NCBI RefSeq assembly: GCF_900104945.1 | Contig: NZ_LT629736.1 | Coordinates: forward strand, 744,001-808,000 | Reading direction: 5' to 3' | Source of the DNA: Halopseudomonas xinjiangensis | GTDB taxonomy: Bacteria; Pseudomonadota; Gammaproteobacteria; Pseudomonadales; Pseudomonadaceae | Length of the DNA: 64,000 bases | Shown here: positions 1 through 64,000 of the stretch, piece after piece | Layout: every line of letters starts with the position of its first letter | How positions within the stretch are numbered: position 1 is the first letter of the stretch | Notes under the pieces: generated by a model | Databases searched by the model: none | What the model was told of the DNA's origin: nothing | Seen by the model: only the letters and a program-made list of their open reading frames with translations | Translations under genes and position numbers: made by a program

Positions 1-1436
1 GTTACCTGCTGAACTCCACCAGTACGAGCGAAGCTTTCGGGGTTGTGCCGAAGGAGCAGTTCGACGCCATCTTCCAGCAGCGATTGCATGACCAACTCGC
101 TTACCTCGGGGTCCTCGCTGGGTAGTATTCGTTCGCCACGCTGGATCTGTATCACCTGGCAGCCCAGGCGCTGAAAAGCTTGCGCCAGCTCGCAGCCGAT
201 CAGCCCGCCGCCGATTACCAGGAGGCGTTCAGGACGCTCGCGCAGATTCCAGACGGTTTCAGAGGTATAGAGGTCCATCTGCTCCAGGCCGGGAATCGGT
301 GGCACTTTGGGCCTGCCGCCGGTCGCGATGATGATGTTGCGTGTGGTCAGGGTGCGGTCCCCGACCTCGACCGTCCAGGGCGAGGTGATGCACGCCGCCT
401 CCTGGAATACCTCAACGCCTAGATCGTTGTAACGCTCGACCGAATCGTGGGGCGCGATCTCGGCGATAGCGCCGTGCACGCGTTCCATCACCTTGGCGAA
501 GTCCACTTCCGCGCTGGCCTGGCTGTAGCCGAGGCGGTGGGCGCGCTTGATGTCCGCCGCCAGCCGAGCTGAGCGAATCAGGGTCTTCGAAGGCACGCAG
601 CCGGTATTCAGGCAGTCACCACCCATCTCGTTCTTTTCCACGAGACTGACCTGTGCCTTCACCGCGGCGGCAATATAAGCACTCACCAATCCGCCACTGC
701 CGGCGCCAATCACCACCAGGTTTCGATCGAATCGTTCGGGTTTGCGCCAGCCGCGGTAGACCCTTCGGGCCTTGACCCAGTCGAGGATCTTGCGCGCCAC
801 CAGCGGAAACAGGCCGAGCAGGACGAAGGCGCCGATCAGCCCCGGGGAGAGGATGCCGCCGAGCGATTCCACCTGCGCCAGCTCGCGACCGGCATTCACG
901 TAGACCAGCGTGCCCGGGAGCATGCCCAGCTGACTGACCCACCAGAAGGTCCGCACGCGGATGCCGGTCAGCCCCATCGCCAGGTTGATGATGAAGAACG
1001 GGAACGCCGGGACCAGGCGCAGCGCGAAAAGGTAAAAAGCACCGTCGCGCTCGATGCCACGGTCGATCGGCTCCAGTTGCCGGCCGAACCGTTGGGATAC
1101 CCAGCCCCGCAGAAAGAAGCGACTGATGAGCATGGCCAGCGTGGCGCCGACGGTGGAGGCGAAGGACACCAGCAGCAAACCCCAGCCAAGACCGAACAGG
1201 GCGCCGCCGACCAGCGTCATCACAGCGGCGCCGGGCAGCGACAACGCCGTGACGAGAACGTAGATGGCCATGAACACCCCGGCGGATGTCCAAGGACGTT
1301 CGGCCACCCAGCTTTCCAGCTCGGCCTGGTGGGCTTTCAACGCTTCGAGACGCAGATACTCATGCACATCGAAGGCAATGAACAGAACGATCAAGACGGC
1401 GATAACCGACAGCAGTATCCAACGGGTGGCTTTCAA
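1..1436 (-). CDS. TVP38/DedA-like membrane domain fused to FAD-dependent disulfide oxidoreductase (3' end outside window)
   Basis: The reverse-strand translation opens with a hydrophobic segment and a TVP38/TMEM64 (SNARE-associated, DedA-like) region over about residues 1-230. This is followed by a class I pyridine-nucleotide disulfide oxidoreductase with an FAD-binding stretch (NLVVIGAGSGGLVSAYIA) and the redox motif GGDCLNTGCVPSK near residues 272-284. A second Rossmann motif (LLVIGGGLIGCELAQAF) for NAD(P)H follows. The family resembles mercuric reductase and dihydrolipoamide dehydrogenase, but the substrate is not shown by sequence. The start is TTG at 1436, overlapping the upstream stop as TTGA, with GGAGG a few bases upstream. 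It is the last visible gene of an ArsS-containing operon. The C-terminus, including the dimerisation domain, lies off the window. Confidence 0.85.
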   Translation of the reverse strand, partial: MKATRWILLSVIAVLIVLFIAFDVHEYLRLEALKAHQAELESWVAERPWTSAGVFMAIYVLVTALSLPGAAVMTLVGGALFGLGWGLLLVSFASTVGATLAMLISRFFLRGWVSQRFGRQLEPIDRGIERDGAFYLFALRLVPAFPFFIINLAMGLTGIRVRTFWWVSQLGMLPGTLVYVNAGRELAQVESLGGILSPGLIGAFVLLGLFPLVARKILDWVKARRVYRGWRKPERFDRNLVVIGAGSGGLVSAYIAAAVKAQVSLVEKNEMGGDCLNTGCVPSKTLIRSARLAADIKRAHRLGYSQASAEVDFAKVMERVHGAIAEIAPHDSVERYNDLGVEVFQEAACITSPWTVEVGDRTLTTRNIIIATGGRPKVPPIPGLEQMDLYTSETVWNLRERPERLLVIGGGLIGCELAQAFQRLGCQVIQIQRGERILPSEDPEVSELVMQSLLEDGVELLLRHNPESFARTGGVQQV

Positions 1437-2398
1437 GAGTGCAAATCCTCCATGGCGCACAAGGTACTGGCGAGCCGAAAGCCCCCCAGCAAGGCGGCTT
1501 CGGGTGGCGATGTGGTGCCGTGGTCAATGCGATCCCGGTAAGATGATTGCGCAGGAGAGTCGGCAGGCCACTGTCGATCAAAGTCTGCCTGAAACGCCTG
1601 GTGATCGTAGTTGATCGGTACCGCCTCGATGAACAGCCCAGCCAGCCTGCTTCGGTACAACGCGCTGGCGTGCGGTCTGGTGGCAATACGCGTGACCAGC
1701 CCATACCGGCCGTTATTGAAGTTGGGCATACCTGCGGCGCCATTGTTGATCACCACGCCATTCGGCAGCTGCAGCGCTGCTGGCGCGCAGGTGTGGCTGG
1801 TGGCGAGCACGCGCAAACTGTTGCTGTGCAGCCAAGTATCGAGCGCGGCCTGTCGCTCGGCTCGCTGCAAGGCGGCCCTGTCGCAGCCCCAGCCGGCAAG
1901 CGATCGTTCGTCGCCATGGGTAATGGCCACGTGCTGTCCGGCTACGCTTACCAGCGCCGTGGCGGGTCGGCGGGCCAGTGCGTCGCGCATTCCTGGCAAG
2001 ACGGAGACGGTTTCGGACAGTCGCGCATGGATCTGGTTTGACCAGTCGACCGTGGCGTCCGCGACATCGTCCGGGTAGGCGCACCCGCAGCCCGCCGCCC
2101 CGGGCTCGCTTCGGCCGAGTTCTGTCTCGACGTTGCCGCGCAGGACGGTATGTGCGGCGAGGCCGGCTTCGATCTCCAGGAAGATCTCCGGCGAAATGTC
2201 GAACCAGTGCGCGTCGCCATTGAACACCACGCGTGCGCCGGGCTCGGCTGAGAGGCGACGCTGCAGGGCAGCAAGGGCCTGGCGATTACCATAGAGTCCG
2301 CCAACCACGTATAGGGTTTCGCAATTGAATAGAGGCTCGCCGGCGAAACTGTCCGGCGCCAGGCGGTAGTCGAGCGGGCACTCCCGACCGGCCCTCAT
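1433..2398 (-). CDS. Calcineurin-like metallophosphoesterase family protein with an altered first metal motif
   Basis: This 321-residue protein follows the order of motifs of YfcE-like phosphoesterases: VVGGLYGN (position of the usual D-x-H-G-N), VVFNGD (GD motif), VLRGNVE (GN motif), ITHGDE (HG motif), ATSHTC (equivalent to GHTH) and a closing VVINNGAAGMPNF. The first motif reads G-x-Y where Asp and His normally bind metal, so the catalytic centre may be rewired or inactive. The gene overlaps the symporter upstream by ATGA and the membrane/flavin fusion downstream by TTGA, so all are probably translated from one message. It has no signal peptide. The substrate is unknown; an organoarsenic phosphodiester is only a context-based guess. 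Confidence 0.75.
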   Translation of the reverse strand: MRAGRECPLDYRLAPDSFAGEPLFNCETLYVVGGLYGNRQALAALQRRLSAEPGARVVFNGDAHWFDISPEIFLEIEAGLAAHTVLRGNVETELGRSEPGAAGCGCAYPDDVADATVDWSNQIHARLSETVSVLPGMRDALARRPATALVSVAGQHVAITHGDERSLAGWGCDRAALQRAERQAALDTWLHSNSLRVLATSHTCAPAALQLPNGVVINNGAAGMPNFNNGRYGLVTRIATRPHASALYRSRLAGLFIEAVPINYDHQAFQADFDRQWPADSPAQSSYRDRIDHGTTSPPEAALLGGFRLASTLCAMEDLHS

Positions 2399-3765
2399 TG
2401 ACGATTCACCCTGCCAGCCAGCAAGTACAACGTGGTGCAGATCAACAAGCCGTACAGGTTGGTGCCGAGCAGCAGCGCGTATTTGCCGTCACCGATTGCC
2501 CAGCTTGCGGGCACCCAGCCGAGCGTGAGCGCAACGCCCAGAGCAAGACCGGTCCAGAAGCTGAGATGAAAGGCGAGCGCGCTTGGGCGAACCAGGCCGT
2601 GCAGTACGAACACCGGAGCAAGGCCCATCACCATGGTGCCGCTGATGGTGGTGGCTTTGAGGATGTCGGTTCCGGCGAGCATCGGCAGGTTGCCCAGCAG
2701 GGCGAATACGGCCATCGCGAACATGCCCAGGCCCACCGCGCGGGTGCCGAGATCGCGGCCCGCCAGTGCGGGCAGTTCGCGCCCGGTCAGTCGGGCCAGG
2801 CTGGAGAAGGTCGAGTCCAGCGTCGAGCCGGCGGCGGATATCATCACGATAGTCATGACCAGCAGCGCGCCGATGCCCAGAGAGCGGGCCAACGCGGCGG
2901 GCACGTTGGACGAGGCGCCAATACCCGTCAGATCCGCGTGGACGCCGATCAGGCTGAACGCCAGGATGGCGAAAAAGCCGAGCACGCCGGCGACGGTAAA
3001 GGCGCGAAGCATGCTGGCCTCCTGGCTGATAAAGCCGCGGTCGGTCAGTACTGGGTCGTGAAACGGATAACTCACCAGTTGCAGGCAGGCCACCAGCAAC
3101 AGATCGACGCCAGCGTTTAGTGTCCAGGAACTGGTGCTGGTGAGTTCCGCTACCGAGTGCTGCGGCAAGACCAGGCCCAGCACGCATACCAGGGCGATGA
3201 CGAAAATGCCGGCCTGGGCCGCATCGGTCAGTATCGAGCTACGAAGCCCTCCGCGCATGCTGTAGGCAAGCGTGACGGCAGTGAACAGCAGCGCGGAGAT
3301 GACGAAGGGCGCGGTGCCGGGCTCGCCGTAGTAGCCGCCGACCACCGCCGTGTTGCTCCAGACTTCGTTGAACAGGCGGATGAGTATCGCAGCGGAGAAG
3401 GCCAGCGCCGCAGCGCGGCCATAATTACTGGTGAGAAAACCGACCAGGCTGGTTGCGGCAAAACGACGACGCAGCCGATAGATCACCAGCCCGCAAAGGG
3501 GTATGGATAGCCAGTAGGTGGCGTAGGCAAGCCCGCCAACCAGGCCGAACTCCGCGCCCAGATTGGCTGCATTGGTGACCGACTTGGCAAAGATCCAGCT
3601 GATGAAGATACTGGTGGTCAGTAGCCACGGCGATGCGCTCCTGCCTTGGCTGTCCTCGCCATTGAAGAACCCGCCAGCGGTGACAGTGCGCGGCGACAGC
3701 CAATACATCAGCCCACCATAAGCAAGCAGAAACCCCCAGAAAAACACGCCCAGCGAACCGGACAT
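2395..3765 (-). CDS. Sodium:solute symporter (SSS) family transporter
   Basis: About 456 residues, almost entirely hydrophobic, with roughly twelve membrane spans. They include the SSS-like segments around 'SYPFHDPVLTDRGF' and 'MISAAGSTLDSTFSSLARLTGRE', typical of sodium-coupled solute uptake proteins of the inner membrane. The ligand cannot be read from sequence. The second of two close ATGs was chosen because GAGG then sits seven bases upstream; an ATG six bases earlier is possible. The gene overlaps the phosphoesterase by ATGA and lies about 110 bp downstream of arsS, separated by a REP element. The neighbours suggest import of an organic metabolite handled by the same pathway. Confidence 0.82.
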   Translation of the reverse strand: MSGSLGVFFWGFLLAYGGLMYWLSPRTVTAGGFFNGEDSQGRSASPWLLTTSIFISWIFAKSVTNAANLGAEFGLVGGLAYATYWLSIPLCGLVIYRLRRRFAATSLVGFLTSNYGRAAALAFSAAILIRLFNEVWSNTAVVGGYYGEPGTAPFVISALLFTAVTLAYSMRGGLRSSILTDAAQAGIFVIALVCVLGLVLPQHSVAELTSTSSWTLNAGVDLLLVACLQLVSYPFHDPVLTDRGFISQEASMLRAFTVAGVLGFFAILAFSLIGVHADLTGIGASSNVPAALARSLGIGALLVMTIVMISAAGSTLDSTFSSLARLTGRELPALAGRDLGTRAVGLGMFAMAVFALLGNLPMLAGTDILKATTISGTMVMGLAPVFVLHGLVRPSALAFHLSFWTGLALGVALTLGWVPASWAIGDGKYALLLGTNLYGLLICTTLYLLAGRVNRQ

Positions 3766-3835
3766 TGCCATACCTCATCCCCTGATTTCTTTTCCCGGTT
3801 TCCCAGCCGTTTGCCTTATGGCGTGCGGATTCTGC

Positions 3836-3859
3836 TTCGCGGTCATGCCCGCTCCTACC
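3836..3859. repeat. REP palindrome (type A)
   Basis: TTCGCGGTCATGCCCGCTCCTACC, a copy of the main REP type found repeatedly in this window. It lies in the gap between arsS and the symporter gene, where such elements commonly affect mRNA 3' ends. Confidence 0.8.
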
Positions 3860-3874
3860 AACCAGCGCTTCACC

Positions 3875-4837
3875 CTAGTCCAGCGCGCCCCCGCAACTGG
3901 AACCCTGTCCCGCAGTGCACGCGAAGCAATGATCGCGCGTAGCGATCGGCCGGCCTTCGAGTCGTGCGGCCAGCAGGTCGCGTAGATGGCTCCGTTCGCG
4001 GGCGACCAGTGGCGCCGGCAGGTCGAGCATCTGGTTGAAGTCGCAGTCGTACAGATAACCCTGCCAGTCCACGCTCACCTGCGAGCGGCACATCAACCCG
4101 GGCACGTTGGCTTCGCTGTAGTTGTCGCGCAACAGCTGCATGTAATCGTTGAACTGCCCCTTGCTGACCAACGTACTACCGAATCGTGCGATTGGCTGGT
4201 TGGTAATCGTGTGCAGCGAATTGAAGCGGACGCCGAAATCTTCGAGCAAATGCTGTTTGTAGTCAGCCTCCAGAGCCCTCTGCGGCGGCGGTAGGCTCGG
4301 GCCTTGCGGGTTGTACACCAGGTTGAGCTCCAGACCACTGCCGGTCTGCCCATAGCCCAGCGCGTTGAGCTGCTGCAACCCCGCGATGCTGCGCTCGAAC
4401 ACACCGTCGCCACGTTGCTTGTCGACGTTGTCACGCGAATAGCAGGGCAGGGAGGCGGAGACCTGGACTTCGTTCTCGGCAAGAAACCGGGCCAGGTCTT
4501 CAAATCCCGGCTCCGAGAGTATCGTCAGATTGCAGCGGTCGATGACCTGCAGATCAGCGGCGCGTGCATGGCAGACGATGTCACGGAATCGTGGATGCAT
4601 CTCCGGAGCGCCGCCGGTGAGGTCCAGCGTCTTGACCGGGTGGGCATCGATAACCGCAAACAGCGCCTCGATGACTTCATCGGACATCGCCTCGGTACGC
4701 GTCGGGCCGGCGTTTACATGGCAATGCAGACACCGCTGGTTGCACAGGTACGTCAGGTTTACCTGCAGCACCTGCAACGTTCCACGCAGGATGGCAGGAA
4801 AGTCGAGTTCGTTGAGTAGCGGCAACGTATCGCGCAC
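3875..4837 (-). CDS. arsS: Arsenosugar biosynthesis-type radical SAM protein ArsS
   Basis: The 320-residue protein has the radical SAM cluster motif C32-NQR-C36-LH-C39, followed by HVNAGPTRTEAM and the glycine-rich LTGGAPEMHP motif. Its C-terminal region carries the cysteines expected of the DUF3641 half (CRSQ, DCDFNQ, CFACTAGQGSSCGG). This layout matches the ArsS family, which is proposed to join a ribosyl group from SAM to methylated arsenic during arsenosugar synthesis. Where some family members use selenocysteine, this one has ordinary cysteine and no in-frame TGA. The start is GTG, supported by GAGG seven bases upstream. No arsM-type methyltransferase is obvious beside it; the adjacent exported methyltransferase looks different. 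Confidence 0.85.
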   Translation of the reverse strand: MRDTLPLLNELDFPAILRGTLQVLQVNLTYLCNQRCLHCHVNAGPTRTEAMSDEVIEALFAVIDAHPVKTLDLTGGAPEMHPRFRDIVCHARAADLQVIDRCNLTILSEPGFEDLARFLAENEVQVSASLPCYSRDNVDKQRGDGVFERSIAGLQQLNALGYGQTGSGLELNLVYNPQGPSLPPPQRALEADYKQHLLEDFGVRFNSLHTITNQPIARFGSTLVSKGQFNDYMQLLRDNYSEANVPGLMCRSQVSVDWQGYLYDCDFNQMLDLPAPLVARERSHLRDLLAARLEGRPIATRDHCFACTAGQGSSCGGALD

Positions 4838-4950
4838 GGGCTGGCCTCATCTGTCATTCGTTTCGGGCAACAAGGTTTGCATGAACTAGGCTGGGGCGGA
4901 AGTACTCCATATATCTTACGTTAGAGTAGTCCATGCCAAGGGGAGAACGA

Positions 4951-5790
4951 ATGCGACCGATCATCCTAGCAGCGATGTTGCTGTTACCGACTGTAGGCTT
5001 GGCGCAACAGCCGACCGTGCCGACGCCGCAAATGGATCCCGAACACCAGCAGGCGCTGCGCCAGGCTATAGGATCGCCTACCCGGTCGATCACCAACGTG
5101 GTCCGCGACGCCTACCGCAACCCTGAACACACCCTTGCCTTCTTTCGGGTAGAGCCGCAACACACGGTAGTCGAAGCCTGGCCGGGCGGAGGCTGGTATA
5201 CGGAAATACTGGCGCCGTACCTGGAGGAAGAGGGCAAGCTGATCGCTGCTCACTTCGACCCTGAAAGTACTGCGGATTACCAGCGCCAGTCCTTGGAGAG
5301 TTTCGAGAAGAAGCTCGACGATCCGCGGGGCAATTACGAGCATGTCGAGGTGACCGTGCTGAACTACGATCCCGACACACCGATTGCCGAACCGGGGAGT
5401 GCGGACCGCGTTCTGACGTTCCGCAATGTTCACAACTGGCTGGCGGCCGGCATGGACGAGTCTCGACTGGTCTTCAGCAAATTTCACGCAGCGTTGAAGC
5501 CGGGCGGGATGCTGGGCGTTGTTGAGCACCAGGCCCAGCCCGGTACAGAGCTGGAGCAAATGATCGAAAGCGGCTACGTCACCCAGCAGCTGGTAACGGA
5601 ACTGGCCGAGGAGGCTGGGTTCGAGCTGGTCGGCAGCACCCCGGTGAACCAGAATCCACAGGATACGAAAGATCACCCCGAGGGAGTCTGGACGTTGCCG
5701 CCCACACTGAAGCTGGGCGATGAAAACCGCACGTCCTACCTCGCTATCGGCGAAAGCGACCGGATGACACTGCTGTTCCGCAAGAAATGA
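4951..5790 (+). CDS. Exported class I SAM-dependent methyltransferase-like protein (COG4798-like)
   Basis: Translation from the second ATG, preceded by GGGGAG, gives 279 residues beginning with a signal peptide (MRPIILAAMLLLPTVGLAQ). A Rossmann-type methyltransferase core follows: VVEAWPGGGWYTEILAPYL as the SAM-binding loop, FRNVHNWL mid-domain, and LKPGGMLGVVEH as the post-core strand. The COG4798 family of predicted methyltransferases has this layout. An export signal on a SAM-dependent enzyme is peculiar because SAM is cytoplasmic. The gene is divergent from arsS across about 110 bp and converges on the next AraC gene with abutting stops (TGATCA). Its substrate is unknown. Confidence 0.75.
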   Translation: MRPIILAAMLLLPTVGLAQQPTVPTPQMDPEHQQALRQAIGSPTRSITNVVRDAYRNPEHTLAFFRVEPQHTVVEAWPGGGWYTEILAPYLEEEGKLIAAHFDPESTADYQRQSLESFEKKLDDPRGNYEHVEVTVLNYDPDTPIAEPGSADRVLTFRNVHNWLAAGMDESRLVFSKFHAALKPGGMLGVVEHQAQPGTELEQMIESGYVTQQLVTELAEEAGFELVGSTPVNQNPQDTKDHPEGVWTLPPTLKLGDENRTSYLAIGESDRMTLLFRKK

Positions 5791-6825
5791 TCAGATGGTC
5801 GTCTTGAGCGTCTGGCGGCGGAATGCCGTCGGGCTCATGTCGGTCCAGCGGCGAAAGGCTCGAGTGAAGCTGCTTGGGTCGAGAAAGCCCAGTTCGTAGG
5901 CGATGCTGGTCAACGATAGCTGCCCTTCGCTGATCAGACGAACCGCTGATTCCCTGCGTACCTCATCGACAAGCTGTTCGTAAGAGGTGCCTTCCTGATT
6001 CAATTTGCGCCGCAGGTGCCGGGGGCTGATGTTCAACGGCGTCGCCACCCGGTCGACGGTAATCTCGCCGGTGCCCAGCAGCAGATGAATCCGCCGCTTC
6101 ACCTGTTCAACCAGGTCGGTACTCGGGAGATTGGCGAGCAGTTCCTCCATCGAGTCGAGAAACCGCGGTAACAGGAAGGTATCCGCTGTGGCGAGCGGCA
6201 ACGCAAGCATGTCTCTGGCCAAGGAAAAACTGTAGCCGTCTCCGGCGACGAGTTGGCGCGCTGCCAGCAGACGCGAACACTCCGCCATATCCACCGCCGG
6301 GCGCGCCAACTGCGCACAAAGCACCAGTTCCCGATTGTCCTGATCCAATTGTTGAAACAGCCGGCCCAGGTAGCCCATGACCGCTTCCATATGCTGCGGG
6401 TGTGGCTCGCCCTGCGGTAACAGATGAAGGTGTACCAGATCGTCGAGCGTACGCAGTTCCAATTTGACCTGGGTGCTGACGATAGGAAAGAAGCGAACGA
6501 GGTTCGTCAGTGCCGATCCCAGGTCCCGGCTCGCCAGCGTGGTCAGACCGATCGCATTGAGCGGAGTGGGGCAGAACAGGCGATGCGCGCGTAGTCCGAA
6601 CAGCGGATCATCAGCCAGCCGCGCCGCTTCAGCCCAGATCAGCGAGCACGAGCCCTGTTCGACGAAGCCCGTTTGCTCCCGAGCAGCATGAATCAGATTC
6701 TGCGCAACGCTGGAGTCCTGCAAGGACATGCCGTACTGCCGGAGGGCCTGGTTAACCAGGGTCACCCAGAATGACCTTTCTCGCACCCGGGAAGTCGGCG
6801 CGGCTTTGCGACCTTCTATAGGCAT
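5791..6825 (-). CDS. AraC-family transcriptional regulator (copy 1)
   Basis: The protein (about 344 residues) has an N-terminal arabinose-binding-like domain of the AraC_bd type and a C-terminal double helix-turn-helix (ISPRHLRRKLNQEG then LTSIAYELGFLDPSSFTRAF and RWTDMSPTAFRR). The start was placed at the inner ATG because GGAG lies seven bases upstream and this aligns with the paralogue at 10844-11893; an ATG 36 bases earlier lacks a good ribosome site. It is divergent from the first DUF1302 gene, so it probably regulates that pair. The same AraC/DUF1302/DUF1329 layout recurs just downstream. The effector is unknown. Confidence 0.88.
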   Translation of the reverse strand: MPIEGRKAAPTSRVRERSFWVTLVNQALRQYGMSLQDSSVAQNLIHAAREQTGFVEQGSCSLIWAEAARLADDPLFGLRAHRLFCPTPLNAIGLTTLASRDLGSALTNLVRFFPIVSTQVKLELRTLDDLVHLHLLPQGEPHPQHMEAVMGYLGRLFQQLDQDNRELVLCAQLARPAVDMAECSRLLAARQLVAGDGYSFSLARDMLALPLATADTFLLPRFLDSMEELLANLPSTDLVEQVKRRIHLLLGTGEITVDRVATPLNISPRHLRRKLNQEGTSYEQLVDEVRRESAVRLISEGQLSLTSIAYELGFLDPSSFTRAFRRWTDMSPTAFRRQTLKTTI

Positions 6826-7307
6826 CCGCCGTCTCCAGATCGTAATCGGGTGCGCAGGCATCTCGCGGTTTTGTCCCGTTCCGATCCTTTAAGCGAATCC
6901 GTTCGAAGGGTTTGACGGAATGCAATTCCGCGAAGCGATATGCAAGGGCGCAGCAGGGCCATTAAACGCCTTAGGGTGCCTGATGGAAAATTCGTCGCTG
7001 GCGGTCGCGCTATCGAGCGCCGACCACAAGCGGCAACGTGTTACTTCAGGCAGGTACAATGCCCGTTTTAGAGGCCTCTGAACAGAGATGACAATGAAAA
7101 ATGTGTGTTTTCCTGCGCGCGGCGCCAATAGCGTCTGGCGCTCGGTTCCCAATCGCATAATCGCGATTCATTATATGAATGGCCGTACAAGCTAAGGATA
7201 TTGGCCGGTGAGGGCAAGTTTTCCCGCTTGCCATCATGACAGACTGCCTGTGTCCTGAACGTGTCCTCAGATACACAGGTTCATGTCACCCCAAACGGAG
7301 CAGCACA
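6826..7307. promoter_or_regulatory. Divergent control region of AraC copy 1 and DUF1302 copy 1
   Basis: No convincing gene is seen in this 480-base gap. It contains a palindrome ATTCAT-TAT-ATGAAT (7166-7180), a hairpin GGCAAG-N7-CTTGCC-like stem near 7212-7232, and the string TGACAGACT at 7237-7245, which recurs at nearly the same distance before the second DUF1302 gene. These are candidate operator or promoter parts; none is assigned with certainty. Confidence 0.45.
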
Positions 7308-9203
7308 ATGACAAAAAAAATGCATGCTTGGCCGGTAGCGGCCTTGCCTCTGGCGATCGGCCTGGCCAGTTTCGCAGGATCGGCTCACGCCGTTAATTTC
7401 AACGTTGGTGAGCTGGAAGGTCAGTTTGACTCGCAGCTATCCATCGGTGCCAGCATGTCTACACAGAATGCTGACAAGCGTTTCATCCACACCCTGAGCG
7501 GCGGCGAAGCCGCGGCGCGTACGTCCGACGACGGCCGCCTGAACTATGCCAGCGGTGATTTCTTCTCCAAGATTTTCAAAGGCGTCCACGACCTCGAGCT
7601 GCGCTACGGCGACTCCGGCGCGTTCTTCCGTGGCAACTACTGGTACGACTTCGAAGTGAAGGACGGCAGCCAGCGCTTCTATGACATCCAGGAAGACGGC
7701 CGCCACCCGCTGCAGAAAGGCTCGGGTTATCAGCTGCTCGACGCCTTCGTTTACCACAACTATTTCATCGGCAACAATCCGGGCAACGTCCGCCTGGGTA
7801 AGCAGGTCGTCAGCTGGGGTGAAAGTACCTTCATCGGTAACTCGATCAACTCCATCAACCCGATCGATGTGGCGGCCATCCGCCGTCCAGGCGCAGAGCT
7901 GAAAGAAGCGCTGCTGCCGGTCGAGATGCTGTACCTGTCCCAGGGTCTGAGCGAAAACCTGAGCATGGAGGCCTTCTACCAGCTCAAGTGGCGCGAAACC
8001 GTTCTGGATAATTGTGGCACCTTCTTTGGTTCCGACACACTGGCGCGTGGCTGTACCGACCGCCTGGTGGTAACTGGTTCGGACTTCCCGCAAGGCGCAA
8101 CCCCGACCGGTAGCTACATCGTTCGTGAGCGCAAGGACGAGCACGCCGATGACGACGGACAATTCGGTGTGGCCTTCCGCTGGTTCGTGCCTGCGCTGAA
8201 CGACTCCGAGTTCGGCTTCTACACCATGAACTATCACAGCCGCACGCCGATCTATTCGAACGTCGCTGGTAATCAGCTGGTTCCGGGTCAAACGGCGTTG
8301 GCGTTGGCTGCAGCTGCCCGTCAGGCGGCCGCAGCGGGCGATCTGACAACTGCAGCAGCCTTGGGTGCGCGTGCAGAAGCGCAGGGTGCTCTCGCAGCAC
8401 AGGGCACCATCACCGGCTACGACGGCAGCACCGGCCCCGCCGGCTACTTCTTCGAATTCCCCGAAGACATCCGTCTGTACGGTATGAGCTTCCAGACCAT
8501 GGTCGGCCCGGCTTCGGTTGGCGGTGAAATCAGCTACCGTCCGAACATGCCGCTGCAGATCAACACTGGCGACATGAGCCGGACTGCGCTGAACCTGGGT
8601 CAGGACAACACTCACCGTGATTACGCAGGCGCAGCGCCTGGCACCTACATCAAGGGCTACGAGCGCAAGGAGTTCTGGCAGGCTCAGGTCACAGCCGTAC
8701 ATTTCATCGATCGCGTCATGGGCGCAAGCCGTCTTTCACTGGTCGGCGAAGCCGGTGTGAACTACATCAGCGGCCTGGATGATGGCGACGGCGCTACCAA
8801 ATTCGGTCGTGACTCCTTGTTCGGTCAGAGCCCGTTTGCCGACGGCACTTGCTCGTCCAATGAAGGCACTGCCGTTGCGGACCGCTCGCCGAACGCCGCC
8901 AGCTGGTGTGAAAACGACGGTTACTACACCGATTGGTCATACGGCTACCGTGTCCGCGCTGCGCTGGATTACGCCAACGTGTTTGCCGGCGTGAACCTGT
9001 CGCCGAGCCTGGCCTGGTCGCACGACATCGAAGGTTACGGTCCCAACTTCACCGAAGATGCCAAGTCCATCAGCGTCGCGCTGAACGCCGACTACGCCAA
9101 CAAGTACAACGCCTCGATCAGCTACACCGACTTCTTCGACGGCAAGTACAACACGTCGGTTGATCGCGACTTCGCCGCTGTCAGCATGAGCATGACGTTC
9201 TAA
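7308..9203 (+). CDS. DUF1302 family exported protein (copy 1)
   Basis: The start is the ATG after ACGGAG, which gives a signal peptide (MTKKMHAWPVAALPLAIGL...GSAHA) and a mature protein of about 600 residues beginning VNFNVG. The protein is rich in aromatic and Gly/Asn residues in alternating patterns and ends in a C-terminal phenylalanine (SMSMTF), as outer-membrane beta-barrels do. DUF1302 proteins are usually encoded beside DUF1329 proteins in pseudomonads and are thought to act at the outer membrane, but no reaction is established. This copy carries an alanine-rich insertion (about nt 8290-8405) absent from copy 2. The DUF1329 gene follows after 26 bases, evidently as one operon. Confidence 0.85.
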   Translation: MTKKMHAWPVAALPLAIGLASFAGSAHAVNFNVGELEGQFDSQLSIGASMSTQNADKRFIHTLSGGEAAARTSDDGRLNYASGDFFSKIFKGVHDLELRYGDSGAFFRGNYWYDFEVKDGSQRFYDIQEDGRHPLQKGSGYQLLDAFVYHNYFIGNNPGNVRLGKQVVSWGESTFIGNSINSINPIDVAAIRRPGAELKEALLPVEMLYLSQGLSENLSMEAFYQLKWRETVLDNCGTFFGSDTLARGCTDRLVVTGSDFPQGATPTGSYIVRERKDEHADDDGQFGVAFRWFVPALNDSEFGFYTMNYHSRTPIYSNVAGNQLVPGQTALALAAAARQAAAAGDLTTAAALGARAEAQGALAAQGTITGYDGSTGPAGYFFEFPEDIRLYGMSFQTMVGPASVGGEISYRPNMPLQINTGDMSRTALNLGQDNTHRDYAGAAPGTYIKGYERKEFWQAQVTAVHFIDRVMGASRLSLVGEAGVNYISGLDDGDGATKFGRDSLFGQSPFADGTCSSNEGTAVADRSPNAASWCENDGYYTDWSYGYRVRAALDYANVFAGVNLSPSLAWSHDIEGYGPNFTEDAKSISVALNADYANKYNASISYTDFFDGKYNTSVDRDFAAVSMSMTF

Positions 9204-9229
9204 ACATTCGCTATCAGGAGAAAAATAAT

Positions 9230-10600
9230 ATGCGTATAGCAACAACTCTCATCGGTGCTGGCGGCCTGGCCCTCAGCATGCTCGCTACCAGTGTCATGGC
9301 GCAAAGCCTGACCCAGGAAGAAATCAACAAGCTTGGCAACGAGCTGACCCCGGTCGGTGCAGAGAAGGCCGGCAACGCTGAGGGCACCATCCCCGAGTGG
9401 ACTGGTGGTCTGAGCCCGGAAGCGGGCGCCGAGCTGGAACGTAACTTTCGCGAAAACCCGGTCAAGGCCGAGCAACCGCAGTTCACCATCACTGCTCAGA
9501 ACTATCAGCAGTACAAGGACCACCTGACTCCTGGTCAGGTGGCGTTGTTCGAACGTTATCCGGAAACCTTCCGCATGCCGGTTTACGAGACCAAGCGGAC
9601 CGTATCCTTCCCGCAGGAAGTCTACGACCAGGTCAAGGAAACGGCCGGACAGGCCAAGCTGGTCAACGGTGGCGATGGTATTTCGAACTTCAGCCACGGC
9701 TCGTTCGCGTTCCCGATTCCGAAGTCCGGCGCCGAGGTGGTGTGGAACCACATGACGCGCTATCGCCAGAACATCAAGCGTTCCTACGTTCAGGCGATGC
9801 CGCAGACGAATGGCTCCTACACCTTGATCAAGTTCGAGGAAGAAGCGGCCTATCCGCAGTACATGCCTGACGTCGATCTGGAGAAGGCGTCCAACACTCT
9901 GCTGTACTTCAAGCAGCGTGTAGAAGCGCCTTCGCGTCTGGCCGGTAACGTGCTGCTGGTACACGACACCCTGGATCAGCTGAAAGAGCCGCGGATGGCG
10001 TGGGTCTACAACGCTGGCCAGCGTCGCGTGCGTCGTGCTCCACAGGTTGCATACGACGGCCCGGGTACCGCGTCTGACGGTATGCGTACGTCCGACAACT
10101 TCTCCATGTATAACGGCGCACCTGACCGTTATGACTGGAAACTGGTTGGCAAGAAGGAAATTTATGTTCCTTACAACAGCTACAAGCTGGTTGATCCCAA
10201 CCTGAAGTACGAAGACATCCTGAAGGCAGGGCACATCAACCCGGAGCACACTCGCTTCGAGTTGCACCGGGTTTGGGAAGTGCAGGGCAACGTGAAGCAG
10301 GGCCAGCGCCACATCTACGCGCAGCGTAACTTCTTCGTGGATGAGGACTCCTGGCTGATCAACCTGGCTGATCATTACGACGGTCGTGGCACCCTGTGGC
10401 GCGTAGGCGAAGGTCATATCGCCCATGCCTACCATCAGCAACTGCCGGGCTACGCAGCCGAAACGCTGTATGACCTGGTAGCTGGTCGCTACATCGCTCT
10501 GGGGATGTACAACGAGGAATCGTCGGCGCCGGTCTACGGCACGAACCCCTCGTATAACGAATTCACCCCGGCGGCACTGCGTGCCTCGGGCGTTCGTTAA
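9230..10600 (+). CDS. DUF1329 family exported protein (copy 1)
   Basis: This 456-residue protein has a signal peptide (MRIATTLIGAGGLALSMLATSVMA) followed by SLTQEEINKLGNELTPVGAEKAGN, the characteristic N-terminus of DUF1329 proteins. These are LolB/outer-membrane-lipoprotein-sorting-like periplasmic proteins of unknown substrate. GGAGAAAAAT lies just before the ATG. It follows the DUF1302 partner by 26 bases and is closed by an intrinsic terminator, so the pair forms a bicistronic unit. The C-terminus (FTPAALRASGVR) is identical in the second copy. A role in trafficking a hydrophobic compound across the envelope is inferred from family context only. Confidence 0.87.
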   Translation: MRIATTLIGAGGLALSMLATSVMAQSLTQEEINKLGNELTPVGAEKAGNAEGTIPEWTGGLSPEAGAELERNFRENPVKAEQPQFTITAQNYQQYKDHLTPGQVALFERYPETFRMPVYETKRTVSFPQEVYDQVKETAGQAKLVNGGDGISNFSHGSFAFPIPKSGAEVVWNHMTRYRQNIKRSYVQAMPQTNGSYTLIKFEEEAAYPQYMPDVDLEKASNTLLYFKQRVEAPSRLAGNVLLVHDTLDQLKEPRMAWVYNAGQRRVRRAPQVAYDGPGTASDGMRTSDNFSMYNGAPDRYDWKLVGKKEIYVPYNSYKLVDPNLKYEDILKAGHINPEHTRFELHRVWEVQGNVKQGQRHIYAQRNFFVDEDSWLINLADHYDGRGTLWRVGEGHIAHAYHQQLPGYAAETLYDLVAGRYIALGMYNEESSAPVYGTNPSYNEFTPAALRASGVR

Positions 10601-10623
10601 GCGGTAACCTTTGGGTGTGACAG

Positions 10624-10650
10624 AAAAGGGGCCTTCGGGCCCCTTTTTTA
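10624..10650 (+). terminator. Intrinsic terminator of the first DUF1302/DUF1329 operon
   Basis: AAAAGGGGCC-TTCG-GGCCCCTTTT stem-loop with a UUCG tetraloop followed by a run of T, 24 bases after the DUF1329 stop codon. Confidence 0.93.
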
Positions 10651-10714
10651 TTTAGCGATGCTGTATTGGCAATTCGATCGACCCGCATGCTTGCAAGCGC
10701 GGATCTACATCATT

Positions 10715-10738
10715 TAGGAGCGGGCATGACCGCGAAGA
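10715..10738. repeat. REP palindrome (type A)
   Basis: TAGGAGCGGGCATGACCGCG plus GAAG, the same element as at 3836 in opposite orientation, lying between the first DUF operon and the second AraC gene. Confidence 0.8.
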
Positions 10739-10843
10739 AGAATGTACGAATCTGCCGACCTGACACGCCGTCCTGAAGCGTCCTGCGTCCCGCACTGAAA
10801 GCAAGCGCGGGGTATATGGTTCGCCCGACGACGGCGTTGTGTT

Positions 10844-11893
10844 TCAGACTACCGCAGCGCCAAGCCTGCCATGCGCCCGATCCTTGAAGGCCGTGGGGCT
10901 CATGCCCGTCCAGCGGCGGAATGCACGAGTGAAGCTGCTGGGATCAAGAAAGCCAAGCTCGAAAGCTATTCGCCCCAGGTTCAGCTTGCCTTCCTGGATC
11001 AGCCTCATTGCCAGCTCCATGCGCACTTCATCGAGCAATTTTTCGTACGTCGTCTGTGTTTCACTGAGCTTGCGGCGCAGGTGACGCGGGCTCATGTTGA
11101 AAGGCGTGGCGACCATGTCCTCGGACACTTCGCGTTGAGCGACCAGCACCCGAATACGCTGCTTGACCTGTTCGGCAAAGTTCACGTTGGGCAGATCGCC
11201 CAGCATGTCTTCCAGCGACGCATCCAACCGCTTGCGCAGAAAAGCATCCGCCGAGGGGAGAGGGTTGCGCAACAGGGCGCGGCTCATTCGGACGGCAATG
11301 CGCTTGGCACCCAGCCGTACCTTGCCGCTCAGTACCGATTCGCAGTAGGGACGAGTGCCCTCATGCTCGCCCGCCAGGCGGGTTTCCAGCACGAGCGGCG
11401 CCTGGCCGTTTTCCAGTGAGCTCCAGATTTTGGCACACTGCGCGACGACCGCTTCCATATGTAGCGGATGCGGGGTGCCACGGGGCTCGAAATAGATGGT
11501 GAAATACTGATCGTCTTCGACGGAGTACAGCTGAACCTGAGTGCTGAAGACTGAAATGTAACGGAGTACGCGCTGAACGGCGTCGCCTACGGTTTCGCTG
11601 GAGACTGCTGCCAGGCCAAGGACCTTGAGCGTATTTGAACAATAAGCCTGACCCATGCGCAGGCCAAAGCATTCATCCTGGGTGACTCGCGCTGCGGCGT
11701 GCCAAAGACGATTCATGTCGGTCTGGCTGATCTGGGCGAGGCTCTGATCGGTCGGTGCGCAATGCTGGCGCAAATCGGCCGGCAGATCCCGCAATGACTT
11801 TCCACACTGTTCCATGGTCTGGGCGATGCCTTGGGCCCAGAACGCTCTCTCCTGCAACCGTTCGCAGGGCAGCGGATGGAGAATCTGATTCAT
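10844..11893 (-). CDS. AraC-family transcriptional regulator (copy 2)
   Basis: This 349-residue paralogue of the regulator at 5791-6825 has the same arabinose-binding-like N-terminal domain and a C-terminal AraC DNA-binding domain (MSPRHLRRKLSETQTTYEKL, then LGRIAFELGFLDPSSFTRAFRRWTGMSPTAF). GAGG precedes the ATG. It is divergent from the second DUF1302 gene across 270 bases, matching the arrangement of copy 1. The DNA-binding helices are nearly the same in both regulators while the sensor domains differ more, so they may see related sites but different signals. The effector is unknown. Confidence 0.88.
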   Translation of the reverse strand: MNQILHPLPCERLQERAFWAQGIAQTMEQCGKSLRDLPADLRQHCAPTDQSLAQISQTDMNRLWHAAARVTQDECFGLRMGQAYCSNTLKVLGLAAVSSETVGDAVQRVLRYISVFSTQVQLYSVEDDQYFTIYFEPRGTPHPLHMEAVVAQCAKIWSSLENGQAPLVLETRLAGEHEGTRPYCESVLSGKVRLGAKRIAVRMSRALLRNPLPSADAFLRKRLDASLEDMLGDLPNVNFAEQVKQRIRVLVAQREVSEDMVATPFNMSPRHLRRKLSETQTTYEKLLDEVRMELAMRLIQEGKLNLGRIAFELGFLDPSSFTRAFRRWTGMSPTAFKDRAHGRLGAAVV

Positions 11894-12163
11894 TCCCGCC
11901 TCTCGTCTAGTTTTCTTGTTCTTATTGATACGCGACCGTGTGCCCGATCGTCGTGCGAGGCTCTAAATTGCTATATTGGGTAAACAATTGCAACAGATTA
12001 TTCCGCAGGGCAATTGCTGCCATTCATTCGTTGAATGTCCCTCTGAGACAAAAGACTCGTCCTAATCGGACAAATGCTTCGGCGAAGCCGTGACAGACTA
12101 ATCACCGATGCCAGAGCCATCCCAAGGCCTGGCACTCGTGATTCATTCCAACGGAGCAGCACA
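11894..12163. promoter_or_regulatory. Divergent control region of AraC copy 2 and DUF1302 copy 2
   Basis: AT-rich intergenic segment containing GTCC-TAATC-GGAC (near 12059-12071) and TGACAGACT at 12091-12099, the latter shared in sequence and approximate position with the control region of copy 1. The last 20 bases before the ATG (ACGGAGCAGCACA and start) match copy 1 exactly. Confidence 0.45.
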
Positions 12164-13993
12164 ATGACAAAAAAAATGCATGCTTGGTCGCTCGCCGCAT
12201 TGCCCCTGGCAATTGGTCTGGCCAGCTTCTCTGGTTCAGCAGCCGCAGTCACCTTCAACCTCGGCGAAGTCCGCGGCCAGTTCGATTCGCAACTGTCCAT
12301 CGGCGCCAGTATGTCCACCCAAAGCGCGGACAAGCGCTTCATCCACTGGGGTACTTCGGTCGACGGCGTTCCTCAGAACGGCCAGGCTCTGGCTCGTACC
12401 TCGGATGATGGTCGCCTGAACTATGAAGCTGGCGATGTGTTCTCCAAGATCTTCCGCGGTGTTCATGATCTTGAGCTGAACTATGGCGATTCCGGTGCGT
12501 TCTTCCGTGGCAAATACTGGTACGACTTCGAAACCAAAGACGGCAGTCAGCGTTTCTATGACATCGATGACGACGGCCGCGATCCGTTGGTCAAAGGCTC
12601 CGGCGTCGAGCTGCTCGACGCATTCGTGTACCACAACTATTTCATCGGCAACAATCCGGGCAACGTACGCCTGGGTCGGCAGGTAGTCAGCTGGGGTGAA
12701 AGCACCTTCATCGGCAATTCGATCAACTCGATCAACCCCATCGACGTGGCCGCATTCCGTCGTCCGGGCGCCGAGATCAAGGAAGGCCTGCTCCCGGTCG
12801 AGATGCTGTATCTCTCTCAGGGCCTGACCGAAAACCTGAGCATGGAGGCGTTCTACCAGCTGAAGTGGCAGGAAACCGTTCTGGATAACTGCGGTACTTT
12901 CTTCGGCTCCGACACGCTGGCAACCGGTTGTAACGATCGCCTGGTTTACGCCGGTGTCGATTTGCCTCAGGGTGACCCTCGTCTGAACGGGCGCATCATT
13001 TCTCGCGCCATGAAGGACCAGCAGGCTAGTGACAGCGGTCAGTACGGCGTTGCGTTCCGCTGGTTCGTACCTGCGCTGAATGACACCGAATTCGGCCTGT
13101 ACGCTATGAACTACCACAGCCGCACGCCGATCTACTCGAACATCGCTGGTACCTTTGCCGCTACCCAGAGCCCGGCGCAGCTTCAGCCAGGTCTCGGCGG
13201 CGTAGTCGGCGCTGCAGGCTATTTCTTCGAATATCCTGAAGATATCCGCCTGTACGGCATGAGCTTCCAGACCAGCATCGCTGGCACCTCGGTTGGTGGT
13301 GAAATCAGCTACCGCCCGAACATGCCCATGCAGATCAATACCGGCGACATGAGCCGTACCGCTCTGCTGGCTGCAGTCGGCATCCCGGGATCTGACAACA
13401 CTCACCGCGGCCTGGAAGGGCAGGTGGCTCCTGGCGGCTACATCCAGGGTTACGAGCGCGAAGAGTTCTATCAGGCCCAGGTCACAGCCATCCACTTCAT
13501 CGATCGCGTATTGGGTGCAAGCCGCCTGGCTATCGTTGGTGAAGCCGGTGTGAACTACATCAGCGGTATCGGTGAAATGCGCTACGGTCGCGATTCGCTG
13601 TTCGGTCAGAGCCCGTACAACGAAAACGATACCGGCGCAGCTGGTACTTGCGCGTCGCAGAGCGGCAACGATCCGTCGCGCTATCGCAACAGCTGGTGCG
13701 AAAACGAAGGTTTCTTCACAGACTGGTCGTACGGCTATCGCGTTCGCGCAGGTCTGGATTATTCCAACGTGTTCATGGGCGTCAACCTGTCGCCGAGCGT
13801 TACTTGGTCGCACGACATTGAGGGTAACAGCCCCAACTTCACCGAAGATGCCAAGGCAATCAGCCTGGGTCTGAACGCTGACTACGCGAACAAGTACAGC
13901 GCGTCGCTCAGCTACACTGACTTCTTTGATGGCAAGTACAACACCTCGGTTGACCGTGACTTCGCGTCGCTCAGCTTCAGTGTGACTTTCTAA
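12164..13993 (+). CDS. DUF1302 family exported protein (copy 2)
   Basis: About 609 residues from the ATG after ACGGAG, with a signal peptide (MTKKMHAWSLAALPLAIGL...) and a mature part closely similar to copy 1 along its whole length. Shared segments include SIGASMSTQ, FRGKYWYDFE, VVSWGESTFIGNSINSINP and a final SFSVTF with terminal Phe. The loop that is alanine-rich in copy 1 is short here (around nt 13150-13210), and other loops such as those near nt 12960-13020 and 13610-13690 also differ. Conserved strands with variable loops fit an outer-membrane barrel. It is followed at 28 bases by its DUF1329 partner. Function is not established. Confidence 0.85.
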   Translation: MTKKMHAWSLAALPLAIGLASFSGSAAAVTFNLGEVRGQFDSQLSIGASMSTQSADKRFIHWGTSVDGVPQNGQALARTSDDGRLNYEAGDVFSKIFRGVHDLELNYGDSGAFFRGKYWYDFETKDGSQRFYDIDDDGRDPLVKGSGVELLDAFVYHNYFIGNNPGNVRLGRQVVSWGESTFIGNSINSINPIDVAAFRRPGAEIKEGLLPVEMLYLSQGLTENLSMEAFYQLKWQETVLDNCGTFFGSDTLATGCNDRLVYAGVDLPQGDPRLNGRIISRAMKDQQASDSGQYGVAFRWFVPALNDTEFGLYAMNYHSRTPIYSNIAGTFAATQSPAQLQPGLGGVVGAAGYFFEYPEDIRLYGMSFQTSIAGTSVGGEISYRPNMPMQINTGDMSRTALLAAVGIPGSDNTHRGLEGQVAPGGYIQGYEREEFYQAQVTAIHFIDRVLGASRLAIVGEAGVNYISGIGEMRYGRDSLFGQSPYNENDTGAAGTCASQSGNDPSRYRNSWCENEGFFTDWSYGYRVRAGLDYSNVFMGVNLSPSVTWSHDIEGNSPNFTEDAKAISLGLNADYANKYSASLSYTDFFDGKYNTSVDRDFASLSFSVTF

Positions 13994-14021
13994 GACTGGC
14001 AGAATTAGGAGAAACAATAAT

Positions 14022-15392
14022 ATGCGTATGCAAACAACTCTTTTGGGTGCAGGCGGTCTGGCGTTAAGCCTACTGGCATCCAGCGTTATGGCCCAGTCTT
14101 TGACCCAGGATGAAATCAACAAGCTGGGTAACGAATTGACTCCGATCGGTGCAGAGAAAGCGGGCAATGCTGACGGCACCATCCCTGAGTGGACTGGCGG
14201 CTTGTCGGAAGACGCCGGCCGGATGCTCGAGGATCACTTCTCTGAAAACCCCATGGACCAGGAACAGCCCGAGTTCACCATCACTGCTCAGAACTATCAG
14301 CAGTACAAGGACAAGCTGACTCCCGGTCAGGTCGCGATGTTCGAACGCTACCCGGAAACCTTCCGTATGCCGGTCTACCCGACCAAGCGTACTGTCGGTT
14401 ACCCACAGGAAGTGTACGACCAGGTCAAGCGTACCGCTGGCGAAGCCAAGCTCGTCAACGGTGGCGACGGCATCTCCAACTTCGCGCACGGCACCTTCGC
14501 CTTCCCGATTCCAAAGTCGGGCGCCGAAGTGGTGTGGAACCACAACACTCGCTATCGCGTGAATATCAAGCGCTGGTACATGCAGGCCATGCCGCAAACC
14601 AACGGTTCTTACACGCTGATCAAGCTGGAAGAAGAAGTTGGTTATCCGCAGCTGATGCCCGATGTTGACGAGTCGCAGATCCCCAACACTCTGCTGTTCT
14701 TCAAGCAGCGCGTGAATGCTCCGTCGCGTCTGGCTGGTAACGTGCTGCTGGTACACGACACGCTGGATCAGTTGAAAGAGCCGCGCATGGCGTGGGTTTA
14801 CAACGCCGGTCAGCGTCGTGTTCGTCGCGCTCCGCAGGTTGCATATGACGGTCCAGGTACTGCATCGGACGGCATGCGTACTTCCGACAACTTCTCCATG
14901 TACAACGGTGCACCTGACCGTTACGACTGGAAGCTGGTCGGCAAGAAGGAAGTCTACGTACCGTACAACAGCTACAAGATGACCGAGCAAGGCCTGAAAT
15001 ACGAAGACGTGCTCCAGGCTGGTCATATCAATCCGGAACACACCCGCTTCGAGCTGCACCGTGTGTGGGAAGTGCAGGGTAACGTCAAGCAGGGTCAACG
15101 TCACATTTACGCACAGCGTAACTTCTTCATGGACGAAGACTCCTGGATGATCAACCTGGCTGACCACTATGACGGTCGTGGCACCTTGTGGCGCGTAGGC
15201 GAAGGTCACCTGGCCTTCAACTACAAGCACAAGATCCCGGGTTACGCGATCGAGACCCTGTACGACCTGCTGGCTGGTCGCTACATCGCTCTCGGTATGT
15301 ACACCGAGGAAGAGTCCGCACCGCAGTTCGACTTCCAGCCGAACTACAACCAGTTCACCCCGGCTGCACTCCGTGCTTCGGGCGTTCGTTAA
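14022..15392 (+). CDS. DUF1329 family exported protein (copy 2)
   Basis: 456 residues, exactly the length of copy 1, with signal peptide MRMQTTLLGAGGLALSLLASSVMA and the same mature start SLTQDEINKLGNELTP. Long central stretches (for example LAGNVLLVHDTLDQLKEPRM and the segment up to NSYK) are identical to copy 1, so the duplication is fairly recent or the sequence is tightly constrained. Preceded by AGGAGAA and closed by an intrinsic terminator. It forms a two-gene operon with the DUF1302 gene. A periplasmic role in lipid or hydrophobic-compound transfer is a family-level guess. Confidence 0.87.
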   Translation: MRMQTTLLGAGGLALSLLASSVMAQSLTQDEINKLGNELTPIGAEKAGNADGTIPEWTGGLSEDAGRMLEDHFSENPMDQEQPEFTITAQNYQQYKDKLTPGQVAMFERYPETFRMPVYPTKRTVGYPQEVYDQVKRTAGEAKLVNGGDGISNFAHGTFAFPIPKSGAEVVWNHNTRYRVNIKRWYMQAMPQTNGSYTLIKLEEEVGYPQLMPDVDESQIPNTLLFFKQRVNAPSRLAGNVLLVHDTLDQLKEPRMAWVYNAGQRRVRRAPQVAYDGPGTASDGMRTSDNFSMYNGAPDRYDWKLVGKKEVYVPYNSYKMTEQGLKYEDVLQAGHINPEHTRFELHRVWEVQGNVKQGQRHIYAQRNFFMDEDSWMINLADHYDGRGTLWRVGEGHLAFNYKHKIPGYAIETLYDLLAGRYIALGMYTEEESAPQFDFQPNYNQFTPAALRASGVR

Positions 15393-15424
15393 GTAATAGT
15401 GTTGCTCGTTTAGTTTGGGATTTG

Positions 15425-15450
15425 AGGGGCGCTCCGGCGCCCCTTTTTTT
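15425..15450 (+). terminator. Intrinsic terminator of the second DUF1302/DUF1329 operon
   Basis: AGGGGCGC-TCCG-GCGCCCCT stem followed by seven T residues, about 30 bases after the DUF1329 stop. It has the same placement as the terminator of copy 1 but a different stem sequence. Confidence 0.93.
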
Positions 15451-15564
15451 ATGCGTTTTTGCCTCGCCCACGGTAATCGGGCCGAGTCTGCGACCTCCTT
15501 GAAGTGGTGGAACGCGCAGGCAGCGAGTCGACCCGATCCATCCCGCAGTACCGCCGCTTCCCAT

Positions 15565-15589
15565 TGTGAGAGGCACGACCCGCGGCGAC
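15565..15589. repeat. Degenerate REP-like element (type C)
   Basis: TGTGAGAGGCACGACCCGCG followed by GCGAC. A close variant (GTGGGAGGCGCGACTCGCGG) occurs at 40735-40754, suggesting a third REP subtype. Confidence 0.45.
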
Positions 15590-15687
15590 CCCTGGGGCAA
15601 AGACAGACTCTTCCGCTCGGACTTGACTCGCCGAGATGCTAAACTTCGCTCATTCGAAATCCGGCACTTCCATCAGAGATCCTTCCC

Positions 15688-17019
15688 TTGTTTACCGACC
15701 TTCAGTTGCACGAACGCCTGCTCAAAGCCCTGACCGAACTCTCGTTCGACACGCCCACCCCGGTGCAGGAGCAGACCATCCCGCCGGCAATCGAAGGAAA
15801 GGATCTCTACGTTATCGCCCAAACCGGCAGCGGAAAGACCGCAGCCTACGTGTTACCGATCCTGCATCGTCTGCTCGAGGACGAAACCAGGTCGACCGGG
15901 CCGCGTGCATTGATTCTTTCTCCGACGCGCGAGCTCGCTCGGCAGATACTGCAGGATGTCCAGAACCTGGCGCGATTCACCTTTCTGAAAGCCGAACTCA
16001 TCATCGGTGGGGAAGACTTCAAGGTTCAGGCGGCGAAGATGCGCAAGAACCCGGATGTGCTCATCGCCACGCCTGGACGCACGCTCGAGCATCTCGCAGC
16101 GGGCGTCAATATCGATCTCACCCAGATCCGTACGCTGGTCATTGACGAGGCCGACCGCATGCTGGACATGGGCTTCAGCGAAGACGTTCTGAAGATCGCC
16201 GAAGCCTGTCCCGGGGAGCGCCAGACCATGCTGTTCTCGGCCACCACCGGCAACGCCGGCCTGCGGCGTGTGATCGAGCAGGTGTTACGAGAGCCGCTGC
16301 GCCTGGAGCTCGACAGCGTACGAGACGATACCCCCGCGATCCGCCAGCAAGTCATTGCTTCGGATCACGATGCTCATAAGGAAGCGCAGCTGAAATGGCT
16401 GCTGGCCAATGAAAGCCCGGGCAAGGCGATCGTGTTTACCAACACGCGCGTTATGGCCGATCGACTGAACGGAGTGCTGCGGGCCGGTGACCAGTTTCGC
16501 GTGTACGTGTTGCACGGTGAGAAGGACCAGAAAGACCGCAAGGCAGCGATCGACCGGTTCAAGCAGGGGCAATCCGGGGTACTGGTCGCGACCGATGTCG
16601 CCGCGCGAGGGCTTGATATCAGCGAGCTGGATCTGGTCATCAACTTCGACATGCCACGCAGCGGCGATGATTACCTGCATCGCGTTGGTCGGACCGGGCG
16701 TGCGGGTGCGGAGGGCGTGGCGATATCGCTGGTAGCGCCGCACGAGTGGAACCTGATGTCCAGTATCGAGCGCTACCTGCGACGCAACTTCGAGCGCCGA
16801 ATCCTCAAGGAAGTGGCAGGCAGCTTCAAAGGACCGAAGAAGGTGAAAGCGTCTGGCAAGCCAGTCGGGGCGAAGAAGAAAAGCGACGACAAGAAGGGCA
16901 GCAAGCCGAAGAAGCCCAAGTCAGCGAAACCCGCCAACAAGCGCAAACCAGCCGTGCCGAAAGGCGAAGTGAGCACCAGCTCCGACGGCCTCGCGCCGCC
17001 GAAGCGTAAGCAGCGGTAA
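15688..17019 (+). CDS. DEAD-box ATP-dependent RNA helicase
   Basis: This 443-residue protein has the full DEAD-box motif set in order: a Q-motif region (DTPTPVQEQTI), Walker A (AQTGSGKT), PTRELA, TPGR, DEAD, SAT, and in the second RecA domain ARGLDI and HRVGRTGRAG. A Lys-rich, low-complexity tail over about residues 375-443 is typical of RNA-binding extensions in RhlE/SrmB-like helicases. The start is TTG; no in-frame ATG is available upstream. It is monocistronic. The expected role is RNA remodelling in ribosome assembly or mRNA turnover; which named helicase it corresponds to is not settled. Confidence 0.92.
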   Translation: MFTDLQLHERLLKALTELSFDTPTPVQEQTIPPAIEGKDLYVIAQTGSGKTAAYVLPILHRLLEDETRSTGPRALILSPTRELARQILQDVQNLARFTFLKAELIIGGEDFKVQAAKMRKNPDVLIATPGRTLEHLAAGVNIDLTQIRTLVIDEADRMLDMGFSEDVLKIAEACPGERQTMLFSATTGNAGLRRVIEQVLREPLRLELDSVRDDTPAIRQQVIASDHDAHKEAQLKWLLANESPGKAIVFTNTRVMADRLNGVLRAGDQFRVYVLHGEKDQKDRKAAIDRFKQGQSGVLVATDVAARGLDISELDLVINFDMPRSGDDYLHRVGRTGRAGAEGVAISLVAPHEWNLMSSIERYLRRNFERRILKEVAGSFKGPKKVKASGKPVGAKKKSDDKKGSKPKKPKSAKPANKRKPAVPKGEVSTSSDGLAPPKRKQR

Positions 17020-17022
17020 CCC

Positions 17023-17143
17023 CATCGCGGCGAGGACGCTGCTCCCAGCTGGGTTGATTTCGAATGTAGGAGCGCACCTGGGCGCGAAAGCGTGATGCGG
17101 GGGCGACACAACCAACCCCTTCGCGGTCATGCCCGCTCCTACA
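17023..17143. repeat. Cluster of three REP elements
   Basis: One type B element (ATCGCGGCGAGGACGCTGCTCCCAG region, 17023-17047), one variant type A (GTAGGAGCGCACCTGGGCGC plus GAA, 17066-17088) and one inverted type A (TTCGCGGTCATGCCCGCTCC plus TACA, 17120-17143) fill the gap between the convergent helicase and VanZ genes. Confidence 0.78.
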
Positions 17144-17160
17144 AGCAGCGCTCGCAGCGG

Positions 17161-17571
17161 CTAACCCCGCCGCGATGGCGCGCTCGCCGACCGGCGCGGC
17201 TGCCACTTTCCAAACCGTTCCCATAGCCATATCAACGCGAGACCGCAGGCGACGCCCATGGTATTGGCGTAAACGTCGTGAATGTCCGCGCTGCGTGTCG
17301 GATGGTAGGACTGCACCCATTCAACCGATATGCCTACAGCAAACATCAGCACAAACCTCGCCCACCAGCGCCACCTCGGATAGGCCAGATAGCTGAGCAC
17401 CGTACAGCCGAACAGGCCGACCAGGTGGTAGCCGGTCGCCATCCAACTGAACGCGGTGGGGGGCGGGGTAGGGCGCATGCCGAGGAACATGCCGAAGGCA
17501 ACGACCGAGATGAACAGAATCTGAAATGCGGGGCGGTAACGTACCCATTGCCGCATGATGGTAAACCACAT
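17161..17571 (-). CDS. VanZ-like family membrane protein (copy 1)
   Basis: Translation from the ATG preceded by GGAGC gives 136 residues with four predicted membrane segments. The VanZ signature spans the last two (SVEWVQSYHPTRSADIHDVYANTMG). VanZ-like proteins are small inner-membrane proteins without an established reaction; the founding member affects teicoplanin resistance. A longer open frame runs upstream through REP DNA and is not coding in character. A paralogue lies immediately upstream in the same orientation, separated by a REP pair. Confidence 0.82.
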   Translation of the reverse strand: MWFTIMRQWVRYRPAFQILFISVVAFGMFLGMRPTPPPTAFSWMATGYHLVGLFGCTVLSYLAYPRWRWWARFVLMFAVGISVEWVQSYHPTRSADIHDVYANTMGVACGLALIWLWERFGKWQPRRSASAPSRRG

Positions 17572-17637
17572 AGATGCTCCGCGGTGGTGTGTCGGGCGAA
17601 TGGTTGGTCTGGGACGTCTGGCCTGGCAACCAAACCC

Positions 17638-17714
17638 TTCGCGGTCATGCCCGCTCCTACAGGAAAACGGCCATCGCGTCGGACCTGCAATGTAGGAGCG
17701 GGCATGACCGCGAA
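17638..17714. repeat. Inverted REP pair (BIME-like)
   Basis: TTCGCGGTCATGCCCGCTCC plus TACA (17638-17661) and its inverted copy (17691-17714), separated by about 29 bases, between the two VanZ-like genes. Confidence 0.82.
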
Positions 17715-17753
17715 AGCGTACCATCAGGCGCCGCCAATCTCCCGTCCAAAACT

Positions 17754-18149
17754 CTAACTCGACTCCGCGCGTAACCCATTCCAGCCGTTGCGCCGTTGCC
17801 ACATGGCGATCGCGACCAACCCCATCACCACGCCAATCGTATTGGCGAAGAGATCATCAAGATCAGCCGAACGCGTCGGATGGAAATACTGCACGAACTC
17901 CACCGACAAACCAACGCCCGACATCATTCCGAACCGCAGCCACCAACGCCACCGCGGGAAGGCGAGGTAACTCAACAACGTGCAGACAAGCAGGCCAGCC
18001 ATATGGAAGCTGGTCATCAACCACTGTCCGCTACCAAACGGCGGAGTAGGGCGCATGCCGAAAAACATGCCTAGCGCCACGACCGCGACGAACATAATCT
18101 GAAACGTACTGCGATGTTGTGCCCAGCGTTGCGTGACGCTTCGCCACAT
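17754..18149 (-). CDS. VanZ-like family membrane protein (copy 2)
   Basis: The ATG after GGAGC gives 131 residues beginning MWRSVTQRW. The hydrophobic profile and VanZ motif (SVEFVQYFHPTRSADLDDLFANTIG) match the neighbouring copy, as does the MRPTPP segment after the first membrane span. The two genes are tandem paralogues sharing perhaps half their residues by eye. The proposed start excludes an upstream extension with no membrane or codon support. Function is unknown beyond the family name. Confidence 0.8.
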   Translation of the reverse strand: MWRSVTQRWAQHRSTFQIMFVAVVALGMFFGMRPTPPFGSGQWLMTSFHMAGLLVCTLLSYLAFPRWRWWLRFGMMSGVGLSVEFVQYFHPTRSADLDDLFANTIGVVMGLVAIAMWQRRNGWNGLRAESS

Positions 18150-18433
18150 AAAAGCTCCGGAAGCGCGGCGTGGACCGCGTAAGAATATTGACTGCGTACT
18201 TTGACTCTGCAAGGGCCATGCCGCACAGCGAGTTGCACTGGTCAGCGGCATCAGCGGCAAGCGCCGGCCTGGCGTTAACGTCGGTTGGCGCGAACCCGTT
18301 TGTCTGCGAAAGAAGTCAGAGGTTGCATGAGAGGTACAACAAAGGCGAGAGACGAGCCGTATTGGTGCGGTGAGTTGCGACTGAGAAAGCGTGCAACATC
18401 ATGCAGTACCAGCTCAGACCGCCAGGGACCCTC

Positions 18434-18769
18434 TCAAGCTACCAACCAGTACAAACAGCTCACCGCACCAAGCGGAAATGAGATCAGAACCAGCCCTGCA
18501 GCGAAGCTCTCCATGAACCGACCGAATATCAGTGCGATCGCCGCCGAACAGCCGATCAGCGCCACGATCGGAAACCACCAGTCAAAGATGAAGAATCCCC
18601 AGACGAGCAGGCCCAACGCGCATACCGGGGCCGCATAGCCGCCGAGAAAGGTGTACGCCGTGCTCAGGCGCGTATCCGGACGAGGCCTCGCATCCAGCAC
18701 GCGGCGGGTCTTGGCGTAGGATTCAGCGCAGAGAATCAGAAATGATAACGCGATGAGATAGGCGATCAT
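18434..18769 (-). CDS. Small hydrophobic membrane protein of unknown function
   Basis: From the ATG at 18769 the product is 111 residues with an N-terminal hydrophobic segment (MIAYLIALSFLILCAESYA) and two or three further membrane spans (LGGYAAPVCALGLLVWGFFI and GCSAAIALIFG...SFPLGAVSCLYWL). I do not recognise a family. It may be the last gene before the yjb-like cluster but has its own AT-rich upstream region (18770-18881). The 284 bases between it and the VanZ genes hold no gene that I can support. Confidence 0.55.
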   Translation of the reverse strand: MIAYLIALSFLILCAESYAKTRRVLDARPRPDTRLSTAYTFLGGYAAPVCALGLLVWGFFIFDWWFPIVALIGCSAAIALIFGRFMESFAAGLVLISFPLGAVSCLYWLVA

Positions 18770-18881
18770 GGTGTGTTTACATTCCCTGTAGACGCTTTCA
18801 CAAAGGCACGACGGCCCACACACTATATATTCGATTTTCGAATCAATTTGATATCAATTTGCCTTTCGAGACGAGGCGAGG

Positions 18882-21002
18882 CTATTTGACCAGCTGGTCA
18901 AATCCGGACTCGAAAATTTCGATATCGCGATCGCTCGTCACCTCGTACAGGCCATAGTAGCGAGCCAGTCGAGCACCGCCGTCGCGTGTCAGCGGATTCC
19001 AGACGATGGTCCCCCGGCTACGGGTCGAGCGGGCGAAGAAGGCATCAAACGGGAAGGTGAAGTACACGCCCTTGTCGAAGCTGCCTTCGCCGAACTGTTC
19101 AGCCGGCACGTCGGTCCGTGTCACCCAGGCGCCCACGGTCACACCATTGTCGAAGCGGCGTGACAGATCCAGGGTCGCGCCCAGATCCCCGGCGAGATAA
19201 CGGCCGACGCTGCCCTTGGCCAGTACGTTGTGATAGCCGGTCTGCAGGTAACCGGTCACATGTCCGGTTACCACGGAATAGTCGCGGAAGCTGAAGTCCT
19301 GGGCAAAGCCGCGCTGGCGTACCCAGTTAACGTCCACGCCCACCGCCCACTTCTCGCCATGCGGGCGCAGCAACATTTCGCCGCCGACGCCGCCGAACAT
19401 ACTCTCGAGCAGCCCGCCATAGACCATGCCGTACCAGTCCCGGCGAACCTCTTCGGCATGGGTGAATTGCAGGTTCTCGATGACCACATCCGAGGTGGTC
19501 AGGTACTGGCGCAGGTTGGTGCGTACACGGGGCAGGTTGCTGGGTGCGTCATAGCGAAACTTGTCGAAGTTGTTGATCAGGTTCGCCGCTACGCTGCCAT
19601 GCATCCAACTGTTGCGGGCGAAGCGGTACTCCGCGTCGGCGCGTGCCAGAAACTGGTACAGGATGAAGCCGTCCGGGCCGCCGATATTCTGGTTGTAGCC
19701 GAGCGACAAACCGGCATCGAAGCGATCCAGCGGTTGCTGATATAGCACGTCGGTGTCGACAATGCTTGGCTCTGCGGACACCACCGCGCGGCGCATGATC
19801 TGCGGATCGATGCGGTTGGCATCGAGATCACGCAAGCGCTCGGCGCGCAGGCTGGTCTCGCTTATGGTCACGCCGCGCGCGGTGTGCCGCAGCGTGTACC
19901 AGTCGTAAGTGCCGGCACCGGCTGCGTTGTCCAACACGCGGCTGGCGCGGCCAAGGCCCTTGGCAGTGCTGCGAAATCGGGTTTGCTCGGCGGTGATGAT
20001 CAGCTCGCGATCACGCCTGGCAATCTGCTGCACATCCAGACCCGCGTTCTCCTCCAGGCGCTGGCTTACTGCATCCCAATCGACCGCCTGGCCGGACACG
20101 CCAGTCGGTGGCAAGCGCGCTTCGGGAGCCGGATCGAGCACCTTGGGTGTGCTTGCGTTGGACTTCAGGTTGGTACGAAAGGTAATCCCGAGCATGGCGG
20201 TATTGCCGCGCTCCCAGGCCGCATGCAGATCGATACCGCGGGTGACGGCGAACACCGCGCCGAGGTTGAGCGGCGAGTCCTGTTGCTGATCGTTATCCTG
20301 CGGCTCGCTCTGGTAGTCATTACCGTCCACCTCGAGCTTCAGGCGCAGGCGATTCCAGGGCGTTTGGTACTCGATACCGCCGAACACGCCCGGACGACCG
20401 CGAAAATAGTTGTCCTGGTTGAAGTCCCCGACCTGGTCTGCCGTGCGGCCGGGCCGGTCATCGAAGCTCTCGCCGAGTAACGAGAACGGGTTGCGAAAGT
20501 CCCCGCGATTGCCGATGTAACCCCAGGCCAGGCCCAGGCTGATATCCAGATCCAGAAAGCGCTTGTTCGCGACCACGTATTCGCTGGAAAACAGGCCGGT
20601 GCCGCCAATGTCGCGCATGCCGATGGCCACGTCCGGCGTCCAGTAGCTTTCTTCCCAGACGCGGGCCTTCACGTCGACGGCCTTGTCCTTGTAGCTCTGG
20701 TCACCGGCAATTTGCGGGCCGTACAGCCGGTTGGTGATCGCCATGTAGCGGATCGTGCCTTCCAGCCAGGGCAGCGGCTGCACCGAGACGCTATAGCGGC
20801 TGTACGGTGAGGTACGGTTGGCGTTGAAGCTGAACTCGCCCTCCGGTGCCATGCGCGCAGTAGGCGTCTGCAGCAGGCCGACGCCGCCGAAGTCGTGCTG
20901 CGTAGTGCGATAACGGTCCGCGACGCTAGCAGACGAGTAACCCAGGCCCGCGAGTAACGCCGGGACGAGCAGCGCAAGGCGGTACGGCACAGGCTTATTC
21001 AA
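18882..21002 (-). CDS. yjbH: YjbH-family outer-membrane protein of exopolysaccharide cluster
   Basis: A protein of about 706 residues with a hydrophobic signal segment (PYRLALLVPALLAGLGYSSASVA) followed by the YjbH start DFGGVGLLQTPTARMAPEGE. That opening and the many beta-strand-like repeats throughout place it in the YjbH / GfcD (YmcA) family, outer-membrane proteins linked to colanic-acid-like or group 4 capsule polysaccharide. The likely start is TTG at 21002, overlapping the end of the upstream gene, with GGGGG just before it; a GTG a few codons later is an alternative. It is the last gene of a yjbE-wza-yjbF-yjbG-yjbH order. The precise biochemical role is unknown even in E. coli. Confidence 0.85.
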   Translation of the reverse strand: MNKPVPYRLALLVPALLAGLGYSSASVADRYRTTQHDFGGVGLLQTPTARMAPEGEFSFNANRTSPYSRYSVSVQPLPWLEGTIRYMAITNRLYGPQIAGDQSYKDKAVDVKARVWEESYWTPDVAIGMRDIGGTGLFSSEYVVANKRFLDLDISLGLAWGYIGNRGDFRNPFSLLGESFDDRPGRTADQVGDFNQDNYFRGRPGVFGGIEYQTPWNRLRLKLEVDGNDYQSEPQDNDQQQDSPLNLGAVFAVTRGIDLHAAWERGNTAMLGITFRTNLKSNASTPKVLDPAPEARLPPTGVSGQAVDWDAVSQRLEENAGLDVQQIARRDRELIITAEQTRFRSTAKGLGRASRVLDNAAGAGTYDWYTLRHTARGVTISETSLRAERLRDLDANRIDPQIMRRAVVSAEPSIVDTDVLYQQPLDRFDAGLSLGYNQNIGGPDGFILYQFLARADAEYRFARNSWMHGSVAANLINNFDKFRYDAPSNLPRVRTNLRQYLTTSDVVIENLQFTHAEEVRRDWYGMVYGGLLESMFGGVGGEMLLRPHGEKWAVGVDVNWVRQRGFAQDFSFRDYSVVTGHVTGYLQTGYHNVLAKGSVGRYLAGDLGATLDLSRRFDNGVTVGAWVTRTDVPAEQFGEGSFDKGVYFTFPFDAFFARSTRSRGTIVWNPLTRDGGARLARYYGLYEVTSDRDIEIFESGFDQLVK

Positions 21003-21792
21003 AGCGACCCCCGAGCGAATACTGGGTAGCCAGCAGCGAGACGAAGTCCTCATTGAAGCTTGGCGACTCGCCAGCAAGGTGGCGCTCGCTCACCGGTACA
21101 TACAGCACCGCGCCCACCGCCACCGCGGCAGGTTCGCGGTTCCACAGCGCTACGCCGCGACGCTGGGTCACGCCGTCCGGCTGAATCACATCCACGAAGC
21201 TCGGGTCGGCCAGCTCATGGGCCGGACACTGCTTCAGGTAATCGACCGGCTGCCAGACCGGGTCAAATGGCAGCACACAGTCTGCCTGCACCGCGCCGGT
21301 CACTCGTACCTGATTCGCCCTCTGCGGATACAGAATCCGATCGCCAGTCTCGAGCAACGCGTTGCGGTTCAATGCCAACTGCTGCAGCGGATCGAGCTGG
21401 GCGAGTACGCGTCCGGTAACCGGCATCCGCTGGACTGCAACCAGCAAGCGGTTAGCCAGCTCGACACCGGCCGGCTTGTTGTCGGCCAGCCAGTGCACCC
21501 GATTGCTATGCAAGTCGAAGAGCACTCCAGCCTTCAGCTTTTGCTGCGGCTCGATGGCTGAGCGGCGCAACAGGGCAGCGCCGAGGAACCAGGCATCGGC
21601 GCGTACCTGCCCGGCCACCGCAGCATCGTGCAGGCGGGCACCGTCGGGCAGGGCGTAGGAGCCCGGGCGCAATACCGCACCGTCAACGGCGATGCTCACT
21701 AGCGCGGCGTGGCTGGGTGTGGTGACTATCAGGGCGCAGGCGGTCGATATGGCTAGTGCGAGACGGCGCGGGGAGGTGGCGCCCATGCACAT
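20995..21792 (-). CDS. yjbG: YjbG/GfcC-family periplasmic protein
   Basis: About 265 residues with a signal peptide (RRLALAISTACALIVTTPSHA) and a mature chain beginning ALVSIAVDGAVLRPGSYALPDGARL. This beta-grasp/SLBB-like opening, the later 'LDPLQQLALNRNALLETGDRILYP' and the 'RPGSYALP' motif are typical of the GfcC (capsule biosynthesis) family. The start after GAGGG was chosen; an ATG at 21885 overlaps the previous stop as ATGA but would read through a REP element and give an unlikely N-terminus. It sits between YjbF and YjbH, as in yjbEFGH operons. Confidence 0.82.
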   Translation of the reverse strand: MCMGATSPRRLALAISTACALIVTTPSHAALVSIAVDGAVLRPGSYALPDGARLHDAAVAGQVRADAWFLGAALLRRSAIEPQQKLKAGVLFDLHSNRVHWLADNKPAGVELANRLLVAVQRMPVTGRVLAQLDPLQQLALNRNALLETGDRILYPQRANQVRVTGAVQADCVLPFDPVWQPVDYLKQCPAHELADPSFVDVIQPDGVTQRRGVALWNREPAAVAVGAVLYVPVSERHLAGESPSFNEDFVSLLATQYSLGGRFE

Positions 21793-21803
21793 CGAGCCGC
21801 CCT

Positions 21804-21830
21804 CATCGCGGCAAGAACGCCGCTCCCACA
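21804..21830. repeat. REP element (type B) inside the yjb operon
   Basis: ATCGCGGCAAGAACGCCGCT plus CCCACA lies between the yjbF stop and the chosen yjbG start, so it probably forms a hairpin within the operon message. Confidence 0.7.
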
Positions 21831-21881
21831 GAAGCTGTCCCGGGAACAGCCGCTTCCACTGGATCATGCCTGGCAGCCGAG

Positions 21882-22541
21882 TCATGGCTGTGCCCCAGCG
21901 GGTATGGCTTCAGTCAGAAACAGTTCCGGCAGGCCCGGTGCGACATGCTGAGCGCTGGCTATGACCCGCCCATCGGCCGGGTCATACCAGTAGCGATTGT
22001 CGGCCTTGAAGCCGAGCGCTGGCATGCTCACGGCTTCGTCTACCCGTTGCAGTTCGACCTGCTGGCCCATGATTTCCAGCGTTTCGCTCGGGCCCAGGGA
22101 ATAGGTAGCGTGCTGTGGAACGCCGGTCAGATAGCGTGCCGGGTAATCGACCAGCCGTGTGACGATGAGGCCATCAACTAGATTACGCAGGTCGCCGAGA
22201 AACGGATCATTCTCAGCCAGCGCAACGAGCACATCCGCTTCGGCGGGCAGCCCGGCGCTGTGCATCAACTTGCCGTTGCACGTGACCAAATGCTGATCGA
22301 CGCCATGCCATTCGGCCACGGCCTGCTGGCGCGAGGCGAGCAGAAGCAACGCCTCGCTCTGGCCCAGGCGAGCCACCAGAGCAGGAACGGTGAGCTGATT
22401 GACGTGTTCAGTGGTGATCTGCGCTTGCGGACCGAGCACGGCGATGCGAATCGTCTCGTAGGACGTCGTGCCAAGCGAACTGCAGCCAGCCAGCCAGAGG
22501 GAAGCGGCGCAGCATGCAGCTGCGCGCGACAGGGTGTTCAC
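21882..22541 (-). CDS. yjbF: YjbF/GfcB-family lipoprotein
   Basis: 219 residues with an N-terminal lipoprotein signal and lipobox LAGC (MNTLSRAAACCAASLWLAGC). The mature part carries the family pattern GTTSYETIRIAVLGP and the closing YDPADGRVIASAQ. The YjbF/GfcB family consists of outer-membrane lipoproteins of exopolysaccharide or group 4 capsule operons. It lies 11 bases after the Wza-like gene and upstream of yjbG and yjbH, which supports joint function in polysaccharide secretion. Confidence 0.85.
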   Translation of the reverse strand: MNTLSRAAACCAASLWLAGCSSLGTTSYETIRIAVLGPQAQITTEHVNQLTVPALVARLGQSEALLLLASRQQAVAEWHGVDQHLVTCNGKLMHSAGLPAEADVLVALAENDPFLGDLRNLVDGLIVTRLVDYPARYLTGVPQHATYSLGPSETLEIMGQQVELQRVDEAVSMPALGFKADNRYWYDPADGRVIASAQHVAPGLPELFLTEAIPAGAQP

Positions 22542-22552
22542 CTACGCCTTCC

Positions 22553-23668
22553 TCAGTTAGCGCTGCGATCGCGCAGGTCTTCGTCGATGGTCAAGGTGGT
22601 ACGGAAAATGTTGGCCGAGGGGAACAGCTGACTGATGAAGCGGTTCCAGCGGGTGATCTCCGCCGGGCCAACGAACACCACATCCTGCGGTTGCATCTCG
22701 AACTGATCGGCGAGGATGAAAGCGGTCGGCGAGCTGGCATTGAGCTGGAATACGGTGGCCTTCTGCGTTTCGAGGTCTTCTACGCCACGGATCACATACA
22801 CTTCGCGGCCGCTGGCAGTCTCCTGCAGCGGCCCGCCGACCGTGGCAAGCACTTCGCTCAGTGTCATGCGGCTGGTGCTGTAAGGCAGAGGGCGCGGCGT
22901 ACGCACCTCACCCATCACGAAAATCTTGCGCGAATCGTTCAGCGCCAGGTGCAGCTTGTCACCGGAGCGCAGGTAAATCTCGCCGATATTACTCGGGCGG
23001 TCGGTCAGGCGATCGTAATCGAGCGTGTAGGTCACGCCGTCGCGCACCAGGGTCAGGTTGGACAGGTCCGCACGGGCCTTATCGATGCCGGCCATACCCA
23101 CCGCCTGCACCAGTGTCAGCGGTTCGGCAGTGATCGGCAGATAGCCACGGGTGTTGAACGCACCGCTGACGACGATCTTCTGGCTGTTGAAGCCGATCAC
23201 GTTCACATCGACCTGCGGCTGCTCGATCACCCGCGCCAGGCGGTCGGCGACCAATTGACGGAGCTGCTCCAGCTCCAGGCCTTCAACCTGTACGTTGCCA
23301 AGAAACGGGTAATACAGCGTGCCGTCGCTGCGCACGACGCGGGAGTTGGCTTCCGCAGGCTGCTGCGGGCCGCCTGGCACAGTCAGCTCGGGGTGATCCC
23401 ACACGGTGATGAACAGAGCATCGTTGGCGCCGATGCGGTAGTTCTCCGGCTGGTAGTCCAGCAGCACCTGGGGAATGTGCATGCGGGTATTTACCGCCTG
23501 CTCCTGGGCGATCACCTTGGGGGTGATCTGCACGATTTCCACCATGCTGTTATCCGCTGCATCGCGATCGATCAGGCTTTTCTTTTGCATATGCATGCCA
23601 GGAGCAAAGGCACACGCCTGTAACAACAACAGGGACGCGCCCAGCGCGGCGAACGGGAAACGAATCAT
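22553..23668 (-). CDS. wza: Wza-type polysaccharide export lipoprotein
   Basis: 371 residues with lipobox LLQAC near residue 19, followed by the poly-export domain (ENYRIGANDALFITVWDHPELT ... VRSDGTLYYPFLGNVQVEGL) and two SLBB domains (VVSGAFNTRGYLPIT and IFVMGEVRTPRPLPYS). Wza proteins form the octameric outer-membrane pore for capsular or exopolysaccharide in Wzx/Wzy systems, working with the Wzc kinase, encoded here at 33763. No other Wza is seen in the window, so this one likely serves the neighbouring Wzx/Wzy cluster. It lies downstream of yjbE behind a hairpin terminator. Confidence 0.9.
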   Translation of the reverse strand: MIRFPFAALGASLLLLQACAFAPGMHMQKKSLIDRDAADNSMVEIVQITPKVIAQEQAVNTRMHIPQVLLDYQPENYRIGANDALFITVWDHPELTVPGGPQQPAEANSRVVRSDGTLYYPFLGNVQVEGLELEQLRQLVADRLARVIEQPQVDVNVIGFNSQKIVVSGAFNTRGYLPITAEPLTLVQAVGMAGIDKARADLSNLTLVRDGVTYTLDYDRLTDRPSNIGEIYLRSGDKLHLALNDSRKIFVMGEVRTPRPLPYSTSRMTLSEVLATVGGPLQETASGREVYVIRGVEDLETQKATVFQLNASSPTAFILADQFEMQPQDVVFVGPAEITRWNRFISQLFPSANIFRTTLTIDEDLRDRSAN

Positions 23669-23725
23669 GGCAGGAATCTTTTAATCGTGAGGCAAACGTG
23701 GGGGTATAGAGAAAGGCTACTGCAG

Positions 23726-23758
23726 CAAAAAGCCACTCGACACGACGTGCGAGTGGCT
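23726..23758 (-). terminator. Intrinsic terminator or attenuator between yjbE and wza
   Basis: On the minus strand AGCCACTCG and its complement CGAGTGGCT form a 9-base stem around a 10-base loop, followed directly by five T residues. It lies just after the yjbE stop, so some transcripts should end there and the rest read into wza. Confidence 0.82.
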
Positions 23759-23770
23759 CGGTTCAGCTGA

Positions 23771-24103
23771 TCAGTTGGTAGTGCCGGTCGTGCCAGTGGT
23801 ACCAGTCGTGCCGGTGCCGCCCGAACCGCCGCCGCCAGCGGAAGCCGCAGCGGCCGCTGCGCCAGCTACTGCTGCGCCAACGGCAATGGCGCCTACGCTA
23901 AGCCCACCGACTGCGCCAGCTGTTGCACCAGCAGCAACGCCAGTGCCGGTACCTGCTGCTGCACCAGTGCCTGCCGAAGCGCCTGCAGTGGAACCGCTTG
24001 CACCAGCCGAACCTTCGGCGGCGACAGCCTGTTCAGCGGCATGAGCAAAACTGGAGGAAAGGATCAAGCCACTGGCGATCAAAGCGAGGAATTGCTGTTT
24101 CAT
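23771..24103 (-). CDS. yjbE: YjbE-like small exported Gly/Ala/Thr-rich protein
   Basis: 110 residues: a clear signal peptide (MKQQFLALIASGLILSSSFAHA), then a low-complexity chain of Ala, Gly, Ser and Thr with a hydrophobic middle (GGLSVGAIAVGAAVAGAAAA) and a C-terminal tail of GTTGTTGTTGTTN repeats. Small exported proteins of this type precede wza/yjbFGH genes in exopolysaccharide operons; yjbE of E. coli is the counterpart. It is the first gene of the group and ends at an attenuator-like hairpin, so it may be made in excess of the downstream proteins. Confidence 0.72.
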   Translation of the reverse strand: MKQQFLALIASGLILSSSFAHAAEQAVAAEGSAGASGSTAGASAGTGAAAGTGTGVAAGATAGAVGGLSVGAIAVGAAVAGAAAAAASAGGGGSGGTGTTGTTGTTGTTN

Positions 24104-24225
24104 TTACTCGGTTCCTTGTGAGCAGATATTGATGGAGCGATTATACGCAGTTACCAAAAACTGGGAACTATTTCAAAAAAAGATTGTCAGGCCGCGCTGT
24201 TTTTCGGGACACCATGAGTTGTATT

Positions 24226-24329
24226 TGTAGGAGCGCACCTGGGCGCGAAGAAGAATGCACGGACTCGTTCGCGCCCGGGTGCGCTCCTACATCAACCAAC
24301 CCTGTGGGAGCAGCGTCCCCGCCGCGATA
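24226..24329. repeat. Group of three REP elements (BIME-like)
   Basis: GTAGGAGCGCACCTGGGCGC plus GAAG (24227-24250), an inverted partner TTCGCGCCCGGGTGCGCTCC plus TACA (24268-24291), and a type B element TGTGGGAGCAGCGTCCCCGC plus CGCGATA (24303-24329). They separate galE from yjbE and may insulate the two transcription units. Confidence 0.8.
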
Positions 24330-24331
24330 GG

Positions 24332-25351
24332 TTAATCCCCATACCCCTGCGGATTCTGCGACTGCCAGCGCCACGCATCAGCACACATGGCCCCCACGCC
24401 CAGCTCAGCGCGCCAACCCAGCTCCTGCTCGGCCAGCGACGCATCGGCATAACACAGCGCAACATCCCCAGGCCTGCGGTCCACCAGCTTGTAGGCAACG
24501 GGTTTGCCGGCTGCCTTCTCGAAAGCCTTGACCATATCCAGCACCGAATAACCGACACCGGTGCCCAGATTGAACGCTTGAATGCCCGGCTTACGCTCGA
24601 CCCATTCCAGCGCCTTGACGTGACCGGCAGCCAGATCTACCACGTGGATGTAATCGCGCACGCCCGTGCCGTCATGCGTCGGGTAATCGCTGCCGAACAC
24701 GTTCAAGTGTTCGCGACGGCCGACTGCCACCTGGGCGACGTAGGGCATCAGATTATTAGGAATGTCGGAAGGGTCTTCGCCGATCAAGCCACTTTCATGC
24801 GCCCCAACCGGATTGAAGTAACGCAGCAGGGCGATGTTCCAGTCGCTGTCGGCCACGTACAGATCGCCCAGCATCTCCTCGATCATCAGCTTCGAGCGAC
24901 CATAAGGATTGGTCGCGGACAGCGGAAAATCCTCGCGAATCGGCACACTGACCGGGTCGCCATATACCGTGGCTGACGAGCTGAATACCATGTTCTTCAC
25001 GCCGGCACGCTGCATGGCCTGGCACAGCACCACGGTGCCACTGACGTTGTTGTGGTAATAGCGCAGCGGCTGCGCAACGGATTCGCCAACAGCCTTGAGC
25101 CCGGCAAAGTGAATCACCGCCTGGATCACATGTTCGCTGAACAAACGGTCGAGCACTGCTGCGTCGTTGATGTCGCCCTGCACAAAGGTCACCGGCCGAC
25201 CGGCCAGTTGCTCGACGCGGCGCAGCGCCTCGGGCGAGCTGTTGCTCAGGTTGTCGATCACCACCACCTGGTAACCGGCCTCGAGCAGCTTGATGCAGGT
25301 GTGGGTGCCAATGTAGCCGGCGCCCCCGGTGACCAGTATTGATTTATTCAT
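24332..25351 (-). CDS. galE: UDP-glucose 4-epimerase
   Basis: 339 residues with the NAD-binding [19 protein letters not shown], substrate-specificity residues [13 protein letters not shown], the SDR catalytic Y-x3-K in [12 protein letters not shown], and SSSATVYGD. Length and motifs match GalE, which interconverts UDP-glucose and UDP-galactose (or the HexNAc pair). It is the last gene of the Wzx/Wzy cluster, 40 bases after the initiating transferase, and supplies a nucleotide sugar for the repeat unit. Confidence 0.93.
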
Positions 25352-25391
25352 GTAGTCGTTTGGATCCGTTTGTTTGCAATGACGCTTTGCG

Positions 25392-26807
25392 TCAGTAGGC
25401 GTTCTTGTCGACGAAGCCCTTGAATACCGTCATGAACACGATCTTGAGATCCAGCCACAGTGACCAGTGCCGGATGTAGTCCAGATCGCACTCGACGCGC
25501 TTGGCCATCTTGTCCAGCGTATCGGTCTCGCCACGCCAGCCGTTGACCTGCGCCCAACCGGTGATCCCCGGCTTGACCTTGTGACGCAGCATATAGCCGC
25601 TGATCAAGGTGCGATATTCCTCGTTGTGCGCTACCGCATGCGGGCGCGGACCAACGATAGACATGTCGCCCAGCAGAACGTTTATGAATTGCGGCAACTC
25701 ATCCAGCGAGGTTCGGCGGAGGAAGGCACCGAACGGCGTGATACGCGCATCGCCCCGGGTAGCCTGCACGACATTGGCGCCGTTTTCCATTACACGCATG
25801 CTCCGAAACTTCCATACCGAGATCGGCTTGCCATCGATACCGTAGCGTTGTTGGCGAAAGAGAGCCGGGCCAGGGGAGGTCAGCTTCACGCCGAGCCCGA
25901 TCAGCAGCATGGGCACCGAGATCAGCGCCAGGATCACCGAGGCAAGCACGATATCTTCCATGCGCTTGATTACTCGGCTCGCGCCATCCATCGGCGTATC
26001 GAAAATGCTGATGCTCGGCAACCCGTTGATGCTCTCGCTACGTGCGTGCAGCAGATCAAACACGAACACGTCAGGGATCAGGTAGACCGACGCGGTGGTG
26101 TCGCTCAGCGCGTCTACCAGCCACTTGATCTTCAGCTCCGCGCGCATGGGCAAGGTGATGTAGACCTTGTCTATTCTCCCCTCACGCGCCTCGGCAATCA
26201 GATTGGCCATGTTGCCATTGATCGGCAGGCGAACGCTGGTGCCATCCAGGGAGACCGGCTCCACGGACATGTCATCATAGAAGCCGAGGAGGTCCAATCC
26301 CATCCAGGGTGCGTTCATGATGGTGTTGGCCAGACGCTGGCCCAGCGGGCCAGCACCGGCAATGGCGACAGACCGGGTATTGATTCCCCGGCTGCGCAGA
26401 CGCCTCACTACCACCCGCAACACCACACGGTGGGACGCCAGGCCGGCAAGAGCCAGGCCGAACCATAGCAGGCCATCCGTGTTGGGCAGGGTGCGAGAGG
26501 GCAGCAGAAAGTAATCCACCGCGAACACCGCGGCAAACGCCGTTGCCCAGCTACTGGCTACCTTGCGCAATTCAAGCAGGCTGTGTTCGCCCCGCCAGGA
26601 GCCATACAGCTGGCTGAAGTCACTGATCAGATAGAACAGGAACAGGCTAGCGGTTACGCACAGAATGTATTCCGTTTGCAGCGGCGTGTCGTTCCAGTGC
26701 AGCGTCCCAAAAAACGCCGCAGCGATAACCAGCAGATCCAGCCAGCGATGCATTAACGACAGCATGGACTCCCGCGAGTGGAGAATCCCTTTTTGGTATT
26801 TAGGCAT
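25392..26807 (-). CDS. wcaJ: Undecaprenyl-phosphate glucose phosphotransferase (WcaJ/PslA type)
   Basis: 471 residues: four N-terminal membrane spans, a CoA-binding-like Rossmann region ([19 protein letters not shown]), a fifth membrane segment near residues 285-310 and a C-terminal bacterial sugar transferase domain. The last has [39 protein letters not shown] and [15 protein letters not shown]. Such polyisoprenyl-phosphate hexose-1-phosphate transferases move sugar-1-phosphate, usually glucose, onto undecaprenyl phosphate and start the repeat unit. A start 14 codons later is possible. It lies between ugd and galE in the exopolysaccharide operon. Confidence 0.9.
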
Positions 26808-26852
26808 GAGCGTTCAAACAGTCCTCGGGCTGTTCAGGGTTGATACCCGTGG

Positions 26853-28196
26853 TTAGAACTCGGGGCGAACTGACTTGCCGCGGCCGATGCCGTAATAGTC
26901 GAAGCCCTGAGCTTCCATGCGCTGGGGGTCATACAGGTTCCGCCCGTCAAAGATGACGGGGGTGCTCAGCGCGGCGCGAACGTACTCGAAATCCGGAGCC
27001 TTGAAATCGCGCCATTCGGTGACCACCACGAGCGCATCAGCACCGGAAAGCGCCGCTTCCTTTGTGCCCATGAGTCGCAGGTCTCTACGATGACCATAGA
27101 TGCGTTGGGTTTCTTCCATTGCCTCGGGATCGAACGCCTGCACCACCGCGCCGTGCTGCCATAGCAGCTCCATCAGCACGCGGCTGGAAGCGGCGCGCAT
27201 GTCGTCAGTATTCGGTTTGAAGGACAGGCCCCAGACGGCAAAGGTCTTGCCCGTGACGTCACCATTGAAGTGATGGCTGATCTGCTCGAACAGGCGCGAC
27301 TTCTGCCGCTCGTTCACCGCCTCGACAGCAGTGAGCAGCTGCGCCTCGTATCCGACCTGGCGAGCTGTTCGCTCCAGTGCCTGAACATCCTTGGGAAAGC
27401 ACGAACCGCCATACCCGCAACCGGCATAGATGAAGTGATAGCCAATGCGCGGGTCGGAGCCTATGCCGTGACGCACTGCCTCGATATCCGCCCCCAGCCG
27501 CTCGGCCAGGTTGGCCATTTCGTTCATGAAGGAAATCTTGGTCGCCAGCAGGCAGTTGGCCGCGTACTTGGTCAGCTCGGCGCTGCGCACGTCCATGATG
27601 ATGACTTTTTCATGGTTGCGATTGAACGGCTCGTACAGCTCGCGCAGGCGCGCCTCGACGTGGTCGCTATCGGTGCCGATGATGATACGGTCCGGCCGAA
27701 CGCAGTCGGCGACCGCCGATCCTTCCTTCAGAAATTCGGGATTCGATGCCACATCGAAGGCAATGTCCACCCGCCTGTCGGCCAGCACTTCGGCCATTCG
27801 AGCGTGGACGCGGTCCGCGGTCCCGACCGGAACGGTCGATTTGTTCACGACGATTTTCCCCGAGTCCATATAACGTGCAATGGTCTCGGCAACGGCAAGC
27901 ACGTATTTCAGGTCGGCGCTGCCGTCCTCGTCGGGCGGAGTGCCCACCGCGATGAACTGGATCTCGCCAAAGCCGACGCCGGTAGCGGCATCGGTGGCGA
28001 AGCTAAGCCGACCAGCCGCATGATTCTTTTCGACCAGATCGGTCAGCCCCGGCTCGTAGATAGGGATGATGCCCTTGATGAGGTTATCGATCTTTGCTGC
28101 GTCAACATCTACACAGCAGACCTGATGGCCCGCATCGGCGAGCACGGCAGCCTGGACAAGGCCTACATAGCCAATCCCAAAAACGGTGATCTTCAT
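26853..28196 (-). CDS. ugd: UDP-glucose 6-dehydrogenase (catalytic residues intact)
   Basis: 447 residues with NAD-binding [11 protein letters not shown], the NPEFLKEG loop, catalytic-site Lys in [10 protein letters not shown], and the thiohemiacetal Cys266 in [12 protein letters not shown]. These are the hallmarks of the UDP-glucose/GDP-mannose dehydrogenase family that oxidises UDP-glucose to UDP-glucuronate. The ATG overlaps the end of the upstream GT2 gene (ATGA). With galE and the WcaJ-type transferase next to it, it probably supplies glucuronic acid to the exopolysaccharide. A divergent homologue lacking the cysteine is at 59539-60837. Confidence 0.92.
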
Positions 28197-29056
28197 TGCA
28201 CCACGTCCTTATTGGCTGCGCCGATAAAACGTACTCGACGGTACGCCGCTTTAGCTATCGTGAGCGGATTCGCCTCGCGGCGCGCGAGGTACGAGGCGGA
28301 CGAGCTGAGCCAAGTGGCCCACGGATAGTGCCGAGTACTACCACCCTGTGTCATGAATGATGCGTATCTGAGTTCGTCGTCGGTGCACCGGAGGTCGGCT
28401 GACCGCTGCAGCTTTTCCATCCAAGGTGACGATCGATCAGGAGCAAAAGTACGCGATAAGGAAAACCGGTCCGATCGATCGAATTCCGACAGACCTTCGA
28501 TCTTCTGAGCGTGGCTATAGCTGCTCAAATACGTTAGCACCAAATCCCAGTCTTGATGCTTCGGTAGCGATTCGTCGAAGAAACGTAAGTTACAGCGAGT
28601 AAACATCAGACTAGAGGTCTGACAAATATGCGGATGCGATTTGAATACGGCGCTAAAAAAAAGCTCGCGTGTCAACGAAGAAGGGTAACAGTACCGGGCG
28701 CCGGAACAAAAAATATCGACGTAGTGCAGAAGCGGGCTTTGCGAATATTGCACATAGTCTGATTCGAAATTTCGAGCCAGAAAGCGGTCGTCACTGTCGA
28801 GCAAATATATTAATTGACCCGACGACGCTCGAATCCCTATATTTCGGGAAATGGCCGCGCCACGCGTGACGGTATTCCGAATAATCAGATCATGAGGACG
28901 AAGAAGCGCGCATTGCAACGGGCGCGACGAGTTGTCATCGACGATGATGATTTCGACTCTGTCCGAACCAGGCTGCAACAGAACAGATTGTACTGCTCTG
29001 TTCAACTGTACCGGCCGATCCTTTGCCGGGATGATAATCGATGCAATCATTCCCAT
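28193..29056 (-). CDS. Glycosyltransferase family 2
   Basis: 287 residues with a GT-A fold start ([22 protein letters not shown]), [10 protein letters not shown] for nucleotide binding, and the metal-binding DSDD in [11 protein letters not shown], followed by [12 protein letters not shown] as the later acidic motif. It adds one sugar to the lipid-linked exopolysaccharide repeat on the cytoplasmic face; donor and acceptor are not predictable. The region is AT-richer than the flanks. It overlaps WecG/TagA by 10 bases and ugd by 4, indicating tight coupling. Confidence 0.82.
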
Positions 29057-29802
29057 GTTTTCACCTCTATAGAGACGCGGCCGCGCGAAAGAAGTCGATA
29101 GGTTTTGAACAGATTAAACGGATAATCAGTGAGGTAGCGCTTGATGGTATGCGGTTCTCGGACCATTCGGTAAAAAGCGCGTAGGTTGAGACGATTTATT
29201 ATGCTCGGGTAATAATCGCTCTCACAGGTAGACTCTTGCCGTATGAATCCGCCGCAGGTGAACCCGGTGCCGAAGAAGCCTTGGTCTTGCAACAAGGAAA
29301 GAAACTGCTCCTGCTTACCTGCCCCAAGGCCGGCGACGACGATATCAGGCGATGCAGAAATCGTCTTTTCCAACACTTCGAACAACAAATTCCCGTCCCA
29401 GTAACCATCTCGATGTCCGGAAATTTTTAAATCTGGATATCTCAAGCGAATTTTGGCCACGAACCGGTCAACCTCCGCCGCGGTGCCGCCAATAAAATAT
29501 ATAGACTTGCCGTTCCTGCTTGCGTACTCAAAAACGTCTCTGGCTATCGACGAAAAATCAAAGCTTACGCGGCGTATCGGGTTGCGGGAAAAAAAAGAAA
29601 AAAACTTTGAACAAAGGATTCCGTCGCAGTAGAACGAAAAACGTTCGAGATACTCCGTGTTACCAAGTACCTGAGCGATCGACGAGAAATTTACAAAGGA
29701 AATCAGCTTCCCTTGTCCTGAAAAAAGTAGCTCAGAGTGGTTTGATGCTAAGCGCAGCGGCGGGGGGACATGGCCTGGTAATGACGAGACTTTGCGTTCC
29801 AT
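29047..29802 (-). CDS. WecG/TagA/CpsF-family glycosyltransferase
   Basis: 251 residues carrying the family marks CDGILCSKFF, the Rossmann-like SIYFIGGTAAEVDRF, VVAGLGAGKQEQFL and the C-terminal RLNLRAFYRMVREPHTIKRY. The usual 'PxxP.KQE' and 'GVGaaFD' strings are here modified (AGLGAGKQEQ; TCGGFIRQES). Members transfer ManNAcA or another sugar to undecaprenyl-linked intermediates. The ATG follows GAGG, although the frame overlaps the end of the polymerase gene by 71 bases. Donor identity is unknown. Confidence 0.8.
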   Translation of the reverse strand: MERKVSSLPGHVPPPLRLASNHSELLFSGQGKLISFVNFSSIAQVLGNTEYLERFSFYCDGILCSKFFSFFSRNPIRRVSFDFSSIARDVFEYASRNGKSIYFIGGTAAEVDRFVAKIRLRYPDLKISGHRDGYWDGNLLFEVLEKTISASPDIVVAGLGAGKQEQFLSLLQDQGFFGTGFTCGGFIRQESTCESDYYPSIINRLNLRAFYRMVREPHTIKRYLTDYPFNLFKTYRLLSRGRVSIEVKTWE

Positions 29803-31024
29803 GCGTTTCCTCGGTGTGGTTCCTAAATTTTAAAGAATTGGAGCTAAACAAAATAATCGAAAAAAATAATATTGATGAGAAATTATTGTGGTTGTAAATA
29901 GAAAATACGAAGACCGCTGATATTGAAATGGTGAAAAACACGGCGAGCGCCGGAATAGTGTCCGAGGCGCTTGTTTTTGCAAATCCGTAAAGCTTTCTTA
30001 GAGTAAAGAGCGTGGTGAGAGCCAAAATGGCTAGGGTTAGCCCGCCCAGGTCGACCAGCACCTGAATGTACGAGTTATGAAAGTGCGGAACGTCGTAGTT
30101 TGCGAACTGTGGTATATAGCGGAGCAGGTCGCGGGAATGTTCTGAGCTCAAGTACGCTTGATATCCCCACCCCAATAAAAGATTTTCTTCTGCAGCCTTC
30201 GTTCCAACGCCCCATAAGAGCGTCCGACCAGTCAAGGTGGGATCTCTCCCTAGAAACTCAAGAATAGGCCCGGAAAGCAACGCAAAACCCGCTGCGCAAG
30301 AAAATAGGATAATAAAAACGAATGCGATGAATGTTGAGGGTCCAATTTGTTGTTTACGAGCCCGAAAGAATAATCCGTAAGAAGCCAAGCCCAACGCACA
30401 AAGAGCCAGAGCTGATGACGAACCCGTCAATAGTACAAAGATAATGTGGAACGCCACGGCCGTCGTCCGAAGGGCCTGTCGCTCGATTTTCAATGATAGA
30501 ATCGCGCCGAGAGCAGCGTAAAAGCCAGCCGTGATTTTATGATTAAAAAAGCCGCGAATTGGATCTGTACCGAGCATCGTGTCACGCTGGTGGATGTCGA
30601 CGTAGCGAACCGTGTCGAAGCCGAAGGTGCTGAATATAAGACTCAACCCAATCATGATAGCTATTGTGTTGCGTGTAATGTTCAGGAGTTCCGCGAATGT
30701 AAAGCGTGCCCGAAGGTACATGCAGAATGCTAGGTTGCAAAAAAAAGCGATCGAATAATTTAGGGATGTACCAACGTCCACGCTCCAAAGCGATGAGATA
30801 ATCGGGGTCAACGCCAGGTAAAAACACAGGGCGTCAGCCCGGTAGATCGTCGGCTTCAGAGTCAGCAGGCGGGTAATCGTCACGACATAAAGAACTAGCC
30901 ATGAGATGAGAAAAAGGTTGTCATTTCTAGCTTCGGTTTCGTTTCCGAAAATCAGATTTGCGAAAAGGCCCATTGAGGCGGCTAGGTAAAGTGAAGCTAT
31001 TGCTCGATCAAACTTTCGTAGCAT
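29732..31024 (-). CDS. wzy: O-antigen ligase/polymerase-like protein (candidate Wzy)
   Basis: 430 residues, about eleven hydrophobic spans and a large periplasmic loop containing GRTLLWGVGTKAAEENLLLGWGYQAYL...VPHFHNSYIQVLVDLG, the Wzy_C/WaaL-type O-antigen ligase signature with the conserved H-N-x-Y/F. In a cluster that has Wzx, Wzc and Wza but no other polymerase candidate, it is most likely the Wzy that polymerises the exopolysaccharide repeat unit at the periplasmic face. A ligase role cannot be excluded by sequence alone. Confidence 0.82.
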   Translation of the reverse strand: MLRKFDRAIASLYLAASMGLFANLIFGNETEARNDNLFLISWLVLYVVTITRLLTLKPTIYRADALCFYLALTPIISSLWSVDVGTSLNYSIAFFCNLAFCMYLRARFTFAELLNITRNTIAIMIGLSLIFSTFGFDTVRYVDIHQRDTMLGTDPIRGFFNHKITAGFYAALGAILSLKIERQALRTTAVAFHIIFVLLTGSSSALALCALGLASYGLFFRARKQQIGPSTFIAFVFIILFSCAAGFALLSGPILEFLGRDPTLTGRTLLWGVGTKAAEENLLLGWGYQAYLSSEHSRDLLRYIPQFANYDVPHFHNSYIQVLVDLGGLTLAILALTTLFTLRKLYGFAKTSASDTIPALAVFFTISISAVFVFSIYNHNNFSSILFFSIILFSSNSLKFRNHTEETHGTQSLVITRPCPPAAALSIKPL

Positions 31025-31039
31025 CTATATGTCTGCGCG

Positions 31040-32152
31040 TTAGCTTTGTGAAAGATACGCTAGGGCATCTGATATTAGCTGAGAGTTTCGTTGATAAGCT
31101 GTAGTTAGTGCGGACCTGATTTGGGCCTCCTGGTTGGAGATTCCCTCAAGATGCTGATCGAGAGGTTTCTCGTCGCTTAAATCGAATATCAAATAACTTA
31201 AGCCGAGGTCTTCAAATATTCCAGCGATCTTAGTTTGCTTGGCTCGATCGATTACTGGAACGGGAATTGACCCCTGCGCCGCTGCGAACAATAGAACGTG
31301 GAGCCTGTTGCTCAGCGTGACTGTGCTTACGTTATAAATTGCGAATATCTCATCAGCATTGCTCCCGTTGAAGCCTACATGGATCTCCGCATTGCACCGG
31401 GAGCTAAGATCGTGGTTGAAGGCATGGTCTCTTTCTACCTGTGTAACGACAGCCAAACGACTGTGCTGGCTGAGCAGTTCCATTGCGCTAAGAGCGGTGG
31501 CGGGATGCTCGCCTTCAAGATGCATATCCCGAAAGCTCAGGCAGTAACCATATCTGGCGAGCCCGGGCTGACGCGATGTCAATAGAAAGGCCATATCCGG
31601 GCAAAAGCTTGAGGGCAGTCCTTTGGCTCGGCAATATGTCATCGAATAACTTTCTCGTACGGTGTAGAGAGCATGTAAAGATGCTTGGAGCTTCTCTAGC
31701 ATCGTTTCCACAGTGGTTCGGAAAGGCCCTATCGACGCGCCAACTCTTACCATTCGAACGCCTGCACACCGCATTCCCAAAAAAGAGACCGTGCGCACGA
31801 GTGTTTTCTTTAAGCCTTCTTCATCTCCGAAAAAGTGCCCGGGTTTCTGGAAGAAATAAGTGCGATTGCGTCGGATGCTTCTGTATATCATCGCTGAAAC
31901 GAAAGAAAAGTGTCCGGAGTCTACTACGAAGCACTCGGTTTTACGGATGGCCTCAATGTAATGCGGTGGACAGTTTCTCACGTTTACCGTTACGTTAAAC
32001 AATTTGGCGCACTGTTCAATTAGAAGCAGATTTATAACGATGTCGCCGAGGTTTTCATTTTGAGTGTTTGCAACGTAGTAAAGAGAAGGTTTCTCGCGCA
32101 CAGGGGGCGTCGGCTGGTTTGAAGGCGCTGTTTCCATGTGACGTAAGATCAT
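31040..32152 (-). CDS. Polysaccharide pyruvyl transferase family protein
   Basis: 370 residues with the PF04230-like features YYVANTQNENLGDIVINLLLIEQ at the N-terminus, SIGPF in the middle, CLSFRDMHLEG, and SNRLHVLLFAAAQGSIPVPVI near the C-terminus. Family members put pyruvate ketals on sugars of exopolysaccharides, using phosphoenolpyruvate; some act on other substrates. A start at 32137 is also possible; neither start has a clear ribosome site. The 210 bases to wzx hold no gene that I can support. Pyruvylation would add negative charge to the polymer, along with glucuronate. Confidence 0.8.
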   Translation of the reverse strand: MILRHMETAPSNQPTPPVREKPSLYYVANTQNENLGDIVINLLLIEQCAKLFNVTVNVRNCPPHYIEAIRKTECFVVDSGHFSFVSAMIYRSIRRNRTYFFQKPGHFFGDEEGLKKTLVRTVSFLGMRCAGVRMVRVGASIGPFRTTVETMLEKLQASLHALYTVRESYSMTYCRAKGLPSSFCPDMAFLLTSRQPGLARYGYCLSFRDMHLEGEHPATALSAMELLSQHSRLAVVTQVERDHAFNHDLSSRCNAEIHVGFNGSNADEIFAIYNVSTVTLSNRLHVLLFAAAQGSIPVPVIDRAKQTKIAGIFEDLGLSYLIFDLSDEKPLDQHLEGISNQEAQIRSALTTAYQRNSQLISDALAYLSQS

Positions 32153-32362
32153 TTCTAGTTACCGCTGAGATGTTGGTGGTTGTCAGTACGACTAATTTTT
32201 CCGGATCACTGATTTTTGGCTTCGTTAGCCAGGCAACGTCAGGCAAGTTAGGATGCACTCTATCTTACAGGTGCAGGGGCTTCGGCCGCTCTCAAAATAT
32301 AAGACGCATTCCGCAACGATCAGCCGAAAATGTCAGCTCGCCTGCTTTCGACAATGCGGTCG

Positions 32363-33712
32363 TTATCGAATTCGTTGAGACATCTGAGACTTCAAGCCCT
32401 TAATAACATCTTTCGACGGGATTTCGGATGTCCCCAGTAGGCCAACTATTGAAACGTTTACCGATTTCTGTGTAGCTAGCGTCCAGACTGCTAGGACATT
32501 CCAAGCAGTCTTCGAGACAATGAACGACATCGCTGCTCCTTCAAGCCCAAAGTTTGTGTAGCTTAAAGGTAGAGCTAGCAAGCACAAAGCTAGCGCTCCA
32601 CCTTGGTAGAAGACCTGCAACCAATGCAGGCCAGCTATTTGCATCGCGAGGCCGGTTGGACCGGTCAGGGCGTTGATCGCTACTCCTAGGCTTAGCAGTC
32701 GAAGAATCGGACCGTACTCAACATATTCGCTACTAAATAAACACAAGACAGGCTCTGCAAAAATAGCGAGTATGCCGCAGACGGCTAAAACCGGGATCAG
32801 TTGTACCAGTATTAAGAAGTTGCATATGCCTTGGAACTCGCGGTGTTGGCCTCCCGCTATCGCTTTCGACAATCGGTTTGCGGAGATCAGCGTAGTCGCG
32901 ATCATGAACATGTTTATGACGTCTACGGTACGCATCGACGCAAAGAACGCGCCGGTCTCCGTCTCCGTGGCGACCACCGCGAGTATGACAGTAAAAAGGT
33001 ATGTGTCGGATCCGGCTATAACGGCGATTATGCTCATGCCAAAACTCGTATCAAGCCACCGCTTAATCCGGATCTTCACACCGTTCCTCAACGCACGAAC
33101 GGTTTTCCATACCATATGAACGTGAGATAGCGCGATGACGCAAAGCGGCGCGACTAAAACGCCTAGTGCGATAGTTAATTCCGATTCCGCTTCGGAGAGC
33201 AGTAAGTATGTGATTGCGCCTCCGGCCAAAAGGCGCCAAAGAACATCGCGGGAGAAAATCGCGTAAAGTACTTTGTCCTGCGCCCGCAATGCACCGATCG
33301 TCGATTGAGTGACGGCATACAGAAAGGACAGACTCGAAAGCAACACGAGATCTACCGTTTTCAATGGTAGATCGACATGAGCGGCGGCGGCTATTCCTGC
33401 GGCGAGAGCGAAAGCGCTGCCGACCGTGAGCGTAACAATTGCGGAAAACAGGTAGATACCTTTCTCATACTCCACATTAGCGCCTCTGCGAGCGACGGCG
33501 GTCTCTTTCACTATGAACACCTGCTGGCCGAACGACCCAGCCAGACCAGCTACCATAGCAATGCTGAATAACACGCTGAATGTCCCGAACAAACCTGGGC
33601 CCAGGTAACGTGCTAAGCCAACAAAAAGTATGTAGGAGGTGGCGCCTGCAGCGATTTTTATAGCGAAAGCTGCTGCCATTTGACCCAGGTTCGTCCGAGT
33701 AATTTTCAGCAT
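32363..33712 (-). CDS. wzx: Oligosaccharide flippase (candidate Wzx, MOP superfamily)
   Basis: 449 residues with about twelve membrane helices, in the pattern of polysaccharide transport proteins: LGQMAAAFAIKIAAGATSYILFVGLARYLG...FGTFSVLF at the start and GVAINALTGPTGLAMQIAGLHW toward the end. Wzx proteins flip the completed undecaprenyl-linked repeat across the inner membrane. It is the first gene after wzc and is followed by the pyruvyl transferase and Wzy, a normal order for a Wzx/Wzy cluster. Confidence 0.87.
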   Translation of the reverse strand: MLKITRTNLGQMAAAFAIKIAAGATSYILFVGLARYLGPGLFGTFSVLFSIAMVAGLAGSFGQQVFIVKETAVARRGANVEYEKGIYLFSAIVTLTVGSAFALAAGIAAAAHVDLPLKTVDLVLLSSLSFLYAVTQSTIGALRAQDKVLYAIFSRDVLWRLLAGGAITYLLLSEAESELTIALGVLVAPLCVIALSHVHMVWKTVRALRNGVKIRIKRWLDTSFGMSIIAVIAGSDTYLFTVILAVVATETETGAFFASMRTVDVINMFMIATTLISANRLSKAIAGGQHREFQGICNFLILVQLIPVLAVCGILAIFAEPVLCLFSSEYVEYGPILRLLSLGVAINALTGPTGLAMQIAGLHWLQVFYQGGALALCLLALPLSYTNFGLEGAAMSFIVSKTAWNVLAVWTLATQKSVNVSIVGLLGTSEIPSKDVIKGLKSQMSQRIR

Positions 33713-33762
33713 ATTAGTCTTCTGACCCCTGCAGGATGCTCGTTCGCCGCTGAAACGTAGCG

Positions 33763-35979
33763 TTACGATTTGTCAGAACTGTACACGTAGTTGTAATAGC
33801 CGTAGTTGGCGTAACTGTAAGCGCCCGCTTTCTTGAGTACGGCGTTGAAAATAGCGCCTTTGAGCTGAATATCATTTTGCTCGAACCGACGCTTCATTAC
33901 TTCGATCTCTTTCGCCCCGTTCACACCGAACCGAGTCACTACCAGGCTGGTTCCAGCGCCGCGGCCTACAATTGCCGCATCGGTTACGGCGAGGATCGGC
34001 GGGGTGTCGATGATCACCAGGTCGTATTGGCTGCTCACGTTTTCCATGAACGCTGTGAAGTTCGGATGCATCAGTAGTTCTGACGGGTTCGGCGGAACCT
34101 GGCCCCGTGGCACGAAGTGCAGATTCTCGATTTCAGTTTGGCGAATTGCTTTTTCGCTGGTGAGCTGTGCGGCTAACAGTTCAGACAGCCCATTGATTGG
34201 CTGAATACGGAACAGCTTGTTGATATAGCCCTTGCGCATGTCTGCGTCGATCAGCAGCACTTTCTGGCCCGCCTGAGCCATGATGACGGCGAGGTTGGCG
34301 GATACGAACGACTTGCCTACAGAAGGACTGGGGCCGGAAATCATCAGGATGTTGTTTTTGGCTTCCAGCCGTGCGAAGTGCAGGCTGGTACGCAGGCTGC
34401 GCAGAGATTCGATGGACAGGTCGGCCGGGTTATTTACGGCTAGCAGGAGCGAGCTGGGGCCCTTGTCGTTGCGATCGCGGGCGCGCTTTTCCAGCACTTC
34501 CTGATCCTTGCTGAAGGGGATGGCAGCATAAACGGGTAGGCCAAGCTGTTCGATGACGTCTGGGTCTTCTACGCCCCGGTTGAGCGCATTGCGAAGCAAC
34601 ACCAATGCAACCCCAACGAAGCCGCCCAGCAGAACTGCTATTGCGGCAATCATTGGCTTTTTCGGGGCTACGGGTTCTTCAAGATTCACGTCCGCGTCGT
34701 CGACTACACGCACGTTGCCCACTGTCCCTGCGCGCAACACATCCAGCTCCTGCGCGCTGTTGAGCATGGCGGTGTACACCTCGGTGGTGACGGTCACGTC
34801 GCGCGTCAGGCGCAGCAGCTCCTGTTGGGTTTGCGGGAGGTTTTCGATCTTGTCAGCCAGTTCGCTGCGTTGGCGCTGCAGCTGAGTGGTCTGTTCGATC
34901 AGTGCCTGGTAGGTGGGGTGCTCGCGGGTGAAGCGGCGCTCCAGTTCGGCGCGCTTGAGGTTCTGTTCGCTGATCAGCGTATCCAGCTCGACGAGCTGGT
35001 CCAGTACCGCCTGAGTTTCGATGGTGATGTTTACCGACTTGTTGCTGGTCTGGTATTCGTTCAGCGCCTGCTCGTAGCGCTCCAGCTCGGTGCGCACCTG
35101 TGGCAGTTGCTGGCGGAGGAATTCCAGGCTCTGTGCGGCTTCGGCGGAGTTGCGCTCGACGTTCTGACGCACATACAGACGGCTGACTTCATCAAGCACG
35201 CGGGTAGCGTAGTCCGGATCTTCGTGCTTCAGGCTCAGGGCGATGATGCCGCTGTCCTTACCGCGCTCGCTGGCACCGAGTTCTTCCTGGTACTGCAGGA
35301 TGGTGTTCAGGCGCCGTTGACGGGTGACTTCGAACTGAGTGCCCGGGTGTGCTACCAGTTGAGCGATCTGTACCTTGAAGCCGTCTTGGTCGATCTGCTG
35401 GCCTACGCTGCCTTCTGCCAGTAGGTTGCCGTCTTCATCGGCAATTTCGAAGCTGGCGTGGTCGATCGCGGTCAGGGTCAGTGGTTCGCCTAGGTAGCGC
35501 GGCGGTACGTCCAGCTGGAACACGTCGATGATTTCACCGCCCCAGGCGTAGCTGCTGAGGCCGAACAGTGGCTGGGCCACGTCCCCAAGGGATTCGGGTT
35601 CGAACCGGCGTGCCGCCCATGCGCCGATGGCGGGAAAGTGCCTGGGCTCGGCGATGATGTCCAGCTTGAGGTTGTGCACCGCCTGGCCGATAACGGCGCG
35701 CGACTTGAGCAGCTCGATCTCGGTCACTGCCTTGGAAGTGGAGCCGAACATGTCGGTCAGTTCGCTCAATCCGCTCAGGCTGCTGCCGGTTTTCTCCTCG
35801 ATCTGGATCAGGGCGCTGGCCTGGTAGATCGGCGTGGCCAGCAGCGCGTAGGCGATGCCGGCGATGGCGAACAGAAAGGTAAAGCCCAGGATGATCCATT
35901 TGCCGTCGAGCAGGGCGCCGAGCAGGGCAAGCAGGTCGATTTCGTTATCGTCCTGGGTTTGGGTCTGGTTCGTTTGCAT
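33763..35979 (-). CDS. wzc: Polysaccharide co-polymerase and tyrosine autokinase
   Basis: 738 residues: N-terminal Wzz domain with a membrane span (WIILGFTFLFAIAGIAYALL), a long periplasmic alpha-helical region (about 190-410), a second membrane span near 430-450, and a cytoplasmic BY-kinase with Walker A (SGPSPSVGKSF), Walker A' (VLLIDADMRKG) and Walker B (YDLVIIDTPP). The C-terminal tyrosine cluster (AYSYANYGYYNYVYSS) is the autophosphorylation tail. It controls chain length and export with Wza; Wzb, encoded upstream, is its phosphatase. A leader of over 300 bases with an ops-like element precedes it. Confidence 0.93.
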   Translation of the reverse strand: MQTNQTQTQDDNEIDLLALLGALLDGKWIILGFTFLFAIAGIAYALLATPIYQASALIQIEEKTGSSLSGLSELTDMFGSTSKAVTEIELLKSRAVIGQAVHNLKLDIIAEPRHFPAIGAWAARRFEPESLGDVAQPLFGLSSYAWGGEIIDVFQLDVPPRYLGEPLTLTAIDHASFEIADEDGNLLAEGSVGQQIDQDGFKVQIAQLVAHPGTQFEVTRQRRLNTILQYQEELGASERGKDSGIIALSLKHEDPDYATRVLDEVSRLYVRQNVERNSAEAAQSLEFLRQQLPQVRTELERYEQALNEYQTSNKSVNITIETQAVLDQLVELDTLISEQNLKRAELERRFTREHPTYQALIEQTTQLQRQRSELADKIENLPQTQQELLRLTRDVTVTTEVYTAMLNSAQELDVLRAGTVGNVRVVDDADVNLEEPVAPKKPMIAAIAVLLGGFVGVALVLLRNALNRGVEDPDVIEQLGLPVYAAIPFSKDQEVLEKRARDRNDKGPSSLLLAVNNPADLSIESLRSLRTSLHFARLEAKNNILMISGPSPSVGKSFVSANLAVIMAQAGQKVLLIDADMRKGYINKLFRIQPINGLSELLAAQLTSEKAIRQTEIENLHFVPRGQVPPNPSELLMHPNFTAFMENVSSQYDLVIIDTPPILAVTDAAIVGRGAGTSLVVTRFGVNGAKEIEVMKRRFEQNDIQLKGAIFNAVLKKAGAYSYANYGYYNYVYSSDKS

Positions 35980-36583
35980 GTGAAACCTTGGCGGATGTAA
36001 GCATTAGCTCGTTGGCCGAGCCTGAAACAAAAAAAGTTTTGAACCTTCCTGGTGGGGGAGGGTCGTATCGCTTGGTCGCCTTCCATCTATTCGTTCGATA
36101 GGGGCGCACCGTTGCCACAAAACGCTCTCAGGCGCCAGCTTGAGAGCTATATCGGCTGATGCTGGCCATGTGCTAGGCGCACGCAGCAGCCGGCGCTGAG
36201 TTCCTACGGAAATCAGTGCGCATCTTGGGCGGGTTTCGGGCTGAATCGGTTTTTTGCAACCGGGTTCCGCTGGTTGCCAATCGGGGGGGATACGGCCTAG
36301 GGCCGGAGGGTTACCTTCCGTTGGACAATGCTACCGCCACAGGATTTACAGTTTCTTCCTGAAGACTTCCATGTATTCGAATTGTCACGCCATCGGTTGT
36401 GGCTTCGTGCTATGCACGAGCCATGCCACGGTGATGGCTTAATACTGGCGCTTATTCTATCCGCAACAGCGCGGGAAAGGTAAGCGCAAATTCCGGGTTA
36501 TCCAAGCGAAAGGCGACCGGCGGCACCCGCGCTCACCATGAGCAGCAAGCGCCATATTGGTGCGTGAACGTTACAGCGAGGCG
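35980..36583. promoter_or_regulatory. Leader/promoter region of the wzc-galE operon (no gene)
   Basis: A 604-base gap between wzb and wzc, both on the minus strand. No credible gene is seen. It holds a JUMPstart/ops-like element at 36328-36352, so a promoter should lie beyond about 36350 and the transcript would have a leader of roughly 350 bases before wzc. Confidence 0.6.
36328..36352 (-). promoter_or_regulatory. JUMPstart/ops-like element (RfaH recruitment site)
   Basis: The minus strand reads ACTGTAAATCCTGT followed by GGCGGTAGCAT. The core GGCGGTAGC (36330-36338) is identical to the ops core recognised by RfaH, and the preceding CTGTAAA-x-CC-x-G also resembles the JUMPstart sequence of O-antigen and capsule operons. 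It is placed ahead of a long polysaccharide operon, and an RfaH gene is at 45228-45734. Confidence 0.72.
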
Positions 36584-37024
36584 TCAGCGTTTGAGGTAGG
36601 GCAGCCAGGCGTTCGCGGCCTTGTCGAGGATCTGGTACACATGGACGAAAGCGTCGCGCTGCTGGCGATAGGGGTCTGGCGTTTCACAGCCATTGAGCCA
36701 GCGGCCGAACAGGAACGTTTTGCCGCGCGCTTCTGGTGTCAGCTCGCAGATCGCCTTGATGTGGCGGGTTTCCATCGTGAGGATCAGATCAGCGTCAAGA
36801 ACCATCTGCCGCGTCAATTGGCGCGCCTGGTGATCATGCAGGCTGATGTCGTGCTCAGCCATGACGGCGGCGGCGGTGGCGTCGACCCCTTTGCCGACCA
36901 GGGCGCCAAGGCCCGCTGAGGTGACCTTGATGTCGTAGCCGTCGAGCTTGTGTTTGAGCAGCGCTTCGGCAGTAGGGCTACGACATATATTCCCTACACA
37001 TACGATCAGTATCGATTTGAACAT
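36584..37024 (-). CDS. wzb: Low-molecular-weight protein-tyrosine phosphatase (Wzb type)
   Basis: 146 residues with the active-site P-loop CVGNICRSP close to the N-terminus and the general-acid loop DPYRQQRDAF near the C-terminus, typical of bacterial LMW phosphatases. In exopolysaccharide loci this enzyme dephosphorylates the tyrosine tail of Wzc to allow assembly cycles. It lies about 600 bases upstream of wzc in the same direction, with the ops-like element between them, so it may be expressed from a separate promoter as well. Confidence 0.9.
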   Translation of the reverse strand: MFKSILIVCVGNICRSPTAEALLKHKLDGYDIKVTSAGLGALVGKGVDATAAAVMAEHDISLHDHQARQLTRQMVLDADLILTMETRHIKAICELTPEARGKTFLFGRWLNGCETPDPYRQQRDAFVHVYQILDKAANAWLPYLKR

Positions 37025-37191
37025 TTGGCTTTCTTAATTTCCGGCGCGGTGGCCACGAAGGTGGAACTGTATGGCGGCGCGGGGTGTGGGGTCAAGGCTG
37101 GGTAATTGACGGTGACAGAGGCGACGCGGGTCGCGAGTCAGCGGCTTGACGGATGCGAGCCGTTCGTCCGGGCCTCTGGCAAGCACGATTC

Positions 37192-37212
37192 ATATACGGG
37201 TGGGGGGTATGC
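37192..37212. promoter_or_regulatory. Candidate DmeR/RcnR-type operator
   Basis: ATATACGGGTGGGGGGTATG: short inverted ends (ATAC ... GTAT) bracket a G-tract, the design of CsoR/RcnR-family operators. It lies 30-50 bases ahead of dmeR, where a repressor would block transcription. Confidence 0.65.
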
Positions 37213-37241
37213 GACGATGCGCTTCTGTATAGGAGTCTCGT

Positions 37242-37517
37242 ATGGGTCACGTAGCATCGAACAAAAGCGCTCTGCTCAAACGGGTGAAGCGCATAGCGGG
37301 GCAGATCCAGGCAGTAGAAAGGGCGTTGGAGACGGACGCCGGCTGCGCGACAACGCTCCATCTGGTTGCTGCAATGCGCGGTGCCCTCAACGGTTTGCTT
37401 GATGAGATCATTCGTGAGCACGCCAAGGAACATGTTGCCCGGCCGGGGCTCAGCGATGAGGAGCGCAGTCAGGGGCTTGCCGATTTGCTGGAAGCCATCG
37501 GCAGGTACTCGCGATGA
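37242..37517 (+). CDS. dmeR: RcnR/DmeR-type metal-sensing repressor (CsoR/RcnR family)
   Basis: 91 residues, all-helical CsoR/RcnR fold. The metal ligand set H3, C35, H60, H64 is present, which is the pattern of nickel/cobalt sensors; FrmR-type formaldehyde sensors have a different set. The gene is coupled by ATGA to a cation diffusion facilitator gene and has a G-tract operator ahead of it. It probably represses dmeF until cobalt or nickel binds. Preceded by AGGAG. Confidence 0.87.
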   Translation: MGHVASNKSALLKRVKRIAGQIQAVERALETDAGCATTLHLVAAMRGALNGLLDEIIREHAKEHVARPGLSDEERSQGLADLLEAIGRYSR

Positions 37518-38449
37518 CGCAGCCGCGCGTTACGCAGAGCGACTCCGTTCGCGATCATGACCACGTGTTCCTCGGGTCGGCCCATGAAGGTAATGCCAGG
37601 CGTACGATGTGGGTCGTCTGGCTGACCGTCGCGGCGATGATTGGTGAAATCACCGCGGGATATATCACCGGGTCGATGGCGCTCCTGGCGGACGGCTTTC
37701 ATATGGCTACCCATGCAGGCGCCTTGGGGATAGCCGCAGCAGCGTATGCGTATGCCATGAGGCACGCGCGCAGTGACCGCTACAGCTTCGGGACCGGCAA
37801 GGTAGGCGACCTGGGCGGGTTTGCCTCGGCACTGATTTTGGGTCTGGTTGCCCTGGGCCTCGGCTTCGAGTCGGTGATGCGGCTCTTGCAGCCGATTACC
37901 GTGCAGTTCGGCGCGGCCATCCTGGTGGCGATACTCGGACTGGTGGTCAATGTGGTCAGCGCGGTGCTGCTCGGGCATGGACACGACCATGATGATCATG
38001 GCCACGCGCATCACCATCACGGCGGGGATAACAACCTCAAGTCAGCCTATTTTCACGTACTGGCCGACGCCTTGACGTCAGTATTGGCGATCGCCGGGCT
38101 GCTCGCTGGTCGCTACCTCGGCTGGGTGTGGATGGACCCGGTGATGGGGATTGTCGGTGCGTTGGTGATCGCGCGCTGGGCGTGGACTCTGATCAGGGTA
38201 ACCTCGGGCGTTTTGCTGGACCGTACTGATCCGCAGGTGGCCGAGGAGATCCGTAAACTGGTCGAGGCGCCGGGCGATGCGACCATCGTCGACCTGCATG
38301 TCTGGCAGGTCGGCCCGGAGGCGCTCGCGGCGATTGTGAGCGTCGTAGCGCATGGGGTGCCGGATGCCGATGAGGTGCGTCGGCGACTCGAGGCGGTCCA
38401 CGAGGTCAGACATCTGACGGTCGAGTTGCGGAACGGTGTTCTCGGCTGA
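37514..38449 (+). CDS. dmeF: Cation diffusion facilitator, DmeF-type Co/Ni (or Zn) efflux
   Basis: 311 residues with six membrane spans, the CDF metal-site segments SMALLADGFHMATHAGALG and FHVLADALTSVLAIAG, and a His-rich cytosolic loop (GHGHDHDDHGHAHHHHGG) between spans 4 and 5, then a C-terminal ferredoxin-like domain. The first metal site uses H-D/H-D pairs as in DmeF-like transporters. It overlaps dmeR by four bases. A proton-driven export of divalent cations from the cytoplasm is expected; cobalt/nickel preference is inferred from the regulator. Confidence 0.88.
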   Translation: MTQPRVTQSDSVRDHDHVFLGSAHEGNARRTMWVVWLTVAAMIGEITAGYITGSMALLADGFHMATHAGALGIAAAAYAYAMRHARSDRYSFGTGKVGDLGGFASALILGLVALGLGFESVMRLLQPITVQFGAAILVAILGLVVNVVSAVLLGHGHDHDDHGHAHHHHGGDNNLKSAYFHVLADALTSVLAIAGLLAGRYLGWVWMDPVMGIVGALVIARWAWTLIRVTSGVLLDRTDPQVAEEIRKLVEAPGDATIVDLHVWQVGPEALAAIVSVVAHGVPDADEVRRRLEAVHEVRHLTVELRNGVLG

Positions 38450-38472
38450 AACCGGCCGGCCTGCGGGGCCGG
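38450..38472. terminator. Hairpin between convergent dmeF and carboxylesterase genes
   Basis: ACCGGCC ... GGCCGGT stem of seven base pairs with a nine-base loop, in a 44-base gap between convergent genes. No good T-run follows on either side, so it is a possible but weak terminator. Confidence 0.45.
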
Positions 38473-38493
38473 TCGGTCTCTGACAGTCAACCG

Positions 38494-40488
38494 TTACGGT
38501 GCTGCGGGCGGAAATGCGGATTCGAGCCCGGTTTCCACGGTCGGGTTTTGCTGGGTCCGCAGGTAGGCATCGCTCTGCGGGGTATAGGCGGGCCAGTTGA
38601 TCGCATCGGTGGACGGGTTGCCGGTACGGGCGAACTCGGCCCACAACGAGCGCATGTCATCGCTGATCTTGTCATCCACCGCGGTGACGCCCGGCAGGTT
38701 TGCGGCGTACTTTTGCGGCGTCGGGCTTTCATGGCCGCTAAGGCCCAGCAGATAGTGGCTGAGGAAGCTGCCGTAGTAATCGAACACGTAAACCAGTTCG
38801 ATACCGTGGTAAGCCTCGGTACCGTTGGCTGCCCAGTTCTCCGGCACATGATCGAACACATAGGCGAACATGTCCGCCTCGTTCGCATCAGCCATCCACG
38901 GCATATACCAGACCAGGCCTTCGCGCAGGTCAGGGTAGTCGCCGCTGTTGGCACCGGCGATGATCGGCACATCGTTGTGCTCGCCGGCCAGATAGGCTTC
39001 CTGGATGCCCATGGTGGAGTAGTAACCGTCGATGGTCGGGTAGGCCTCGAAGCCGATCGCATCCGCCGTGGTGACCAGTTCGGTCCATGGCACCTGTCGC
39101 AGGGCCGCAGCGATGTCCGGTTCGTTGGCCAGGCCCAATGCTTCGATCAGCCGCTGACCTTCAGCTTCGTTCTGCTCAAGCGTCCAGCGCACCGGATAGC
39201 GCCCGCCATGCTCGGGTGTGCCCATGCCGCTCTGGATGATTGCCTTGTGGAACAGGCCGGTGGCCAGGGGCGAGTGCAGCAACGAGAGCGATTTGCCGCC
39301 ACCGCCGGATTCACCAAAAATGGTGACGTTGTCCGGATCCCCACCGAAGGCTTCGATATTGCGCTGTACCCACTGCAGGGCGGCGACCAGGTCGAGCTGA
39401 CCATAGTTGCCGGACGCGTTGCGCTCCGACTCTGCGGTCAAGGCCGGGTGCGATAGATACCCCAACGGCCCGAGACGGTGATTGACCGTTACCACGATCA
39501 CGCCTTCCTTGGGCAGTGAGGTGTTGTTGAACGCCTTGGTGTTGCCGGTCAGGATCGAGAAGCCGCCGCCATGGAACCAGACCATGACCGGGAGCTGCTG
39601 GCCTTCGTAGCCTTCGGGCACGGTGACGTTCAGATACAGGCTGTCTTCGCTCATGCCGCCTTCGCCGAAGGCTTCATAGCCGGGGTTCTGTGCGGACTGG
39701 TTGGCCCAACTCGTGGCCAGGCGTACACCTTCCCACGGCTCTGGGGCCACTGGCGGCTTCCAGCGCAGGTCGCCCAACGGTGCCTTGGCATACGGAATGC
39801 CGTACCAGCTCCAGGCGCCGTCGTCCGCTTCGAAGCCGGCGATGTCACCCTGTTCGATCGTAACTACCTTTTGCGGAGCGAGGGAGCGCGCCAGGTGAGC
39901 CTGCGCCTGGGCTGCCGGGCGCGCTGTGCGGGGCCGCGGGTCGGTGTCAGTGAAAACTGGCGGCTGCGCTGCGTTGAGCTCAACGAGCAGGTCGTTCATG
40001 GCCTGGGTGAATGCATCGCTGTCCGGGTCAAGAGCGTTGGCGTGCTCGGATACGGTCGTGGCGATGGCGTCGGTGATCTGGATGCCATTGTTCAGGTCGC
40101 CATCCTGATCAAGGCTCTGCAGCAGTATCGACAGGTTGGTCACTGCCGGGTCGCTGGCGTCCTGCGCACCGGGCATCAGGTTGATCGGGCTGACCCGATC
40201 GGCGCCTGCCGCCGAGCCCAGCTCCAGTTCACCAATGCTGAAGGTGACGGTTTCGTCGGCGCGGTACTCAAAGCGGCCTTCGGCGTCGGTGACGCCTTCC
40301 TGTGTGGGTGTTTTGTAGCCCAGTCCGGAGACCGGGCTGTCAATGAATATACCGGTTTGGGTAGCGCTGTCGTGATCGTCGTCGTTGTCACTACCGTCCA
40401 GACAGCCTGCCTGGAGAGCCATTGCTGCGGCGAGGCAGGCGAAGGCGAGCGGACGCCGGGCTGTGGAAAAGCGTTGTGAGGAGCGCAT
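38494..40488 (-). CDS. Outer-membrane lipoprotein carboxylesterase/lipase (type B)
   Basis: 664 residues: lipoprotein signal with lipobox LQAGC, an Asp-rich linker (LDGSDNDDDHD), a roughly 170-residue N-terminal region before the esterase, then a carboxylesterase type B domain beginning near VVTIEQGDIAGFE. Key motifs are SEDSLYLNV, the oxyanion HGGG in MVWFHGGGFSI, and the nucleophile elbow GESGGGG. The N-terminal region has a calcium-binding-like look (DQDGDLNNGIQITD). It is probably a surface or periplasm-facing ester hydrolase. A second Asp-rich lipoprotein hydrolase candidate lies upstream. Substrate unknown. Confidence 0.87.
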   Translation of the reverse strand: MRSSQRFSTARRPLAFACLAAAMALQAGCLDGSDNDDDHDSATQTGIFIDSPVSGLGYKTPTQEGVTDAEGRFEYRADETVTFSIGELELGSAAGADRVSPINLMPGAQDASDPAVTNLSILLQSLDQDGDLNNGIQITDAIATTVSEHANALDPDSDAFTQAMNDLLVELNAAQPPVFTDTDPRPRTARPAAQAQAHLARSLAPQKVVTIEQGDIAGFEADDGAWSWYGIPYAKAPLGDLRWKPPVAPEPWEGVRLATSWANQSAQNPGYEAFGEGGMSEDSLYLNVTVPEGYEGQQLPVMVWFHGGGFSILTGNTKAFNNTSLPKEGVIVVTVNHRLGPLGYLSHPALTAESERNASGNYGQLDLVAALQWVQRNIEAFGGDPDNVTIFGESGGGGKSLSLLHSPLATGLFHKAIIQSGMGTPEHGGRYPVRWTLEQNEAEGQRLIEALGLANEPDIAAALRQVPWTELVTTADAIGFEAYPTIDGYYSTMGIQEAYLAGEHNDVPIIAGANSGDYPDLREGLVWYMPWMADANEADMFAYVFDHVPENWAANGTEAYHGIELVYVFDYYGSFLSHYLLGLSGHESPTPQKYAANLPGVTAVDDKISDDMRSLWAEFARTGNPSTDAINWPAYTPQSDAYLRTQQNPTVETGLESAFPPAAP

Positions 40489-40872
40489 GAGAGGTACCTC
40501 ATTGTTGTTGTATTTGTCAGGGTGTTGCCTTTATCAGGATAGGAAAAGGATTTACGTCTCGCTGTGATTCTTCGATGCATATGTGCAACAGACTGATGCA
40601 GTATGTTTATTTGTATCGCTTGGCAGGTGTAGCAGGCGAGTTGTGGGAGCGCGGTCCTCGGCGCGATGGGGGAGTGGGCCGGGCATCGCTATCGCGGCGG
40701 GGACGCCGCTCCTACGGGGTCGCGGATGTCCGTAGTGGGAGGCGCGACTCGCGGCGACTGAGGGTGAGTAGTTTGGTGGTTCGCTATCGCGGCGGGGACG
40801 CCGCTCCTACACGATAAGGGAGGGGTGGGTGGGTGCGGCGGGATGCCCGCCGCACCTGTTCACATTACCGCA
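40489..40872. repeat. Intergenic region with REP cluster (four elements)
   Basis: No gene is seen. Elements: GTGGGAGCGCGGTCCTCGGC plus GCGATGG (40642-40668), ATCGCGGCGGGGACGCCGCT plus CCTAC (40691-40715), a type C variant (40733-40759), and a second copy of the ATCGCGGCGGGGACGCCGCT element (40786-40810). The two type B copies are identical in their core. Confidence 0.78.
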
Positions 40873-43023
40873 TCAATAACTCTGGTACGTCCCCTTGATG
40901 GGTGTTTGCTCGACGCCGGGCTTGGACCAGTCGCAGACCCCGTTGGGGAAGATGCTGGTCAGGCGGTCGGCCTGGGCTGAGGTGAAGGTGACCTGGTACT
41001 CGCTGAAGTCGATAGGCTTAAGCTGACATTCGAGAATGTCGTTGGTCAGCGGTGCGCCGGCAACCAGGCGTGGTTCGCTATGAATGGGATACAGATCGGC
41101 GCAGCGGCCGGTCCCGTCCAGCGATAGCTGTTCCTCAATCTTCTCTCCCTCCGGTGTCCAGCACGCATCGACTGCCGACGGCGGCTTGTTGTCGACGACC
41201 TTGTCGACGGACAGCGGTTCCGAGTCGGCAGCGATGTTGTCCAGCCAGGTGTTCATCGTTTCCAGCGCCGGTACGGCCAGACTCTCGTCCGGTGGCGATA
41301 CCCAGATCACCTGGTTGTCGGAGCGACCATTGCTGCGTTCCAGACGGGCGCGGATAGTGAAGTCACGGTGGAAGTCGTGAATGTCGCCATTGGCGTCCAG
41401 GTACGGCCGGAAGTGCAGGATCGGCACGTTGGCCAGCGCTTCGTTGTACGAGGCCATCAGGCCGCTTTCATACGCGGCGCGCATGGCTTCAGGGTCGCCT
41501 TCGGAGCGATCGTCCACCACGTTGCCGTCGACATCGAACCCGCCCATGCCCTCGTTCAGGTCGAGGAATTCGTCGACGGTCAGCTCACCGGCATTCAGCC
41601 CTGCCAGACCGTACTGCAGCCCGGTATTGGACCAAGTGTTGCGTGCGGCGCCGGTTTGCGGGTCTTCACCAATGATGTTCACGCGCAGATCACCGGTGGT
41701 GCAGCGCGCGCCGTCCGGGTTGGTCGCCGGGTCGTAGACCAGGCTCGCATCATTCAGCGCGCAACCCCGGGTAGGGTCCACCAGCGGTGCATAGGCCAGC
41801 GCCCAGTATCCGCAGGTGCTGCCCGCCGGGCCGCCCTGGGTCATGCCTTCGGCTGCGTAGCGCTTGGCAGCGGTCCAGCTGGTAGGGCTGCTGGAGGTGG
41901 CGTAGAAGTCCTGGAACAGCAGGCAGTCATAGATGTGCAGGTGCGAGTCCGGGAACGCCAGCGAAGGCTGCAGACCGTCCAGCAGCCCCGGATACATCTG
42001 GGTGATCACCAGCTGCTGGATCGCACCGCCGGAGCCACCGCTGCCGAGGGTCCACTTCGGCACGCCGTATTGCTCGACGAAGAACTCCTTGAGCATCATC
42101 AGCGTTTCGCCCTGCAACACGGCGTTGCCTCGGCGGCCGTTGACCAGTTCGGTGGAGATCATGTGGGCGAAGCCGCGCGACAGATACATGTCGTTAAGCG
42201 CGTCGTCCGCCTCATAGACCCCCTGGCTGTACTCGGTGCCGGCACTCCCGCCGAACGATACCGCCAGCTTGCCGTTCCAGCCGTCGCCAGGAGTCCACTC
42301 GGCCGGGTCAGCCTGGGCCTCCGGGTCGTCAAGTAGGGCGATGCGGTAGATGGTGCGGTTCACTGTGCCGCCATCGACGCGCACGATGTAGGGGACGGTT
42401 CTGCCATCGTAGGTTGTGGTGGTCGCCAGGTCCGCCGGTCGCGGCGCGGCTGGATCGAAGCTTTCGAATGCCCCGTCGGTGGTGCGGTAGAAGTACTCGA
42501 TCTTGCGCTCGGCCGAGCAGTCGGTATCCAGCGGGGTGCCAAGCCCGGACTCTTCGGTGCGGCACTCATAGGGCGCTAGGTGCGGGCCGGAGAGGATCGG
42601 GCCGGTAATCGGGTGGTTGCTCACCGTCAGGCTGCCGTTGGCCTCTGCGCCTTCACTGGTTTCGACGGTGATGGTGTTGTCGCCTTCCAGCAGTCCGCTG
42701 ACCAGGCCGCGAAGATTGCCGCTGGCCTGGTGCAGGCTGAAGGCGGATGTCACGTCAGTGCCGTTACGCTTGATGACCAGTTGATCGGTTGAGATGTCCT
42801 CCGGGGCGACGATTTCGACCAGCACGTCACCGCCACTGACTCGCTCCGGGTGGGTCGACAGGGTTTGGATGGTGACTTCCCCGGCGGGCGGTACGACAGG
42901 GTCATCGCTATCACTATCACTATCGCCATCGAAACAGCCTGTGAGCAATGCCGCAGAGATGGACAGGGCGAGCAAGGCAGGGCGCATCGAGCGGCCCCCG
43001 CTAGAGGTTGAGTGCGCTTTCAT
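40873..43023 (-). CDS. DUF6351-family lipoprotein (putative alpha/beta hydrolase)
   Basis: About 716 residues from the ATG at 43023, with a lipoprotein signal and lipobox LLTGC, then an Asp-rich linker (FDGDSDSDSDDPVVPP). The mature part starts with a beta-sandwich-like domain (LSTHPERVSGGDVLVEIVAP) typical of DUF6351 proteins, followed by a large region with GGSAGTEYSQGVY and WTLGSGGSGGAIQQLVI, which looks like a nucleophile elbow (G-S-G-G-S-G-G). Some related proteins are called tannase-like. The reaction is unassigned. It shares lipoprotein design and orientation with the carboxylesterase downstream; the two may serve in the same extracellular degradation. Confidence 0.75.
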   Translation of the reverse strand: MKAHSTSSGGRSMRPALLALSISAALLTGCFDGDSDSDSDDPVVPPAGEVTIQTLSTHPERVSGGDVLVEIVAPEDISTDQLVIKRNGTDVTSAFSLHQASGNLRGLVSGLLEGDNTITVETSEGAEANGSLTVSNHPITGPILSGPHLAPYECRTEESGLGTPLDTDCSAERKIEYFYRTTDGAFESFDPAAPRPADLATTTTYDGRTVPYIVRVDGGTVNRTIYRIALLDDPEAQADPAEWTPGDGWNGKLAVSFGGSAGTEYSQGVYEADDALNDMYLSRGFAHMISTELVNGRRGNAVLQGETLMMLKEFFVEQYGVPKWTLGSGGSGGAIQQLVITQMYPGLLDGLQPSLAFPDSHLHIYDCLLFQDFYATSSSPTSWTAAKRYAAEGMTQGGPAGSTCGYWALAYAPLVDPTRGCALNDASLVYDPATNPDGARCTTGDLRVNIIGEDPQTGAARNTWSNTGLQYGLAGLNAGELTVDEFLDLNEGMGGFDVDGNVVDDRSEGDPEAMRAAYESGLMASYNEALANVPILHFRPYLDANGDIHDFHRDFTIRARLERSNGRSDNQVIWVSPPDESLAVPALETMNTWLDNIAADSEPLSVDKVVDNKPPSAVDACWTPEGEKIEEQLSLDGTGRCADLYPIHSEPRLVAGAPLTNDILECQLKPIDFSEYQVTFTSAQADRLTSIFPNGVCDWSKPGVEQTPIKGTYQSY

Positions 43024-43360
43024 TATGCATATCCTGTTGTTGTTATTGGCCCGGCCGGATAGTGACCGGAGGATCCGCATGCCTGGCAGTTCGAAGCATG
43101 GATCTCGCACTGTCGTCGCAGCAGCGGTCTCCGGAGTCTAGTGCAAAGCTGGCCGAGGGTTTGTCGCGATGCTTACAGTTGAAGCACGCTAACGGTCCAG
43201 GCTTCGCGCATCGTCTGCGCGTGACTGCCCGTCGGTCTTACCAGCGGAATGATGGGCGTGAAGGACGGTCGACTGGTTTCGATCATGTGAGCAAGGTCAC
43301 GGCTAACAATGTGCCATTACGTTAAGGTTTCGCCCTCGTTTGAATACAGGGAAGTGACCA
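43024..43360. other. Intergenic region, divergent promoters (no gene)
   Basis: 337 bases between the divergent DUF6351 and beta-CASP genes. I see no gene, repeat or clear operator; GGGAAG lies ahead of the beta-CASP start. Confidence 0.4.
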
Positions 43361-44803
43361 ATGAGTGAGACGTTTCCTCGGATTGATCACCACGGAGCGG
43401 TGCAGGGCGTCACCGGGTCGTGTCATCAGTTATGGCTGACCGAGCATGACAGCCTGTTGATCGACTGCGGCATGTTCCAGGGTGCGGAGCTATCCAACGC
43501 GGGGGCGGGCGCGGGCAAGCTGGAGATCGAGTTCGATCTCGCCAGTGTTCGTGCGCTGATCGCCACGCATGTACATATCGATCATGTGGGTCGACTGCCC
43601 TGGCTGATTGCCGCGGGATTCAAGGGGCCGGTGCATTGCACCGAGCCGTCCGCCATGCTCATGCCGGCCGTGCTTGAGGATGCGTTCATGCTTGGCGTCA
43701 AGCGTGATCGCGCTCTGGCCGAGCGCTTTCTGTCGCATGTGGAGCCGATGCTCAACGGCCACGCGTATCGCGAGTGGGTGCCGGTGATCGAGCGGGATGA
43801 TCTGGTCTGCCGTGTGCGGTTTCGTCAGGCGGGGCATATTCTGGGTTCGGCCTGGGTAGAGGTGGATATTCGCTACCCGGCTTCGGGAGCGAAGCATCGC
43901 ATCGTCTTCTCCGGCGATCTCGGCGCGCCCCATGCACCTTTGCTGCCGCCGCCCAAGCCTGCATGGCAGGCGGATGTCGTGGTGCTGGAGAGTACCTACG
44001 GCGATCGCCAGCACGAAGACCGACGTACCCGTCGCGATCGACTACAGAAGGCACTGGAGTCGGCGCTGTCCGATGGCGGTACGGTGCTTATTCCTGCGTT
44101 CAGCATTGGACGCACGCAGGAGTTGCTGTACGAAATCGAAGCGATCATCTCCACCGCGAAAAAGCGCAAGAAGCGCGGCCCCGGCAAGGCGCTGGACTGG
44201 GAGAATCTGCCGATCATTCTCGATGCGCCGCTGGCTACACGCTTTACCACGCTATACCGCGAACTCAAACCCTGGTGGGACAAGGAGGCGCTGCGTCGTG
44301 TACGCGAAGGGCACAAGCCGCTGGGGTTCGAGCAGCTGCTGACGGTGGACTCGCATGACAAGCACATGGCGATGGTCAACCGCCTGGCGCAGACCCGGCA
44401 GCCGGCAGTGGTGATTACCAGTAATGGCATGTGCAGCGCCGGGCGGATCGTCAATTACCTCAAGGCGATGCTGCACGATCCGCGGCATAACGTGCTCTTC
44501 GTCGGCTATCAGGCGCGCGGTACCCCGGGGCGGGATATTCAGGAGCACGGGCCTCGGGGTGGCTGGGTGGAGCTCGATGGCGAACGGTATGACATTCGAG
44601 CGGGTATCGAGACGCTTGGTGGTTATTCCGCACACGCTGATCAGAAAGGGTTGGTGCGGTTCGTCACCGGTATGCGGCACTGGCCAAAGCAGGTGCGTCT
44701 GGTGCATGGCGATGACGGCGCAAAGCAGCGGTTGGGCGGCTTGTTGAGGGATGCCGCGCGGAGGAAGGGGCATGACATGGAGGTGGTGATTCCGGAGCAT
44801 TGA
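43361..44803 (+). CDS. MBL-fold, beta-CASP RNA-metabolising hydrolase
   Basis: 480 residues with the metallo-beta-lactamase core (THVHIDHVGRLPWLI, FRQAGHILGSAWVEV, FSGDLG, STYGDRQH) and the beta-CASP and C-terminal RMMBL motifs (IPAFSIGRTQELL, SNGMCSAGRIVNYL, GYSAHADQKGLVRF). Members related to YpJ/KseJ-like and CPSF73 proteins are exo- or endoribonucleases. The motif reading H-x-H-x-D-H is here HVHIDH, intact. It is monocistronic and in a region of REP DNA. The exact RNA target is unknown. Confidence 0.88.
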   Translation: MSETFPRIDHHGAVQGVTGSCHQLWLTEHDSLLIDCGMFQGAELSNAGAGAGKLEIEFDLASVRALIATHVHIDHVGRLPWLIAAGFKGPVHCTEPSAMLMPAVLEDAFMLGVKRDRALAERFLSHVEPMLNGHAYREWVPVIERDDLVCRVRFRQAGHILGSAWVEVDIRYPASGAKHRIVFSGDLGAPHAPLLPPPKPAWQADVVVLESTYGDRQHEDRRTRRDRLQKALESALSDGGTVLIPAFSIGRTQELLYEIEAIISTAKKRKKRGPGKALDWENLPIILDAPLATRFTTLYRELKPWWDKEALRRVREGHKPLGFEQLLTVDSHDKHMAMVNRLAQTRQPAVVITSNGMCSAGRIVNYLKAMLHDPRHNVLFVGYQARGTPGRDIQEHGPRGGWVELDGERYDIRAGIETLGGYSAHADQKGLVRFVTGMRHWPKQVRLVHGDDGAKQRLGGLLRDAARRKGHDMEVVIPEH

Positions 44804-45227
44804 GAGGTGATCGGAATTATTGTTCGCGGATTTCTCCGTTTCGTCTTTCCGTAGGAGCGGGCATGACCGCGAAGGGGGTTGGTTTCTGTTGATGGTCGCT
44901 GGCCCTGTTCGCGCTCATGCCTCGGCGGCCCCTCACCTCTACAGACGGGACGCCTGGGGCGGGGCGCCGTTCGTCGGATCAAGGAAGCGACCGATTTTTC
45001 CTGAAGCAGGGATGAAGCGGGTTCTGCCAAATGGCCCGCCTGAAATGACAGTCAAAACGTCAAAATCCCATTGTTTTGCCATCATGCTCCGCTTATATTG
45101 GCGGCTCTCTGGCGCGAACTGGTTCACGTTTTTTCTCTGCCCTTGGAGATCGGGCGCCCGTCGCCCCGCGCTAAAAATGATGCCTGGACGCATCGTTGTT
45201 AAAGAGTTTTTCAAGGAGGCGGACAGG
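44804..45227. other. Intergenic region upstream of rfaH with one REP element
   Basis: 424 bases with a type A REP (GTAGGAGCGGGCATGACCGC plus GAA, 44851-44873) and a degraded relative near 44908-44945. No gene is supported. The rfaH promoter probably lies in the second half; AAGGAGG precedes the chosen start. Confidence 0.55.
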
Positions 45228-45734
45228 ATGTCTGGCAAGGAAAGCAACGCTCCCCAGTGGTACCTCATTCAGTGCAAGCCCCGCCAGGACGCTCGCGCCG
45301 AAGAACATCTGCGTAATCAGAATTTCCCCTGTTACCGTCCGGTCCATCCTGTCGAAGCCATCCGCCGCGGCAAGCGTGTCATGCTGGACGAATCGCTGTT
45401 CCCCGGATACTTGTTCATCAATCTATGTCAGCACACCGACAGCTGGCACAGCATCCGCTCGACACGCGGCGTTGCGCGGCTGGTGACGTTCTGCGACCGG
45501 CCGGTGGCCGTTCCCGGCGAGATCATTGTCGACATCCGTCAGCGGCTAGCCGTCCATCAGGCGCAGCCGCTATTCGCCTCGGGCAGTGCGGTCGTCGTGT
45601 CCGATGGGCCGTTCCGCGATATCCAGGCCATCTTTCAGAAGGCAGACGGCGAGGAGCGGGCAATCATCCTGCTGAGCATCCTTCAGCGTCAGCAATCGAT
45701 CAGTGTGCCGATGAGGATGTTGCGGGCTGGCTAA
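45228..45734 (+). CDS. rfaH: Transcription antitermination protein RfaH
   Basis: 168 residues, close to the E. coli length of 162. The N-terminal NGN domain has WYLIQCKPRQDARAEEHL, RGKRVMLDESLFPGYLFI and RGVARLVTF, and the C-terminal domain has the KOW-like GSAVVVSDGPFRDIQAIF...DGEERAIILLSIL, both matching RfaH rather than housekeeping NusG. RfaH binds RNA polymerase paused at ops sites and suppresses termination in long LPS and capsule operons. The start after AAGGAGG was chosen over an ATG 48 bases earlier. An ops core is at 36330-36338 in the exopolysaccharide locus; the O-antigen genes follow directly downstream. Confidence 0.9.
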   Translation: MSGKESNAPQWYLIQCKPRQDARAEEHLRNQNFPCYRPVHPVEAIRRGKRVMLDESLFPGYLFINLCQHTDSWHSIRSTRGVARLVTFCDRPVAVPGEIIVDIRQRLAVHQAQPLFASGSAVVVSDGPFRDIQAIFQKADGEERAIILLSILQRQQSISVPMRMLRAG

Positions 45735-45789
45735 GCACCAACGGCGTGCACGGGTTAGTATTGGGCCGATTGTTTTGAACGGACCTTAC

Positions 45790-46722
45790 ATGACTGTTTA
45801 TCTTACCGGGGCATCGGGCTTCATCGGGTCTCGATTGCTGGCGACGTTACATGCGCAGGGGCGGGACGTAGTGACTATCGCCAGGGAGCGCCGCGACAGG
45901 CCCCTATCAAGCAAGCAAGTGAACCTTGACGATCTCGCTTCCGCTGGTTTCGTAGCGGGTGGTCGGCGGGTGCTGGTGCATTGCGCCGGTCGCGCGCACG
46001 TGATGAACGAAACCGCTGTTGATCCGTTGGCCGCCTTCCGCCGGGCTAACGTCGAACTCACCGTGCGACTGGCTCGGATGGCGGCGGCGGCAGGCGTGGA
46101 CCGCTTCGTCTATCTCAGCTCTATAAAGGTCAATGGCGAAGCGACGTTGCCTGGGCATCCCTTTACTGCGTTCGACGAACCCCATCCTCTGGATGCCTAT
46201 GGGCAATCGAAATGGGAAGCCGAAGAGGCATTAAAGGAGTTGGCGGCCGATACAGGAATGGAGATCGTGATCATCCGCCCCGTCCTGGTCTACGGGCCGG
46301 GTATACGCGGCAACATTCGCAGCATGGTGGCTTGGATTCAGCGCGGTCTGCCATTGCCGCTGGCGGCGGTAGACAACACACGAAGCTTGCTTGGATTGGA
46401 TAATCTTGTCGACCTGGTCATTACCTGCCTGGATCACCCCGCCGCAGCCAACAACACTTTTCTCGCCGCTGATAGCGAAGATATCTCCACTCCTGAGCTT
46501 GTCCGCCGCATCGCGAAGGCAGTTGGCCGCGACGCCAGGCTGTTTCCGGTGCCCGTCGCATGGATGGAGTCGGGTGCAAGCATGGTGGGTAAAAAGGACC
46601 GGGTACAAAAGCTCTGCGGATCTTTACGGGCAGACATAACCCATACCTGCCAGACGCTCGGTTGGCGGCCGCCTGTTTCGCTGGATGATGGGTTGCGGTT
46701 GATGACGGGGCGGAGCCTATGA
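45790..46722 (+). CDS. NAD-dependent sugar-nucleotide epimerase (WbpV-like)
   Basis: 310 residues with NAD-binding VYLTGASGFIGSRLLATL, the SDR active site VYLSSIKVNGEAT and Y-x3-K in DAYGQSKWEAEEAL, and RPVLVYGPGIRGN. It resembles P. aeruginosa WbpV, a UDP-HexNAc C4-epimerase acting just before WbpL, which also follows here. The ATG at 45790 was preferred to a TTG five codons earlier. It overlaps the next gene by four bases (ATGA). A QuiNAc or FucNAc precursor role is inferred from the neighbour. Confidence 0.83.
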   Translation: MTVYLTGASGFIGSRLLATLHAQGRDVVTIARERRDRPLSSKQVNLDDLASAGFVAGGRRVLVHCAGRAHVMNETAVDPLAAFRRANVELTVRLARMAAAAGVDRFVYLSSIKVNGEATLPGHPFTAFDEPHPLDAYGQSKWEAEEALKELAADTGMEIVIIRPVLVYGPGIRGNIRSMVAWIQRGLPLPLAAVDNTRSLLGLDNLVDLVITCLDHPAAANNTFLAADSEDISTPELVRRIAKAVGRDARLFPVPVAWMESGASMVGKKDRVQKLCGSLRADITHTCQTLGWRPPVSLDDGLRLMTGRSL

Positions 46723-47753
46723 CGCCGATATCGCTACTTGTCATGATGACTCTGATGTTGCTCTGTAGCGCGGCCGGCACCTGGCTGCTGCGCCGCTATG
46801 CGTTGGCTCGCAAGTTGATGGACGTGCCCAACGCACGCAGTTCGCACAGCGTGGCGACGCCCAGAGGCGGCGGCCTGGCATTCATAGTCATATACAGCGC
46901 TGCGCTGCTCTGGCTGGGCGCGAGCGGCTATGAATCCTGGGAGTCGCTGGTTGGATTGCTGGGGGCGGGATTGATGCTCGCAGTGGTTGGTTTCATGGAC
47001 GACCATGGTCATATTGCTGCGCGTTGGCGGTTGCTGGTACATCTTGCTGCGGCCGCCTGGTTGCTGGCGTGGCTAGGCGTCCCGATGCTGACCCTGGGAA
47101 CGTTAGACATCGAGCCGGGCTGGTGGAGCTATGTAGTGTTCGGCCTCGCGTTGGTCTGGTTGCTAAACCTGTTCAACTTCATGGACGGGATCGATGGGAT
47201 CGCCGGTACCGAGGCGATCACCGTGTGCCTGGGCGGAGTACTTTGTTACTGGCTGATTGGTCAGCCGCTGCTGGGCTTGCCTGCGCTGCTGCTGGCCTTT
47301 GCGGTGCTGGGATTCCTGTTCTTCAACTGGCCGCCGGCGAAGATCTTCATGGGCGACGCGGGCAGCGGCTTCCTCGGCATCTTGCTCGGCGGGTTGGCAG
47401 TGCAGGCCGCTCTGGTACATCCGGCCTTGTTGTGGTCTTGGGTCATTCTGCTTGGCGTGTTCGTCACTGATGCAACCATTACCCTATTTCGACGTCTCAT
47501 GCGCCGAACCCGGATCTACGAAGCGCATCGCAGTCATGCGTATCAACGTGCAACCCGACGCCACGGAGGTCATCTGCCTGTGACGCTGTCGGTGTTGTTG
47601 CTCAATGTGTTCTGGCTGCTGCCTCTGGCGTGTCTTGTAGCGCTTGGATATGCCGCAGGGCTCATTATCGCTGTGGTCGCTTACGTGCCGCTGATGCTCG
47701 TAGCCTGGGCGTATGGAGCGGGTCTCTCGGATGACGAAACCAGTTTCGTCTAG
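46719..47753 (+). CDS. wbpL: Undecaprenyl-phosphate sugar-1-phosphate transferase (WbpL/WecA-like)
   Basis: 344 residues with about eleven membrane spans and the MraY/WecA family motifs: VGFMDDHGHIAARWRLLVH (Mg-binding DD), LNLFNFMDGIDGIAGTEA, WPPAKIFMGDAGSGFLG and the basic HRSHAYQRATRRHGGH. The family moves HexNAc-1-phosphate onto undecaprenyl phosphate to begin O-antigen synthesis; WbpL of P. aeruginosa initiates both A- and B-band LPS. It follows the WbpV-like gene by overlap. Together with Wzm/Wzt downstream this fits an ABC-transporter O-antigen. Confidence 0.9.
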   Translation: MTPISLLVMMTLMLLCSAAGTWLLRRYALARKLMDVPNARSSHSVATPRGGGLAFIVIYSAALLWLGASGYESWESLVGLLGAGLMLAVVGFMDDHGHIAARWRLLVHLAAAAWLLAWLGVPMLTLGTLDIEPGWWSYVVFGLALVWLLNLFNFMDGIDGIAGTEAITVCLGGVLCYWLIGQPLLGLPALLLAFAVLGFLFFNWPPAKIFMGDAGSGFLGILLGGLAVQAALVHPALLWSWVILLGVFVTDATITLFRRLMRRTRIYEAHRSHAYQRATRRHGGHLPVTLSVLLLNVFWLLPLACLVALGYAAGLIIAVVAYVPLMLVAWAYGAGLSDDETSFV

Positions 47754-47931
47754 GGTCCGCTCTGCGGCAAAAGATTGACGCCAATCTAGAACTTTTGGCG
47801 GGTCTTGGTTGTACGGGGGTGTGCCGCGCGGCTACTATTCGCCTCGAATAAATTCCAGGCCTAAGCTTGAGCTGTTTCGCTCGCAGTTTTGGAGCTCCAG
47901 TTTGCTTAGCATCGAACGAAGAGAGGTGTAC

Positions 47932-48819
47932 ATGAAGGGCATCGTATTGGCCGGCGGCTCCGGCACTCGCTTGTATCCCATCACCAAGGGCGTTTCCAAG
48001 CAACTGGTACCCTTGTACGACAAGCCGATGGTCTACTACCCCATTTCGGTGCTCATGCTTGCAGGCATACGTGACATTCTTATTATCACCACCCCCGAAG
48101 ATCAAGCCAGCTTTCAGCGGCTGTTGGGTGATGGCTCCGAAATGGGCGTTCGTTTCGAGTATGTAGTACAGCCCTCTCCGGATGGTCTGGCGCAGGCGTT
48201 TATCCTGGGCGAGGAATTCATCGGCGACGACAACGTCTGCCTCGTGCTCGGCGACAACATCTATTACGGTCACGGCTTGGCAGAAACGCTGGCCAGCGCG
48301 GTCTCCAATGCAAACGATGAGAACCGGGCCACCGTCTTTGGTTACCGCGTGCATGATCCGGAGCGATATGGCGTAGCCGAATTCGATGCGAATGGCGTCG
48401 TGGTCAGCCTTGAAGAAAAGCCCAAGGTACCGAAGTCCAACTACGCCGTGACTGGGCTGTATTTTTACCCGAACGACGTTGTAGGCAAGGCAAAGGAAGT
48501 CAAGCCATCGGATCGCGGTGAGCTCGAAATCACCACTTTGAACCAGATGTACCTTGAAGAGGGCCGGCTTAAAGTTGAGCTCCTCGGCCGTGGTTACGCC
48601 TGGCTGGACACTGGTACGCACGAGAGTCTGCTGGAAGCGTCCCAGTTCATCGAAATCATCGAAAAACGTCAGGGCTTGAAGGTCGCGTGTCTCGAGGAAA
48701 TTGCCTTCGAGATGGGTTATATCGATAAAGACCAGTTGCTGGCGCTGGCCAAACCTCTGGCGAAGAATCAGTACGGCCAGTATCTGATTCAGCGCGCCGA
48801 AGAAGGGGCCTTTCGGTGA
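47932..48819 (+). CDS. rfbA: Glucose-1-phosphate thymidylyltransferase
   Basis: 295 residues starting [20 protein letters not shown], with [18 protein letters not shown] and [11 protein letters not shown], the characteristic RmlA motifs. It makes dTDP-glucose, the first step of dTDP-L-rhamnose synthesis. The ATG after GAGAGG was chosen; a frame open 123 bases further upstream has no coding support. It starts a tight rfbACDB block about 180 bases after wbpL, with a possible promoter in that gap. Confidence 0.94.
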
Positions 48820-49391
48820 AGTTCATTCCGCAGTCGATTCCTGACGTAGTTCTGTGCCAGCCAAAGGTGCACGGCGACCACCGAGGCTATTTCACCGAGA
48901 CGTTTCGTCAGGATCTGTTCGAAGAAGCCGTCGGACATAAGGTCGACTTTGTGCAGGACAACGAATCCAGCTCTACTCGCGGCGTTTTGCGGGGCTTGCA
49001 CTTTCAGCTGGCGCCGCATGCGCAAAGCAAGCTTGTGCGTGTGATCAAGGGTGCCGTTCTGGATGTGGCGGTGGATATCCGCAAGGGCAGTCCTACATTC
49101 GGTCAGCATGTCGTGGCGGAGCTCACCGAAGAGAACAAGCATCAGTTATTCGTTCCACGTGGTTTTGCCCATGGCTTCGTGGTGCTGAGTGAGCAGGCGA
49201 TATTCGCCTACAAGGTTGATAATTACTATTCTCCGGAATGTGATCGCGGCCTGGCCTGGGACGATCCGGCCATCGGCATCGACTGGCACATCGCGACGGA
49301 GCAGGTGTTGTTGTCCGAAAAGGATACCCGCCAGCCAAAGCTCGCCGAGCTGAAAGAGACCTTCGATTACGGTGTGGACTACTATGCCTAA
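48816..49391 (+). CDS. rfbC: dTDP-4-dehydrorhamnose 3,5-epimerase
   Basis: 191 residues with [19 protein letters not shown], the active-site [38 protein letters not shown] and [12 protein letters not shown], the RmlC cupin motifs. It converts dTDP-4-keto-6-deoxyglucose to the L-lyxo form. The start is GTG, overlapping the rfbA stop by GTGA. It overlaps rfbD by eight bases. Confidence 0.94.
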
Positions 49392-50271
49392 GACGGTTTT
49401 AGTCACGGGCGCGACCGGTCAGCTTGGCCGCAGCATCCAGTCGATTGCGCAAGCGCATCCTGAACTTGAATTCACCTTCGTTGATCGCTCGATGATGGAC
49501 CTGGCTGACCCCGCGTCCATAGCCGCGCGCCTGGAGATGAACCGGTACGACTTCATCGTCAACTGCGCCGCGCATACTGCTGTGGACAAGGCAGAAAGCG
49601 AACCCGAACTGGCAGACCGCATCAATCATCTTGCGGTCAAACAACTCGCTGAAACCGCGAAGGAGCAGGGCGCTTTTCTGATCCACGTGAGCACCGACTA
49701 TGTTTTCGATGGCTGCCACTACAAGCCCTACGAAGAAGATCATCCGACCGATCCGGTAAACCGTTACGGCGCAACCAAGTTGCTGGGTGAGCGCGCCATG
49801 CAGCAATCGGGTGTGTCCGGTGCGATCATCCGCACCAGTTGGGTCTACTCCGAGTTCGGTAGCAACTTCGTCAAGACCATGCTTCGCCTCGGGGCCGAGC
49901 GTGACCTGCTTACCGTCATCAGCGACCAGGTCGGCACGCCCACCTACGCTGCTGATCTGGCGCAGGCGATCGTTACGATGATCGAGCAGCGCGTGGCCAG
50001 CGCCGATCAGACTGGTTGCGAAGTCTTCCATTTCAGCAATGAAGGTGCGTGCAGCTGGTACGACTTCGCGGTCGAGATCTTTGACCTGATGGATATGGAT
50101 TGCCAGGTCAAACCGATACCCGCGACTGAATACCCGACTCCCGCCAAACGACCGCATTTCAGCCTGCTGAGCAAGCAGCGCATCAAGGCGCAGCTAGGTA
50201 CTGGCATTCCGCACTGGAAGCATTCGCTGAAGCGGTGCTTGCAAAAGATCAAGGAACAAAACAATGGCTAG
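49384..50271 (+). CDS. rfbD: dTDP-4-dehydrorhamnose reductase
   Basis: 295 residues with the Rossmann start [44 protein letters not shown], and Y-x3-K in [11 protein letters not shown], typical of RmlD, which makes the last step to dTDP-L-rhamnose with NAD(P)H. The ATG inside the rfbC end was chosen because it begins the Rossmann fold exactly. It overlaps rfbB by eight bases. Confidence 0.94.
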
Positions 50272-51340
50272 AATTCTGGTTACCGGCGGAGCTGGTTTCA
50301 TCGGCTCGGCTGTCGTCAGGCATCTGATCGACAACACAGAGCATGAAGTGGTAAACCTCGACAAGCTCACCTATGCAGGCAACCTCGAATCGCTGGCGTC
50401 CGTAAGCGAGGACTCCCGGTATCGCTTCGAGCAGGTCGACATCTGCGACCAGGCTGAGGTGAAGCGTGTATTCGAGCAGCACCAGCCGGACCTGGTCATG
50501 CATCTGGCAGCTGAGTCCCATGTTGATCGTTCGATCGACGGCCCTGGCGAATTCATCCAGACCAACCTGATCGGCACCTATGTTCTGCTGGAGCAGGCGC
50601 GCGCTTACTACCAGTCGCTCAGCGAAGACCGCAAGGCTGCGTTCCGCTTTCACCACATCTCTACCGATGAAGTATATGGTGATCTGCCGCACCCCGAAGA
50701 GCAGGAAGGCGAGCTGCCGCTGTTCACCGAAAAGACGCCTTACGCACCCAGTTCGCCGTACTCGGCCAGCAAGGCCGGATCGGATCATCTGGTACGTGCC
50801 TGGCATCGCACCTACGGCTTGCCCATCGTCCTGACCAATTGCTCGAACAATTATGGCCCGTACCATTTCCCCGAGAAACTGGTGCCGTTGATGATCCTCA
50901 ACGCCATCGAAGGCAAGCCGCTGCCGGTCTACGGCAAGGGAAATCAGATTCGTGACTGGTTGTTTGTGGAAGACCACGCGCGCGCATTGGTTCTGGTCGC
51001 CACCACCGGGAAAATCGGCGAGACTTATAACATCGGCGGCCACAACGAAAAGCAGAACATCGAGGTGGTGCATACCATCTGCGAACTTCTGGACGAGATG
51101 CATCCCCGCGCGAAGGGCAGCTACAAGGATCTGATAACGACCGTGAAGGACCGCCCTGGCCATGATATGCGCTACGCGATCGACGCTAGCAAGATCAAAC
51201 GCGAGCTTGGCTGGTCGCCGGAAGAGACCTTCGAAAGCGGCATCCGCAAGACGGTCGGTTGGTATCTCGATAACCAGCAATGGTGCCAGCGGGTACAGGA
51301 TGGGAGTTATCAGCGTCAGAGATTGGGAGCGGGAAGCTGA
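50264..51340 (+). CDS. rfbB: dTDP-glucose 4,6-dehydratase
   Basis: 358 residues with [38 protein letters not shown], catalytic [12 protein letters not shown] and Y-x3-K in [13 protein letters not shown], plus [12 protein letters not shown]. RmlB dehydrates dTDP-glucose. Here it is the last of the block rather than the first as in the usual rmlBDAC of pseudomonads, and the downstream Wzm ATG abuts its stop. Confidence 0.95.
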
Positions 51341-52171
51341 ATGCAGCGCTTCGACATTTCGCCGGTTCGCCTAGCGAAAGACATCTGGATACACCGTGGC
51401 CTGATATTCAACCTGTCGAAACGAGAAATCGTCGGAAGATACCGCGGCTCGTTCATCGGTATTTTCTGGTCGTTCCTGACACCGCTGCTGATGCTCGTGG
51501 TGTTCACCTTCGTCTTCGGTGAGATCTTCCAGGCCCGCTGGGGCGCGCGGGGCGGGGGCGGCGGGCAGGGGTCCCTGGACTTTGCCGTCGCGTTGTTCGC
51601 GGGTCTGCTGATCTTCAACTTTTTTTCTGAGTGCATCAGCAAGGCACCCGGTCTCGTTACCAGTAGCGCCAACTATGTGAAAAAGGTGGTATTTCCGCTG
51701 GAGATACTGACTCCGGTCACGTTGATTGCAGCCCTGTTTCACTTGCTGGCCGGTTATTCCATATTGTTCCTGCTGATGTTGTTTTCCAGCTGGGAGTTTT
51801 CCTGGCACACGTTGTTGTTGCCGGTTGTCTTCGCCCCGTTTCTGGTATTGATTCTGGGACTTACCTGGGGTCTTTCCGCGCTGGGGGTCTACCTGCGCGA
51901 TGTCGGCCAGCTGATCGCTCCAATCCTTACGGCGATGATGTTTCTGAGTCCGATCTTCTATCCGCTGTCCAGCGTGCACGAAAAGTATCTCTGGATTTAC
52001 CAGATCAATCCGCTGACGTTTATCATCGAGCAGACACGTGCAGTGCTGCTGGAATCGCAGATCCCAAACTGGAACGGCTACCTGTTGTACAGCGCAGTGA
52101 GTGTCGTGGTCGCCTTCGCGGGCTTTGCGATGTTCCAGAAGACGCGCAAGGGGTTCGCCGATGTGCTCTGA
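51341..52171 (+). CDS. wzm: O-antigen ABC transporter permease (Wzm)
   Basis: 276 residues with six membrane spans and the ABC-2 polysaccharide exporter pattern: LSKREIVGRYRGSFIGIFWS at the N-terminus, ASNYVKKVVFPLEILT-like segment (here SSANYVKKVVFPLEILTPVT), DVGQLIAPILTAMMFLSPIFYPLS and a final NPLTFIIEQTR. Wzm forms the inner-membrane channel that exports completed, lipid-linked O-antigen. The gene abuts rfbB and overlaps wzt by 11 bases. Confidence 0.92.
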   Translation: MQRFDISPVRLAKDIWIHRGLIFNLSKREIVGRYRGSFIGIFWSFLTPLLMLVVFTFVFGEIFQARWGARGGGGGQGSLDFAVALFAGLLIFNFFSECISKAPGLVTSSANYVKKVVFPLEILTPVTLIAALFHLLAGYSILFLLMLFSSWEFSWHTLLLPVVFAPFLVLILGLTWGLSALGVYLRDVGQLIAPILTAMMFLSPIFYPLSSVHEKYLWIYQINPLTFIIEQTRAVLLESQIPNWNGYLLYSAVSVVVAFAGFAMFQKTRKGFADVL

Positions 52172-53489
52172 TGTCGCGATTCAGGTAACCGGTCTCAGCA
52201 AGTGCTACCAGATCTATGACACGCCGCAGAGTCGTCTAAAGCAGATGCTCATGCGCAGCCGGAAGAAGTACTACCGCGAGTTCTGGGCGCTGCGGGACGT
52301 CAGCTTCGAACTACGCCGGGGCGAGACGGTGGGGATTATCGGACGCAATGGCAGCGGCAAATCAACATTGTTGCAGATGGTCTGCGGAACGCTGAACCCG
52401 ACCGCCGGCGAAATCCGCACCAATGGCAAGATTGCAGCGCTGCTCGAGCTCGGCAGCGGCTTCAACCCAGAGTTTACCGGCCGCGAAAACGTGTATATGT
52501 CCGCTTCGATCTATGGGTTGAACCGGAGTCAGGTGGACGAACGATTCGACAAGATCGCCGAGTTCGCCGACATTGGCGACCATATGGACCAGCCAGTCCG
52601 CAATTACTCCAGCGGGATGTACGTCAGGCTGGCGTTCGCTGTCATCGCCCATGTCGACGCGGATATTCTGGTGATTGACGAGGCCCTTGCGGTTGGTGAT
52701 GCGGTCTTCACGCAGAAGTGCATGCGCTTCATTCGGCGGTTCAAGGAAACCGGTACGCTCCTCTTCGTCAGCCACGACATCAATTCCGTGCTTAGCCTGT
52801 GTAATCGGGCCGTGTGGCTGCACGCAGGGGAGCTGCGTGAGACCGGAAAAGCCAAGGACATCGCCGAGAACTACCTGCAGTACACCTTCCAGGAAGTCTA
52901 TGGTTCGACGGCAGACCTGGAAACCATCCGCAAGGATGACGCCGACGAGGAACAAACGGCTCCGGTCTCGGATGACCCCAGCTCGTGCCTGGATTACTCA
53001 GCGACCTTTGACGTAAGCGATAATCTGGACGCTGCCAATGGCTGGAAAAGCGGGGCGGGAGAAATTACAGCCGTCGAACTGGTCAACCTTAGCGGTCAGA
53101 CCGAGGGCGTATTTCAGGGCGGGGAAAAGGTCGAGATGACCATCCGCGCCGTGGCGCATAGCGACCTGAAGCAGCCCATTCTCGGTTTCCTGGTCAGGGA
53201 TCGGCTCGGTCAGGATCTGTTTGGTGAGAACACGCTCCCATTCACGGACGTGCTCCCGATTCCGGTCTCTGCGGGAGAAGCCTTCGAAGCTCGCTATACG
53301 TTTCGGCTACCTATGTTGCCGAATGGTCAGTATCTCGTGATGGCTTCGCTGGCTGACGGCGATCTCGTCGACAATGTTCAGCATCACTGGCTGCACGATG
53401 CGATGGTGATCAATGTTTCGTCGAGCAAAGTCCGGTGGGGGCTCGTCGGGGTACCATTCGAAAAAGTCATTTTGAAGAAGAATTCATGA
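52161..53489 (+). CDS. wzt: O-antigen ABC transporter ATPase with carbohydrate-binding domain (Wzt)
   Basis: 442 residues: ATP-binding domain with Walker A GRNGSGKST (61-69), signature NYSSGMYVRLAFA, Walker B ILVIDEALAVGD and switch VSHD, then a C-terminal Wzt_C domain from about residue 270 (AGEITAVELVNLSGQTEGVF...DRLGQDLFGENT...LPNGQYLVMASLADGD). In E. coli O9a the Wzt C-terminal domain reads the modified non-reducing end of the glycan before export. The next gene encodes a protein with a methyltransferase domain that could make such a mark. It overlaps the next gene by ATGA. Confidence 0.93.
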   Translation: MCSDVAIQVTGLSKCYQIYDTPQSRLKQMLMRSRKKYYREFWALRDVSFELRRGETVGIIGRNGSGKSTLLQMVCGTLNPTAGEIRTNGKIAALLELGSGFNPEFTGRENVYMSASIYGLNRSQVDERFDKIAEFADIGDHMDQPVRNYSSGMYVRLAFAVIAHVDADILVIDEALAVGDAVFTQKCMRFIRRFKETGTLLFVSHDINSVLSLCNRAVWLHAGELRETGKAKDIAENYLQYTFQEVYGSTADLETIRKDDADEEQTAPVSDDPSSCLDYSATFDVSDNLDAANGWKSGAGEITAVELVNLSGQTEGVFQGGEKVEMTIRAVAHSDLKQPILGFLVRDRLGQDLFGENTLPFTDVLPIPVSAGEAFEARYTFRLPMLPNGQYLVMASLADGDLVDNVQHHWLHDAMVINVSSSKVRWGLVGVPFEKVILKKNS

Positions 53490-56458
53490 AAGCATTGCCG
53501 GAACTGTACGAGCAGCACAAGGGAAAAGTCTCTGACAAGTGGTCACTGTACTTGAAAGAGTACGATGAGCTGTTGAGCCCGTATCGCGACAGGTCGGTCA
53601 ACCTGCTGGAGATCGGCATTCAGAACGGCGGATCGCTGGAAATCTGGAGTCAGTACTTCCCCAAGGCGATCCGGCTGGTTGGTTGTGACATCAATCCCAA
53701 CTGCGCCCAGCTCGAATACGAGGATGCGCGCATCGCGGTGGTGGTAGGGGATGCCAATTCGGACGAGTCAGAATCGGCAATCCTGTCGCACGCAAAGAAG
53801 TTCGACATCATCATCGACGATGGGTCTCATACTTCCGGTGACATAGTTCGCTCCTTCGCTCGCTATTTTCCGTACCTGAAGCCAGGTGGAATATTGCTCG
53901 CTGAAGACTTGCACTGCAGTTACTGGCAAGGCTATCAGGGCGGACTCTACAATCCGTTTTCGTCGATCACCTTCTTCAAACGGCTTGGTGATGTCGTGAA
54001 TTTCGAGCACTGGGGAAGGCCGGGTTCCCGGTCAACGGTACTGGCCGGGTTCGCGGAGCATTACGGCGTCACGTTCTCCGAAGAGGCCCTTGCCGCGGTT
54101 CATTCAGTGCAATTCGTCAATTCCCTTTGCGTGGTAAAAAAAGCGCCTGCGCCAGAGAATGTGCTGGGCGAGCGGCTCATCGTAGGGGAGACGGAGCCGG
54201 TTCTGCCGCTGCGTGAAACGCTCTCGGCTTCCCCTGCCAGCACTCCGGATCAAAGCGAAAACCCCTGGACAATGCTGGACCGTGCGCCAGATGAACAATT
54301 CGACACGCTGAAACAACAGCTCGCGCAGCGAGAAGCTCAACGGGCTGATCTCAGCAATCGCTTGGCAGAAGAATCCCAGCGGGTTTCAGCGCTCGACGAG
54401 CTTGTTCAGCATGACGCTCAGCAAATGCAGTCCCTGGGAGAGCAGCACAGTGCCGACCTGCGAAGAATTGAGGAGCTGAAGGGCCAGATACTTCAGCACC
54501 AGCAGCGTGCTGAAGAAATGGAGCGAATCGTCGCCCAGGTGTGGTCCTCCACCAGTTGGAAGGCGACCTCGCCACTGCGCATTGTCGGGACGCAGGCGAA
54601 GCATCTACGCACCCTCGGCGGCGGTGCCAGTCATCTCTTCAAGCATTACGGCGCTATCGGCTCGGTACGAAAGGTGTTGGAGGTCATGCGCACCGAAGGC
54701 GTTGCGGGCTTCAGGCATCGAGTCGAGCAACAGGTTGAACTCCAGGCTGAGAATGATTACGCCGAGTGGGTGCGCCTGTACGACAGCCTGAAAGACGAGG
54801 ACCGCAAGCAGATTCGGCGAATCGTTGCTGAATGGGTAGATCCGCCGCTGATTTCGATCGTGGTGCCCACTTATAACCCTAGCGCTGCCTGGTTTACCGA
54901 AGCGGTCGACTCGGTGCGCAACCAGCTATACCCCAACTGGGAGCTCTGCATTGCGGATGATGCCTCGACTGACCCGGCAGTCAGGCCGCTGCTGGAGAAG
55001 ATCGCCGCATCCGATTCCCGGATCAAGGTCGTGTTCCGCGAACAGAACGGACACATCTCGGCGGCCTCCAACAGCGCTCTCTCACTGGCGACCGGGCAGT
55101 GGGTCGCATTGCTGGATCACGACGATCTGTTGCCTGAGCACGCCCTGTATTGTGTCGCGAAGGCGATCATCGAGGATCCTTCCGTACGGATGATCTACTC
55201 CGACGAAGACAAGATGAATGAGAAAGGGCAGCGCTACAGCCCTTACTTCAAGTGCGACTGGAACCCGGATCTGTTCTACTCGCACAATATGTTTTCGCAT
55301 CTGGGGGTGTACCAGAAGCAACTGCTCGACGAGATTGGCGGGTTCAGACTTGGGGTCGAAGGGTCTCAGGATTATGACCTTGCGCTTCGCTGTATCGAGC
55401 GTATCGATGCCAGAGCTATCCATCACATCCCGCGGGTGCTGTACCACTGGCGGGTGCATGCTGAAAGTACAGCCAGCGGTGCGGATGCCAAGCCCTACGC
55501 GATGCTCGCAGGCATGCGCGCCATCAACGAGCATTTCGAACGAACCGGAGTCAAGGGCAAGGTCGAGCTGGTCGGGCCGGGGTATCACGCTTCGTACGAT
55601 CTGGAGCCTACGCCGCCGCTGGTTTCGCTCATCATTCCGACGCGTAACGGAGTCGAGCTTCTCCGGCAGTGCGTTTCGAGCATCCGCGAGAAGACCGACT
55701 ACCCGAATTACGAGTTGATCATCATCGATAACGGTTCGGACGATCCCGCCACGCTGTCGTACCTGCGTTACATCGAGTCGCCGACAGTTCGAGTCATCCG
55801 CGATGACCGTCCGTTCAATTTCTCCGCGCTGAACAACGTAGGGGCGGCTGCAGCGTCGGGCGAGGTCCTCGGTCTGATCAATAACGACATCGAGGTTATT
55901 TCGCCGAGCTGGCTCCGCGAGATGGTGTCCCATGCGCTCCGGCCGGAGGTCGGTGCGGTTGGCGCGAAGCTTTCATATCCGAATGATCGTATTCAGCATG
56001 CTGGAGTGGTGCTGGGCATGGGTGGCGTCGCCGAACATGCTCACAAGCAACTGCCGCGGACGGCATACGGCTATTTCAGCCGCGCTAGCCTGATCAGCGG
56101 CTTTTCGGCGGTCACCGGCGCTTGTCTGATTGTGCGCAAGGCGCTCTACCAGGAACTGGGCGGGCTGAACGAAGAGCTCGCGGTCGCTTACAACGATATC
56201 GATTTCTGCCTCCGCCTCAAACAGGCCGGTTATCGCAATATCTTCCTGCCTTCCGCGGAGCTTTATCACCACGAGTCCGCGACCCGAGGGCCGGAAAGCG
56301 ACCCGGCGAAGCTGGAGCGGCTTGCCAGGGAAGAGCAGTATATGTGGGAGCGCTGGGAAGCATGGCTGAAACACGACCCGGCCTACAGCCCCAACCTGAC
56401 GCTCGAGCGCCAGGATTTCACCTTGGCCTGGCCGCCCCGGGTACGAGCCCTGTTCTGA
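53486..56458 (+). CDS. Multidomain protein: methyltransferase, coiled coil and two GT2 domains
   Basis: 990 residues in four parts. Residues about 35-215 form a class I SAM methyltransferase (LLEIGIQNGGSLEIW, VGCDINPN, IIIDDGSHTSGD, LKPGGILLAEDL), of the type seen in sugar O-methyltransferases such as MycE/TylF-like enzymes. Residues about 265-352 are heptad-rich and probably coiled coil. Residues about 455-690 are a first GT2 domain (SIVVPTYNPSAAWF, IADDASTD, LLDHDDLLPEHALY, YSDEDK) and residues 711-960 a second (SLIIPTRNGVELLRQC, IIDNGSDD, LINNDIEVIS, YNDIDFCLRL). The ATG overlaps the wzt stop. The fusion may extend, methyl-cap and size O-antigen chains, like WbdD in E. coli O9a; this is inference. 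Confidence 0.85.
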   Translation: MKALPELYEQHKGKVSDKWSLYLKEYDELLSPYRDRSVNLLEIGIQNGGSLEIWSQYFPKAIRLVGCDINPNCAQLEYEDARIAVVVGDANSDESESAILSHAKKFDIIIDDGSHTSGDIVRSFARYFPYLKPGGILLAEDLHCSYWQGYQGGLYNPFSSITFFKRLGDVVNFEHWGRPGSRSTVLAGFAEHYGVTFSEEALAAVHSVQFVNSLCVVKKAPAPENVLGERLIVGETEPVLPLRETLSASPASTPDQSENPWTMLDRAPDEQFDTLKQQLAQREAQRADLSNRLAEESQRVSALDELVQHDAQQMQSLGEQHSADLRRIEELKGQILQHQQRAEEMERIVAQVWSSTSWKATSPLRIVGTQAKHLRTLGGGASHLFKHYGAIGSVRKVLEVMRTEGVAGFRHRVEQQVELQAENDYAEWVRLYDSLKDEDRKQIRRIVAEWVDPPLISIVVPTYNPSAAWFTEAVDSVRNQLYPNWELCIADDASTDPAVRPLLEKIAASDSRIKVVFREQNGHISAASNSALSLATGQWVALLDHDDLLPEHALYCVAKAIIEDPSVRMIYSDEDKMNEKGQRYSPYFKCDWNPDLFYSHNMFSHLGVYQKQLLDEIGGFRLGVEGSQDYDLALRCIERIDARAIHHIPRVLYHWRVHAESTASGADAKPYAMLAGMRAINEHFERTGVKGKVELVGPGYHASYDLEPTPPLVSLIIPTRNGVELLRQCVSSIREKTDYPNYELIIIDNGSDDPATLSYLRYIESPTVRVIRDDRPFNFSALNNVGAAAASGEVLGLINNDIEVISPSWLREMVSHALRPEVGAVGAKLSYPNDRIQHAGVVLGMGGVAEHAHKQLPRTAYGYFSRASLISGFSAVTGACLIVRKALYQELGGLNEELAVAYNDIDFCLRLKQAGYRNIFLPSAELYHHESATRGPESDPAKLERLAREEQYMWERWEAWLKHDPAYSPNLTLERQDFTLAWPPRVRALF

Positions 56459-56521
56459 CCCATACGTAAGCCGGGCTGCGACGATTGGCGCTCGGCTTGA
56501 ATATCTGGTGGTAGCTGTTCG

Positions 56522-57472
56522 GTGGCAGGAATGATGGTTGCGAGCTCGGCTCAGCATGGGGTAGACGTCACGCCGATGGCTGTGATGGCGGTTATTGTGA
56601 GCTTCAATCCTGAAGCGTCTACATTCAGTCAGCTGCTGACGCAGTTGTCGGCGCAGGTGGAAAGGATTGTCGTAGTCGACAACGCCTCGACAGGCGACAT
56701 CGCCAGTCTGGTCAGGGCGGTCCCGGAGGCTACGGTGGATCTGCTGCAGGCCACCCAGAACCTGGGTATAGCTGCGGCGCAAAATCTCGGGATCAGCAAG
56801 GCGTCGGAGTCCGGGTGCGATGCGATCATATTCTTCGACCAGGACAGCAGGATTCCGGACGGTGTGATAGCGCGCCTCAAAGCGCATTTGTGCGATCCGG
56901 CGGTTTCCATAGTCGCTCCGGTACATTTCGATGCAGAGCAGGGCTTTGGCTATCCGGTGGTGGACATCGCGCCTAACGGCACACGACGGAAGTGGCAGCC
57001 TGAAACGCTGTCCAGCCCCATTGATGTGTCTGTGGCGATTTCCTCGGGTACACTTGTCCGTCGTGGTGTTTTCGATCAGGTGGGTCTCATGGATGAGAGT
57101 CTGTTCATCGACTATGTCGATACCGAATGGTGCTTGCGTTGCGTGCAAAAAGGTTACTTTGTCCGCGTTGAGCCTGCCGCCCGCCTTGAGCATTCTCTGG
57201 GCCTTCGCTCCGCCTCGCTAGGCCGGTTCCGCATCCCTATCCATCGTCCCGAACGTCGGTATTATCGGATTCGAAACGCGCTTCTGCTGGTGCGCTATCC
57301 CCATGTTCCTTTGCTGATGGCGCTCCGTGAGGTGATCTTTGGTTTCGTACATACGTGCGTGATCGTGCTCTTGGTTCGCCATCGCCAGGACTACCTGCGT
57401 TTTTATGTGAAAGGGGTTGTCGACGGGGTCCGTGGTCGCTCCGGACCTTGCTCGCAGCGGAGTTCACGTTGA
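56522..57472 (+). CDS. Rhamnosyltransferase-like glycosyltransferase family 2
   Basis: Up to 316 residues with the GT-A pattern AVIVSFNPEASTFSQLL, IVVVDNASTGD, FFDQDSRIPDGVI and the acceptor-side SSGTLVRRGVFDQVGLMDESLFIDYVDTEWCLRC, close to RfbN/RgpA-type rhamnosyltransferases. The start is uncertain: GTG at 56522, ATG at 56531 or 56534, or ATG at 56576, which begins just before the catalytic fold. It lies in the O-antigen operon just after the multidomain transferase and overlaps the next gene by TTGA. dTDP-rhamnose as donor is supported by the neighbouring rfb genes. Confidence 0.85.
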   Translation: MAGMMVASSAQHGVDVTPMAVMAVIVSFNPEASTFSQLLTQLSAQVERIVVVDNASTGDIASLVRAVPEATVDLLQATQNLGIAAAQNLGISKASESGCDAIIFFDQDSRIPDGVIARLKAHLCDPAVSIVAPVHFDAEQGFGYPVVDIAPNGTRRKWQPETLSSPIDVSVAISSGTLVRRGVFDQVGLMDESLFIDYVDTEWCLRCVQKGYFVRVEPAARLEHSLGLRSASLGRFRIPIHRPERRYYRIRNALLLVRYPHVPLLMALREVIFGFVHTCVIVLLVRHRQDYLRFYVKGVVDGVRGRSGPCSQRSSR

Positions 57473-58404
57473 CAGCGTGGCCCGAAGCCCGAGTCGCCGT
57501 TCTCCTGGCCGCGCATCAGGGTCGAATATGGCTGCCTGACCAGATCCAGTCGATCCTGGACCAGATCGGGGTTAGCGTCACGATCCTGATAAGTGTGGAT
57601 CAGTCCACCGATGGTACCGAGGCATACGTCGACCACGCGGCGTTACAGCATTCCAATATCCGTATCCTGCCGCATGGGCTGAAATCCGGGACCGCCGCAG
57701 CCAATTTCTTCAGACTGATACGCGAACTTGATCCTGAAGGCTTCGACTACGTCGCATTCGCCGATCAGGATGATCTCTGGGATCAGGACAAGCTGGATCG
57801 GGCTATCGGTCAGCTTCGGCTACGGGGGGCGGATGGGTATTCAGGCAACGTCACTGCCTTTTGGCCGGATGGCCGCGAAAAGCTGATAAACAAGGCCCAG
57901 GCGCAGCGGCGCTGGGATTTCCTCTTCGAGGCCGCCGGTCCAGGCTGCACCTACGTCATGTCGCGGCACCTGTTCGAAGCGCTGCAGAGCTTCGTTTCGA
58001 CTCGTACGGGAGCGCTTGGCTCGGTCTACCTGCACGACTGGTTCTGCTATGCGTTCGCTCGGGCCAACGGGTTTTCGTGGTGGATAGATCCCGAACCGAA
58101 GATGCAGTATCGCCAGCACCAGAACAACCTCGTGGGTGTGAACCAGGGCTGGAAAGCCAGAATGGGCAGGTTTCGCCACGTATCCAGCGGCTGGTGGCTC
58201 GATCAGGCGCGAACGATTGCACGCTTGCTGGGACTGGAAAGCTCCGCTTTCGTGCGCTCCTGGATCGATCCGAACAAGCGTAGCGGCTATCTGGTTCTGG
58301 TGTTGAATGCCCGTAATTGCAGACGCAAAGCGATCGACGCTTTCTTCATGAGTATGATGGTGCTCCTGCTGGCGATACATCCGCCGTCATACGAAACGGA
58401 TTAG
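57469..58404 (+). CDS. Glycosyltransferase family 2 (O-antigen)
   Basis: From the TTG that overlaps the previous stop as TTGA, with GGAG six bases upstream, the product has 311 residues. Motifs: VAVLLAAHQGRIWLPDQIQSIL, LISVDQSTDGTEAYV, FADQDDLWDQDKLDRAI (D-x-D-D metal site) and YLHDWFCYAFA with a later HQNN segment. The family includes many rhamnosyl- and hexosyltransferases of O-antigen loci. An ATG 38 codons upstream would lie inside the previous gene and is unlikely. Donor and acceptor unknown. Confidence 0.83.
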   Translation: MTAWPEARVAVLLAAHQGRIWLPDQIQSILDQIGVSVTILISVDQSTDGTEAYVDHAALQHSNIRILPHGLKSGTAAANFFRLIRELDPEGFDYVAFADQDDLWDQDKLDRAIGQLRLRGADGYSGNVTAFWPDGREKLINKAQAQRRWDFLFEAAGPGCTYVMSRHLFEALQSFVSTRTGALGSVYLHDWFCYAFARANGFSWWIDPEPKMQYRQHQNNLVGVNQGWKARMGRFRHVSSGWWLDQARTIARLLGLESSAFVRSWIDPNKRSGYLVLVLNARNCRRKAIDAFFMSMMVLLLAIHPPSYETD

Positions 58405-58650
58405 AATATTTGACCCAGACGAGCTTCTGGAGAAGGGCTCCGTTTGATGGAAGAAAGGATGCAGGTACTTGGACGAATCGACACTAGAGGTGATTGGCTC
58501 CCACGTCGCGGTTTAGTGGGGTCTTGTGGGAACTAACAACCCTCGCGAGGTTCAACATTGGTCAGATTGAGCCTTGAGTTTCGCCCCCTGGCGTCTAGTT
58601 TTGGCACTCATCAAGGCATGGAAATTCGCTCATCAATACATGGAGTTCAT

Positions 58651-59529
58651 GTGAAGGTTACTAAAGCCGTTCTTCCCGTCGCAGGTCTTGGCACTCGCTT
58701 CCTACCGGCCAGCAAGGCTATCCCGAAGGAAATGGTCACCGTCGTCGACAAGCCTGTCATCCAGTACGTCGTCGAAGAAGCCCTCGCCGCAGGCATCAAT
58801 GAAATCATCCTGGTTACCCACTCAAGCAAAAAAGCCATCGAAGACCACTTCGACGTGCATTACGAGCTCGAAGCCGAGCTCGATCGCCGTGGCAAGCACG
58901 AACTGCTGGAAGTCCTCCGTGCAACAGCGCCGTCCAACCTGAAGGTCACCGCAGTGCGTCAAGGCAAGGCGCTGGGCCTCGGTCATGCAGTCAACTGCGC
59001 ACGCTCTGTGGTGGGTGACGAGCCGTTCGCAGTGATGCTGCCGGACGTACTGGTCGAACAGCAGGGCGCGAAAGTCGATCTTGGTATGATGACCGAGCGT
59101 TTCGAGCAGTCCGGACGCGCACAGATCATGGTGGAGCCGGTCCCCTATGACTTGGTCAGCCAGTATGGCGTCGTGGATGTATCCGGTGTGGATTTGCAGG
59201 CTGGCGAAGGCACCGCGATGCATCGCGTCGTGGAAAAGCCGCCGCGTGAAGAGGCGCCGTCCAATCTGTCGATCGTTGGCCGCTATGTCCTGCCGGCACG
59301 TATCTTCGAATTGCTGGATGAAACACAGCCCGGCGCAGGCAACGAAATCCAGTTGACCGATGCCATTGCTGCGCTGATGAAAGAGCAAGGGGCAGATGCC
59401 TTCCGTATTGCCGGCCGCTCGTACGACTGTGGCAGCAAACTCGGTTACCTTGAAGCGACAGTCGCTTATGGCGTCAAACATCCCAAACTCGGTGAGGGAT
59501 TTCGGGACATTCTAAAGCAATACACCTGA
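58651..59529 (+). CDS. galU: UTP--glucose-1-phosphate uridylyltransferase
   Basis: 292 residues from a GTG start with GGAG five bases upstream: KAVLPVAGLGTRFLPASKAIPKEM, DKPVIQYVVEEALAAGI and VMLPDVLVE are GalU nucleotidyltransferase motifs. It makes UDP-glucose, needed by galE, ugd and both polysaccharide loci. The 246-base gap to the upstream GT2 gene suggests its own promoter. An ATG-start extension to 58558 is open but codes for no recognisable sequence. Confidence 0.93.
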   Translation: MKVTKAVLPVAGLGTRFLPASKAIPKEMVTVVDKPVIQYVVEEALAAGINEIILVTHSSKKAIEDHFDVHYELEAELDRRGKHELLEVLRATAPSNLKVTAVRQGKALGLGHAVNCARSVVGDEPFAVMLPDVLVEQQGAKVDLGMMTERFEQSGRAQIMVEPVPYDLVSQYGVVDVSGVDLQAGEGTAMHRVVEKPPREEAPSNLSIVGRYVLPARIFELLDETQPGAGNEIQLTDAIAALMKEQGADAFRIAGRSYDCGSKLGYLEATVAYGVKHPKLGEGFRDILKQYT

Positions 59530-59538
59530 GGGTCGCGC

Positions 59539-60837
59539 ATGTTCATCGATGTGTATGGAGACACGTTGTGCGCTTTGGTGAGTGCCGCTGCCCTGGCCTC
59601 TACCGGACATAACGTAACAATGCGGGTCCCCAAGGGGCCTGCGGCAACCACCCTGGCCAGGGGCGGCTGCCCGTTTCGCGAGCCGGGTCTGGCCGAAATG
59701 ATAGCCGAGCAGACCACCGCGGGACGCTTCAAGCTGGCCCGCGTCGATGAGCCGGTTGACGACAAGACCTCTGTCGTCTGGCTCGCGCTTTCCCCCAATG
59801 ACATCGATATCGCCTACGAGGCGATCGCGGCGTTGCCATCGGGGCCTGAGCGCAGCTGGTTGCTGATCAACCAGTCCACTTTTCAGGTCGGCACCACCGA
59901 GGCGTTACAGAAAGCCCTGCGCGAGCTTCCCGGAGCGGAGACCGCGCAGCGTGCAGCAGTCTCGGTCCCTGATCTGCTAACTGAAGGATCTGGGTTGCAG
60001 AGCTTCACCCAGGCGTTGCAATGGCTGGTCGGTTGCGACTCGGACTGGGCACAACGTATGACCGCCGAAATCCTTCGGCCCTTCAACCGCCGCGTTGATC
60101 GCATGATGTTCATGCTCCCGCGTGAGGCGGAATTCACCAAGCTGGCGATCACCGGGATGCTGGCGACCCGCCTCAGTTTCATGAACGACATGGCGAATCT
60201 GGCCGACATGCTCGACGTGGATATCGAGCGGGTTCGCCGCGGCATGGGGGCAGACAAACGGATCGGTGAAGGTTATCTCTATCCTGGCTGTGGCTTTGGC
60301 GGGCTGAGTTTTTCTCGTGACGTCATGAGCCTCGCTTCGACTCTCCAGCTGAGTGGTATCCAGGCGCAATTGCTCGATCAGGTTCTGCGCATCAATGAGC
60401 GGCAGAAAGAATCCTTGTTCCGCAAACTCTGGCGCTACTACGGCACCGACCTGCGCGGGCGCAAGATCGCTATCTGGGGGGTGGCGTTCAAGCCGGAGAC
60501 GGCACGAATCGACAATGCACCCGCACTTCGCTTGATCGAAGCCTTGTGGGCCCAGGGCGTGCAAGTCCATGTGCATGACCCTCGCGCGATGCCCGCACTG
60601 GCGGAATGGGCCGGCGGGGCACGCGAGGATCTGGTTTTGCACCAGGATCCGTACGCTGCGGTGGTCGACGTTGATGCGTTGATGCTGGTTACCGAGTGGA
60701 AAGCCTATTGGAGCCCCGACTTCACCCACGTCAAGGCCAGCATGAGACATCCATTGCTGCTTGACGGCCGAAATGTGTGGGACCCCGAATACATGAAACA
60801 AATCGGGTTTGAGTATTACGGAATCGGACGACGCTGA
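59539..60837 (+). CDS. Nucleotide-sugar dehydrogenase homologue lacking the catalytic cysteine
   Basis: 432 residues collinear with UDP-glucose/GDP-mannose dehydrogenases, but with altered key positions. The NAD-binding GxGxxG is replaced by [12 protein letters not shown]; the loop aligned to NPEFLKEG reads VPDLLTEG; and the thiohemiacetal cysteine, normally in GGSCFPKD, is Ser257 in [11 protein letters not shown]. The Lys in [10 protein letters not shown] is kept. Thus dehydrogenase activity is doubtful; it may be a regulatory or substrate-binding pseudoenzyme or use other chemistry. It lies 9 bases after galU and one base overlaps pgi, so it is a core member of this operon. The intact paralogue is at 26853-28196. 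Confidence 0.82.
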
Positions 60838-62486
60838 TGACTGACGCCAAGAAACGCCAATGGGATGAGTTGCTCACGCATGGAGCGACGGCCAGCAAGC
60901 AGCATCTTGCCGATCTGTTCGCTGAGGACCCCGACCGGTTCACCAAGATGCACCGGCAGTTCGGACCGCTGATGTTCGATTTTTCCAAGCAGCGTGTAAC
61001 CGAAGAAACCCTCAATCATCTGTTCGAGCTGGCGCGTACGCATGAGCTGAACGAATGGATCGCTCGTCTGTTCGCCGGTGAAAAAGTGAACGACACCGAA
61101 GGACGTGCGGCCATGCACTGGGCCTTGCGGCTTCCGCAGGACGCTATATGCGAGGTCGACGGCGAAAACGTCACCGCACAGGTGCATGAACAGCTTGCAC
61201 GCATGGAGCGCATCGTAGAGAAGATCCAGGCCGGCCAATGGCGCGGTGCCACGGGTGAAGTCATCACCGACGTGATCAATATCGGCGTCGGCGGCTCCGA
61301 CCTCGGGCCATTGATGGTGACAGAGGCCCTCGCGGATTTCTCCACCCGGACGCGCCATCGCCTGAATATTCACTTCGCTTCCACGATCGACGGCAGCCAG
61401 CTCTCACAGCTGTTGCGGGACAAGAAACCGCAGACCACGCTGTTCATCGTATCGTCAAAATCGTTCACCACCATCGACACGCTGACCAACGCTTCTACCG
61501 CATTGCAGTGGCTGCAGCGGTCCTTCGGTCGCCGGGCGAGCTCAAGCATCCTGCACTGTCACTTCGTCGGCGTTTCCGCCTCGCCGGACAAGATGACCGA
61601 GTGGGGCATCGCCGAAGAGAATCAGATCGGCTTCTGGGGATGGGTTGGTGGCCGCTATTCGATGTGGTCAGCGATTGGTCTGCCGATCGCACTCAAGATT
61701 GGCGTGCAGGGCTTCCGCGATTTCCTTGCGGGTGCTTATGACATGGATGAACACTTCAAGAATGCCCGCTGGGAAGACAACCTGCCGGTGCTGATGGCGA
61801 TGCTTGGAGTGTGGAACACCAATGTGCTCGGCATCAATGGCCTGGCGATCCTGCCGTACGATGGCCGGCTCAAGCAGCTCCCTCTTTATCTCGAGCAGCT
61901 GGAGATGGAATCGAACGGCAAGAGCGTGACCCGAGAGGGCGAACCGGTGGAACGCGCGACCTGCCCGATCATCTGGGGCGACGTCGGACCGAATGCACAG
62001 CATGCGTTCTATCAGCTGTTGCATCAGGGCACCGAGGCCGTCACCTGTGACTTCATCGTGCCGGCGCGCCGGTATCACGAGTCGCTCCATCACGATGCGG
62101 CGGATGAGCTGATTGCCCAGCATCAGCTGGCATTGGCGAACTGTCTTGCTCAGTCGCGGTTGCTCGCGCTGGGCGATGCTGCGTTGAAGGATGCCGAGAA
62201 CGAGCCCCTGTACAAGCGCTATCGCGGGAATCAGCCGAGTTCGACCTTGCTTCTCGACGAGCTTGATCCGTACAGCCTCGGCGCGTTGATCGCTCTCTAC
62301 GAACACAAGGTATTCGTTCAGTCGGTGATCTGGGGCATCAACCCGTTTGATCAGTGGGGCGTGGAGATGGGCAAGAAGATCGCCATGACCACCCTTGGCA
62401 AGATCCGCGGGGAAGACAACGAGCTGGATGACACCGACGTCTCCACAGCCGGCCTGCTACGCCGGATTCGCGCAGAATGGAAATAA
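60837..62486 (+). CDS. pgi: Glucose-6-phosphate isomerase
   Basis: 549 residues, the usual length, with the PGI blocks [52 protein letters not shown] and [15 protein letters not shown]. It interconverts glucose-6-phosphate and fructose-6-phosphate, feeding either the hexose-nucleotide or the mannose branch. It shares one base with the upstream dehydrogenase homologue and leads into the phosphohexomutase, so the four-gene galU block behaves as a sugar-supply operon. Confidence 0.95.
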
Positions 62487-62497
62487 TGGGAAACGAC

Positions 62498-63892
62498 ATG
62501 ACACAGCTGACCTGTTTCAAGGCTTACGACATTCGGGGCCAGCTTGGCACCGAATTGAATGAAGACATTGCTTATCGCATCGCCCGTGCTTTCGCCAGAT
62601 TCCTCAAGCCCCGGCGCATCGTACTGGGCGGAGATGTTCGTAAAACGTCTCCAGAGCTGAAAGCGGCTTTGGCAAACGGTCTGCGCGACGAAGGCGTGGA
62701 CGTGCTCGACCTGGGGCTCGCCGGTACGGAAGAGGTGTATTTCGCTACTTTCCATCTTGAGGTGGATGGCGGCATCGAAGTGACTGCCTCGCACAACCCG
62801 ATCGATTACAACGGCTTCAAGCTGGTGCGTGAAGGCTCTCGGCCTATATCCGCAGATACTGGCCTGGCTGATATTCGCCAAACGGCGGAAGAAATGAACA
62901 TCGAGCTGCAGGACGGCCGCGATCCCTCAGTGCCTGACAGCGCTCGGGGACAATACGAACAGGTCGATACGCGGAAAGCCTTTGTCGAGCACCTGATGGG
63001 CTATATCGAGCCGGATAAATTCACTCCGCTCAAGCTCGTTGTCAACGCAGGAAACGGCGCCGCCGGCCCGGTGATCGATGCGATCGAGCAGGCGTTCAAG
63101 GACAAGCAGATCCCGGTCACCTTCATCAAGATCTGCCATGAGCCCGACGGCACCTTCCCGAACGGCATTCCCAACCCCATTCTGATCGAAAACCGAGAAA
63201 CCACCAGCAAGGCGGTACTCGAACACGGCGCGGACATGGGTATCGCCTGGGATGGTGACTTCGATCGTTGCTTCCTGTTCGACGAACAGGGTCGCTTCAT
63301 TGAAGGTTATTACATCGTAGGCTTGCTGGCAGAGGCATTCCTGAAAAAAGAGCCGGGCGCCGCGATCATCCACGACCCACGGCTCGTCTGGAATACGGTT
63401 GAGCAGGTCGAAGAGAACGGTGGCCGGGCGGTACAGACCAAGGCGGGCCACGCCTTCATCAAGGAACGCATGCGCAAGGAAGACGCAGCTTACGGCGGTG
63501 AAATGAGTGCGCATCACTATTTCCGCAATTTCGCCTATTGCGACAGCGGTATGATCCCATGGCTGCTGGTGGCTGAACTGCTGTGCCGCAAGGGAGGACC
63601 GATGTCGGAAATGGTCGGAGAGCGTATTGCCGCTTATCCGTCTTCTGGTGAAATTAATCTGAAGGTCAATGATGCACCCGCGGTGCTCAAGTCCATCGAG
63701 CAGCAGTATGCCAAGGATGCGCTCGACGTCGACTACACTGACGGCGTCAGCATCTGCTTTGCCGACTGGCGTTTCAACCTGCGTGCGTCTAATACGGAAC
63801 CGGTGATACGTCTCAATGTAGAGAGCCGCGGCGACTTTGATCTGATGGAACGGGAGACTCAGCGGCTGCTGGAGGCCATCAAAGCCTTGTAA
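62498..63892 (+). CDS. Phosphomannomutase/phosphoglucomutase
   Basis: 464 residues with the alpha-D-phosphohexomutase motifs: phosphoserine loop [15 protein letters not shown], metal loop [11 protein letters not shown], sugar-binding [10 protein letters not shown] and phosphate-binding [14 protein letters not shown]. It converts mannose- or glucose-6-phosphate to the 1-phosphate, like AlgC or ManB. Three in-frame ATGs lie near the start (62477, 62486, 62498); the last has GGGA six bases ahead and gives the standard [13 protein letters not shown] beginning. It follows pgi closely. The sugar preference is not settled by these motifs. Confidence 0.9.
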
Positions 63893-63917
63893 GGTGTGCG
63901 GATCAATTGAGACAATT

Positions 63918-63965
63918 TGGTGTCAGTACTGACGACGGAAGTTCTACGGCACTTTCCTGACACCA
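63918..63965. repeat. Inverted repeat at window end
   Basis: TGGTGTCAG (63918-63926) and its complement CTGACACCA (63957-63965) enclose 30 bases; the left arm also belongs to the palindrome GTCAGTACTGAC (63922-63933). It may mark the edge of a mobile or REP-related element beyond the window; the rest of the final 100 bases holds no gene. Confidence 0.5.
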
Positions 63966-64000
63966 TTTCTCTTACCTGCCCTGCAACTTGGGCGCGAAGG

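Follow-up and report, generated by a model that had tools for sequence, protein, structure and literature searches.

A polysaccharide locus on the forward strand of the Halopseudomonas xinjiangensis window (the whole 64,000-nucleotide stretch of DNA analysed here) opens with an RfaH antiterminator and continues through genes for nucleotide-sugar synthesis and the ABC transporter Wzm/Wzt to a 990-residue protein, P0001, and two further glycosyltransferase (GT) genes (Table 1). Among the rml genes, rmlA scores above the cut-off of TIGR01207, RmlD and the dehydratase are recognised by Pfam, and rmlC is read from its translation only. The start codon of P0001 overlaps the wzt stop codon as ATGA, and Pfam finds both ABC_tran and Wzt_C in the Wzt protein, which bears out the initial annotation in placing P0001 directly after a Wzt with a C-terminal domain. 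Further downstream lie a nucleotidyl transferase resembling GalU, a UDP-sugar dehydrogenase and PGI. P0001 probably does not carry out every step of polymer synthesis, because the locus also encodes a WecA-like enzyme and, beyond P0001, two more GTs. In a scan for promoters and terminators the number of sites was no greater than in shuffled DNA. Within the genus, the methyltransferase (MT) head of P0001 occurs in 4 of 37 genomes, the source genome included.

Table 1. Features of the polysaccharide locus and of P0001 (window positions)
Feature	Position	Strand	Basis
RfaH antiterminator, cluster head	44820..45734	+	TIGR01955 176.8 bits, cut-off 144.5 (NCBIfam)
SDR-type nucleotide-sugar epimerase/reductase	45775..46722	+	none of 20 families listed above cut-off
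WecA-like polyprenyl-phosphate sugar-1-phosphate transferase	46719..47753	+	TIGR02380 71 bits, below cut-off
rmlA, rmlC, rmlD, rmlB: dTDP-L-rhamnose supply	47809..51340	+	rmlA start probably near 47926
Wzm, ABC-2 permease	51341..52171	+	Pfam ABC2_membrane
Wzt, O-antigen exporter ATPase (probable start)	52161..53489	+	Pfam ABC_tran, Wzt_C
Wzt_C, proposed cap-reading domain	53037..53450	+	PF14524 108 bits; 8dky and 6o14 about 2e-8
P0001 (MT - coiled coil - GT2 - GT2), 990 aa	53486..56458	+	ORF, Pfam, AlphaFold2 model
Sugar O-methyltransferase domain, residues 1-225, MycE/SpnK type	53486..54160	+	Pfam, PDB sequence match, alignment, Foldseek
Coiled coil, residues 265-352 (model helices 268-340, 345-352)	54278..54541	+	heptad test; moderate-confidence model
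SSTSWKATSPLR motif and basic helical stretch, residues 355-420	54548..54745	+	alignment; low-confidence model helices
GT2 domain 1, residues 457-690	54854..55555	+	Pfam; chondroitin synthase sequence match 452-690
GT2 domain 2, residues 710-960	55613..56365	+	Pfam 710-931
GT2, rhamnosyltransferase subfamily TIGR01556, probable adaptor enzyme	56522..57472	+	244 bits, cut-off 200.55
GT2 (true start probably later than 57355)	57355..58404	+	Pfam

Domain structure of P0001

The initial annotation described P0001 as a 990-residue fusion of a sugar O-methyltransferase (residues 35-215), a coiled coil (265-352) and two GT2 domains (455-690 and 711-960). The open reading frame, Pfam and an AlphaFold2 model agree with this description and with its domain limits, and the MT-coil-GT2-GT2 architecture is nearly certain. 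Pfam places Methyltransf_24 at residues 41-141 (32.4 bits against a cut-off of 26.3), Glycos_transf_2 at 457-615 and a second GT2 match at 710-931. The model, built from a 20-row alignment, has a mean pLDDT of 77.8 and a pTM of 0.54, with the MT and GT domains mostly well predicted. Neither a kinase nor a CBM is found in P0001 by Pfam, and in the model the MT ends near residue 225 and a helix begins at 268. The source genome holds no second full-length match to P0001. It does encode another multi-GT protein (C1:548570-551032, open frame of 1186 aa) that shares 43% identity with GT2 domain 2 of P0001.

The MT domain carries the motifs EIGxQNGGS, DDGSH and EDLHCSYW. Its closest solved structures by sequence are MycE (3ssm, 7e-22) and 8ia9 (6e-18), and SpnK and MycE, O-methyltransferases of macrolide sugars, rank nearest in Foldseek at 25-28% identity; the substrate of SpnK is a rhamnose of spinosyn. 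For the first GT2 domain the sequence match among solved structures is the K4 chondroitin synthase. In Foldseek the GT pair ranks nearest to this enzyme (K4CP) and to heparosan synthase 2, with whole-chain TM-scores of about 0.2 by the query and 0.3-0.4 by the target; the single GT folds agree with those of K4CP and heparosan synthase, and the low scores indicate a different placement of the two domains.

Residues 265-352 have hydrophobic residues at 65% of a/d positions, compared with 21% elsewhere (p = 0.001, 1000 shuffles), and three control segments (352-440, 41-141 and 457-615) all give p >= 0.64. The shuffle test thus rules out a chance heptad pattern for the coil as a whole, although its halves are weaker when taken separately (265-310, p = 0.107; 310-352, p = 0.013) and the first alone falls short of significance. 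The structure prediction that had been suggested as a check on the coil yields, for the single chain, one 73-residue helix (268-340) and a short helix (345-352) with moderate confidence (pLDDT about 55-77). At a helix rise of about 0.15 nm per residue, the predicted coil would span roughly 11 nm (73 residues) to 13 nm (88 residues). No tandem repeat is present in the DNA of this coil. In the motif that follows it, S355 and W358 are invariant across 20 aligned proteins, and residues 355-420 may have a membrane-proximal role.

Heads, polymerases and Wzt_C domains in related loci

A whole-protein search returns relatives of three kinds, namely full-length proteins (L005, 46% identity), proteins matching just the MT and coil (L010, L011) and proteins matching the GT-GT part only (L006-L009); at the class level, 61 of 369 genomes hold a match at 1e-45 or better. 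For comparison of gene neighbourhoods, 115 loci were scored, 83 with the MT head and 32 with a related GT-GT part and without such an MT. Named loci, 79 in number, came from the best 80 of 308 relatives ranked by similarity to the window MT, and the 32 non-MT loci are hand-chosen regions among GT matches (40 regions fetched). Duplicates (L063, L064, L065 and L067) and the second multi-GT locus of the source genome (L102) were left out before counting.

The polymerase part behind the MT head is variable. It can be GT4-GT4 (L103, L104, L128) or GT4-GT2 (L118), the MT can stand nearly alone (L114, L149), and in L120 (9992-15643) Pfam finds the MT head, WsaF_N/WsaF_C and GT2 domains in one chain of 1884 aa. 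In the 11 of 41 coupled loci (defined below) on which Pfam was run, at least five formats follow the MT: GT2-GT2, GT4-GT4, GT4-GT2, WsaF-GT2-GT2 and an MT nearly alone. Three proteins of 1850-1924 aa (L133, L157, L168) resemble L120 by length and matches only. A locus of Candidimonas humi (L111, 10001-13000 and 13110-16718) has two tandem MT-head genes behind one Wzt, the second without a GT2-GT2 match, and the MT-coil-GT2-GT2 protein of Nitrincola lacisaponensis (L127, 10001-13717) has an additional C-terminal stretch resembling a second methyltransferase.

Related GT-GT parts also occur under other heads. Pfam, run on 9 of the 32 non-MT loci, assigns three sulfotransferase-like heads, two of another MT type (L077, L081), one GT92-like head (L082) and no second domain kind in three. 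The sulfotransferase-like heads precede related GT2-GT2 parts in L070 (7086-10316), L071 (1252-5478) and L073 (7987-11187), the last by a sub-threshold match (20.9 against 27 bits). The L073 gene is located behind Wzm and a Wzt that lacks a C-terminal domain, its coil is repetitive, and both L073 and L074 keep the STSWR motif and the heptad-rich stretch that precedes it. Judging from these domain matches, a sulfate cap is conceivable in the sulfotransferase-headed relatives.

Loci were called coupled when an upstream ABC ORF on the same strand lay within 3.5 kb and its Wzt_C domain matched that of the window at 150 bits or more. A nearby ABC ORF accompanies 48 of the 83 MT loci, and in 41 of these 48 it carries a window-type Wzt_C. 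In three of the seven exceptions the Wzt was scanned; L110 and L162 have another Wzt_C type and L146 has none. The remaining 35 MT loci have no Wzt within 3.5 kb, four of them lying at a contig edge. A nearby Wzt is present in 9 of the 32 non-MT loci, none of which reaches 150 bits and four of which reach 31-96; a Wzt_C of other type was found in L081, L092 and L093 and in the more distant Wzt of L077.

The contrast persists when Wzt_C scores are scaled to those of the ABC domain. With the window (whose 0.68 is a self-match) set aside, the 40 other coupled loci have Wzt_C/ABC bit ratios of 0.47-0.63, and the nine non-MT loci 0-0.28. The ranges of the GT-GT scores overlap: those of the 32 non-MT loci are 309-713 bits, and those of the 16 coupled MT proteins with a fused GT-GT part, besides the window, are 432-822 bits. 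Partial Mantel tests on identity distances used the 41 coupled loci, in 19 of which a GT-GT part is matched at more than 400 bits (17 on the MT protein, and L128 and L152 on another ORF). They give r = 0.71 for MT and Wzt_C with GT-GT held, versus r = 0.26 for GT-GT and Wzt_C with MT held; with the ABC domain also held, the values are 0.44 and 0.11. By these sequence comparisons, the type of Wzt_C is tied more closely to the MT head than to the GTs.

Inheritance as one linked block may explain some of the co-variation, because the MT start adjoins the end of Wzt_C. In its extreme form this argument would make the co-variation a functionally silent hitch-hiking of adjacent DNA, which is compatible with any reading of the enzyme itself. 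The MT gene of the window begins at the wzt stop, the gap between wzt and MT is at most 100 bases in 36 of the 41 coupled loci, and linkage this close predicts part of the Mantel result. Adjacency does not preserve the domain type in L093-L095, however, where a different protein lies directly behind wzt (gap 0) and the ABC domain scores about 260 bits yet Wzt_C only 31-35. Conversely, L143 keeps the window-type Wzt_C with its MT gene about 1.1 kb away. Together with the separation in Wzt_C/ABC ratio, these cases speak against hitch-hiking alone, which is rather unlikely as the whole explanation.

The Wzt_C domain of the window matches the structures 8dky and 6o14 better than 2r5o (0.006). The 6O14 entry is the binding domain of Aquifex aeolicus Wzt, which is described as binding 3-O-methyl-mannose and not mannose, with Trp362 stacking on the methyl group of the ligand as a lid (PMC9445017). 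The same source reports an O-methylated terminal mannose as ligand of the A. aeolicus WzmWzt and a 3-O-methyl rhamnose cap as well. In an alignment to the Aquifex pocket, numbered from the residue names in PMC9445017, the homologous window domain keeps Leu300 and Trp362 and does not keep Thr346, Ala348 and His350. At the place of Trp362 the 41 coupled loci have W in 27, Y in 7, F in 2 and L in 5 (aromatic in 36 of 41), and the Leu300 place varies. Since several sugar-contacting residues differ from those of Aquifex, the capped sugar is probably another one; the pocket pattern is compatible with methyl capping of some other sugar but is no proof of it. A terminal O-methyl cap that is read by Wzt is likely.

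Length variation of the coil

Among 22 proteins the spacer between MT and GT measures 140-379 residues, apart from an outlier of 814. Indels were compared in a set that narrowed from 115 loci to 112 with MT motifs, 64 with a recognisable coil end and 46 distinct proteins, joined by 16 tree edges in 7 clusters. Coil indels between the resulting close pairs measure 4, 7 (three times), 14 (seven times), 18, 21, 28 and 56 residues, so that 13 of 15 are multiples of 7; among the 6 indels elsewhere in the proteins there is no such multiple (Fisher p = 0.0005). The net change in coil length is a multiple of 7 in 10 of 12 pairs, and four pairs show no change. Eleven of the 16 close pairs join Mesorhizobium proteins and a twelfth joins Mesorhizobium with Hyphomicrobiales; independence among the pairs is incomplete, as 10 of the proteins fall into a single Mesorhizobium cluster. 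Restriction to the four Wzt-linked pairs leaves 4 of 5 indels as multiples of 7. As far as can be read from these alignments, the coil is a markedly length-variable part of MT-head proteins, with its heptad register mostly kept.

Matching variation is seen in the DNA. In 81 of the 83 MT loci there was enough sequence for a repeat scan of the 500 bases behind the MT, a distance that may overrun the coil, and tandem repeats with a period of 21n bp were found in 12 of the 81, 8 of these 12 being Wzt_C-linked. A further seven arrays behind the MT have other periods, and the control MT regions hold one array, of period 12. In Janthinobacterium psychrotolerans (L161, 10845-11033) the coil DNA carries an array of 9.0 tandem copies of a 21-bp unit. 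The protein of L163, 94% identical overall to that of L161, has exactly 21 residues (three heptads) fewer in the coil, and that of L171 has ten heptads fewer than L161 over the whole coil. A search of 40 Janthinobacterium genomes gave no close pair beyond the three proteins already found. The indel steps and the 21n-bp repeats together indicate that the coil is built of heptads and lengthens or shortens as these are duplicated or lost.

What the coil does is a separate matter. Coils of this kind, which also change in 7-residue steps, occur in the Mesorhizobium proteins, and no Wzt lies near the named loci (L206 and L208, with short flanks, excluded). For example, L156 (588-16481) encodes an MT-coil-WbsX-GT4-GT2 protein amid Poly_export, Wzz, Wzy_C and rml-type genes, without Wzm/Wzt. 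Its place in a Wzz/Wzy-type locus implies that an MT head and a coil do not by themselves mean a terminator or a ruler, and because one would not expect such a locus to hold a ruler serving ABC-dependent export, the 7-residue steps show a coil and not its function. To that extent, indels in heptad steps lose weight as proof that the coil measures the chain.

Known systems and the proposed mechanism

The closest precedent is WsaE of Geobacillus stearothermophilus, an enzyme of S-layer rhamnan synthesis described as an N-terminal O-methyltransferase with two rhamnosyltransferase domains, in a locus where wzm, wzt and wsaE overlap at stop and start codons and rml genes are present (PMC2943079, PMC3898925). 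The MT domain of WsaE is assigned there to a terminal 2-O-methyl cap. By this description WsaE and P0001 share an MT and two GTs in one protein, an overlap with wzt and rml genes, and the window indeed combines an N-terminal class I O-methyltransferase and two GT2 domains with a wzm-wzt overlap and rml genes. They differ in that WsaE makes its polymer with WsaF, whereas Pfam finds no WsaF among the ten proteins scanned at this locus (P0001 and nine neighbours). A sequence tie to the Wsa proteins is indirect and comes from L120, where an MT head like that of P0001 is joined to WsaF_N/WsaF_C and GT2. Matches to wzm, wzt, WsaE and WsaF are reported from an LPS cluster of Xanthomonas oryzae (PMC3898925), and a wsaE gene is named in group 3 capsule loci of E. 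coli (PMC10433991). In PMC11841133, on a rhamnose-rich O-antigen of Paraburkholderia, neither a methyltransferase nor wzt is treated in any passage.

Several coiled-coil terminators are also related in plan, and P0001 conforms to this class in having a terminating-type enzyme beyond a coil (by Pfam, heptad test and model) in a Wzm/Wzt locus. ORF6 of Klebsiella pneumoniae O7 is described as MT-kinase-CBM (predicted)-coil-GT2-GT2, a maker of methyl-phosphate (PMC11231755). Like P0001 it combines an N-terminal terminator, a coil and two C-terminal GT2 domains (both rhamnosyltransferase modules in O7) in a wzm-wzt locus; the kinase and predicted CBM are absent from P0001 by Pfam, and with no MT-kinase-CBM before the coil in Pfam or the model, P0001 was rejected as a member of that type. 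WbdD of E. coli O9a likewise places a coil between MT and polymerase and hands a capped chain to Wzm/Wzt, but it is described as having a kinase and no GT domains, its polymerase WbdA being a separate protein (PMC3482155, PMC5082667). P0001 was rejected here too, as neither Pfam nor the model places a kinase between MT and coil. Since P0001 lacks a kinase, its expected cap is an O-methyl sugar and not a methyl-phosphate. The beta-Kdo terminator of WbbB, from Klebsiella O12, is a GT99 module, and the N-terminal domain of P0001 is an MT and not a beta-Kdo transferase, which sets P0001 apart from WbbB. WbbB is described as a single polypeptide that extends and terminates its chain with a coiled-coil ruler (PMC11231755). 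In E. coli O101, an MT with a C-terminal coil is proposed as a ruler (PMC13168486). Copy number of a 7-residue repeat in Helicobacter pylori FutA/FutB is described as a molecular ruler for LPS (PMC2583950); these are fucosyltransferases acting along the chain and, unlike P0001, have no coil between polymerase and terminator. With WsaE, O7 ORF6 and WbbB already known, P0001 belongs to a known kind of enzyme. The initial annotation had proposed that one chain extends, measures and caps the polymer as a compact variant of chain-length control; the terminating-type MT beyond the coil, the polymerase-type GTs and the Aquifex-like Wzt_C support this in part, with measurement by the coil as a putative role, and the format as such is not new.

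On balance, and with modest confidence, P0001 can be read as a polymerase-terminator in the format of WsaE, with a coil as ruler and a Wzt that reads the cap, for a rhamnose-rich O-polysaccharide that leaves the cytoplasm through an ABC transporter. A lipid-linked primer would be made by the WecA-like enzyme and the separate GT2 enzymes. To judge from the domain content of P0001 and from the rml genes, the pair of GT2 domains at its C-terminus may then add rhamnose from dTDP-L-rhamnose near the membrane, while the coil, about 73-88 residues or roughly 11-13 nm long, would keep the MT away from the polymerase. Once the chain end reached the MT, a hydroxyl of the terminal sugar would be methylated, presumably at the terminus only, and growth would stop; the neighbouring Wzt_C would bind the methylated end and the chain would be exported. 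Rhamnose as the substrate, methylation confined to the terminus, ruler action and cap reading are all inferred steps.

In an alternative to the length-setting step, capping by the MT and recognition of the cap by Wzt_C would stand, but the coil would serve just as a tether or for oligomerisation, with length determined by enzyme ratios or by the transporter. The Mesorhizobium coils, with their 7-residue steps in named loci that have no nearby Wzt, are in keeping with a tether, as is the report that methylation by WsaE in vitro is independent of chain length, for which an additional factor was suggested (PMC2943079); the predicted coil of the window is also short beside that of WbdD, whose length is about 20 nm and which is described as a ruler (PMC5082667). 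Nevertheless, the coils of E. coli O9a and Klebsiella O12 are described as established rulers (PMC11231755; PMC5082667 for O9a), and marked variation in length while the heptad register is mostly kept also speaks against a mere tether, which is on the whole rather unlikely. The coil of P0001 has a somewhat better than even prospect of being a length ruler. Improbable is a third reading, in which the MT acts on rhamnose in the repeats or in side residues, is no terminator, and is fused only to channel substrate: although an MT-coil head occurs in a Wzy-type locus, where cytoplasmic capping of a finished polymer is not expected, and in 35 of the 83 MT loci no Wzt lies within 3.5 kb, the head is strongly associated with one Wzt_C type across several polymerase kinds when a Wzt is present, and the MT of WsaE is assigned to a terminal cap (PMC2943079, PMC3898925).

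The single-protein format of P0001 is already known; what the comparison of loci adds is the heptad-step and 21n-bp repeat variation of the coil and the pairing of head and Wzt_C. In the open-access literature (titles and abstract beginnings of the papers listed, weak evidence with subscription papers mostly outside it), neither natural variation of such coils in heptad steps or 21n-bp repeats nor a sulfotransferase head was found reported, and no many-locus comparison that pairs kinds of MT head with kinds of Wzt_C was seen there. A tentative evolutionary reading, with somewhat less than even odds, is that of a modular and evolvable length gauge, with swappable capping heads (this MT or one of another type, and perhaps a sulfotransferase), a coil that changes by whole heptads through duplications in multiples of 21 bp, exchangeable polymerases, and a matching Wzt_C that travels with the head. 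If this is true, strains could retune the length of their polymer, and switch cap chemistry together with its reader, leaving the polymerase untouched. The natural variants, such as the Janthinobacterium coils and the related GT-GT parts under different heads, are natural experiments for the models of coil ruler and cap reading, and would show whether bacteria tune the length of surface polymers by repeat copy number.
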